A stretch of 40,897 nucleotides of DNA, from contig NZ_JMLH01000025.1 of NCBI RefSeq assembly GCF_000686665.1, forward strand, positions 1 to 40,897, written 5' to 3'. Positions 1-40,897 of this stretch are shown piece by piece; positions within the stretch are counted from its first letter, which is position 1, and each line of letters opens with the position of its first letter. Both the position numbers and the translations under genes were made by a program. The notes under the pieces were generated by a model. It was not told the DNA's origin. It worked only from the letters and a program-made list of their open reading frames with translations, and searched no databases. The stretch comes from Thomasclavelia saccharogumia DSM 17460 (GTDB taxonomy: Bacteria > Bacillota_I > Bacilli_A > Erysipelotrichales > Coprobacillaceae).

Positions 1-3000
1 CACCTTCTAATTGAGGCCAGCTTGCTTCAGTATAAAGACTGCTGTCTAATCCTGTTAATTCATCATATTTTGCTTGTAATCTTGTCTTATCAGCTCTTAA
101 AACTAAGTTTCCAATAGCATCAGTTAAGTTATTTAACGCTTCTTTTACATCACTTTCTAATGCATTTTCATCATTCATGACTTCAGTTGCTGCTTCGATT
201 GCTTCTTGCAATGCTGTCCATGAATCAGTTGTATAATTTTCTTCTTCATAACCATTTGCTTCTTCTAATAAGGCTTCTAAAGCACTCTTATCACCTTTTA
301 CAAAGTCTAACATATGAATTGCATTTGCTAGACGGTAGAAAGCTGTATCAACCGCTGTTTGGTCTGCACTTTGATCAACTAAAACATTCTCTGCTTTTTC
401 TAATGCACTTTCAAATTCAGTAACTACAGCTGGTACAACATTATCTAATGCACCTTGAGCTTTTAAGCTATTTGCTGTATCAACGGCAATTTGTAATGCT
501 GTTTTATCTGATTCTACAGTTTCTTTTTCTCTTGCAATAATTTCATAAATTGTTGGAACTGGATTTCCAGCATGGAATGTTAACTTAACTTCTAAAATTG
601 TTTTATTTACATCGAATGTATTTGTTCCACTATCTAAATTACCAATATCACTCCAATTTCCATCAACATCTTTTACACTTACAGTTGCATTAGAAATTGC
701 TTCAGGATCTTGCATAATTATTAATGAACCAACATTAGTAATTGATGTCATTGCATAAGTTAATGTATCGCCATCAGTTACACTATCTGGTGCAAATGCA
801 GTCGTTAAATCACGATCATATAGATTTGCAACATTACCAGATGTAATGGTTGTATCAACAACATCAATAGTATCATCACCTAATACATCAACTGTTTCAT
901 TATATGGAATTTCAAATACTTGAACCCAATTATCACTAGATTCAGTTGCACTAAATTTGATATAACGAGCCATCTGTCCTTCAGCATTATATGCTGCTTC
1001 ACTTACTAACTGTCCGCTTACTGTTTTAGATTGATAATTTTCATCTTTAATAACATCCCCGATTTGTGTCCATGTTACACCATCAGTTGAGATTTCTAAT
1101 TTTGTAGCCGCAAATCCATCGATTCCATATGAAGTTCCTTTTGGATTACCGGCATAATATATAGCTACATCATATAATGGAATTTCTTTACCTAAATCAA
1201 CTCGAATGTAGCTTCCAACAGTTGCTCCGGCACTTGAATAGAATTTTGTTGATATTCTACCGTCTAGGGCATTAGAAATAACATAATTTTGATAAGTTCC
1301 TAAATCTGTTTCTACTACTCTAGTACCTGTATTATATACTGGTGATACAACGATTTTATCAATTGTAACATCAATACTATTATTATTTTTATTTACAACT
1401 CTTGCATATGTAGCTGTTGTATTGATTGCAGCTATCATTGTTCCATCTTCAATTGTACTTTCAGCACTGATCCAATTGATTCCGTTAATAGAATACTGGA
1501 TTTCTAAATCATCCAAATTATCAGCAGTTACAGATATATTAGCAACTTTCATTGCTTTTGGTAAAGCAATACCTGCTGTTTCATTTGCATTCATTACACC
1601 ACTAATAGTATTTACTTCATAATTTCCTTTATTGATTTCTACTGTCTTATCAGTTAATCCTGACATCGTTCCAATTACAGCAGGCTTACTTTCAGGGAAA
1701 ACATTTTCCATTAAAGTAGATTTAATTTGATCAACTGAATCTTTTAAAAGCGGCTTGATCCGTTTTTCACAAACTTTTACAACATTCATTTTAGTACCAT
1801 TTGTTTCAAAACTTTCTACTTCATAAGTTTCAGCCTCATTTAATTTAATTTCAGTTGTATTAATATTTGATAAACATGAATCAATATCTCCATTTTGAGC
1901 ATCGATAAATGCTGACATACTTGCAATACCGGCATCAGCAACAGCTTCGTATGCATTCAAATGCTGTTCAATTTCTTCATATAAATTTCTATTTTCAATA
2001 TTTCTTAAAGCTGCTACATCATTTTTCATTGTTGTAAATTCAGCTTTTAATGCTGTAGCTGCCTCTGTTATTCCTTCATTATTTTGAAGAGCCGTCTTAA
2101 ATGCTTCAATCGTATCCACTAAATATCTTGATTCATCAAATTCAAAGCCATCTTTAATATATGAAATATTATCAGCAAAACGCTGGAATGCTTCACTTGC
2201 TTCAGGTACTAATTCATCAATTGCTCTAACCCAGCTGCTTGTTCTTTCAAAATCACTAATATTCCATGAATAATCAGCACCTGAGAAAATAGCAACTTTA
2301 CTTGCTTCAGCTTGTGACATTGGATTTAAGAAGAATCCACTTAAATTATCAACATCATTATCAAGATTTTCTAATGGAGACATCATTAAGTTACCATCAC
2401 AATAATCATTTACTGGATAGTTCCACCAAGCTGCAAGATTTTTATCAGTTACTCCAGTTTGAGTTTTTGGCCATTCATAAGCATCTTTTGTAATTGCTGA
2501 CATCGTATTAGCGCCTGTCCACATTACCACAACATCATCATCTAAACTTTGCCAGAATGGTCTAAAATAAGATGACATACTTGGTCCCCAGCCATTACAA
2601 TAACGGGTTCCAACTACAATTAATGGTTTTACATCACCTTTAACTTGAACAAACTCTCTATTTACACGATTAATTAAATCAGCATGCTGTTGTCCATTAT
2701 AACCACTAGCTAAATCATCGTAAGAAATCCCAAATTGACGAACTCCTAAACTATATAACTGTTCAAATTTAGCAATTAAATAATTATAATCAGTATCTGT
2801 GGAATAATTAAAACCATCACCTGGATGAATATTCCAGCAGAAACTCATATTATCTTTTCTACCTTCTTCAGCTAATTGGCGAAGTTGTTCTGCTTCATCT
2901 TCTGGATATAATTCACGCCATTGATCTTTATGATATGGATCATCTTTTGGCGCATAGATATATGTATTCATTTTAAATTTGCTTGACTCGCTCATTAATG

Positions 3001-3619
3001 ATAAACGATCTTCAAAACTCCAAGGATATCCATAAAATCCTTCTACAAAACCTCTTAACTTTACACTTGGATAATCAGAAATGACTGTTTCTGCAATCTT
3101 ATCATCAGTTTTTTGTTCAAACATTTGTAATAAAGTTATAACTCCATAGTATGCGCCATCACTATCTGCCCCAATGATTCTAATTTCTCCATTTTCATTA
3201 ACATCATTACTAGCACTTAAAATATAACCTTGCTCTTCACTTAAAGCCTGACTATTTCCGCCTAATTCTTCAGTACATTGATCACAATGACTGCTATCTG
3301 AAGAGACTAAAATATTTGCTTTTTGATCATTTACTTCATCAGAAATAATATAACTAATATTATTTTCTTGTAATAAATTTTCTAATTTAGGCAATGTTGC
3401 TTCGTTTTGATCACCATGTACTACTACATTGACTTCACCCTTTAAATTCATACCTTCATTTGAAATATATGAAATTTCCTGTGGTTTTGGATAAATATCT
3501 ACTGTCACATTTTCTTCGTCCTGTTTGGCATTTACCCAAGTCGGATTTGCAGTTACTAGTGAAAAAGCAAATGTAGCAGCTAATGCACTTTTTAATACTT
3601 TTCCTATTTTGTTCTTCAC
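1..3619 (-). CDS. Secreted GH84 beta-N-acetylglucosaminidase (hyaluronidase NagH/NagJ-like), C-terminus beyond window
   Basis: Partial gene: 1206 codons are visible and the frame is open to the left edge. I chose a GTG start at 3619 because AGGAGAG lies 8 bases upstream and a signal peptide follows (residues ~1-31: K-rich start, hydrophobic core, cut near VNA). Residues ~40-175 resemble the GH20b-like N-domain found in GH84 enzymes. The GH84 barrel starts at RGFVEGFYGYPWSFEDR (~189), and the catalytic Asp pair is in GISYDDLASG (~301-302). A helical region, a CBM32/F5-8C-like domain (roughly nt 1340-900), a second beta domain and FIVAR repeats (nt ~510 to the edge) follow. Known family role: retaining, substrate-assisted release of beta-linked GlcNAc from glycoproteins or mucin. 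Its C-terminal anchor cannot be seen. The leader has an antitermination element. Activity is well supported; the exact substrate is inference. Confidence 0.93.
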   Translation of the reverse strand, partial: MKNKIGKVLKSALAATFAFSLVTANPTWVNAKQDEENVTVDIYPKPQEISYISNEGMNLKGEVNVVVHGDQNEATLPKLENLLQENNISYIISDEVNDQKANILVSSDSSHCDQCTEELGGNSQALSEEQGYILSASNDVNENGEIRIIGADSDGAYYGVITLLQMFEQKTDDKIAETVISDYPSVKLRGFVEGFYGYPWSFEDRLSLMSESSKFKMNTYIYAPKDDPYHKDQWRELYPEDEAEQLRQLAEEGRKDNMSFCWNIHPGDGFNYSTDTDYNYLIAKFEQLYSLGVRQFGISYDDLASGYNGQQHADLINRVNREFVQVKGDVKPLIVVGTRYCNGWGPSMSSYFRPFWQSLDDDVVVMWTGANTMSAITKDAYEWPKTQTGVTDKNLAAWWNYPVNDYCDGNLMMSPLENLDNDVDNLSGFFLNPMSQAEASKVAIFSGADYSWNISDFERTSSWVRAIDELVPEASEAFQRFADNISYIKDGFEFDESRYLVDTIEAFKTALQNNEGITEAATALKAEFTTMKNDVAALRNIENRNLYEEIEQHLNAYEAVADAGIASMSAFIDAQNGDIDSCLSNINTTEIKLNEAETYEVESFETNGTKMNVVKVCEKRIKPLLKDSVDQIKSTLMENVFPESKPAVIGTMSGLTDKTVEINKGNYEVNTISGVMNANETAGIALPKAMKVANISVTADNLDDLEIQYSINGINWISAESTIEDGTMIAAINTTATYARVVNKNNNSIDVTIDKIVVSPVYNTGTRVVETDLGTYQNYVISNALDGRISTKFYSSAGATVGSYIRVDLGKEIPLYDVAIYYAGNPKGTSYGIDGFAATKLEISTDGVTWTQIGDVIKDENYQSKTVSGQLVSEAAYNAEGQMARYIKFSATESSDNWVQVFEIPYNETVDVLGDDTIDVVDTTITSGNVANLYDRDLTTAFAPDSVTDGDTLTYAMTSITNVGSLIIMQDPEAISNATVSVKDVDGNWSDIGNLDSGTNTFDVNKTILEVKLTFHAGNPVPTIYEIIAREKETVESDKTALQIAVDTANSLKAQGALDNVVPAVVTEFESALEKAENVLVDQSADQTAVDTAFYRLANAIHMLDFVKGDKSALEALLEEANGYEEENYTTDSWTALQEAIEAATEVMNDENALESDVKEALNNLTDAIGNLVLRADKTRLQAKYDELTGLDSSLYTEASWPQLEG

Positions 3620-3703
3620 TTTTATTTCTCTCCTATTTTTTCTTTTTGGCTGATGATTTAAATAACTCCCTCCTTTATAATGAATTTAGATTGCAAATTT
3701 AAA

Positions 3704-3752
3704 AAGACCGCAAAATCATACCCTCTTATAAGGGTATAAATATTACGGTCTT
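3704..3752 (-). terminator. Leader terminator (attenuator) upstream of GH84 gene
   Basis: Read on the minus strand, AAGACCG (3752-3746) pairs with CGGTCTT (3710-3704). A nested stem ATACCCT/AGGGTAT (3737-3731 with 3724-3718) sits inside and a T-run follows. It lies between the GH84 promoter and its start codon, so it would stop transcription before the gene unless prevented. Its 5' arm is shared with the antiterminator target at 3747-3773. Confidence 0.8.
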
Positions 3753-3773
3753 GCCTAATTAAAGTAACAATCC
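3747..3773 (-). promoter_or_regulatory. RAT element for a BglG/LicT/SacY-type antiterminator
   Basis: On the minus strand the sequence is GGATTGTTACT, six bases (TTAATT), then AGGCAAGACC. This closely matches the ribonucleic antiterminator targets of B. subtilis sacB, bglP and licS. As in those cases, its 3' end (AAGACC) is the 5' arm of the following terminator, so RAT folding and terminator folding exclude each other. It implies induction of the GH84 gene by a PTS-controlled RNA-binding antiterminator. No bglG-family gene is in this window, so the partner must lie elsewhere. Confidence 0.82.
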
Positions 3774-3797
3774 TATAAACATCTGCCATCTATACTA

Positions 3798-3826
3798 ATC
3801 ATAACACCTTATTAAAATAACATCAA
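3798..3826 (-). promoter_or_regulatory. Sigma-A-type promoter of GH84 gene
   Basis: On the minus strand, -35 TTGATG (3826-3821), a 17-base spacer and -10 TATGAT (3803-3798). The predicted start near 3791 gives a leader of about 170 bases that contains the RAT and terminator, as expected for an antitermination-controlled gene. Confidence 0.6.
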
Positions 3827-3960
3827 TAAATATATTTTCTTTTTTTTTAAATATTAGAGCATTAGAATCTTTAATAAAAACCAAACAATAAATATTTTAT
3901 TATCAAATTCATTAATTCTAAATAGCATATCTAAGATTACACTATTTTTAAAACAAACTT

Positions 3961-3993
3961 TATTATAAAAATTTCCGGATACCTTAAGTATCC
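3961..3993 (-). terminator. Rho-independent terminator of GH20-GH29 gene
   Basis: On the minus strand, GGATACTTAAGGTATCC (3993-3977) folds into a hairpin, then GGAAATTTTTATAATA. It lies 14 bases past the stop codon of the giant fusion gene and separates it from the GH84 promoter. Confidence 0.75.
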
Positions 3994-4006
3994 AGAAACA
4001 TTTTAA

Positions 4007-7000
4007 TTAATCAATATTTTGTTGGCTATTAGCTCTTCTTTTCTTATTTTCAAATAAAACAATTGATGTCACAATTAATCCTACAAGTGCATACATTAAA
4101 TTAATTGTATCTCCAGTTTTTACACTTGATATCATATCTCCAGAATTTACTTGATTGTTTGAATTCACTTCTAATCCTGCTATTGCTTTTGTTAAAGCAT
4201 CTTTAGCATTATCTACCTCTGTTTGACTTGCTTCAGGATCATTGAATACTGCTTTAGCATCATTCAATGTATCATTCATCACTTTCCATGATGCTGCTGT
4301 GTAATTTGCTTCACTTAATATATTAGCTTGATTGATTAAACTACTTAATAAGTCCTTATTTGGTTTTAATCTTAAGTTCAAGTACGCTTTGACTAATTCA
4401 CTATATACTTCATCAACTTCATCCTGCATTGCATTTTCGTCAGCTAATACAATATTTGCTTTTTCTAGTGAAGGTAACATTGCATTCCATGATGATTCAA
4501 TATATTTATTTTTATCTAAACCATTGATTTGATCTATTTGTTTTTGTAATGCTGTTTTATCACCTTTGTAGAATTCTAACATCTGCATTGCACCTGCTAG
4601 TCGAGCAAAGGCACTATCTACTTCACTTTGCGTTGCATTAACATTATTATAAACTGTTTGAGCATTTTCTAAAGCTTCATTGAATTCAGCTACTACAGCT
4701 GGTACGACATTTTCTAAATCAGCTTTTTCAGCCATTTCAATAGCAATTTGTAAAGCTGTTTTATTAATTTCGATTACTTCTTTAGCTTCATAAACTTCCA
4801 ATTCATAAATAGAATATCCATATTCTGTAGCCCGTTCAATACCTTGAACCTTAACATAACGAGCATTAATAGGATCAAAGTAATGTTCTTTTAATCCACT
4901 TTCCACATCTTCTACTAAACATACTTCTGTATAATTTTGTCCATCTATCGAAGTTAAAATCTTATATTTGCTAGGGCGAGCATTTTCCCAATATATTTTT
5001 ACATTATCAATTAAATACTCTTGACCTAGATCTACTTCCAACCACTCACTATCATTATATTCTGATGACCATCTCGTATTATCAATATTACCATCAACTA
5101 CATTTTGTGGATCAAATTGTACTAGATTATCTTCAATACTAGATACTGTTACATTTTTATGATATGCCAAATTTTGAGGCGTTTCATCATCAATTATATT
5201 TACCGTCGTTTTTGTTGTAAAACCTGTAATAGCTCCAACAACTTTACTGATTCTTACTTTAAATGATCTATTTCCATCTATTTCATCATTATCAAACAGC
5301 TTCACTGAAGCAAATGCTTCACTCTGTCCATCTTTAAATGTTACATCTTCAATCATTCTTTGGAAATCTTGATCCTGCAAAGCTGTTCCACTTTCAAGTG
5401 AGAATGAAACAGACACTTCACCTTTAGTACCGCCAACACGTTTAATAGGAATTTCTACTCTTCCAGCATCTTCGTTAACGATAATATCATCATTAGCTAT
5501 TTCAATCATACCACTTTCACTATCTAAAACATATATAGCATCTAAGTGTGCTGCATATCCTCCACCATGAGGATTTTGACCACTTAAAACTAATTCTACA
5601 GTATGTTCTCCATATGCTAGTTCTTCACTTTCATACACAATCTGTTGCTCTAAAAAGTCTTCTGTTCCATAATTATCTACAACTATTGTTTCTTGACCAT
5701 CTATTCTCATATTAAAAGTACCATGATTTGGACATGTTGCAGATAAAATATAAAATTTAGATCCTTTAAACTTAAATGTCGCTTTAGCTCCAATAGAATT
5801 TGTCCAGTGACTTGAATTATTATAGAATCCATCTTGTGTTTTGCGATCATCCCATGTACCTTCATACTGAATTTGATTTAATCCAGTTCCAACATCTTGA
5901 TCATCAATAACAATTAATCCATCTGGCACATTTGATTCTAACTCAATTGCTGAGTCAGCCTTGTATACACCTACATTATTAATAAGCGGTACATCTTGTG
6001 AAGATAGAATATTGATTCTTATTTTTGAAGCAGTCATTGGAGCAAGACGTACTAAACGTTTATATCCGATTGTTTGACCATCAAACACTTCTTTCCATGA
6101 ATCAGTATTTTCATTGTATACTTCAACACTAAAATGTTCAATTCTTTGTCCAAGCGGTATATACTCTTGAATGTTGATTACATCAAATAATGTTTCAGAA
6201 CCTAAATCAATAGTTAATGAACCTGTAAATGTTCCGTCATTAGTTGCCCAATAAGTATCATAATTATTATCTGTAATATTATTTGGATTATACGTTTCTA
6301 CCCCTTTATTTTCACCACGATAACTTGTTGCTGTTACTTTACTATTTATAGCAAGATCTTCATCAAATGTATTTGTAATCACTCTGTTTAATTCTCTTAA
6401 TCTTGCTTCATCATCTTCATTAATTAAACCTTTTTTATTAGGTGGTACATTTAATAATAATGGTGTGTTTCTTCCTACAGAATTAAAATAAATATCTACT
6501 AACTTTTCTAAAGATTTAGTTTCTTGACTTTCATGGAAAAACCACCCTGGTCTGATTGAAGTATTAGTTTCTCCCATGATCCAATGAGTCCCTTCAGGAT
6601 CACCGTGATTTAAATAATCTGTATCATAATGTGGCAATGTTAATGTATCGCCTTTAATTTTTGACCAGCAAGGTTCACCGGCATAACCTGCTTCATTTCC
6701 GATCCATCTAACATCTGGTCCCATGTCAGAGAAAATCAAAGCATTTGGCTGTAATTCTTTTACAAGTGCAAACCACTGATCAAAATAATATGTTTGTGTT
6801 ACATTTGATCCTTTAGCACCATCAAACCACACTTCTGAAATTTCACCATATTCAGTTAACAATTTTGTCAACTGATTCATAAAATACACATTATAATCTT
6901 CCCCACGATCATCACCATAATTAGGTGAATTTTGATCCCAAGGTGATAAATAAATCCCTAATTTTAATCCATATTTTTCACAGGCAACAGATAATTCTTT

Positions 7001-9541
7001 TACAATATCTCTACCACGAATATTTTCATTAATTGCTTCATTAGTTATATCATGATCTGTACCTGGACTATCAAACAAAGCAAATCCATCATGATGCTTT
7101 GCTGTAATAATTACCTTTTTAAAACCAGTTTCACTTAAAACTTTTGCCCATTGATCTGGATCCAATTCCGTTGGATTAAAAATAGCTGGATCTTCTTGTC
7201 CATCTCCCCATTCTTTATCAGTAAAAGTATTCACTCCAAAATGGATAAATGCAGATCTTTCATCTTTATTATATTCTAATTGTCGATCAGTTGGTACTGG
7301 ACCATAAGCCTTTGGTACTGTAACTTCACCACTATCTTCTTTACCTGCTAATTCTCTGATTTCATCAGCAGTTAAAACTCGATTAAAGATATTTAGTTCA
7401 TCTACTGATCCATATAAATTTCCAGAATCTTCCAATCCTGCTTTGTTATTTGCACCGATTCGCTTAGCTGGTCCATTGATTACTGCACTTACTCGGTCCT
7501 GATATTCTCCATTTACATATAAGCTTGTTCCACTACCATCACATACAAATGTTAAGTGTACCCATTCTCCTATTGGCGCACTGTAATTGAATGTATAATC
7601 TTCTACACCAAATTCTGTGACCCCTACTTTCCCTGTCTTATTATACTGTTCTAATTTGAGTTCTCCCTGATCTCCTGATAATAATGCAGTATTCGTTGTT
7701 CCAGCTGGGCTCTCTCCTCGATTTACCCATATGCTGGCACTCCAGTTTCCTTCTAAATCTTTGATCCCTAGATCGACAAAACCATTTCCATTAAACTGAA
7801 GTCCTTTTCCTTCGATTCCTTCTGTCCAGCTTACTCCTCCCTGGATCTCTCCTGGATATGATCCTTCACTATCTTTTATTGTTGCTCCTGTTCCTTCGTC
7901 CATTTTCCAGCTCGTATTTACTTCTACATATGGCTCTTTCCAAATTGTTTCATCTTTATAATAATTGATTCCCTGGTTCTCTAGTCTTTCACCATGAGCG
8001 ATCAATCTTTCCTGATATTCATTCCAGCTGCGATCTTCTTTTGCCGTCCAGCCTATTTCTGCATATCCCAAGATTCTTGGAAATGCCATATATTCTAATG
8101 ATTCTAAGCTTGATAATGTCTCTGCCCATAATGGACATTCTATTCCTAATACCTGATCTTTTGATCCGTATTTTGTTGGTTCAAAACTGTATGCTTTTTG
8201 AATCGATATCATTCCTGCCCATTGTAAACCTAGTTCACAATTACTATCATATTTCATATCTAGATATGCATAGTTTGCTGGTGATACGATTTGTTTAAAA
8301 TTACCTACAAATGATGAACCGTTTGTTTGCCAGTATTGGATTATAGCATCTTCACTTTCTACTATATCATCATAATGCTGCCATCCAATTGGTGTCTTTC
8401 CATATTTTTGAACTATCTCTGTTACTCGATTCATGAAATATGAATAATCTTCATCTGATGTTGAGTATGCTTCATCCCCACCTACATGAATATATTTTGA
8501 TGGTGATATCTCTGATACCTGTTTAATTACTTCATCTATAAATTTATATGTATTTTCATTACGACATTCCAATGATGCCCATCCAACATCCCATCCTTGA
8601 TATGGTTTTGTATTGTCATAACCGCTTGCATATGGTTTTCCATCCTCTGTACTGTTTAACATTGGCAATGATACCAACGCTGCCCAGGCATGTCCTGGCA
8701 TATCAAATTCTGGTATTATTTCTATATATCTTTCTTGAGCATATTTTATAATTTCTTTAAACTCTTCTTGGGTATAGAATCCTGGTCTTTCCCCATTATG
8801 TGTACAAGATGTTGAAGCCCCCAAATCTGTTAAGTTGGCATATTCTTCACCTTTGATTTCTAAACGCCATCCCTGGTCATCACTTAAATGCATGTGTAAT
8901 TTGTTGATCTTATATTGTGCGATGTTATCAATATGCTCCTTTACATCATCAACAGAAAAGAAATGTCTTGAAACATCCATCATTGTTCCTCGATATTCAT
9001 ATTCCGGTTTATCTTCGATATGTGAACCTGGAATATTCCATTCTACATCACTAACTACTTCTGACTTTTCAATATCTGCTGGTAACATCTGTCTTAAAGT
9101 CTGCACTGCTCTAAATACACCTGCTGGCTGATTGGCAACGATTTTTACCCCATTATTAGTAGTATCGATCGTATAACCTTCTTCACCCTGATCTTCATTA
9201 TCAGCTGTTGTTAAAACAATGCTGTTATCAACTACATCACTGTCATTTACAACTGCTAATAGATATCCAGTTGATGCTCTAAACTTAGTTGCAATATATT
9301 CCCCAATTTTAGCTAATTCACTTGTTTCATCACTAGTTCTTCCTTTTACATTAATAACAGTATTAGTATTTAAGATAAAGTTTTCCGAATTAATTTCAAG
9401 ACTATTTGGTAAAGGTATTAATGCCGGTTGTGCATTTTCAACAGTTGCGGAAATATTATTAATATTTAAAGGTGTCACTATTGTTGTCAATACTATTACT
9501 AATACTAATAATAGCTTAAATAAATTTTTCCTTTTTTTCAT
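4007..9541 (-). CDS. Cell-surface GH20 beta-N-acetylhexosaminidase / GH29 alpha-L-fucosidase fusion
   Basis: 1844 residues; ATG start with AAAGGACA upstream. Order: signal peptide (1-32); GH20b domain (~37-170); GH20 barrel (~180-510) with HMHLSDDQGWR and catalytic Asp-Glu in HVGGDEAY (~354); LamG-like domain (~520-700); GH29 domain (~744-1064) with FIHFGVNTFTDKEWGDG, HHDGF and nucleophile Asp in EVWFDGAKG; F5/8C; a second galactose-binding-like domain (~1207-1337); Calx-beta (~1344-1454); CBM32 (~1459-1584); three FIVAR repeats; SVKTGD, a hydrophobic span and a KKRR tail as sorting signal. GETNTSIRPGWFFHE resembles GH29 subfamily B, whose known members cut alpha-1,3/1,4 fucose of Lewis-type glycans. 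Inference: the enzyme removes fucose and then exposed GlcNAc/GalNAc from the same chain. Both catalytic motifs look intact. Confidence 0.95.
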   Translation of the reverse strand: MKKRKNLFKLLLVLVIVLTTIVTPLNINNISATVENAQPALIPLPNSLEINSENFILNTNTVINVKGRTSDETSELAKIGEYIATKFRASTGYLLAVVNDSDVVDNSIVLTTADNEDQGEEGYTIDTTNNGVKIVANQPAGVFRAVQTLRQMLPADIEKSEVVSDVEWNIPGSHIEDKPEYEYRGTMMDVSRHFFSVDDVKEHIDNIAQYKINKLHMHLSDDQGWRLEIKGEEYANLTDLGASTSCTHNGERPGFYTQEEFKEIIKYAQERYIEIIPEFDMPGHAWAALVSLPMLNSTEDGKPYASGYDNTKPYQGWDVGWASLECRNENTYKFIDEVIKQVSEISPSKYIHVGGDEAYSTSDEDYSYFMNRVTEIVQKYGKTPIGWQHYDDIVESEDAIIQYWQTNGSSFVGNFKQIVSPANYAYLDMKYDSNCELGLQWAGMISIQKAYSFEPTKYGSKDQVLGIECPLWAETLSSLESLEYMAFPRILGYAEIGWTAKEDRSWNEYQERLIAHGERLENQGINYYKDETIWKEPYVEVNTSWKMDEGTGATIKDSEGSYPGEIQGGVSWTEGIEGKGLQFNGNGFVDLGIKDLEGNWSASIWVNRGESPAGTTNTALLSGDQGELKLEQYNKTGKVGVTEFGVEDYTFNYSAPIGEWVHLTFVCDGSGTSLYVNGEYQDRVSAVINGPAKRIGANNKAGLEDSGNLYGSVDELNIFNRVLTADEIRELAGKEDSGEVTVPKAYGPVPTDRQLEYNKDERSAFIHFGVNTFTDKEWGDGQEDPAIFNPTELDPDQWAKVLSETGFKKVIITAKHHDGFALFDSPGTDHDITNEAINENIRGRDIVKELSVACEKYGLKLGIYLSPWDQNSPNYGDDRGEDYNVYFMNQLTKLLTEYGEISEVWFDGAKGSNVTQTYYFDQWFALVKELQPNALIFSDMGPDVRWIGNEAGYAGEPCWSKIKGDTLTLPHYDTDYLNHGDPEGTHWIMGETNTSIRPGWFFHESQETKSLEKLVDIYFNSVGRNTPLLLNVPPNKKGLINEDDEARLRELNRVITNTFDEDLAINSKVTATSYRGENKGVETYNPNNITDNNYDTYWATNDGTFTGSLTIDLGSETLFDVINIQEYIPLGQRIEHFSVEVYNENTDSWKEVFDGQTIGYKRLVRLAPMTASKIRINILSSQDVPLINNVGVYKADSAIELESNVPDGLIVIDDQDVGTGLNQIQYEGTWDDRKTQDGFYNNSSHWTNSIGAKATFKFKGSKFYILSATCPNHGTFNMRIDGQETIVVDNYGTEDFLEQQIVYESEELAYGEHTVELVLSGQNPHGGGYAAHLDAIYVLDSESGMIEIANDDIIVNEDAGRVEIPIKRVGGTKGEVSVSFSLESGTALQDQDFQRMIEDVTFKDGQSEAFASVKLFDNDEIDGNRSFKVRISKVVGAITGFTTKTTVNIIDDETPQNLAYHKNVTVSSIEDNLVQFDPQNVVDGNIDNTRWSSEYNDSEWLEVDLGQEYLIDNVKIYWENARPSKYKILTSIDGQNYTEVCLVEDVESGLKEHYFDPINARYVKVQGIERATEYGYSIYELEVYEAKEVIEINKTALQIAIEMAEKADLENVVPAVVAEFNEALENAQTVYNNVNATQSEVDSAFARLAGAMQMLEFYKGDKTALQKQIDQINGLDKNKYIESSWNAMLPSLEKANIVLADENAMQDEVDEVYSELVKAYLNLRLKPNKDLLSSLINQANILSEANYTAASWKVMNDTLNDAKAVFNDPEASQTEVDNAKDALTKAIAGLEVNSNNQVNSGDMISSVKTGDTINLMYALVGLIVTSIVLFENKKRRANSQQNID
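4170..4770 (-). repeat. FIVAR repeat block, near-copy of 35770-36370
   Basis: This encodes consecutive helical FIVAR repeats of the GH20-GH29 protein. The DNA at about 4360-4740 closely matches about 35950-36330 in the other giant GH20 gene, including a shared stretch around ttcatcctgcattgcatttt. Both proteins contain NVVPAVV and KGDKTALQKQ segments, and the GH84 protein has the related NVVPAVVTEF and KGDKSALEAL. Such repeats act as stalks between catalytic domains and the wall (family knowledge). Confidence 0.85.
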
Positions 9542-9750
9542 AATTTGTCCTTTCCGTTATAAAATATAACAATCTCTATAATAGTCCCCTTATATTCCCC
9601 TTTCTTATCCAGTTATCATCTCCTTTTTTATTAAATTTTCCTTAAATTTATTATACATTATTTTAAAAACTCTTGACATTTACAATTTATTTCATATTTT
9701 ACCAAAAAAGTAACATTTGATCTAAATTGTTACCCCCAATATTATTTAAT

Positions 9751-9788
9751 AAAAATAAAAACCTTAATACTAAAATTAGTATCAAGGT
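9751..9788 (-). terminator. Terminator of the phosphate symporter gene
   Basis: Arms 9761-9771 and 9778-9788 (ACCTTAATACT with AGTATCAAGGT, one wobble pair), followed on the minus strand by a T-rich tract (A-run 9751-9760 on plus). It sits 8 bases past the stop codon. Confidence 0.85.
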
Positions 9789-9796
9789 CATTTCAA

Positions 9797-11449
9797 CTAT
9801 GCCATTGAAGTCAAATCATCTCTAATTTCATCAAAAGCAATAGCAATATTTAATCCATGGTCACCTATTCTTTCAAAATCAATCAATGTTTCTGTATACA
9901 AAGCACTATGTTCAACCGTACACGTTTTATTTCGTAAACGTTTTAACTGATTGACAGAAAATTCATGAGTCATATTATCAATACTATCTTCAATATTATC
10001 TACCTTTGTAATAATATTATGTAACTCTTCTCGATTTAATACATTCAATTCCGTTAAAATATTTTTCGTCAAATCATTCATAATAGCGATTTCTGCTACT
10101 GCCTCATCTGAGAAACTTTCATTTTCATCATGAAGTTTCTTAGCCCGGTTAGCAATATTTACAGCATGATCGCCTACTCTTTCCAGATCTCCAGAAGTCT
10201 TTAAAAATAAACCAATGGATTTCGATTCTTCAATTGGCAATTCAGAAGAAATAGCGTTAGTTGTAAATTGAATGATCTCCTTATTCAAATAATCTATATA
10301 CTTTTCATCTCTTAATAACTTTTCATGTTTTTCTTCATCATATTTAACAATCAATTCAAAAGACCTTTGCACATTCTTTTGAACAACATTTAACATATTT
10401 TGCGTCTCATTAAACAATTGTGTATTTGCAATCGTGCTCGTTCCAATATGATAATCATTAGTAAAAATAGACTCATCTAAATACTTAGTTGACATTTTAT
10501 CTTCAAATCCTTCTTTTTCTGGAAGAATCATAAAGGCTAATTTAACCAGTTTATCACCAAACGGTAACAACAAAATTGTCGTTACAACATTAAATACTGT
10601 ATGCACATTGGCAATTTGCGCCGGAATATTTGTAGGTGTCAATGACTCCATCAACTGTGCAAATGGGAAAAGTAAACTAATTATAACAAAAATCACTGTT
10701 CCAATAATATTAAAAGATAAATGAATGATCGTTGTTCTTTTAGCATTTCTTCCTGTTCCGATACTAGCAAGTACAGCTGTGATACAAGTTCCGATATTTT
10801 GTCCAAATAGTACATAAATTGCTGAAGGTAATGTAATTACCCCACTTTTAGCAAGAGCCTGCAAGATTCCTACTGATGCTGAAGAACTTTGAATGATTGC
10901 TGTAAAAACAGCACCAACTAAAATTCCTACTAATGGATTTTCAAAAGTACTAACAATATTAACAAATTCAGGTGAACTTCTAAGTGGTACCATTGCTCCA
11001 GACATCATTTCCATGCCCATAAATAAAATACCTAGTCCCGCAATAATAGTTCCAAAAGCATCTAACTTTTTACTCTTAAAAAAAGCAATCAGTGCCACAC
11101 CAATAAATGCAATTACTGGTGCTAATGCTGTAATATCAATAGCAATCAATTGTCCAGTAATCGTAGTTCCAATATTAGCACCCATGATTACCCAAACAGC
11201 ATTTTCTAATTTCATCAATCCAGCGTTGACAAAACCAACCGTCATAACTGTCGTTGCTGATGAAGATTGAATAACAGCTGTAATAATAGCTCCGACACCA
11301 ACGCCTAAAAAGCGATTAGTAGTGAGCTTTTCTAAAATACTCTTCATTTTATTTCCGGCAGCTAGTTCTAAGCCATTGGACATCATTGTCATTCCATATA
11401 AGAATAGGGCTAACCCACCGAGCATGGTAAACAAATCTGTAAGTTTCAT
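9797..11449 (-). CDS. nptA: Na+/phosphate cotransporter family protein with PhoU-like C-terminal domain
   Basis: 550 residues. The N-terminal ~310 residues form hydrophobic segments with the inverted QSSSATT and QSSSASVG motifs typical of the Na/Pi-cotransporter (PF02690) repeats. The C-terminal ~210 residues are helical and PhoU-like (ERVGDHAVNIANRA and ERIGDHGLNIAIA). The known role is sodium-driven phosphate uptake across the membrane; the PhoU part probably senses or regulates phosphate flux. Strong AGGGGGA site before the ATG. The gene is transcribed alone, with its own terminator, and carries phased PhoP-box-like hexamers upstream. The length is normal for the family, and nothing looks damaged. 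The symbol is by family resemblance. Confidence 0.9.
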   Translation of the reverse strand: MKLTDLFTMLGGLALFLYGMTMMSNGLELAAGNKMKSILEKLTTNRFLGVGVGAIITAVIQSSSATTVMTVGFVNAGLMKLENAVWVIMGANIGTTITGQLIAIDITALAPVIAFIGVALIAFFKSKKLDAFGTIIAGLGILFMGMEMMSGAMVPLRSSPEFVNIVSTFENPLVGILVGAVFTAIIQSSSASVGILQALAKSGVITLPSAIYVLFGQNIGTCITAVLASIGTGRNAKRTTIIHLSFNIIGTVIFVIISLLFPFAQLMESLTPTNIPAQIANVHTVFNVVTTILLLPFGDKLVKLAFMILPEKEGFEDKMSTKYLDESIFTNDYHIGTSTIANTQLFNETQNMLNVVQKNVQRSFELIVKYDEEKHEKLLRDEKYIDYLNKEIIQFTTNAISSELPIEESKSIGLFLKTSGDLERVGDHAVNIANRAKKLHDENESFSDEAVAEIAIMNDLTKNILTELNVLNREELHNIITKVDNIEDSIDNMTHEFSVNQLKRLRNKTCTVEHSALYTETLIDFERIGDHGLNIAIAFDEIRDDLTSMA

Positions 11450-11475
11450 TTTTATCCCCCTGTTACACAGTTTAT

Positions 11476-11551
11476 TTTATATCCTAAGTAAATTTAACAT
11501 AAAATTTACAATATGCAAATACTATTAACAAATATTAACAAATTCTTAACT
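11476..11551 (-). promoter_or_regulatory. Phosphate symporter promoter with five PhoP-box-like hexamers
   Basis: On the plus strand: TTAACA (11494), TTTACA (11505), TTAACA (11525), TTAACA (11535) and TTAACT (11546), phased 11, 20, 10 and 11 bases. PhoP of Bacillus binds direct TT(A/T)ACA repeats about 11 bases apart. A -10-like TATAAA (11481-11476, minus) lies just downstream and no good -35 is visible, consistent with activator dependence. The AT-rich background is a caution. Confidence 0.6.
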
Positions 11552-11598
11552 TTTCTATCTTTATTTTTAGTTTTTTTATCTTTTATTATACAATTATC

Positions 11599-11626
11599 TT
11601 GACAATTAATAAAAAACAATTACCAT
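11599..11626 (+). promoter_or_regulatory. Promoter of the queuosine operon
   Basis: -35 TTGACA (11599-11604), 16-base spacer, -10 TACCAT (11621-11626). A start near 11633 would place the first base right at the riboswitch. TATTAT directly after is an alternative -10 but its spacing is too long. Confidence 0.55.
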
Positions 11627-11633
11627 TATTATT

Positions 11634-11675
11634 AGACAGTTCATTTGTACCATCCTGTCTATAAACAAAACTAGG
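11634..11675 (+). promoter_or_regulatory. preQ1 riboswitch (class I-like)
   Basis: P1 stem AGACAG (11634-11639) with CTGTCT (11655-11660). The 5' arm is followed by TTC, an ACC lies before the 3' arm, and an A-rich tail ATAAACAAAACTAGGG (11661-11676) resembles the conserved H-type pseudoknot tail of class I aptamers. A terminator follows and then queD, the expected context. The loop is longer than usual, so the exact subclass is not certain. Known action: preQ1 binding favours termination and shuts the operon. Confidence 0.72.
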
Positions 11676-11699
11676 GCTATGCTTTTTTATATTGCTTTG

Positions 11700-11731
11700 A
11701 AGCAGGCTTTTTAGTGAGTCTGCTTTTTTAT
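11700..11731 (+). terminator. Riboswitch-controlled terminator before queD
   Basis: AAGCAGGCT (11700-11708) pairs with AGTCTGCTT (11717-11725, one G-U pair), followed by TTTTTTATTT. It is placed between the aptamer and the queD ribosome site, so it is the expression platform. Confidence 0.85.
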
Positions 11732-11754
11732 TTGATGGTATAGAAGGAGGAAGA

Positions 11755-12180
11755 ATGTATTATTTAAAAACTGAACAATGCTTTGATAGCGCCCACTTTT
11801 TACATGGCTATCATGGTAAATGCGCCAATATTCACGGTCATCGCTGGAAAATCGTTGTGACCATCAAAAGTAAAGAACTGCTTAATAACCAGCAAAATAA
11901 TGGCATGATCATTGATTTCAAAGATCTTAAAAATGATTTAAAAAAAATTACCGATGATTTAGACCATGCTTTGATCATTGAAAAAGGCAGTTTATCAAAA
12001 AAACTATACCAGGCATTAAATGATGAAAATTTTAAAATTATTGATTTACCATTTCGACCAACGGCAGAAAATCTCGCTAAATATATTTATGAGCTGTTAG
12101 CCAAAAGTTATGATGTTGATTGTATCGATGTTTATGAAACCCCAAATAACTGTGCCAGCTATCGAGGAAAAGATGAATAA
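11755..12180 (+). CDS. queD: 6-carboxy-5,6,7,8-tetrahydropterin synthase
   Basis: 141 residues; AAGGAGG lies 4 bases upstream of ATG. It converts 7,8-dihydroneopterin triphosphate (made by FolE) to 6-carboxytetrahydropterin, the first committed queuosine step, in the cytosol. Zinc ligands are visible as His in DSAHF and the pair in NIHGHRW; the active-site Cys is in GKCANIHGH and an LDHALI motif follows. It ends CASYRGK, typical of the family. First gene of queD-queE-folE-queC-queF; it overlaps queE by 8 bases (ATGAATAA). Controlled by the upstream preQ1 riboswitch. Confidence 0.96.
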   Translation: MYYLKTEQCFDSAHFLHGYHGKCANIHGHRWKIVVTIKSKELLNNQQNNGMIIDFKDLKNDLKKITDDLDHALIIEKGSLSKKLYQALNDENFKIIDLPFRPTAENLAKYIYELLAKSYDVDCIDVYETPNNCASYRGKDE

Positions 12181-12838
12181 TTATCGTGTCGTTGAAAAAT
12201 TTATTAGTATTAATGGTGAAGGAAGTAAAGCTGGTCAGCTAGCTGCCTTTATTCGTTTTTATAACTGTAATTTAAATTGCAGTTATTGTGATACTAAATA
12301 TGCTAATGGTAAAAATGCTAAATATGAAATCTTAACTGATCAAGATATTTTGAATTATTTAGATATAAATAAAGTAATCAATGTGACTTTAACTGGTGGT
12401 GAACCATTATTACAAAAAAATATCGATTCATTAATTACATTATTATTAAAAAATAATTATCGTGTTGAAATAGAGACCAATGGCAGTATTGATATTAAGC
12501 CATTCATTACAGATGATCTACGGCCGCTTTTTACTTTGGACTATAAAATGCCTAGCAGTAAGATGGAAAAATATATGCTATTAGATAATTATCAATATCT
12601 AACTAAAAATGATGTTGTTAAATTTGTAATTGGTGATCTCGCTGATTTGAATAAAGCAAAAGAAATAATTGAAACGTACGATCTTACAAACCGTGTCAAA
12701 GTTTATTTTAGCCCTGTCTTTGATATGATTAAACCTCGTACAATCGTTGATTACATGATCAAACATCACTTAAACAATGTATTTATGCAATTACAATTAC
12801 ATAAATACATTTGGGATGTGAATAAACGAGGTGTTTAA
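12173..12838 (+). CDS. queE: 7-carboxy-7-deazaguanine synthase, radical SAM
   Basis: 221 residues from ATG 12173. An earlier in-frame ATG at 12110 lies inside queD and lacks a ribosome site, whereas GAGG lies 5 bases before 12173, giving [17 protein letters not shown]. It turns 6-carboxytetrahydropterin into 7-carboxy-7-deazaguanine using S-adenosylmethionine and a 4Fe-4S cluster. The cluster motif is C-x3-C-x2-C in [15 protein letters not shown], followed by the SAM-binding TGGEPLLQ. Its start overlaps the queD end and folE follows within 1 base, so translation is probably coupled. Confidence 0.95.
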
Positions 12839-12839
12839 A

Positions 12840-13406
12840 ATGATCGATACTAAAAAAATTGAAAAACATATTTATGGAATTATTGAAGCCCTAGGTGATG
12901 ATCCAAATCGTGAGGGTTTAAAAGAAACACCTCAACGAGTCGCTAAAATGTATGCAGAAGTTTTTGCTGGCATGAATTATACAAACAAGCAAATCGCTGA
13001 GATGTTTAACAAAACATTCGATGATGACCTCGATTTTGCCAATCAAGAAGTTATTGTCGTTAAAGATATTGATATTTTTAGCTATTGTGAACATCATCTA
13101 GCTTTAATGTATGATATGAAAGTTACTGTTGCTTATATTCCTAATGATAAAGTAATCGGTCTTAGTAAGATTGCCCGAATTGCCGATATGGCAGCCCGTC
13201 GCCTTCAGCTTCAGGAAAGAATTGGAAGTGACATCGTTGAAATCATGAAATTGATAACTAACTCTGAAGATATTGCTGTTATCATTAAGGGAAAACATAG
13301 CTGTATGTCATCACGAGGAATTAAAAAAGTCAACAGTTCGACAACAACTTGTACATTATCAGGCCGTTTTGAAACAGATGATAAATTACAGATATATTTA
13401 TATTAA
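12840..13406 (+). CDS. folE: GTP cyclohydrolase I, type IA
   Basis: 188 residues from ATG 12840, preceded by GAGGTG at proper spacing; a GTG at 12831 is in frame but lies inside that ribosome site. It converts GTP to 7,8-dihydroneopterin triphosphate, the substrate of QueD and also of folate synthesis. Zinc and active-site residues are visible in [11 protein letters not shown] and [25 protein letters not shown] is a family hallmark. It stands between queE and queC under preQ1 control, so this copy serves queuosine; whether the cell has another for folate cannot be seen. Confidence 0.95.
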
Positions 13407-13416
13407 GGAGATTAAA

Positions 13417-14100
13417 ATGAAAGCATTAGTATTATTTAGCGGTGGTGTGGATTCTACTACTGCTCTAGCCATAGCTATTGATAAATATGGTAAAGATAAT
13501 GTCATTGCCTTATCAATTAGTTATGGTCAAAAACATCAAAAAGAAATTGAAGCTGCAAATAATATTATAAGTTATTATCAAGTCGAACATATTTATCTTG
13601 ATTTAACTGAAATCTTTGCTTACAGCGATTGTTCTTTGTTACAACATTCCAATAGTGATATTCCTCATGAATCATACGCTAAACAATTAGCTAAAACTGA
13701 AGGAAATCCGGTTTCTACATATGTTCCTTTTAGGAATGGTTTATTTTTATCCACTGCTGCTAGTATTGCTTTATCTAAAAACTGTAGTATTATCTACTAT
13801 GGTGCTCATAGCGATGATGCTGCTGGTAATGCTTATCCTGACTGCAGTGATGTTTTCAACAATGCTATGAATCAGGCAATTTATGAAGGAAGTGGTCATC
13901 AATTAGAAATCAGAGCTCCTTTTGTGAAAATGACAAAAGCTCAAATCGTTAAAATTGGCCTAGAGTTAAAAGTTCCTTATGAATTAACCTGGTCATGTTA
14001 TGAAGGAAATGATAAGCCTTGTGGAACCTGCGGAACTTGCCGCGATCGTCAAAATGCTTTTTTAAAAAATGGAATTATCGATCCATTATTAGGAGAATAA
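13417..14100 (+). CDS. queC: 7-cyano-7-deazaguanine (preQ0) synthase
   Basis: 227 residues from ATG 13417, with AAGGAG 6 bases upstream; the reading frame extends 5' into folE without a site. ATP-dependent conversion of 7-carboxy-7-deazaguanine and ammonia to preQ0. The PP-loop is [11 protein letters not shown] at the N-terminus, and the zinc-binding cysteines are [18 protein letters not shown] near the C-terminus. Normal length for the family. Lies between folE and queF in the operon. Confidence 0.96.
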
Positions 14101-14104
14101 AATA

Positions 14105-14581
14105 ATGAGTGAAAATTTAACTTTATTAGGAAATAAAAATACTATTTATAAAGATGATTATGCTCCAGAAGTATTAGAAACTTTTGACAATAAACATCCT
14201 GAAAATGATTATTTTGTGAAATTTAATTGCCCCGAATTTACAAGTCTTTGTCCGATTACTGGACAACCAGATTTTGCTACTATTTATATCAGTTATGTCC
14301 CTGATCAAAAAATGGTTGAAAGTAAGTCTTTAAAACTGTATTTATTTAGTTTTAGAAATCATGGTGATTTTCATGAAGACTGTATAAATATTATTATGAA
14401 AGATTTGATTAAGTTAATGGATCCTAAATATATTGAAGTGTGGGGAAAATTCACACCTCGTGGAGGGATTTCTATTGATCCCTATTGTAATTATGGAAAG
14501 CCTAATACCAGATGGGAAACAATTGCTTTTAACCGTTTAGTTAATCATGATCTTTATCCAGAAAAAATTGATAATCGTTAA
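14105..14581 (+). CDS. queF: NADPH-dependent preQ0 reductase
   Basis: 158 residues, the single-domain (YkvM-type) form. It reduces the nitrile of preQ0 to the aminomethyl of preQ1, which TGT then inserts into tRNA. The catalytic Cys lies in [14 protein letters not shown]; the NADPH/QueF motif [20 protein letters not shown] follows. It begins 4 bases after queC and ends the operon. No tgt, queA, queG or queH is in the window, so insertion and maturation are encoded elsewhere. Confidence 0.96.
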
Positions 14582-14593
14582 ATAAATTTTAAC

Positions 14594-14621
14594 TTGATTT
14601 ATTATTTGAAACTATTATAAT
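14594..14621 (+). promoter_or_regulatory. Promoter of the antitoxin-like small RNA
   Basis: -35 TTGATT (14594-14599), 16 bases, -10 TATAAT (14616-14621), placed just past the queF stop codon and pointing into a region with no plus-strand gene. Predicted start about 14628. Confidence 0.7.
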
Positions 14622-14654
14622 ATAGTTGAAATTAGTGAAACGCGTTCGCTAATT

Positions 14655-14669
14655 AATTAGATATTCCAT
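14655..14669. repeat. 15-bp direct repeat, copy 1 (antitoxin side)
   Basis: AATTAGATATTCCAT, identical to 14777-14791. Because the two RNAs are made from opposite strands, this direct repeat gives them a complementary stretch away from the shared terminator, the same arrangement as repeats DRa/DRb in par. Confidence 0.9.
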
Positions 14670-14671
14670 AA

Positions 14672-14701
14672 GAAAACGAAGGAGGTTGGTCCTTCGTTTT
14701 C
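14672..14701. terminator. Bidirectional terminator shared by toxin and antitoxin RNAs
   Basis: GAAAACGAAGG (14672-14682) pairs with CCTTCGTTTTC (14691-14701). T-rich 3' flanks occur in both directions. It would end the plus-strand small RNA (and queF read-through) and the minus-strand toxin mRNA, providing a complementary hairpin for initial contact. Confidence 0.85.
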
Positions 14702-14728
14702 ACTATTTTGGGCGTGCTTTTTTATAGT

Positions 14729-14800
14729 CTATTTAGATTTTAAACGATCTAAATAAACTAAGATCAATAATAAAAGAATTAGATATTCCATGTATGGCAT
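14729..14800 (-). CDS. Putative type I toxin: 23-residue hydrophobic membrane peptide
   Basis: Too short for normal gene calling. The peptide starts MPYMEY, has a leucine/isoleucine core (LILLLLILVYL) and ends with the charged tail DRLKSK. A single membrane span with a charged C-terminus is typical of type I toxins such as Fst and TxpA. The ribosome site before ATG 14800 is weak (AGAAAG, close), and an in-frame ATG at 14791 is an alternative start lying inside the 15-base antitoxin target. In the mRNA, GGGCGTG upstream (14827-14821) can pair with CACGCCC downstream (14716-14710), closing the ORF inside a long-range stem. A further stem overlaps the stop codon. I see no sequence match to a named toxin family. 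Confidence 0.62.
   Translation of the reverse strand: MPYMEYLILLLLILVYLDRLKSK
14777..14791. repeat. 15-bp direct repeat, copy 2 (toxin start)
   Basis: AATTAGATATTCCAT, identical to 14655-14669. On the minus strand it reads ATGGAATATCTAATT, codons 4-8 of the toxin, so an RNA carrying copy 1 would pair over the start region. Confidence 0.9.
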
Positions 14801-14820
14801 ATCTTTCTATTATCAAATGA

Positions 14821-14898
14821 CACGCCCGTGGAGATAAACATAAAACCATTTATCTATACCTCCCTAAATAGGGACGGCCATCCTTACTTATTATATCA
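14821..14898 (-). promoter_or_regulatory. Toxin mRNA promoter and structured 5' leader
   Basis: On the minus strand, TGA-TATAAT (14898-14890) is an extended -10 with no clear -35. The start would be near 14883, giving an mRNA of about 210 nt to the shared terminator, close to RNA I of par. The leader has a hairpin CCCTA/TAGGG (about 14873-14862) that holds an AGGGAGG, and GGGCGTG (14827-14821) able to pair with the 3' end. Confidence 0.55.
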
Positions 14899-14962
14899 TT
14901 TTTAATATTCAAAAACGTCTCAAATTTATCTCAAAAAAATTTACATATAAATAAAGCTTTTT

Positions 14963-15520
14963 TTAAATGAATCGTCCTTTAGAGAATCCTAAATAAATTG
15001 TGCTATTGCTTATTTCCCTAAAATTATCCATAGCTTTTTTAGAAAAAACTCTCATCATAACAATAACATCTAAATTGCTGCTTGATAAAGCATCTTTATC
15101 ATTATTTGCTACTAATACGACATTAGACATTGATTTCCAATTTCCAGCCCGTTGATAAAATTCTCTTAAGTCAGGTGCACAAGTAAATACGCCAAAATCA
15201 AGATTATCCTCCATCCATTTTGTCGCTCTTGCAACAATTTTAGAACTAAATCCTTGTCTACGAAATACCGGCAAAGTTGCCACGCAGCTTAATCCGCCTA
15301 TTTGATATGATTTTTCGTTGATAATCACTTTTAATTGAACAACTGCAGCATAACTAACAATTCTATTATCAACCATGATATAAAAGCATTGCTCTATTAA
15401 ATCACTATCATGTTCATCTGAATCACTTGTAGTTGGCCAAACGACTTGTAATAACTCATTAATTTGATTTTTTATTTTTAATGAGGCTTGCTGATACGAA
15501 ATATTTTCAACTTTAATCAT
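14963..15520 (-). CDS. GNAT-family N-acetyltransferase
   Basis: 185 residues. The acetyl-CoA binding motif is visible in LPVFRRQGFSSKIV (about 85-100), after the typical beta strands (ISYAAVVQLK and GGLSCVATL). Transfers an acetyl group from acetyl-CoA to an amine; the substrate cannot be told from sequence. It starts 2 bases after the HAD gene ends and is probably co-transcribed with it. The C-terminal third is not conserved in any way I recognise. Normal length. Confidence 0.82.
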   Translation of the reverse strand: MIKVENISYQQASLKIKNQINELLQVVWPTTSDSDEHDSDLIEQCFYIMVDNRIVSYAAVVQLKVIINEKSYQIGGLSCVATLPVFRRQGFSSKIVARATKWMEDNLDFGVFTCAPDLREFYQRAGNWKSMSNVVLVANNDKDALSSSNLDVIVMMRVFSKKAMDNFREISNSTIYLGFSKGRFI

Positions 15521-15522
15521 AG

Positions 15523-16164
15523 TTATAATAATAGATCAGTTAATTTAGCGACTGTATCAACAAGATAATCAGCTTGATTTTCCATCAATTCTTCCAAACT
15601 ACCATAACCATATAGGACCCCCACACAAGGTAAATTATTTTCATGAGCCCCAATTATATCATGTTTTCGATCACCGACCATAATTGCATCAGCTGCCAAA
15701 ATTTTATTTTTTTCTAATACATAATTAATTACTTCTGCTTTTTTTTCACGACTATTAAATTCACTGCCACCAACAAAATCAAAATATTGTGCTAAATCAA
15801 AATGATCAATGATCTGCTTCGCAAACTTTTCGGGTTTTGATGTTGCAACCAGCAATACTTTACCATTTTCTTTTAAAGCTTTTAAACAATCAACTATACC
15901 ATCATATACCTTATTATCAAAAATTCCTTTAGTAGAAAAATACTCACGGTACTTAATTACAGCCTCATTAGCCTTAACCTCATCAAAACCATAAAAATCT
16001 CTAAATGAATCTCTAAGCGGTGGTCCAATAAAAGGTAACAGATCATTTAGATCATTTACTTCAATTCCATAATAATTTAAAGCATAACGCACTGATTTAG
16101 TAATTCCCATCATAGGATCAGTTAATGTTCCATCAAGATCAAACAATATATATTTTTGTTTCAT
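15523..16164 (-). CDS. HAD-family phosphatase, phosphoglycolate phosphatase-like
   Basis: 213 residues from ATG 16164, chosen because AGGAGG lies 6 bases upstream; an ORF extension to 16206 has no site. Motif I FDLDGTLTDP (nucleophile Asp), motif II ATSKPEKFA, motif III Lys in the SREKKAEVI region, motif IV MVGDRKHDIIGA. A cap domain sits between motifs I and II (subclass I). Likely a cytosolic sugar-phosphate or phosphoglycolate phosphatase of the Gph/YcjU group; several Erysipelotrichia relatives are only annotated as HAD hydrolase. Pairs with the GNAT gene downstream. Confidence 0.87.
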   Translation of the reverse strand: MKQKYILFDLDGTLTDPMMGITKSVRYALNYYGIEVNDLNDLLPFIGPPLRDSFRDFYGFDEVKANEAVIKYREYFSTKGIFDNKVYDGIVDCLKALKENGKVLLVATSKPEKFAKQIIDHFDLAQYFDFVGGSEFNSREKKAEVINYVLEKNKILAADAIMVGDRKHDIIGAHENNLPCVGVLYGYGSLEELMENQADYLVDTVAKLTDLLL

Positions 16165-16234
16165 AATCATCCTCCTATACACTAACCCAATTCTAACATC
16201 ATTCATCCTATCTATTAAAGTTTTATATCAAAAA

Positions 16235-16271
16235 AATAGTAAAATAAATCAATTAGATTCATTTTACTATT
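16235..16271 (-). terminator. Terminator of the PTS operon
   Basis: AATAGTAAAAT (16235-16245) pairs with ATTTTACTATT (16261-16271); a T-run follows on the minus strand (A-run 16230-16236). Just past the RpiR gene. Confidence 0.85.
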
Positions 16272-16274
16272 ACA

Positions 16275-17027
16275 TTATTCATCATAAAAAACAAACTCTT
16301 GATATTTTCTAACTAATATTGTTAAAGCAACACCTAAACAATTCATCGAAACAATTTTTTCACTTTCTAATGAAAATTCAGTAACATCATAATAAAGTTG
16401 ATAAGTAGAACTTTTAGTTAAAAAATTTTTTCCTAATTCAGTAACAGATAAAATAGGAATACTTTTCATATTTAAACCATTAACAGTTTTAACAATTCCT
16501 GAAGTATTACCTGAAAAGGAAATAATAATGACAAAATCTTCACTTGTAAGAGAGTGCGAAATAACTTCAAAATTTGATTCACCAGAGACAATATAATTAG
16601 AACGTCCCGCTAAAAACAGCTCACTTGAAAATTGTTTTGCATAATTATTTTGGACAAAACCCGTAGCATATATGATAACTTGTCGAGCATGATGGATATC
16701 ATATACTAAAGGAACGTAATTGACCTGGGTAGCGTATTCAAACGTTTTATTGATTTCCTTTTTATATGTTTCTACTAAATCTGTTGGGATGATTGCTTTT
16801 TTTACTATTTCTTTTTTTAATGCATATTTTAGTTCTGAATAACCGGTAAATCCTAATTTTTTTGCTAATCTTAAAACTGAACTTTTTGACGACAGCAAAA
16901 TTTTTGCTAATTCATTGATCGTCATATTTATAACTTCTGGTTTATGACTTTTTATATATTGTATCATTTCTTTTTCACTATCATTTAAATCAGCATATAA
17001 CAATTCTGCTTGTGTGTCAAAATCCAT
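16275..17027 (-). CDS. RpiR-family transcriptional regulator (HTH + SIS)
   Basis: 250 residues. The N-terminal HTH_6 domain (~1-80) has NMTINELAKILLSSKSSVLRLAKKLGF split as TINELAKIL and SKSSVLRLAKKLGFTGYSELK. The SIS sugar-phosphate-binding domain (~105-240) carries VIIYATGFVQNN and VIIISFSGNTSG. Last gene of the mannose-family PTS operon, 5 bases after the GH13 gene, so it probably senses a phosphorylated sugar delivered by that PTS and controls the operon. A candidate operator is the dyad at 21297-21308. Confidence 0.9.
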   Translation of the reverse strand: MDFDTQAELLYADLNDSEKEMIQYIKSHKPEVINMTINELAKILLSSKSSVLRLAKKLGFTGYSELKYALKKEIVKKAIIPTDLVETYKKEINKTFEYATQVNYVPLVYDIHHARQVIIYATGFVQNNYAKQFSSELFLAGRSNYIVSGESNFEVISHSLTSEDFVIIISFSGNTSGIVKTVNGLNMKSIPILSVTELGKNFLTKSSTYQLYYDVTEFSLESEKIVSMNCLGVALTILVRKYQEFVFYDE

Positions 17028-17032
17028 TATTA

Positions 17033-18709
17033 TTACCTCTCTATCATATAAACTATTGCCTGGTATGGTTCTAGCATAATTGTTTTATCGTCTTTTGTCA
17101 AAATATTATCGTAATTTGAAATAATTAATTTTCTATTTTGGCAATTTTTTGGTAATGTATAATTCACTCTTTGTGATGAAAATGAACAAATACAAAGTAA
17201 TATCTGATCTTTATATTTTCTTTGATAAGCAAAAATGTCTGAATCGTTTTCATCAATTAATTCAAATGTTCCCTCTACAACAATGGGATTTTCTTTTCTA
17301 ATTTGAATAAGTTTTTGATAATAATAAAATACCGAATTTTTATCTTTCAACTCATTTTCTAAATTAATTTCTTTATTATCAGGTGAGTGATCGATCCATG
17401 GCTTACCTTTTGAAAAACCAGCATCATCCTGACCATTCCATGGAAATGGTGTACGAGCATTATCTCTTGATCGTAAATAAGCACATTTTTTTATATATTC
17501 TTCATCTTCACCATTTTCGCGCATCTTTTCACATACAAAAATTGTTTCTATATCTTTGTATTGTTTCAATGATTTAAAAGGAACATTTTTCATTCCTAGT
17601 TCTTCACCTTGAAAAATATAAGGCGTTCCTTTCATCATATGCAAAAGAGTTCCTAACATTTTAGCCGATTCCACACGATACTTTTCATCATCACCAAATC
17701 TAGAAACCGCCCGAGGCTGATCATGATTATTCCAATAAAGAGAATTCCAGCCTTCATCTAGTTCTTTAGCCCATAAAGTTAAACTTTTCTTTAAATCACT
17801 TAATTTAAATTTGATATCTGAAAACTTACCATATTTTCCATAATCCAAATGCATGTGATCAAATTGAAAGACCATATTCAATTCTTTATTATTAGGATCA
17901 GTATACAACTTTGCCTGTTCTACTGTGGTATTAGCCGTTTCACCAACTGTCATTACATCATAATGAGAAAGTACTTCTCTATTCATTTCTTGTAAAAACT
18001 CATGAACTCTTGGCCCATTTGAAGCCCCTTTATAATATGATTTAGAATAATCATATTCACCATCTGCAGCATCTGGAAAATCTTGCTTTTTACTAATCAA
18101 TGAAATAACATCCATTCTAAAGCCGTCTATTCCTTTATCTAACCAAAAACGCATTTCATTATAAACTGCTTTTCTTACTTCCGGATTTTCCCAATTTAAA
18201 TCAGGCTGTTCTGGGGCAAAGCAATGTAAATAATACTGATTTCTCTCTGGTACATAACTCCATGCTGAACCCCCAAACGTAGCACCCCAGTTATTAGGTA
18301 AACTGCCATCTTCTTTAGCATCTTTCCAAATATAAAAGTCAGCATATTTATTATCCTTCGAAAGCTTTGATTCTTTAAACCATTGATGCTGATCACTTGT
18401 ATGATTGACAACTAGATCCATGATTATTTTAATATTCATTTGATGAGCTTTTTCTAATAATTCCTCGAAATCTGCCATTGTTCCATAAATTGGATTAATT
18501 TCTCGATAATTTTCAATATCATATCCATTATCAACCAATGGTGATTTATAAATCGGATTCAACCAAACAACATCAATACCTAATTTTGATAAATATGGTA
18601 ATTTCTCGATGATTCCTCTCAAATCACCGATACCATCATCATTAGAATCTTTAAAACTTTGCGGGTATATTTGATAAACAACGCTGCTTTTCCACCAATC
18701 TTTACTCAT
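17033..18709 (-). CDS. GH13 alpha-glucosidase (oligo-1,6-glucosidase / MalL-like)
   Basis: 558 residues from ATG 18709; this start overlaps the IIA end by ATGAGTAA (8 bases), as at the IIC/IID junction. An ATG at 18718 is possible too, closer to GGAGG. GH13 regions: MDLVVNHTSDQHQWF (I), GIDGFRMDVISL with nucleophile Asp (II), MTVGETANTT with acid/base Glu (III), NNHDQPRAVSRFGD (IV). Val/Ile after the nucleophile (DVIS) is typical of oligo-1,6-glucosidases, suggesting alpha-1,6 or broad alpha-glucoside hydrolysis. No signal peptide: cytosolic. Encoded with the PTS, it probably cleaves an alpha-glucoside taken up, perhaps in phosphorylated form; that substrate is inference. Confidence 0.9.
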   Translation of the reverse strand: MSKDWWKSSVVYQIYPQSFKDSNDDGIGDLRGIIEKLPYLSKLGIDVVWLNPIYKSPLVDNGYDIENYREINPIYGTMADFEELLEKAHQMNIKIIMDLVVNHTSDQHQWFKESKLSKDNKYADFYIWKDAKEDGSLPNNWGATFGGSAWSYVPERNQYYLHCFAPEQPDLNWENPEVRKAVYNEMRFWLDKGIDGFRMDVISLISKKQDFPDAADGEYDYSKSYYKGASNGPRVHEFLQEMNREVLSHYDVMTVGETANTTVEQAKLYTDPNNKELNMVFQFDHMHLDYGKYGKFSDIKFKLSDLKKSLTLWAKELDEGWNSLYWNNHDQPRAVSRFGDDEKYRVESAKMLGTLLHMMKGTPYIFQGEELGMKNVPFKSLKQYKDIETIFVCEKMRENGEDEEYIKKCAYLRSRDNARTPFPWNGQDDAGFSKGKPWIDHSPDNKEINLENELKDKNSVFYYYQKLIQIRKENPIVVEGTFELIDENDSDIFAYQRKYKDQILLCICSFSSQRVNYTLPKNCQNRKLIISNYDNILTKDDKTIMLEPYQAIVYMIER

Positions 18710-19124
18710 CTTCGTCATCTGCCTCCAAATTTCTTACAATATCATTTACAAAAACCGTTTGCTGTTTGGCATCTTCGATTGCACTACGAATAACTGTTTC
18801 ATCAACTTTATCATAGTTAGATAAAGATAGCACGACACTTAAAACAATAGGCAAACTCATTCCCGTAATAATATAAACATTAGGATATTGCAAATATTTT
18901 ATTGCTTCTTGATTAACACTGCCACCTAACATATCAGTAAAAATAATATATTCATCATTTTTATCGATTACGCCGATTGCATTTTTTAATTGCTGCTCTA
19001 CTGGTACATTATCCATATATGCACAAACGGCTTCTATATGATCTAAGCTTGAAACTATATATTGAAGGGTATCTTTTAATCCCTCAGCCATTAAATGATG
19101 GCTCGCTAAAATAATTTTTCTCAT
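18702..19124 (-). CDS. PTS mannose-family EIIA component
   Basis: 140 residues from ATG 19124, about 8 bases after GGAG; the longer frame to 19169 begins inside the IID gene. Begins MRKIILASHHLMAEGLKDTL, with the phosphoryl-accepting His in ASHH, and continues EYIIFTDMLGGSVNQEA, a hallmark of ManX-type IIA. It receives phosphate from HPr and passes it to IIB in the cytosol. The acidic tail ends DDEDE. Fourth gene of IIB-IIC-IID-IIA. Confidence 0.93.
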   Translation of the reverse strand: MRKIILASHHLMAEGLKDTLQYIVSSLDHIEAVCAYMDNVPVEQQLKNAIGVIDKNDEYIIFTDMLGGSVNQEAIKYLQYPNVYIITGMSLPIVLSVVLSLSNYDKVDETVIRSAIEDAKQQTVFVNDIVRNLEADDEDE

Positions 19125-19138
19125 ATCCATATCTCCAA

Positions 19139-19939
19139 CTAAACTGATAAAATTCCAAAAAATGAACAAATTAAAGCTATTATAATGATTAAGAAAATAA
19201 CCTGGATTACCGATAATTTTTTAGAAGCTAATAATTTATAAACTAAAAATGTTAATCCTACTGGTAATAACGCTGGCATTATTTGATCTAAGATGCCTGA
19301 TTGAATAGCTAGTTCTACTTCTCCTGATTGATAAACAAGACCTACTGTAACTTTAACAACCGATGGAATTAAGGCCCCGATAACTGTTAATCCCATGATT
19401 GATGCTGCTTCTGTAAAAACTGATAATTTATCACCTAATTTAGTAATCAGCTTTAATCCTGAATCATAACCTAAATGAAATAATTTAATTCTAAAAACAA
19501 AGAATACCAAATTCAATAATAACCAAATAACAGCACCGGTCGGATTACCTTCTAAGCCCATATAAGCTGCAATTGAGCCCATGATTGTTGGATATAATAC
19601 CCAGATAAGAGTATCACCAATACCTGCTAGCGGTCCCATCATTCCTGTTTTAAAATTTTGTACTGTATCGATTGCTTTTATCCCATCTTTTTCTTCCATC
19701 GCTACACTGGCACCTAATAAAATATTTCCCATCCAGGTCGTTGTATTAAAATATTTATAATGATTATTTAATGAAGCAATATATTCTTCATCATTTTGAT
19801 AAATTTTTCTAAGTACCTTCTCTAAACCAAATACAACAGCTGGTCCCTGCTGATTTTCATAATTAAATACGTTACATGCCATAAACATATAACGAATAGC
19901 TGCTTTAGTTAAATCTTTCTTTTCTACTTTATTACTCAT
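19139..19939 (-). CDS. PTS mannose-family EIID component
   Basis: 266 residues from ATG 19939 (MSNKVEKKDLTKAAIRYMF); it overlaps the IIC end by 8 bases. The in-frame extension to 19975 lies in IIC. Family hallmarks: FNYENQQGPAVVFGLEKVL, MEEKDGIKAIDTVQNFKTG and GPLAGIGDTLIWVLY. Membrane protein, with hydrophobic spans in the C-terminal half; together with IIC it forms the sugar channel. Length is normal for ManZ. Confidence 0.94.
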   Translation of the reverse strand: MSNKVEKKDLTKAAIRYMFMACNVFNYENQQGPAVVFGLEKVLRKIYQNDEEYIASLNNHYKYFNTTTWMGNILLGASVAMEEKDGIKAIDTVQNFKTGMMGPLAGIGDTLIWVLYPTIMGSIAAYMGLEGNPTGAVIWLLLNLVFFVFRIKLFHLGYDSGLKLITKLGDKLSVFTEAASIMGLTVIGALIPSVVKVTVGLVYQSGEVELAIQSGILDQIMPALLPVGLTFLVYKLLASKKLSVIQVIFLIIIIALICSFFGILSV

Positions 19940-20723
19940 CCCAATCATCTCCTTCTTCAAATGTAACATTTTCATTTGTTGATAACTTTTTACTTTCAGT
20001 TGTGAAAAAGTAATATGCTAATGCTAAACCAATAATTGAAACCCCAAACATTGGAACATTTAAATATGCAGAAAAGACAAATCCAATCATAAGCATTGAT
20101 AAATACTTTTTAGCTGGCATTACTTGTAATAATAACGCAATCCCAACAACAGGTAACATATTACCAGCAATTGATAAGCCATTTGTAAACCATTCTGGTA
20201 CTGCTGTTAAAATTGTATTGACGATCGTATCACCAAACAATACACATAACGTCGTTGGAATACCTGTAGATAATGCAAAAATAGCAGGTCCTATCCATAA
20301 AATATGATTCATTTTCTTAAATTTCATTTCATTACATGCTCTTTGTGCTGCATGAGTTACATATGTATTCAATAATTTAGCAAATACGTCTAACTGAATT
20401 CCCAGCATTCCAACCGGCACCCCTACTGCCAAAGCTACTGCCTTTGCTTGTTCAATATCATTTGTTGTTTTACAAGCAACATATACGCCCACTAAAGAAG
20501 CAAGTCCCCAGTTAGGAACTGATGAACCGCCAATATTGGCAACACCTAAATTCATTAATTGAAATGTTCCCCCGATAACCATAGCTGTTTGCATATCCTG
20601 CATAATTAATCCTGCAAAAAAAGCTACCATGATTGGAAACCATGTCGTTATAACTAAACCTTGTTGATCAATAACCATCCACATCGATAATAGGATGATC
20701 AAAATACCCTGTATTATTTCCAT
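19932..20723 (-). CDS. PTS mannose-family EIIC component
   Basis: 263 residues; multispan membrane permease of the ManY type with FFAGLIMQDMQTAMVIGGTFQLMNLG and GGSSVPNW, known family signatures (cut here: MQDMQTAMVIGGTFQLM). It binds and moves the sugar with IID. Ends EEGDDWDE and overlaps IID. The gene starts 17 bases after IIB. Substrate cannot be read from the sequence; the neighbouring GH13 enzyme suggests an alpha-glucoside. Confidence 0.94.
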   Translation of the reverse strand: MEIIQGILIILLSMWMVIDQQGLVITTWFPIMVAFFAGLIMQDMQTAMVIGGTFQLMNLGVANIGGSSVPNWGLASLVGVYVACKTTNDIEQAKAVALAVGVPVGMLGIQLDVFAKLLNTYVTHAAQRACNEMKFKKMNHILWIGPAIFALSTGIPTTLCVLFGDTIVNTILTAVPEWFTNGLSIAGNMLPVVGIALLLQVMPAKKYLSMLMIGFVFSAYLNVPMFGVSIIGLALAYYFFTTESKKLSTNENVTFEEGDDWDE

Positions 20724-20740
20724 ATTTTTATCCTGCTTTC

Positions 20741-21217
20741 TTATTTAATGTATGTTTCTAATGTCTCTTCAGTTTCACTTGGCACATAGTGAAATGTAAC
20801 TGGAATATTCATTGATGCTAATTTCTTAAAATCATTAACTTCTGTTTCATCAACAGATACCATTTTTTTTACTGTCCTTTTTCCTTCACCATCAAACATG
20901 ATTCCAATATTAACTTTAGGAATAACAACCCCATTTTCTGCTAATTTAACTAATGTTGAAGGTTCCCGTACGATCATAAAGACATTATGATTATCATACT
21001 TTCCAGCCTTAAAGTTTTTGATTGCGGTCTCTGTATCGATAATTGACATTCCTGTTCCTGCTGGTTTGGACATTCTCATTGCAGCTTTTTGAATGTCATC
21101 TTTACTCACCTCATCATCAACAACCATTAATCTTTTTGCTTTTGTAGCTCCTGCCCATTGGGTAACTACGATTCCGTGAATTAATCTTTGATCTACTCTT
21201 GCTAATACTAAACTCAT
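20741..21217 (-). CDS. PTS mannose-family EIIB component
   Basis: 158 residues; strong AAGGAGG site. ARVDQRLIHGIVVTQW holds the His (~15) that accepts phosphate from IIA and passes it to the sugar. Cytosolic. First gene of the operon IIB-IIC-IID-IIA-GH13-rpiR, downstream of a promoter with an overlapping cre-like site. Confidence 0.94.
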   Translation of the reverse strand: MSLVLARVDQRLIHGIVVTQWAGATKAKRLMVVDDEVSKDDIQKAAMRMSKPAGTGMSIIDTETAIKNFKAGKYDNHNVFMIVREPSTLVKLAENGVVIPKVNIGIMFDGEGKRTVKKMVSVDETEVNDFKKLASMNIPVTFHYVPSETEETLETYIK

Positions 21218-21252
21218 TTTTTATATCCTCCTTGTCCTTTGACGTAACTTAG

Positions 21253-21281
21253 TTTATCTATTTTTGTAAACACTTTCAATG
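21253..21281 (-). promoter_or_regulatory. PTS operon promoter with cre-like (CcpA) site
   Basis: On the minus strand, -35 TTGAAA, 17 bases, then TAAACT as -10. TGAAAGTGTTTACA (21278-21265) differs from the cre consensus TGWAANCGNTNWCA only at the centre (TG for CG) and overlaps the -35, so CcpA binding would block the promoter. Repression by glucose is inference. Confidence 0.55.
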
Positions 21282-21296
21282 GGTTGGGACGTTTAT

Positions 21297-21308
21297 GGAA
21301 CTGGTTCC
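21297..21308. promoter_or_regulatory. Dyad upstream of PTS promoter, candidate RpiR operator
   Basis: GGAAC-TG-GTTCC, two 5-base half sites directly upstream of the PTS promoter. The RpiR gene of the same operon is the natural candidate binder, but no consensus supports this. Confidence 0.35.
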
Positions 21309-21350
21309 GAAAAAATGAAAATAGTGTCATAAATACGGAAATTTTCTCAA

Positions 21351-21377
21351 AAAAATAAGCATATATATAATATGCTT
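21351..21377 (-). terminator. Terminator after SRAP gene
   Basis: On the minus strand AAGCATAT / ATATGCTT (21377-21357) followed by ATTTTTTTG. It overlaps the stop codon of the SRAP gene and separates it from the PTS promoter. Confidence 0.8.
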
Positions 21378-21948
21378 AAAATAAACTAGTCTGTAATGAT
21401 CCAGATATTATTTTTAGTGGTAAAGGTTTTACTTTTAATAAATATTTATAATCATTACTCTTGAGCCAGATATTTTTTTGTTGATAATTAAAGATCAAGG
21501 GCATTCGCTGATGAATTCCTTCCATACTTTCATTAGCATCTGTAGTAATGATTGCGACTTCTTTTTGACCATTAACAATGCGATATAGTCCTGCCATCAT
21601 CATTAACTGGCCATTTTCATTTTCAAAAGTAAATTTATGTTTGTGAATATCCCACTCATAAAAACCATTAGCAGGAATGATACAGCGATGATTGATAATA
21701 TCTTTTTTAAATAAAGATTTTTCTTGGATCGTTTCTTGACGGGCATTGATAACCAGCTTATTATCAAATATCTTGTATCCCCATCTTGCTTTAGATCCAA
21801 TTAATTTATCGTTGTTATTTTCAATTATAAAAATATTATCGCTAGGATAGTAATCTATCTTATCTTTTAATGCCAGTTCGAAAGGATAATCAATTTTATC
21901 CTCTAGTTCCATTAATGCTTTTAATTCTAAAAAATATCTACTGCACAT
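21376..21948 (-). CDS. SRAP-family abasic-site DNA-protein crosslinker (YedK/HMCES)
   Basis: 190 residues from ATG 21948. This start is required by function: Cys2 of MCSRYF becomes the N-terminal residue that bonds covalently to abasic sites in single-stranded DNA. A GTG at 21960 is also in frame. Other active-site residues: Asn and Glu in IPANGFYEWD (~105-113) and His in GIHQRMPLIF. Known role: shields abasic sites during replication. It lies 26 bases after the Tag glycosylase gene, whose product makes abasic sites, a meaningful pairing. Probably one transcript with it. Confidence 0.92.
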   Translation of the reverse strand: MCSRYFLELKALMELEDKIDYPFELALKDKIDYYPSDNIFIIENNNDKLIGSKARWGYKIFDNKLVINARQETIQEKSLFKKDIINHRCIIPANGFYEWDIHKHKFTFENENGQLMMMAGLYRIVNGQKEVAIITTDANESMEGIHQRMPLIFNYQQKNIWLKSNDYKYLLKVKPLPLKIISGSLQTSLF

Positions 21949-21974
21949 CGCAATTAACACTTCCTTTAAAATAT

Positions 21975-22526
21975 CTATTTATTGTAACAAAAACAATTTA
22001 ATTCATGATCATTAACAATTCCTACCGCCTGCAAATATGAATAGATCGTTATCGATCCTACAAAACTCATACCTCTTTTTTTCAAATCATTAGAGATCTC
22101 ATCCGATAATTTTGATGTAGTTTTGAAATTATCGTCAATATTTTTGATGATTTGATTATTACTAAAACCCCAAATATATTTAGAAAAACTACCAAATTCA
22201 TTTTGAATATCCATAAAAATTTTAGCATTTTTAATTGCTGCAGCAATTTTTCTTTTACTCCTAATTATTTTTTCATTATTTAATAACTCAGTTACCTTTG
22301 TTTCATCATATCGAGCAATCTTTTTTACATCAAATTGATCGAATGCCTCTTTAAACGCTTCACGTTTTTTTAAGATCGTTATCCAAGATAAACCAGCTTG
22401 GAAAGTCTCCAATAAAAACATTTCATATAATTTTTCATCATCATAAACAGGTCTTCCCCATTCATGATCATGATAATCTTTATATATCTCTGATTTTTCA
22501 TCTACCCAAGTACATCTTTTAACCAT
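21975..22526 (-). CDS. tag: DNA-3-methyladenine glycosylase I
   Basis: 183 residues. Removes 3-methyladenine from alkylated DNA, leaving an abasic site. Family signatures: KRCTWVD at the N-terminus (zinc Cys), YHDHEWGRPVYDD, LLETFQAGLSWITILKKRE (cut: FQAGLSWITILKKRE), and the C-terminal His-Cys zinc ligands in NDHELNCFCYN. Normal length. Placed upstream of the SRAP gene. The gene upstream of it is a broken membrane protein; no promoter is evident between them. Confidence 0.95.
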   Translation of the reverse strand: MVKRCTWVDEKSEIYKDYHDHEWGRPVYDDEKLYEMFLLETFQAGLSWITILKKREAFKEAFDQFDVKKIARYDETKVTELLNNEKIIRSKRKIAAAIKNAKIFMDIQNEFGSFSKYIWGFSNNQIIKNIDDNFKTTSKLSDEISNDLKKRGMSFVGSITIYSYLQAVGIVNDHELNCFCYNK

Positions 22527-22547
22527 TTTACTTTCTCCTCGTTTATA

Positions 22548-23723
22548 TTATTCATTAGATATTTCTAATTTATCATCAAGTATCGTAACCCAAAAAGCAT
22601 CACTATCATCAAAATCATTATTTTTAAATGGATATGAAGGAATGATCTTACTATTCATCGAAACATATATATTATGTAACACATTATTTTCTTCTGATGC
22701 ATCGTATTCAACTAAAATAAAACATTTCTTAGAATTATTACGTCCAAAATATGTTTCATAAACGGTAATAGCTTCAGTTTTAAAAAAATCTGTTTCTTTC
22801 TTTTGCGATGAAGTAGTTTGGTATATTTTATCATTTTCAGGATCTTGATACGCGATTTTATAACTGTACATCCCATTAATATTAGCTAAACCTATATTTA
22901 ACTGCTGGCAATAAATTTCATCTTTTAAATCATCGATTACTAGATAATTATAATACTTATTATCATCTTTAAATAAATATGCTTGAACATTCGCTACTTT
23001 ATTACCTTTTTTATCATATCAAACAGCTTCTTGATAATCTAATGCTGTATCAGGATCAAATCTTAGCCACTCTTTATTAGTTTCATAATGATAATAAGTT
23101 GTAACACTTATAAATGTCATGACTAAACATAAGGCTATTGTAACTACAGAATATCCTAAACCTAATTTAACTGAAGTTATTCTAACCTCAGAAACACTGA
23201 TATTATTATTTTCAATAATCGTTTTCTTCACTTTTTCAAAATGATAGATCATGAAAATAAAACAGCCCATAATTATCACTACTAACAACCAGGATGCTTT
23301 TATCCCTAGTAAATAAGCTAAAAATGCTATCAATAAACTAATTAAATAATATATCAAGATCCTTTTTATATGATGTTTATCTTCTAAAAAATCATAAAAC
23401 CCCCTAATCATAAATAATATTCTACTTATACCAATAAATATCAAAATATATTTAAGAGCAAACACTTGATATGGCGTTGCCTTTAAAACTAAATCAAGCA
23501 TATTAACAATTATAAAAACCAAAGCAAAATAATATGCAAATCTAAACGATCTATTAATATCTTTGATCATTCTGATCGCTAAATAAAAAAACAAGCCTGA
23601 TATCAATGATATAATACTAGAAATTATCTCAAATTTAATATCAATAAACGATAAAATAAATCCGGCTATAACCCATTTAAAAATCCAACTAATATCTTTA
23701 TCCCTTTTATTAACTGCTTCCAT
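22548..23723 (-). pseudogene. Multispan membrane protein gene with in-frame TGA
   Basis: One 391-codon frame broken by TGA at 23019-23021. Before it, 234 residues with about six to seven hydrophobic spans (start ATG with AGGGAGG) end LDYQEAV. After it the same frame continues YDKKGNKVANVQAYL and runs on to 22548, giving a polar C-terminal domain (about 157 residues) that looks conserved in composition. AV-W-YDKKGN would be natural, so a TGG to TGA change is likely. TGG is used for Trp throughout the window, so TGA recoding is unlikely. The first 234 residues may still be made. I do not recognise the family. Confidence 0.75.
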
Positions 23724-23801
23724 AATTTTCCCTCCCTAACTTACTAACTATATCTTATCATTTAAATATACATCGATACAACATTTAAAGATGCGCAAAT
23801 C

Positions 23802-23828
23802 AAAAAATCATATTCGCTTGAATATGAT
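23802..23828 (-). terminator. Terminator of ABC-F gene
   Basis: ATCATATTC (23807-23815) with GAATATGAT (23820-23828), T-run on the minus side. Lies 6 bases past the stop codon. Confidence 0.82.
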
Positions 23829-23833
23829 CTTTT

Positions 23834-25387
23834 CTAAATTATTTTTGTCGAACATTCTTCTAAATTAATCACTTCATCAACAATCGGTAAATAAAACTCT
23901 GGTTCATGACTAACTAGAATAACCGCCCCTTTAAAAGCTTTAATAGCACTTTGTAATGCTTCTTTAGCATCAACATCTAAATGATTAGTCGGTTCATCGA
24001 GCACCAAAACATTAGCCTCTCGATTCATGATCTTACAAAGACGAACTTTAGCATTCTCTCCACCAGACAATACTTTCATTAATGATTCAATATGTTCCCT
24101 CGTTAAAGCGCACTTAGCTAGCATCGATCTAATTTCACCATTATTACGATCTGGAAATTCTTCCCATAAATAATCTAATGCTGTCATCGAAACGATAGCC
24201 TCTTCCTGTTTAAAAAAACCAATTTCAACAAAAGGATCTTTTTCTACTGTGCCACTATAAGGCTCTTGCATCCCAACCAGTGTTTTTAATAATGTTGTTT
24301 TTCCTAAACCGTTGACACCTTTAACAGCAATCTTTTTATTTCTTTCAAAAACAAGATTTAGTGGCGTAGTTAAAGGACTATCATAGCCAATTACTAGATC
24401 TTTACATTCAAATAATACTTTGCCTGGAGTCCTCGCTTCCATAAATGAAAATAACGGTTTTATTTTTTCTTTTGGCTTTGAAATCAAATCCATTTTGTCC
24501 AATTTCTTTTGTCTTGAACTAGCCATATTTCGAGTAGCTACTCGCGCTTTATTTCTTGCGATAAAATCTTCAAGATCAGCTATTTCTTTTTGTTGTTTTT
24601 GATAACTTGCTGCTTGTTGTCTCTTTTTTAGTTCCGCCTGCTCTAAATAATAATCATAATCACCCTTATATCGTGTCAATACCCCATCTTCTAAATGATA
24701 AATAACATTTATGACCTGGTTTAAAAAACTAATATCATGACTAACTAAAATAAAAGCATTATCATAATTTCTTAAAAAATTAATTAACCAGTTAACATGC
24801 TGTTCATCTAGATAATTAGTTGGCTCATCAAGAATTAGAATCATTGGATTTTCTAATAATAGTTTTGTTAGTAAAACTTTTGAACGCTGTCCCCCGGATA
24901 AAGCATCAACTGGTTTATCTAAACCAATATCATTTAAACCTAAACCACCTGCAACCTCCTTGATCTTTACATCAATGGTATAAAAACCACCATGATCTAA
25001 AATTTCCTGAATCTCACCAACTTCTTCCATTAATTTATTCATCATTATATCATCACAATCTGCCATCTGTTCATACATTGCCAGCATTTCCTGCTCTAGA
25101 TCATAATAATATCTAAAAGCATCTTGTAATACTTGATAAATCGTTTGTCCTGGTTTTAAAACTGTATGCTGGTCCAAATAACCAGTTGTAATCCGTTTAC
25201 ACCACTCTACCTTTCCCGAATCGGGAATGATTTTACCAGTAATAATATTAAGAAATGTTGACTTACCTTCACCATTAGCCCCAACTAAGCCAATGTGTTC
25301 ACCATTTAACAACCTAAAACTGGCATTTTCTAATATTGTCCGTCCGCCAAAATCATGACTAACATTTTCTACATTTAATATGCTCAT
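23834..25387 (-). CDS. ABC-F family ATPase
   Basis: 517 residues with two ABC domains and no membrane span. Domain 1: Walker A GANGEGKST, signature LSGGQRSK, Walker B LILDEPTNYLD. Domain 2: Walker A GVNGLGKTT, signature LSGGENAK, Walker B LVLDEPTNHLD. Between them lies the charged helical linker (about 240-310: KKRQQAASYQKQQKEIADL). ABC-F proteins act on the ribosome: translation factors (Etta/Uup/YbiT group) or drug-protection proteins. The linker is short and basic, not the long loop of Lsa/Vga, which favours a translation factor, but I cannot assign the subgroup. Confidence 0.9.
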   Translation of the reverse strand: MSILNVENVSHDFGGRTILENASFRLLNGEHIGLVGANGEGKSTFLNIITGKIIPDSGKVEWCKRITTGYLDQHTVLKPGQTIYQVLQDAFRYYYDLEQEMLAMYEQMADCDDIMMNKLMEEVGEIQEILDHGGFYTIDVKIKEVAGGLGLNDIGLDKPVDALSGGQRSKVLLTKLLLENPMILILDEPTNYLDEQHVNWLINFLRNYDNAFILVSHDISFLNQVINVIYHLEDGVLTRYKGDYDYYLEQAELKKRQQAASYQKQQKEIADLEDFIARNKARVATRNMASSRQKKLDKMDLISKPKEKIKPLFSFMEARTPGKVLFECKDLVIGYDSPLTTPLNLVFERNKKIAVKGVNGLGKTTLLKTLVGMQEPYSGTVEKDPFVEIGFFKQEEAIVSMTALDYLWEEFPDRNNGEIRSMLAKCALTREHIESLMKVLSGGENAKVRLCKIMNREANVLVLDEPTNHLDVDAKEALQSAIKAFKGAVILVSHEPEFYLPIVDEVINLEECSTKII

Positions 25388-25409
25388 TTTTCTCTCCTGC
25401 TTACATTAT

Positions 25410-26240
25410 TTAATAACAATCCCAATTATATAATACTTTTGAAAAATCTTTATCTTTCAAATCAGCTTCTGTGATAAAAAAATTACAAATGCCACTATCG
25501 CCCCACATGATTTCTTTATCTGCAACACCAATACTGTCAATTTGCAATAACAAAATATATTGACTGTAACTAACCATACTTCGTGGATCTACTTGAGTAA
25601 AAGCTGGGTATCCAAATAATTTATGCCCGAATCCACTATTTTCATTAAACTCATCTTCTGACAATATTTCCTCTGGTAAATCGTAATATGATTCAATTAA
25701 ATTATTGGGATAAAAATGATTCCACTTATTAGTAAACAATTGATCAAATTTATAATCACCTTGACAAATTCCTTCTTTACTACTAACAAAATTTAATTTA
25801 AAAGTATCTTCTATCGGAAAATAACCTTCTTTATCAGGTGAATATTTTTCGATGATTTCTGTTTCTCTAACACGATAATCGATTTCTGGATAATAGATAA
25901 CACGACTCTCTTTTTGAGAAGTCATATCATCAAAATCCAAACCATATAAATCATTATCCAAAGCCCAAAACTGTAACATTCCTTTATGTAGATCATATTT
26001 ATTTTTTGGTAATTCCTCTAAATTTATTTGTCCAATCAGTTTTAATTGCTGATTATTATCACTGACTGGCACTAAATCTTTTTTTCCTAAATATGGCAGT
26101 CCACCAAACTTACTAGTAAAAATACTACAATCATCAATACTTAAATTTATCTTAATAACATCTTTAATTGTTTCCTGATTTAAACTAGTCATTACTTTTA
26201 AAACCATTTCTTTAGTAATTTTATTTTTTCTTTTAAACAT
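25410..26240 (-). CDS. YwqG-family protein (DUF1963)
   Basis: 276 residues. Contains SKFGGLPYLGKKD, LKLIGQINLEEL, LQFWALDNDLYGLD, GHKLFGYPAFTQVDPR and LLLQIDSIG...MWGDSGICNFFI, the conserved blocks of DUF1963/YwqG. Soluble; function is unknown in the family. 22 bases upstream of ABC-F, with no terminator between, so maybe co-transcribed. Length is standard. Confidence 0.88.
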   Translation of the reverse strand: MFKRKNKITKEMVLKVMTSLNQETIKDVIKINLSIDDCSIFTSKFGGLPYLGKKDLVPVSDNNQQLKLIGQINLEELPKNKYDLHKGMLQFWALDNDLYGLDFDDMTSQKESRVIYYPEIDYRVRETEIIEKYSPDKEGYFPIEDTFKLNFVSSKEGICQGDYKFDQLFTNKWNHFYPNNLIESYYDLPEEILSEDEFNENSGFGHKLFGYPAFTQVDPRSMVSYSQYILLLQIDSIGVADKEIMWGDSGICNFFITEADLKDKDFSKVLYNWDCY

Positions 26241-26320
26241 AAACTATCCCCTTTAAATTAATCATAAATCTTGTCACTTTTAATCTTAACATGAATCTTG
26301 CCCCATATCTAAGTACTTTA

Positions 26321-27166
26321 TTATTTATCAATCAATGAAGCATAAAAAGCTGTCATTAAGACTATTGACCCACCAAAAACTTCTTTCATACTAGGCATTT
26401 CATGTAATAAAATCAACGCTAGAACGATACTATAGACACTTTCCATTCCCGAAATTATACTTGCTGTATGGACTTTTATTTTTTTCAAACTACTAATATA
26501 TATACTATGAGCTATCGCTGTACAAACAATCCCCAAAAAAACAAGTGCTAAAAAATCAACTATTGTTAAATTTATTTTTACAATAAATAAAGATGGTAAT
26601 AATACAAATGCTGCTACACCTTGTTCATATAAACAGATCGTTTTACCATCATAAGATTTAGAAAAATATCGATTTATTAAGCAGAGTAAAGCATAACTCA
26701 GTGATCCTATCATGCCAATTACTATTGCTGATGTCATTTGATTTTTTAAACTAAACTCAGGAATCGTTATTAATATTCCTAAAAGCATTACAATAGCAAC
26801 AATAATATTTTTTAGCTTTAATTTTTCTTTATAAAAAAAGGGTTCTAAAAAAGTTACAAAAAGCGGAAAAGTTGAAAAAGTAATTGTCCCAACAGCAACA
26901 GTTGCCATTTCAATAGCCTGAAGAAATGTAAACCAGTGAATTGCCATTATTACACCTGCTAGACCAATTAAACAATAATCATTTCTACTATTTAGTAAAA
27001 TGTTTTCTTTTTTTATTAACATGACGATCAATAAAAAGACGGCTGAAAAAAATGCCCGTGCAAACGTAATGAAAATTGCAGGTAGTCCTACAAATTTACC
27101 AATTACTCCAGCTAGACCAAATAACATTACAGCTGCATGTAATGAAAAAATTTCTTTGTTTTTCAT
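26321..27166 (-). CDS. EamA/DMT-family membrane transporter
   Basis: 281 residues, about ten hydrophobic spans in two repeats (EamA fold): MLFGLAGVIGKF...FARAFFSAVFLL and the second half MTSAIVIGMIGSLSYALLCL. GVIMAIHWFTFLQAIEMATVAVG and LLHEMPSMKEVFGGSIVL are typical motifs of the RhaT/EamA group (cut). Drug/metabolite export or uptake; substrate unknown. The gene has its own gap upstream and no clear partner. Confidence 0.9.
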   Translation of the reverse strand: MKNKEIFSLHAAVMLFGLAGVIGKFVGLPAIFITFARAFFSAVFLLIVMLIKKENILLNSRNDYCLIGLAGVIMAIHWFTFLQAIEMATVAVGTITFSTFPLFVTFLEPFFYKEKLKLKNIIVAIVMLLGILITIPEFSLKNQMTSAIVIGMIGSLSYALLCLINRYFSKSYDGKTICLYEQGVAAFVLLPSLFIVKINLTIVDFLALVFLGIVCTAIAHSIYISSLKKIKVHTASIISGMESVYSIVLALILLHEMPSMKEVFGGSIVLMTAFYASLIDK

Positions 27167-27220
27167 TTTATCACTCCAGTTATTACTTATGATAACTATT
27201 TAAAATACTTTTGACAAGAA

Positions 27221-27250
27221 AAGATCTTAATAAACACTTACTAAGATCTT
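27221..27250 (-). terminator. Terminator of trhA/hlyIII gene
   Basis: AAGATCTTA (27221-27229) with TAAGATCTT (27242-27250); TTTCTTG follows on the minus strand. Between the TrhA gene end and the EamA gene start. Confidence 0.82.
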
Positions 27251-27259
27251 CAAAATTAT

Positions 27260-27934
27260 TTAGATAACATACAAAATAATACATAAAAAATGTAATACAC
27301 TACCTAATAAAATCCATAAATGCCAAATACTATGCATATAGCGATGTTTGTTTTGAAGTCCGTAAAAAACCGTTCCAATTGTATATGCAACACCACCCAA
27401 TACTAATAACCAAATACCATTATATCCGATTGCTTCAGGTAAAAGATTAATTTTAAAAATAATGCACCAGCCCATTGCCAGATAACAAATCATCGAAAAT
27501 TTTTGATTACTTTCAATATCAATAGCATTCAAAACAATTCCTAAAACTGTACAACCCCAAACAATCGCAAAAATAGTCCAAGCCCAGAATTCATCGATCG
27601 GTCTAATTGAACATAATAATACTGGTGTATAAGTTCCAGCAATTAAAACAAAGATCGAACAATGATCCATAATTTGAAAAACTTTTTTACTTTTAGTATT
27701 TGGTGATAATCCATGATAAATACTGCTCATCGTATATAAAAGAATCATTGAAACACCATAAATAATTCCTGATCCAATTCCATACCCATTACCTCTAATA
27801 GCACCAAAAACAATACACAATACTAATACTGCTATCCCAAAAACGCCACCAACAATATGTGTAACCATATTAAATATTTCTTCACCACGGGTATATACTG
27901 GTAAAACACGATCATCTAATTTTATTCGCTTCAT
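27260..27934 (-). CDS. trhA: Hemolysin III-family (TrhA/YqfA, PAQR-like) membrane protein
   Basis: 224 residues with seven hydrophobic spans. The family motifs are EEIFNMVTHIVGG near the N-terminus, SSIYHGLSPNTKSKKVFQIMDHCSIFVLIAGTYTP (cut: KKVFQIMDHCSI, LIAGTYTP) and HSIWHLWILLGSVLHF with the His residues conserved in PAQR-type metal sites. Known role: membrane-fluidity homeostasis (TrhA/BcYqfA); hemolysis is not implied. Single gene with its own terminator. Confidence 0.91.
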   Translation of the reverse strand: MKRIKLDDRVLPVYTRGEEIFNMVTHIVGGVFGIAVLVLCIVFGAIRGNGYGIGSGIIYGVSMILLYTMSSIYHGLSPNTKSKKVFQIMDHCSIFVLIAGTYTPVLLCSIRPIDEFWAWTIFAIVWGCTVLGIVLNAIDIESNQKFSMICYLAMGWCIIFKINLLPEAIGYNGIWLLVLGGVAYTIGTVFYGLQNKHRYMHSIWHLWILLGSVLHFLCIILYVI

Positions 27935-28054
27935 TAAATACCTCCACTCTATAACTATGTATATATTCCTATTCCATCATAAATTCATATATTAATAAAA
28001 CAAAAATCTATTATATCCAGGAATATTATTACTAGCTCATTATATAAAAGCTGA

Positions 28055-28723
28055 TCAATAATTTTTATTCCTATCAAATAATATTTTTTTTATCTCTTTT
28101 CTTACCTCATTTAAATCTTCATTACATAATAATGGTAACAATTCAACAAGCTCTTCAGGTGTAGAATCCCACCAGTTCAATTTTTCTAATAATTCAATTA
28201 ATTCATCAAAACGTTTTTTTATCAAACGAGCTGGATTGCCACCTACTACACAATATGGCGCAACATCTTTAGTCACGATTGAGTGTGCTGCAATAATCGC
28301 ACCATTTCCAATCTTAACACCTGGCATAATTGTACTTTTTCTTCCGATCCAAACATCATTTTCAATCACTATATCTCCTTTAAATGGTAATTGTTTTAAA
28401 TGAGGTGGTGTTTTTTGAGCCCAAATTCCCCCAAACACATTAAAAGGGTATGTTGAAATACTGCTAATTCGATGATTAGCACTACCCATTATAAATTGAG
28501 TTCCACAAGCAATCGAACAAAACTTGCCAATTATCAATTTATCACCAAATTCCGGCCAATTGAAAAGAACATTATTTTTTTCAAAACCCGTTGGATCAAC
28601 TGGATCATCATAATATGTATAATCACCAATAAAAATATTGGGAGCTGTAATTACGTTTTTTATATAACATGATGTCTTATATTCATTTGGAAAAACATCA
28701 TTAGGATTAGGGATATTATTCAT
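28055..28723 (-). CDS. Vat/CatB-like hexapeptide acetyltransferase
   Basis: 222 residues of left-handed beta-helix repeats: FIGDYTYYDDP, LIIGKFCSIACGTQFIMGSANHR (cut: KFCSIACGTQFIMGSANHR), DIVIENDVWIGRKSTIMPG, VKIGNGAIIAAHSIVTKD and VVGGNPARLIKKRF. The catalytic His is in GSANHRISSISTYPFNVFGG, which matches streptogramin A (Vat) and xenobiotic (CatB) acetyltransferases. Known reaction: acetyl-CoA to a drug hydroxyl. Whether this one confers resistance is not shown by sequence. A 19-codon ORF lies upstream. Confidence 0.85.
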   Translation of the reverse strand: MNNIPNPNDVFPNEYKTSCYIKNVITAPNIFIGDYTYYDDPVDPTGFEKNNVLFNWPEFGDKLIIGKFCSIACGTQFIMGSANHRISSISTYPFNVFGGIWAQKTPPHLKQLPFKGDIVIENDVWIGRKSTIMPGVKIGNGAIIAAHSIVTKDVAPYCVVGGNPARLIKKRFDELIELLEKLNWWDSTPEELVELLPLLCNEDLNEVRKEIKKILFDRNKNY

Positions 28724-28745
28724 TCTTATTCACTCCTTTTTTATC

Positions 28746-28805
28746 TCACATCCTTTCACCTATTATTACCGTAGCAACTGCTCTAATTATTTGAATCTTT
28801 TTCAT
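28746..28805 (-). CDS. Possible leader peptide upstream of Vat-like gene
   Basis: ATG at 28805 preceded 7 bases earlier by GGAGG (28817-28813). It codes 19 residues (MKKIQIIRA, then VATVIIGERM) and stops 22 bases before the acetyltransferase ATG, close to that gene's own AAGGAG. Short translated leaders before drug-resistance genes often work by ribosome stalling. It could be chance; the def-Vat gap is only 100 bases. No stem masking the Vat ribosome site is evident. Confidence 0.42.
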   Translation of the reverse strand: MKKIQIIRAVATVIIGERM

Positions 28806-28825
28806 TCACATACCTCCAGTTACAT

Positions 28826-29239
28826 TTAAATCAAGATTCCTTGACAATGATCTATTTCATGTTGAATTATTTGTGCCAAATAATCTTGAAATGTTTTTAT
28901 TTTCTTTTTAAAATTCTCGTCAAAATAAACAATTTTTATTTTTTCATACCGTTTAGTTTTTTTAACCCCCTGATGTGATAAACAACCTTCCTCGGTTTCA
29001 TAAAATCGTCCTGATGTTTTTAATACTATGGGATTGATCATTACTAAATATTTACCGTTATCATTAACTACAATGATATTTTTGTTTACCCCAATCATAT
29101 TGGCAGCCATCCCCACGCACTCTTGTTCATGAGCTTTTATTGTATCCAACAAATCTTGAACAACTGGTAAATCTTCTGGTGTTGCCAAAATTGATTTTTG
29201 ACTTAAACTAAATTGATCTGTAACTATATCTCTAATCAT
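28826..29239 (-). CDS. def: Peptide deformylase-like protein (variant motif I)
   Basis: 137 residues from ATG 29239, with GGAGG 4 bases upstream (a longer frame reaches 29281). Removes N-formyl from nascent proteins if active. Motif II EEGCLSHQG and motif III QHEIDH are intact (metal Cys and two His). Motif I is ECVGMAANMIG: the catalytic Gln of GxGxAAxQ is Asn. This is the second, shorter deformylase-like type frequent in low-GC Firmicutes. Whether it is the cell's main deformylase is not known. It lies directly upstream of the Vat-like gene. Confidence 0.87.
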   Translation of the reverse strand: MIRDIVTDQFSLSQKSILATPEDLPVVQDLLDTIKAHEQECVGMAANMIGVNKNIIVVNDNGKYLVMINPIVLKTSGRFYETEEGCLSHQGVKKTKRYEKIKIVYFDENFKKKIKTFQDYLAQIIQHEIDHCQGILI

Positions 29240-29317
29240 ATTTCCTCCAATTTTGTCTTTAAAATATTTTATATAATTCAAACTCTTTTTTATTTTATCA
29301 TTTTATCATCTTATTAT

Positions 29318-29348
29318 AAAGGACTGAAGCATTTAGCACCAGTCCTTT
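29318..29348. terminator. Bidirectional terminator between VanY-like pseudogene and def
   Basis: AAAGGACTG (29318-29326) with CAGTCCTTT (29340-29348); loop of 13 bases. T/A-rich flanks on both sides. Confidence 0.75.
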
Positions 29349-29433
29349 ATTAAATATCATTCATTTTAATACATGTCTCGACTATTTCCTAGGAAATTTT
29401 CGATAAACTGTTATCCTTATTTTTACACTTCTA

Positions 29434-30630
29434 TTAATCTACTGCTTTTAATTCATAACTAAAACCATATTTAAGAATATAATCTTCTAGAGTCCAATCA
29501 TTATCATAAATGATCTTTGCCGCTTTTTTACCTACATAACGAAAATGCCACGGTTCATTAGCCATTCCTGTAAGCGATGCTTTGTTTTTAGGATAACGCA
29601 AAATAAAACCATACTTATATGCATTTTTTACAACCCATTTATATTCTTCAGTATCTCCAAAAACTAATTTTTCTTTGTCAATAACACTTTAACTAGTTAA
29701 ATCTACTCCTAATTGATGTTCACTTGACCCTGGCTTTGAAACTAATCCAGATGCTGTAATAGCATCATATTTTTTAAAATATTCATCATATATTTTAGTT
29801 TGACTTTCATATGAGCGATATCCACTATTTAAAACTAAGTGATAATCTTCATCCAAAGCGTCTTGATACATTTGTTCTAGTGCTTTTGCAGCATCTTTTC
29901 TTAATTTTTTATTTTCTGTATCAGGAGCAATAGAAATATTAGGTTCTACTAAATCTTGAAGCTCATAATCTTTAGGTAAAACAAACCCTTTTTTTATTAA
30001 AACTAAAGTATTTTCAGGCTCTAATATCTCATATTCTTTAGTTACCTTATTTTTAGCATCAATAAAAGGATAAGTCGTTGATAAAACTGCTGAAACTGGT
30101 TCTTTACCGGATGTTATGTATTCATTAATATTTTTAAAAGACATTCCTTTTACATCCAAATATGGTTTTATTTTTGCGTAAGAATATTTATTATCAATAA
30201 TCATTTTAAAATCTTCTATATCTGCAATTTTCATCAGCTCTATCATTTCTTCATAGCTATATTTAAGTTTTTTTAATTGTTGATAACAATCTTGATAAAA
30301 CGTATCAATATTTTTGATAATATCTTTTTTTAACAAATCTTTTTTATAGTTTTTATAAGTTTGATATTCTAAGTAATGATGATGATTAGAAAATTCATCC
30401 CATTCACTAATAGTTATTAATTCATCAGTTTCTAAAATACGCTTAACATCTTCTTCATCAAGATTTAAAATAATACTTTGTTCACTAAAATTATAGCCTT
30501 TTATCATTAATATAATTCGATCATAATTAAAAATCGCAATGATCGATAAAATAACAACGACAGCTAATATTGCAATAATAACTTCATACGATAATCTTTT
30601 TTTCTTTTTATGTAACATCTTTTTTTTCAA
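29434..30630 (-). pseudogene. VanY-like D,D-carboxypeptidase, interrupted
   Basis: TTG start at 30630 (8 bases after GGAGGG) with an N-terminal membrane anchor (~17-40). The M15 domain begins around LVLNSGYRSYESQTKIYDEY. The zinc motif reads SEHQLGVDLTS: the usual SxHxxGxAxD lacks two residues between Gly and Asp, a 6-base deletion. TAA at 29689-29691 then stops the frame. The same frame resumes at SVIDKEKLV and continues through NAYKYGFILRYPK and an intact EPWHFRYVG to 29434. Full frame: 399 codons. Double damage suggests inactivity. It would have trimmed D-Ala from peptidoglycan precursors. Confidence 0.87.
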
Positions 30631-31067
30631 AATCCTTTCCCTCCTACATACACTTTTAGTAAACGATTCCCTATCTGACTTAATATTTCATTACTTATAG
30701 TTTTTGCTGCCTGTGCTAATTCTTCAATACGTATTTCATTGTGACCATCATTACCAACAATTATTACTATCTCATTATTATCAAGATCATTTACCTCAAT
30801 GACATCTACTAACATTTGATCCATACATATACGTCCAATGATTGGACATTTTATTCCTTCGTCTATTGTCGCAACTGCATATGCTTTAATACCTAATTTC
30901 TGACACTGCTTCGCTATGACTGCTAAACCATGACCATATCCATCAGTTATAACAACCGCCATTAATGATGTTTCTCTATGGAGCAGTGCTAATAATTTAT
31001 TAAGATTATAACTAGGGGCATCTAAATCAATTTCTAGCCAGCTGCGACTAGTCAATGTATCTATCAT
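30627..31067 (-). pseudogene. VanT/Alr-like alanine (serine) racemase remnant
   Basis: 146 residues instead of about 370. The N-terminal part SRSWLEIDLDAPSYNLNKL and AVVITDGYGHG align with the PLP domain, but the catalytic Lys of VVKADAYGHG is Ile. After ATIDEGIK the sequence jumps to CPIIGRICMDQMLVDV, the C-terminal domain, skipping about 200 residues, so an in-frame internal deletion is likely. Ends with normal EILSQIGNRLLKVYVGG. Overlaps the VanY-like start (TTTGA). It cannot work as a racemase. Confidence 0.88.
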
Positions 31068-31113
31068 AAGTTTTTCCTTTCATAATAAAATCTTTAATTA
31101 ATGAATAACTTTT

Positions 31114-31734
31114 TTATACATATGACTGCCAGATAATAATAATGAATCCATCTTGATTATTACCTGATATCTGGTATTTTCTTTTATTGCTTAAATATAA
31201 TCGTGTTTTGCTACTCAATGCACAAACAAAAAAGACTTCAATAATTTTATTTTTATATTGAAAAATGTAGGGATTATAAATAGAATACTTTTTAATCTTG
31301 GCATGGTATGTTTCCAAACTCCATTGTTTTTGATTAATAAGATACGCTGGAATAGTTCCAACATAACGAAAACATTCTTGTTTAATATGATTTGAAACAT
31401 TTTTTAAACTTCGTTCAATAAAACCATGATTATACATTTTGTGCTTTAAATCTAGATATGTATTTAAATCACTACAAACTATATCATAGCATAATCCTGT
31501 TTGATATTCACTAATATTACTAGTAGCATCTAAACCTTTAATTAAGCTAATTTTAGGATCATTATTAAGCTCTTTAAATATTTTATTTATCTTCGTTATT
31601 ACCCTTTTTTCTAAAACAATTTTTTGATAAGAATCTATTTCAATACAATATTCTTTTGGTAAAGGGTAATCTTGATTTACAAGAATTTGTGTCCCTTGAA
31701 AGATCTGCTCTTTATTCAGTACAATCGTTTCCAT
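31114..31734 (-). pseudogene. VanXY-like D,D-peptidase with lost zinc ligands
   Basis: An open frame of about 206 residues from ATG 31734, overlapping the ligase end. The pattern ILVNQDYPL, then FRYVGTIPAYLINQKQWSLE, and YNPYIFQY, follows M15B/VanXY enzymes. Key residues are gone: SEYQTGLCYD has Tyr for the zinc His of SxHxxGxAxD, and ECFRYVG lacks the WH of EPWHFRYVG. The reading frame is intact but the active site is not, so I call it a decayed gene. It could also be a diverged non-catalytic paralogue. Confidence 0.72.
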
Positions 31735-32767
31735 CTTTAAGTCCCATTTCAATAATCCTATCTATCAGTTCAATAAAATCATAACCTATTCCTTTCATCA
31801 TTTGGGGAAAACGACTGTGTGTAGTAAAACCGGGAATAGTATTAACTTCATTAAAATAGATTTCATTATTATTTGTTAAAAACATATCTACTCGTGCAGA
31901 CCCTTGACAACCTAACGTACGATAAATGAGCATTGCTGTATCTTGAATTTTTTTAGTTGTTAGCTCATCGATTCTTGCTGGCAAATGAATTTTTGAAGTT
32001 TTAAGTGTATACTTTTCATGATAATCAAAAAAACCATCAGCCAATTCTATCTCATCTACCAAACCTACTTCTAAAATATCTTTACCTATAATCGCACATC
32101 CTACTTTCCTCCCTAATATTGCTTCTTCAATAATTACTTCATTGTCATATTTAAAAGCATTATCAATTGCTGGTTTTAAATCCTGTATATCCAGCACTTT
32201 TGAAATACCATAAGACGAACCTGCTTTAACTGGTTTTACAAATAACGGAAATTGCAGGGTACTAATTGCCTTACTATAATCACTAGTATTTTTTATGACA
32301 ATAGCATCAGCTACTTTTATCCCCTGATTTTTGACTAGTTCATGAGCTCTTTGCTTATCCATACATAATGCTGATGATAGTATTCCGCATCCAATCACCA
32401 GAATATTCGCTAATTGCATCAATCCTTAAACTGTTCCATCTTCACCATTTTTACCATGCAGAATAGGAAAAGCAACATCAAGATGACAATACTTAACTCT
32501 ATTTACACTAATTTCCATTATTTCCTGACACTTTGGATTTAGACAAATACACACACTAATATTATTTTCTAAATACTAAGTATCATCCAAAATCTTATCA
32601 ACAGTGCCTTGATAATAATACCATTTTCCCTCTCTAGTGATACCAATCATATACAATTCGTATTTATGATAAGAAAAATATTTTATCACTGTATTAGCTG
32701 ATTGTAAAGAAACTTCGTATTCACTTAAATTCCCGCCAAATAAAACTGCTATTGTTTTTTTCTCCAT
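31712..32767 (-). pseudogene. D-Ala-D-Ser ligase (VanG/VanC-type) with two nonsense codons
   Basis: A single 352-codon frame from ATG 32767 (GAGAGG upstream). TAG at 32576-32578 (after KILDDT) and TAA at 32426-32428 (after HGKNGEDGTV) stop it. Family sequence at the second site has Gln, so CAA to TAA is likely. Recognisable blocks: VLFGGNLSEYEVSL, HGKNGEDGTV, SSALCMDKQRAHELV, FVKPVKAGSSYGISKV, GFFDYHEKYTLKTSKIHLPA and FNEVNTIPGFT. FFDYHEKY resembles the omega loop of D-Ala-D-Ser ligases rather than D-Ala-D-Lac. A terminator lies just upstream and no promoter is visible. Confidence 0.9.
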
Positions 32768-32786
32768 ATCATATCCTCTCTTCAAA

Positions 32787-32843
32787 AGAAAAACACTTTT
32801 ATTTGATATCTATATGATATCTAAAATAAAAGTGCTATTTTTT
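32787..32843. terminator. Long hairpin terminator between Rpn gene and ligase pseudogene
   Basis: CACTTTTATTT-GATATC (32794-32810) pairs with GATATC-TAAAATAAAAGTG (about 32816-32834); T-runs flank both sides. It ends Rpn transcription and would block read-through into the van-like genes. Confidence 0.8.
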
Positions 32844-32911
32844 AATATCTTCATATAAAAATATAACAAAATCCCCATTATTTTCTTACTTTTTTCTGAT
32901 ATTAGAAACAA

Positions 32912-33898
32912 TTAATTACTATCTATTATTTGTTTAAATACTTCAAAATCATCTTCTTCAAATATATATTCATATATCAATTCCATTTGCTTTTCATTTA
33001 AACTCTCTACCCATTTGTGACAGTCTTGATGATACTGCTTTTCAAGCAATTTAATACATGTTTGTTTAAGCGTTTCTTTTTTCCCTATTTCAACTCCTTC
33101 TTCTCGTCCAATCTCAATACCCTGTTCAATCCCTTGTTCGATTCCTTCTTCGATCCTTTTGGCTGTCTTTTCTTCGCGCTCCATCTCTAAGGATTCGGTT
33201 CTAAGCTTCGCTAAAGCTAACTGGTTCGCTAATGACCATATCGGCTCATTACTTCTAAACTTGTCATACATCTTTATCACCATCTCCACGATATCTTCTT
33301 CTCTTTCCTTCATTATAGCAGGATATTCATTTTTTATAAACAAATAACATAATCTTTCTAGATCATTTAATCCTGCGATTCCTTTTTCTTTGATGATCTT
33401 ATCGATATGTCTCATCTTGATAAAATAACGGTAATTAAGATTACCTTTTTCCACCTCTCCCAGATCATCTCGAAACGCATAATCTTTGATCAAACGATCA
33501 TCATCTTCATTGATAAAGATGATTTGATATACCGGTCTTAGCTGATGATATTTTTCACCGGTATCGATCTGTTCTACTAACAGTCTGGCCCCATAGAACT
33601 GAAAGCGGGTACTTTCGCTTTTACTATTGCCGGCCATCTGCATTTCAATATCAATAATTCGGCCCTTTTCATCAACCGCACAGATATCGAGGATGATATT
33701 TTTAGCGAGGACCGTATTTTGATTGATTTCCGGATTTTTAACGATCATTTGTTGGCAGTCAAGATGAGTGACGGATTTAACGATAAACTTTCTCAGTTTT
33801 ATAGATTCTAAAGTATCTCTGGAAAGCAGATATTTAAAGAACAGGTCATTACTAAAGCGAACATTATTATTATCAATAACAGTTTTTTCATGAATCAT
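32912..33898 (-). CDS. Rpn-family recombination-promoting nuclease (PD-(D/E)XK, putative transposase type)
   Basis: 328 residues; GAGGAGG before ATG. Begins VRFSNDLFFKYLLSRDTLESIKLRKFI. PD-(D/E)XK core: ILDICAVDEKGRIIDIEMQM (about 88-107; Asp and Glu-x-Gln). The C-terminus has a helical stretch with the repeat GIEQGIEQGIEIG then REEGVEIGKKE, typical of this group. These proteins, once called transposase_31, promote RecA-independent recombination (Rpn). No terminal repeats are visible, so it is a lone gene rather than an IS. Own terminator. Confidence 0.87.
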   Translation of the reverse strand: MIHEKTVIDNNNVRFSNDLFFKYLLSRDTLESIKLRKFIVKSVTHLDCQQMIVKNPEINQNTVLAKNIILDICAVDEKGRIIDIEMQMAGNSKSESTRFQFYGARLLVEQIDTGEKYHQLRPVYQIIFINEDDDRLIKDYAFRDDLGEVEKGNLNYRYFIKMRHIDKIIKEKGIAGLNDLERLCYLFIKNEYPAIMKEREEDIVEMVIKMYDKFRSNEPIWSLANQLALAKLRTESLEMEREEKTAKRIEEGIEQGIEQGIEIGREEGVEIGKKETLKQTCIKLLEKQYHQDCHKWVESLNEKQMELIYEYIFEEDDFEVFKQIIDSN

Positions 33899-34075
33899 AT
33901 TTTTTCCTCCTCATTATCTTTTACAAGATTATTAGAGAAATTACTTCTTTTTAATTCAAAATTATAAATTTTAATTAATATTTATTTGTTGTTAAAGTTT
34001 TTATAATAAACTAAATGTTAGTCTCTATTATAATTATTTATGTAATTATATTGAAAGTTTATTTTTGTTAATAAA

Positions 34076-34098
34076 ATAGGATACTTCTCGTATCCTAT
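34076..34098 (-). terminator. Terminator of MATE gene
   Basis: ATAGGATAC (34076-34084) with GTATCCTAT (34090-34098), T-rich on the minus side; overlaps the stop codon. Confidence 0.8.
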
Positions 34099-35423
34099 AC
34101 CAATTTTCGATTCATCCATTTACCACTTCTATATCGCCAAACAAAGAAAATGCAGCGCACTACCCAATCGATAAACATTGCAATCCAAACACCTAATAAC
34201 CCTAGATTCATATATTGACCTAAAATATAACTAAAACATAATCTAAAAATCAGCATTGAAGCTGCAGATACTATCATTGTAAATTTAGCATCATTAGCTG
34301 CTCTTAAAACATTGGGAAAAGTAAATGATAAAGGCCAAATAGTGGCAGCAATGATTGCATGCAAAAAAATACATTGATATGCAAGATCAGTAGTTTTAGA
34401 TGAAAGAGAATAAAAAGTTAAAATAGTAGGTGTAGCTATAACCAAAACACCAATTAAAACTACCATCGAAATATATGTGATCTTCATTAATTTTTTTACA
34501 TAGTATTTTGCCTGCTTATAATCATCAGCACCAACACATTGTCCTATTACAGTAACCATGGCTAAAGACATTGCCATTCCTGGGATGATTTGCATTTGAG
34601 CTAAATTATTAGAAACAGCATTTGCTGCAATCGAATAAGTACCGAAGGTAGCGATCAAACTTTGCACTAAAATCTTACCAAATTGAAACATTCCATTTTC
34701 TAAACCCGAAGGAATTCCAATTTGTAGAATCTTTTTTATATACGTAAAATCAAATTTCCAATGCAAATAATCATCTATACAAATATCTAAATCTTTATGA
34801 CTTAATGTTTTTAAAATAACACAGCATGCCACAGCTCTTGCAATTAATGTTGCTAAAACCGCACCAAAAACACCCCAATTTAATCCAAAAATAAATATTG
34901 CATTTAAAATGATATTAATTACATTCATTACTGCACTATTGATCATTGAAATCTTTGAATTACCAATTGCTCTAAACAAAGCAGCACCCGAATTATATAA
35001 AGCAATAAAAGGATATGACATGGCTGAAAACAAAAAATAGATTTCAGCATTTTTCATTACTTCAACTTCAACATTACCAAAAATTAAATGTAATAAAGAA
35101 GCATTAAAAAAGATTACAATAGCCATTATCACTAATGAAATTATAGCTGTAATTAAAATTAGCTGCTTAGCTGAATGTTTTGCCTTATCTACTGCCCCCT
35201 GTCCAATAAATTGAGCAGCTACTACAGCACCCCCAGTTCCTAAAGCCGAAAAAATATTGATCAGCAAAATATTTATACCATCAACTAATGAGACTGCAGA
35301 TACAGCAGCCTCACCAACACTAGCCACCATTACAGTATCAAAAAAACCAACCATAATAATTAGTAACTGTTCTACAACGAGCGGTCCAATTAATTTTTTT
35401 AAATCTTTATTACTAAATAACAT
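34095..35423 (-). CDS. MATE-family efflux transporter
   Basis: 442 residues with about 12 hydrophobic spans in two halves. GFFDTVMVASVGEAAVSAVSLV (cut: FFDTVMVASVGEAAVSAVS) and GTGGAVVAAQFIGQGA in the first half, and IPSGLENGMFQFGKILVQSLIATFG (cut: PSGLENGMFQFGKILVQ) in the second, are typical. Na+- or H+-driven export of cationic drugs or metabolites; substrate unknown. AGGGGG before ATG. Single gene with promoter and terminator. Confidence 0.92.
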   Translation of the reverse strand: MLFSNKDLKKLIGPLVVEQLLIIMVGFFDTVMVASVGEAAVSAVSLVDGINILLINIFSALGTGGAVVAAQFIGQGAVDKAKHSAKQLILITAIISLVIMAIVIFFNASLLHLIFGNVEVEVMKNAEIYFLFSAMSYPFIALYNSGAALFRAIGNSKISMINSAVMNVINIILNAIFIFGLNWGVFGAVLATLIARAVACCVILKTLSHKDLDICIDDYLHWKFDFTYIKKILQIGIPSGLENGMFQFGKILVQSLIATFGTYSIAANAVSNNLAQMQIIPGMAMSLAMVTVIGQCVGADDYKQAKYYVKKLMKITYISMVVLIGVLVIATPTILTFYSLSSKTTDLAYQCIFLHAIIAATIWPLSFTFPNVLRAANDAKFTMIVSAASMLIFRLCFSYILGQYMNLGLLGVWIAMFIDWVVRCIFFVWRYRSGKWMNRKLV

Positions 35424-35446
35424 ATATTTTCCCCCTATGCAAACAT

Positions 35447-35476
35447 ATTATACGCTTATCTATTTTGAATAGTAAA
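35447..35476 (-). promoter_or_regulatory. MATE gene promoter
   Basis: TATAAT (35452-35447, minus) with a poor -35 (TTTACT at 18-base spacing). The region 35424-35543 holds nothing else I can support. Confidence 0.4.
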
Positions 35477-35543
35477 CAATTTCTATTTTTGAAATACAAA
35501 ATAAAAATATTTCTTAACTGCTTTAAACTATTAATTTAAATAC

Positions 35544-35580
35544 TTTTAAGGGTACCCAATAAACCGGATACCCTTGTTAT
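35544..35580 (-). terminator. Terminator of giant GH20 gene
   Basis: AAGGGTACCC (35548-35557) and CCGGATACCCTT (35564-35575) pair, forming a stem with a single mismatch; on the minus strand TTAAAAGTATTT follows. About 30 bases after the stop codon. Confidence 0.75.
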
Positions 35581-35604
35581 TTAATATTCACTAAGTTTTT
35601 ATAC

Positions 35605-38600
35605 TTAACACTGAACTTTCTTCTTTTTATTAATTTGAGATAAAGCTATCAGAGCAGATAACGCACCAATTGAAACAATCGGCATGATTGTAATAGTATC
35701 GCCAGTAGCGACACTTGCTGTTGTATCGCCTGCTTTGACTGGATTGCTAGTTTCTTTTATTTCTACTTGTAATCCCGCAATTGCTTTTGTTAAAACAGCT
35801 TTTATAGTATCTACTTGAGTCTGTGTTGCTTCTGGATCATCTAGTACTGTCTTGGCTTCATTTAAAACATCTGTCACTACCGCCCATGACTCAGCACTAT
35901 AATTAGCAGCATTTAAACCATTGGCCTTATTGATCAATTCTTGTAATAAGTCTTTATTTGGTTTTAATCTTAAGTTCAAGAACGCTTTTACCAATTCTGT
36001 GTATACTTCATTAACTTCATCCTGCATTGCATTTTCGTCAGCTAAAACTGAATTTGCTTTATCCAATACTGGTAACATTGCCTGCCATGATGATTCGATA
36101 TATTTACTTTCATCTAAGGCATTGATATCATCTACTTGTTTTTGTAATGCTGTTTTGTCACCTTTGTAGAATTCTAACATATGCATTGCATTTGCTAGTC
36201 GATCAAAAGCATTATCTACTTCTTCTTGAGTTGCATTAGTTTTTGCATATACTTCTTTAGCGTTTGTTAAAGCTTCATTAAATTCAGTTACTACGGCTGG
36301 TACGACATTTTCTAAACTTGCTTTTTCAGCCATTTCAATAGCAATTTGTAATAAATATTTATTAGCGCTATTTTTTAATTCTAATGCTACAAATGCATCA
36401 GTTAATTTATTGCATAACTCATCTAATTGCTCTTGTGATAATTCATTTGGATCTTGAATTGCATTATTTACATTCTGTCTCGCTTCTTCAAATACTAGCC
36501 AGCTTGCTTTAGTATATAATTCACTATTTAAATCATTATAACTTTCTAATAAATGTTGAGCTTCTGTAATATCAGCTCTTTTTAATAAATTATTTAATGC
36601 CTCATTAAGCGCATTTGCTGCTTCATCAATTTGTGGTTGGGTAATATAATCGGTATTAAAGATTTCTTTAGCATATTTTAATATTTCTAACATTGAATTA
36701 TAAGTAGATACAGTATAATCATCTTTATTACGCTCATTTGCATCATTGATCACTTTTTCTAAATCATCCTTATCTACATCTATTACGGTATCTTCATTAT
36801 AAAATAATTCAAATTCAAAAATTGATGGTCGTGATGCACTTGTAATATTTAATCTAATTTTTGAAGCTGTAATAGTATCAAACTGACTACCGAATTCATA
36901 TCCATTCGTTACACCAGCAACAGCCATTTTTTCAGAATTATCAACATTATAAGTATGTCCAACAACCCAGTTTTCACCATTCCAGTACTCTATATTATAA
37001 CTTGTGATATAATTATATGCTGCTTTATATTCTACGATTCTCGTTTGATTTACTGATACTTCTTCATCAAATGTTAATTCTAAAGTTGCACTAGTAATAT
37101 CATTAGTTGTTGCCCAGCGTGTCAATAAAGAACCGTCGATTGCTTTAATTCCTGTAAAGTTTTCATTATAGACATTGCTTGCCACCGCATCAATTGCTGT
37201 AGATGCAATATTTTCTGGACCTGCAATTTCAATTTTTTCATTAACGATTTTGAAATTATCAAGTTTTCCGATAATACCACTACCTATTTTTTCTGTTGGC
37301 AATATCATTGATGTTGATAAATTCTTAGTAACATAACTTCCAAATTCTGTTCTTTTTCCAGCACTAATTAATTTATCATTTACATAAAGATTAGTACCAT
37401 CTTTATCGGCAGTTATCATAATTTTTAACCATTTTTCTGTTTCCACTTCATAATCAAAAACATATGTATAACCATCTCGTTCATATCCTAATTTACCTGT
37501 ATATTCACCAGCTTTATTTTTTTGATTAAGATTGATCTTACCATCGTTTCCTTCAAATAAAGCAGCATCTTTTGATGTATTTTCATCAATATAAATATCA
37601 AATGATACAGTAGCTGGAAAACCGATACTATCAAATGGCATCTGTAAATATGAATCTCCATCTAGTACTAAAGCATTTCCAGATATTCCCCTTGCTGTAG
37701 TAGAATTCAATATACCATTATAATCATTTCCACTAACATCTATTGCTTTATTATCATTAATTGTCTCAAAATCAATATCAACTACTGTCTCTGTCTTACT
37801 TTGAACATATCTAGCAGGATTACTTGTAGCACTTGGTCCTGTTTTTAATAAATATTCATAAGATGTTTTAAATTCATCATAAGACTGATCTTCAGTCTTT
37901 TCACCATACCAAGTACGCTCACCAATCAAAGCAATACCATATTTTAACCGATCAAAAATATCAAAATCACTAACGCCATCTAATAAGAATCCATCATCAT
38001 TCCATAGTACCACTGATGCACCTCTTAATTGCGGATGTGAAATTGGTAATACTGCACCACCACTTCCACGAGTAGTAGTAATATCATTAACACTCCATTG
38101 ATTATATAATTTTTCAATATTTAAATAATTATTATAGTTGTTATTTCCACCTGGAACAATATATAACCAAGATCCAGAACAATTAATAATTGGATTACCA
38201 TTAGCAACTGTTTTTTTAACATCAGCCCAGTATGGAGCCCATAAATAATATGTTACTTCTTTGTTTTGCGGAGTTACATAGCCTTTAAAACCGGAACTTC
38301 CATCACTAGATGCCCATGCTCTTGCTTCATAACCACGATCTTGAATATACTCAGTATAATGATTAATATATTGCTGCATTGCTTCTGAATATATAGGTGC
38401 AGAATTATATTCATCTGTGCCAAAATGGAAAATTGGTGTTTGAATTACGGCATCTCCAGGAGCGTTTCCTATTAACTCTTGAGTTAACTCATCTACAAAA
38501 TCAATTGTTGGCTGATGCAAAGTAACATTATTAACATCAGTTGAAGAATCGTCTAATATTTTTAAATGACGAACATCATACATATTATCATGCATTTCTG

Positions 38601-40629
38601 GAAGTAGAGAAAATACGGCACTATGAGCTGGTGTATCCAATTCTGTAACTACGCTAACTCCATATTTTGCTGCTTCTAATTGGTATTCAATATAATCTTC
38701 TTTTGAAATTTGATATGAATGACTACCAATATTTTTGTCATTTTCAATTCTAAATGATGATAATTCTTTTGCTTGTTGAATATTTTCTTCTGATCCTATT
38801 TCTGAGTTAGTAATTTTATCACCACGATCATCATTAATATGCATAACAATTTCATTTACTTTAAATAAAGGTAACATCTCTGTGATTTCTTTAATATAAT
38901 CTAATTTAATTTCCGAACGTGCAATATCTAAAGCAATTGATCGTACTTCATATTTTGGATAATCATGTGCTGTCCCTTTAGGAATTGTTAATTCATCCAA
39001 ATTTAAATATAATGCCTGTACAATTGTAACACCACCATAAAACACACCATTTAGTGTAGTTGAATCAATAGTGACATAATCATCAACAGTCATGATATAT
39101 CCTTCATCGCCAAGAATTGCAACATCATCTTCATCTGTTAATGAAAGATAAATATCACCATCTTCAGGATTAGTTCCTTTTTTTACATCAATATCTAATC
39201 CTACTAATTTATTCAAATATCCTGATAAAATATTTGCCTGCACTTCTAAACTTTCATCATTATAAATAATCTTTGAATCTTTAGAAATAGAATAATTTCC
39301 ATTTTCACTATGCCATTCTTGAATTGAAGGAATTACATTTGGAAATTCATTTTTACCACTATCTTCATATTTACCAGGAATATGAATTTTATTATCATTA
39401 CTACTTATTGCAATATCATTTTCATCATTTTTATTAGTAACTTTATACATAATATGAACATCTTTATCAACTAAAGGCTGATAATAAATTCCATCTAAAC
39501 TAATGATTGATTGATAATCCGAACCATAAATCTCCACATCAAAATTCTTAGTAATTGCTTCTGAAAAGATAATTTTTTCATTAGAATTTTCTGGTAATTC
39601 AAATCCCTCAGATTCTAATTTTGTAAGTGCCATCTTAGCCGTTTCGATTTCTGGTTCTAACATTGCATATCTATATGCTTCAATTTCAAATATGCTTCCA
39701 CCATATTTATTATTATTGCTAGGATTCGTAAACATTTTTGTTTGGTTAACTTTTATATATCTTACTTCTTGAGGATCAAAAGCAATCTCACGCATATTTT
39801 CAACATTGATCATTGAATTATCTTTTACATCTAAAATTGTTGTATAATCATTACCATCTTTAGAAATTTCAACCGTATATTCTAAAGGCTCTCTGAAAAA
39901 ATTAACATTTACTTGAGATAATATCTCTACTTCTTTTAAATCTACTATAATCCATTGATCATCTGTTTTATCAGCTGACCATCTAGTTGTTTCGTCACCA
40001 TCTACTACTTTTTCTCCTACAAATTGAGGATATTTCCAACTATCGCCAACTTTTCCTCCTTCGACTCCCGAATATGATACATCTTTTGATAGAGCTAAAT
40101 TTACATTGTCTTTTTGTGCTCCATTTATCTCAATTTCATAAATTGAATAGCCCCAACTAGCTTTCACTGGTTCATTACATTTAATACGTACATATCTTGC
40201 TGATGCATCGCTAATGAAAGCATCTTTTTCAATTGTTTGTTTTCCCCCTTTTGCATCAGTATTTACATATAGATCAGTAAAATTATTACCATCTAATGAA
40301 GTTTGTATTTGATATGATTTTGCATATGCACCTTCCCAAGAAATATAAATTCTTAATAAATCATATACATTTTGTAAATCAACAGTAATCCATTGTTCTA
40401 CAGTCCCATCTTCTGAAGGTCCCTCATTTTCACCTAAACCAGTAGCCATCTTAGAACTCCAACGAGAACTTTCATCGTCATCAATTCCATCAACAGCCAG
40501 TGCCCCAACTAATTCTGAACGGGCAGGTCTTACACTCGATGTAATAACCGGCTTATTTAATGCAATATTTTCATATTCTTCAGCAGCATTGACTAAAACA
40601 ATTTTTTGCGAAAAACATGATAACATCAT
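35605..40629 (-). CDS. Giant cell-surface GH20 glycosidase (hexosaminidase/lacto-N-biosidase-like)
   Basis: 1674 residues from ATG 40629. Order: short signal-like region; two F5/8C (CBM32-like) domains (~20-160 and ~165-320); GH20b (~445-560); GH20 barrel (~556-930) with VRSIALDIARSEI, HINDDRGDK and catalytic Asp-Glu in FHFGTDEYNSAP (usual HxGGDE has Gly where this has Thr); LamG-like (~950-1136); a third F5/8C (~1143-1276); FIVAR repeats (~1283-1620); SVATGD, hydrophobic span, KKKK tail (sorting signal). GH20 removes beta-GlcNAc/GalNAc; a lacto-N-biosidase role is possible because the domain layout is similar, but is inference. The N-terminus looks damaged: no ribosome site and no basic n-region. 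Confidence 0.9.
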   Translation of the reverse strand: MMLSCFSQKIVLVNAAEEYENIALNKPVITSSVRPARSELVGALAVDGIDDDESSRWSSKMATGLGENEGPSEDGTVEQWITVDLQNVYDLLRIYISWEGAYAKSYQIQTSLDGNNFTDLYVNTDAKGGKQTIEKDAFISDASARYVRIKCNEPVKASWGYSIYEIEINGAQKDNVNLALSKDVSYSGVEGGKVGDSWKYPQFVGEKVVDGDETTRWSADKTDDQWIIVDLKEVEILSQVNVNFFREPLEYTVEISKDGNDYTTILDVKDNSMINVENMREIAFDPQEVRYIKVNQTKMFTNPSNNNKYGGSIFEIEAYRYAMLEPEIETAKMALTKLESEGFELPENSNEKIIFSEAITKNFDVEIYGSDYQSIISLDGIYYQPLVDKDVHIMYKVTNKNDENDIAISSNDNKIHIPGKYEDSGKNEFPNVIPSIQEWHSENGNYSISKDSKIIYNDESLEVQANILSGYLNKLVGLDIDVKKGTNPEDGDIYLSLTDEDDVAILGDEGYIMTVDDYVTIDSTTLNGVFYGGVTIVQALYLNLDELTIPKGTAHDYPKYEVRSIALDIARSEIKLDYIKEITEMLPLFKVNEIVMHINDDRGDKITNSEIGSEENIQQAKELSSFRIENDKNIGSHSYQISKEDYIEYQLEAAKYGVSVVTELDTPAHSAVFSLLPEMHDNMYDVRHLKILDDSSTDVNNVTLHQPTIDFVDELTQELIGNAPGDAVIQTPIFHFGTDEYNSAPIYSEAMQQYINHYTEYIQDRGYEARAWASSDGSSGFKGYVTPQNKEVTYYLWAPYWADVKKTVANGNPIINCSGSWLYIVPGGNNNYNNYLNIEKLYNQWSVNDITTTRGSGGAVLPISHPQLRGASVVLWNDDGFLLDGVSDFDIFDRLKYGIALIGERTWYGEKTEDQSYDEFKTSYEYLLKTGPSATSNPARYVQSKTETVVDIDFETINDNKAIDVSGNDYNGILNSTTARGISGNALVLDGDSYLQMPFDSIGFPATVSFDIYIDENTSKDAALFEGNDGKINLNQKNKAGEYTGKLGYERDGYTYVFDYEVETEKWLKIMITADKDGTNLYVNDKLISAGKRTEFGSYVTKNLSTSMILPTEKIGSGIIGKLDNFKIVNEKIEIAGPENIASTAIDAVASNVYNENFTGIKAIDGSLLTRWATTNDITSATLELTFDEEVSVNQTRIVEYKAAYNYITSYNIEYWNGENWVVGHTYNVDNSEKMAVAGVTNGYEFGSQFDTITASKIRLNITSASRPSIFEFELFYNEDTVIDVDKDDLEKVINDANERNKDDYTVSTYNSMLEILKYAKEIFNTDYITQPQIDEAANALNEALNNLLKRADITEAQHLLESYNDLNSELYTKASWLVFEEARQNVNNAIQDPNELSQEQLDELCNKLTDAFVALELKNSANKYLLQIAIEMAEKASLENVVPAVVTEFNEALTNAKEVYAKTNATQEEVDNAFDRLANAMHMLEFYKGDKTALQKQVDDINALDESKYIESSWQAMLPVLDKANSVLADENAMQDEVNEVYTELVKAFLNLRLKPNKDLLQELINKANGLNAANYSAESWAVVTDVLNEAKTVLDDPEATQTQVDTIKAVLTKAIAGLQVEIKETSNPVKAGDTTASVATGDTITIMPIVSIGALSALIALSQINKKKKVQC
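35770..36370 (-). repeat. FIVAR repeat block, near-copy of 4170-4770
   Basis: Corresponding repeats of the giant GH20. Shared features with the fusion enzyme include LLQIAIEMAEKASLENVV, KGDKTALQKQ and NLRLKPNKDLL segments and a similar spacer. The two copies lie over 31 kb apart in the same orientation. Confidence 0.85.
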
Positions 40630-40697
40630 TGAAAAAAGTAAAATAATTGATCAATGGTATTAAGTTAAGAGAAAATGAAAAATCATTGAATTAAGAT

Positions 40698-40731
40698 AAG
40701 ATGGTTGTTAAAGTAAAAACAGCCATCTTTT
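40698..40731. terminator. Hairpin with T-tract at right edge
   Basis: AAGATGGTTGTT (40698-40709) and AACAGCCATCTT (40718-40729) pair over 12 bases with one G-U, loop AAAGTAAA, then TTCTG on plus. It is upstream of the GH20 start, so it would end a transcript from beyond the window or from the plus strand; I cannot tell which. Confidence 0.6.
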
Positions 40732-40812
40732 CTGTTATTCATAAATAAAAATATAAAAATATGGATTTTAGATATACTTAAAAAGAACTAGCATCTAGCT
40801 CAAAAAATTTTA

Positions 40813-40840
40813 TTGTTATTCTAAAATAACGTGTTATAAT
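40813..40840 (+). promoter_or_regulatory. Possible promoter pointing off the right edge
   Basis: TTGTTA (40813-40818), 16 bases, TATAAT (40835-40840). Only 57 bases remain, with no start codon I can support. The stretch 40741-40897 holds nothing else I can assign. Confidence 0.35.
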
Positions 40841-40897
40841 AATTCATGTTAGGACGTTCTATAATTTAACGGTTGACATGATTTGGGTTTTATAGCA

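Follow-up and report, generated by a model that had tools for sequence, protein, structure and literature searches.

Several antiterminators that sense a PTS sugar and act on a ribonucleic antiterminator (RAT) in the leader of their target genes have been described. LicT of B. subtilis belongs to the beta-glucoside PTS (bglPH), and the secreted beta-glucanase bglS is also one of its targets. To our knowledge, the RAT regulons characterized so far consist mostly of operons for uptake, along with an exoenzyme or two. B. subtilis SacY is a PTS-sugar-sensing antiterminator that controls the secreted levansucrase (sacB) through a RAT that overlaps a terminator (PMC12502629). The NagY-NagE-HylA system of E. 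faecalis joins an antiterminator of the SacY/BglG family, a GlcNAc PTS and the glycan-degrading HylA, which is under RAT control (PMC9981650, PMC12502629). That a PTS-sensing antiterminator can govern a secreted enzyme through a RAT is already known, from SacY and sacB and, with GlcNAc, from NagY and hylA (PMC9981650). In this family of antiterminators the protein is inactive in the absence of the sugar, because an EII then phosphorylates its PRD1. Once the sugar is present, PRD1 loses its phosphate, PRD2 is phosphorylated by HPr, and the RAT is bound by the dimer (PMC7430163).

The stretch of Thomasclavelia saccharogumia DNA analysed here (the window, 40,897 nucleotides) carries a leader of this kind upstream of a GH84 gene (Table 1). 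The encoded protein matches PF07555 at 2.6e-105 and has F5/8C and FIVAR domains and a signal-like N-terminus. On the minus strand the TTGATG and TATGAT elements are separated by a 17-nt spacer, and TTGATG-N17-TATKAT lies at an equal distance from the RAT in four orthologous GH84 leaders; a promoter scan of this AT-rich stretch gave 8 matches with 9.7 expected, which on its own is chance level. The RAT reads GGATTGTTACT-TTAATT-AGGCAAGACC (3773-3747, minus strand). The terminator hairpin (3752-3704) begins with the AAGACC of the RAT and ends in GGTCTTTTT, followed by U's. Its fold has an energy of -26.2 kcal/mol (z = -6.7), and 0 of 200 shuffles were equally stable. The minimum free energy fold of the isolated RAT was uninformative (z between 0 and -0.8). 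This is expected, because the RAT hairpin is described as unstable without its antiterminator protein. Nothing in the Rfam scans reached the gathering threshold, and all weaker matches were attributable to chance. The leader has the sequence and fold of a RAT between a promoter and a terminator, the RAT overlaps and excludes the intrinsic terminator, and a CAT_RBD-PRD-PRD protein is encoded in the genome; these are the marks of a BglG/LicT antitermination leader. The first-pass annotation had described a promoter, a RAT and a terminator sharing AAGACC in this leader, and both its coordinates and its description hold on pattern matching and folding. It had also regarded a secreted GH84 enzyme as an unusual RAT target. 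Such control is less unusual than it had assumed, with precedents in the sacB levansucrase and E. faecalis hylA (PMC12502629, PMC9981650). As it had pointed out, there is no neighbouring PTS or antiterminator gene within the window; the genes relevant to this RAT are on two other contigs, C102 and C81.

Table 1. Features of the GH84 leader in the window and related features on other contigs of the genome
Feature	Position	Strand	Basis or remark
-35 element TTGATG	3821..3826	-	sequence; kept in orthologous leaders
-10 element TATGAT, TG-extended	3798..3803	-	sequence; kept in orthologous leaders
RAT (ribonucleic antiterminator), 27 nt, GGATTGTTACTTTAATTAGGCAAGACC	3747..3773	-	pattern match and conservation
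Intrinsic terminator hairpin; its 5' arm AAGACC is the RAT 3' arm	3704..3752	-	folding
Terminator 3' arm GGTCTT and U tract	3698..3709	-	sequence, folding
Ribosome binding site AGGAG	3630..3634	-	sequence
GH84 beta-N-acetylglucosaminidase; GTG start; open at contig end	2..3619	-	PF07555 match
NagY-type RAT with overlapping terminator, EIIA leader	L122:945-969 (C81)		also in EIIA leaders of relatives
EIICB pieces	L122 (C81) 132-725; L011 (C102) 5535-5840		
160-bp repeat copies	L011:5825-5984 (C102); others on C92, C57, C31, C13, C2, C1		

A search for other RATs showed that the window leader is part of a regulon and not a single controlled gene. A scan of the 3.14 Mb genome gave five matches to the exact pattern and 0 to the reversed-pattern control. 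The genes behind these RATs encode GH84 (window and C102) and GH20 (twice on C11, once on C108). A Pfam census in which split matches were counted once found 3 GH84 and 9 GH20 genes, and RATs precede 2/3 and 3/9 of them, respectively. The third GH84 gene, on C115, has its leader near a contig end. The window also holds two GH20 genes (4007-9541 and 35605-40629), and no RAT was found in the leader of either. Judging from the leaders, RAT control is selective and picks out part of the GH84 and GH20 genes. The protein encoded at 4007-9541 (1844 aa) is a fusion of GH20 catalytic and alpha-L-fucosidase domains.

Across the genus, 37 exact copies of the RAT were found in 7 of 9 genomes, with up to 9 per genome and 0 in the reversed control. 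They precede 14 GH84 genes, 18 GH20 genes and five others, all coding for large proteins of apparently secreted type, secretion being predicted from signal-like N-termini. The five others are single genes for GH51-like, GH2, GH16 and DUF4082 proteins and for a secreted protein whose frame is broken. None of the 37 hydrolase-type RATs in the genus is followed by a PTS gene. The DUF4082 protein (L068:3894-7373, 1159 aa) also has lectin-like domains and no recognised catalytic domain; because a RAT precedes its gene, it is a candidate member of the glycan-degradation set. When the orthologous GH84 leaders of five genomes were compared, the 27-nt RAT was invariant while the terminator loop and flanks diverged, which rules out that the element is not conserved. 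In 36 of 40 leaders an uninterrupted helix of 9 or more pairs runs from inside the RAT to a U-rich stretch, versus 2.1% of shuffles. This helix-length test replaced a loose terminator-arm pattern, whose shuffle expectation was high (7/40). Leaders that lack GGTCTT mostly have a deeper arm, AGGCAAGAC/GTCTTGCC, instead.

Three CAT_RBD (BglG-family) proteins are encoded in the genome. The one on C102 has a CAT_RBD and two PRDs, and its gene is directly upstream of the second RAT-GH84 unit, where a consensus promoter (TTGACA-N16-TATAAT) stands just before the RAT. Its architecture is that of LicT, and all four PRD histidines of LicT are aligned and conserved. It scores below the LicT equivalog cut-off (NF046042, 258.7 vs 300 bits) and the GlcT equivalog cut-off (NF047357, 187.7 vs 320 bits), so that its sugar specificity rests on the linked PTS. 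The full cluster in relatives consists of a divergent EIIA gene followed by EIICB, the antiterminator, a RAT and a GH84 or GH20 gene. The linked EIICB of T. cocleata scores 599.7 bits with the GlcNAc-specific model TIGR01998 (cut-off 553.2) and 398.8 bits with the glucose model TIGR02002, below its cut-off of 591.8. There is no EIICB beside the antiterminator in An173 and G017. The nag-linked antiterminators form one clade (support 100/99), apart from the LicT and GlcT paralogues, and the single Enterococcus homologue in the tree falls outside it. Judging from these sequences, the LicT-like CAT-PRD-PRD protein on C102 is most likely the cognate regulator of the window RAT. The GlcT and LicT paralogues were also considered as regulators and do not fit the hydrolase RATs. 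A further protein on C11 (L010:815-1495, 226 aa), encoded near a RAT-controlled GH20 gene, has two PRD domains and no RNA-binding domain; similar frames of 236-244 aa are found in G001, G004 and G006.

The RAT and the antiterminator occur together. In the genus, RATs are present in 7/7 genomes with the antiterminator vs 0/2 without it. Among 43 genomes of the family, exact RATs are present in 11/14 genomes with the antiterminator vs 0/29 without it (hypergeometric probability ~6e-8, a simple count that ignores the kinship of the genomes). Of the three genomes that have the antiterminator and no exact RAT, G040 and G017 carry RATs with one mismatch ahead of hydrolase genes; in G040 the gene was assigned from the likeness of its N-terminus to the G018 GH84. 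In G017 the RAT is GGCGAGACC and the terminator arm is changed to match (GATCTCG). In the third, G037, the antiterminator is present and no clear RAT-hydrolase pair was found near its gene. A label test on the tree gave two changes for the RAT group, and the one-mismatch genomes, which were labelled apart, fall inside the same clade. The BglG/LicT-type antitermination proposed in the first-pass annotation draws support from this co-occurrence, from conservation and from the RAT-terminator overlap. The cluster of the relatives, in which a GlcNAc-specific EIICB is linked with the probable cognate antiterminator, supports its guess of a PTS-sensed sugar, GlcNAc for example.

A second class of RAT was found on the divergent EIIA gene. 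Its leader has TTGACA-N17-TAGAAT, then GTGATGTTACTATTAAATTAGGCATTAGC, then a terminator starting AGGCATTAGC. This pattern occurs once per genome in seven RAT genomes, at the EIIA leader where inspected, and in one further genome of the family, G031. The RAT of E. faecalis nagY is TTTCATGTGACTAGATAATACTAGGCATGGAA (PMC12502629), and the EIIA RAT resembles it. Pair U4-A25 of the LicT type is changed to A4-U25 in the NagY type. Variant RATs are also found in tandem on C1 (L013:3420-3700); GGGTAGTTACATTTAGTTGGCTAAACC and GAGTGGTTACATTTAGTTGGCCAAATCC are flanked there by a LicT-like gene and a beta-glucoside PTS and differ from the hydrolase RATs in compensated pairs. In an alignment of 13 RAT forms, a small and hand-picked sample, the assumed RAT fold holds in 98.7% of cells. 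Three pairs (2-28, 4-25 and 5-24) show changes on both sides, with a covariation score reached by 0/500 shuffles. The pairing scheme of this fold we take to be that of the LicT-RAT structure.

These features allow a comparison with the known systems. As in the NagY system, an antiterminator linked to a GlcNAc PTS has a glycan-degrading enzyme in its regulon (PMC9981650), the RAT overlaps the terminator, and the E. faecalis RAT (ATGTGACT...AGGCATGG) resembles the Thomasclavelia EIIA RAT. However, the hydrolase RATs are of the LicT/SacT type and the NagY-like RAT is on the EIIA leader only, so the hydrolase RATs fall outside the NagY class. E. faecalis has the order nagY-nagE, a fused EIICBA and autoregulation, whereas the order here is EIICB-antiterminator, with EIIA encoded separately by a divergent gene, and upstream of EIICB no hydrolase-type RAT was seen. 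Most E. faecalis targets serve transport and metabolism, whereas those found here are almost all exoenzymes. A PTS-sensing antiterminator, a secreted enzyme and a RAT-terminator overlap are shared with SacY, but SacY is sucrose-specific and sacXY is itself RAT-controlled. The LicT RAT is of the same sequence class as the hydrolase RATs, although the latter are mostly 27 nt long, one apical base pair short of the 29-nt form. In an Erysipelothrix MAG, which is more distant, it is the nag-type EIICB that has a RAT-terminator in front of it; this suggests that uptake is the older RAT target and that exoenzymes were recruited later.

We consider it highly probable that the window leader is a BglG/LicT-type attenuator and that the antiterminator of the C102 type, linked to the GlcNAc PTS, switches on a regulon of secreted glycosidases. 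Transcription would begin upstream of GH84 and stop by default at the terminator (3752-3704). Binding of the cognate antiterminator dimer to the RAT in the nascent RNA would sequester AAGACC, so that the terminator would not form and the enzyme would be made. Without the sugar, EIICB would phosphorylate PRD1 and turn the antiterminator off; import of GlcNAc would lead to its dephosphorylation and turn the regulon on. We infer the protein-RNA binding, the phosphorylation control and GlcNAc as the signal from likeness to the family, and GlcNAc is the likely signal in view of the linked PTS. The members of the regulon would be 1-9 RAT genes per genome, five in this one, for secreted beta-N-acetylhexosaminidases and further glycosidases, along with the antiterminator's own EIIA. 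GlcNAc released by GH84 and GH20 would close a positive loop. It is possible, though we propose it only tentatively, that one antiterminator reads both the LicT-type RATs on the secreted glycosidases and the NagY-type RAT on the EIIA of the sensing PTS. If so, sensor and exoenzymes would be induced in a graded manner.

Other readings of the leader deserve consideration. The hairpin might be an ordinary terminator and the RAT-like sequence a chance match or a non-regulatory repeat, a reading for which the chance-level promoter scan could be cited. It is contradicted already by the 37 exact copies in the genus against 0 reversed, all before one functional class, by the 27-nt block that stays invariant in five GH84 leaders between divergent flanks, and by the compensatory changes inside the RAT fold, and can hardly be entertained. 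It might also be argued that the LicT-like antiterminator on C1 serves these RATs and that beta-glucosides, not GlcNAc, are the signal, since that protein passes the LicT equivalog cut-off, its gene has a beta-glucoside PTS and a GH1-like gene as neighbours, and RATs of this antiterminator family resemble each other. This is very improbable. The C1 protein comes with tandem RATs of its own, in which the differences are compensated (GGGTAGTTACATTTAGTTGGCTAAACC), its operon contains no hydrolase-type RAT, and a close homologue of it was not found in G001, G002, G006 and G008, all of which have RATs on hydrolases.

In a further reading the RATs are served by the nag-linked antiterminator, but the sugar to which it responds is another one carried by the EIICB, such as GalNAc, a mucin disaccharide, glucosamine or glucose. 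The substrate of EIICB is assigned by HMM and the glucose model TIGR02002 also matches it at 398.8 bits; moreover, some of the RAT targets (GH2, GH16, GH51-like) are hydrolases that liberate other sugars. Only the GlcNAc EIIBC model is matched above its cut-off, however, and 32/37 targets are GH84 or GH20, families that release GlcNAc or GalNAc. We regard a signal other than GlcNAc as unlikely.

In the genome analysed here the EIICB gene is in two pieces, an N-terminal third on C81 and a C-terminal end on C102. At the contig edge the C81 piece gives way to foreign sequence; the C102 piece abuts a 160-bp palindromic repeat. The middle piece was not found in this assembly, and none of the fragments exceeds the TIGR01998 cut-off. 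The repeat is present in nine identical and two divergent copies, usually after TATAATAGGTGT, with a fold z of -9.5, and is MITE-like. EIICB may thus be interrupted and sugar sensing lost in this genome. Should the break be genuine and not a product of assembly, the antiterminator would have lost its negative input, and expression of the regulon in this genome may be constitutive.

In our literature search no paper was found on antitermination of glycosidases in Thomasclavelia, and no scattered, almost wholly exoenzyme regulon with a separate EIIA RAT class. What is new is the size of the regulon, its near-exclusive exoenzyme content and the two RAT classes with compensatory pair changes; here the exoenzymes make up the regulon. 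The RAT can be used as a search tag for more members of the set, including proteins that have no recognised catalytic domain. The cell probably releases this set of enzymes on sensing N-acetylglucosamine. This gives a testable rule for a group of gut bacteria: a PTS sugar sensor, working by RNA antitermination at many scattered genes, would set the release of enzymes that trim host-type glycans.
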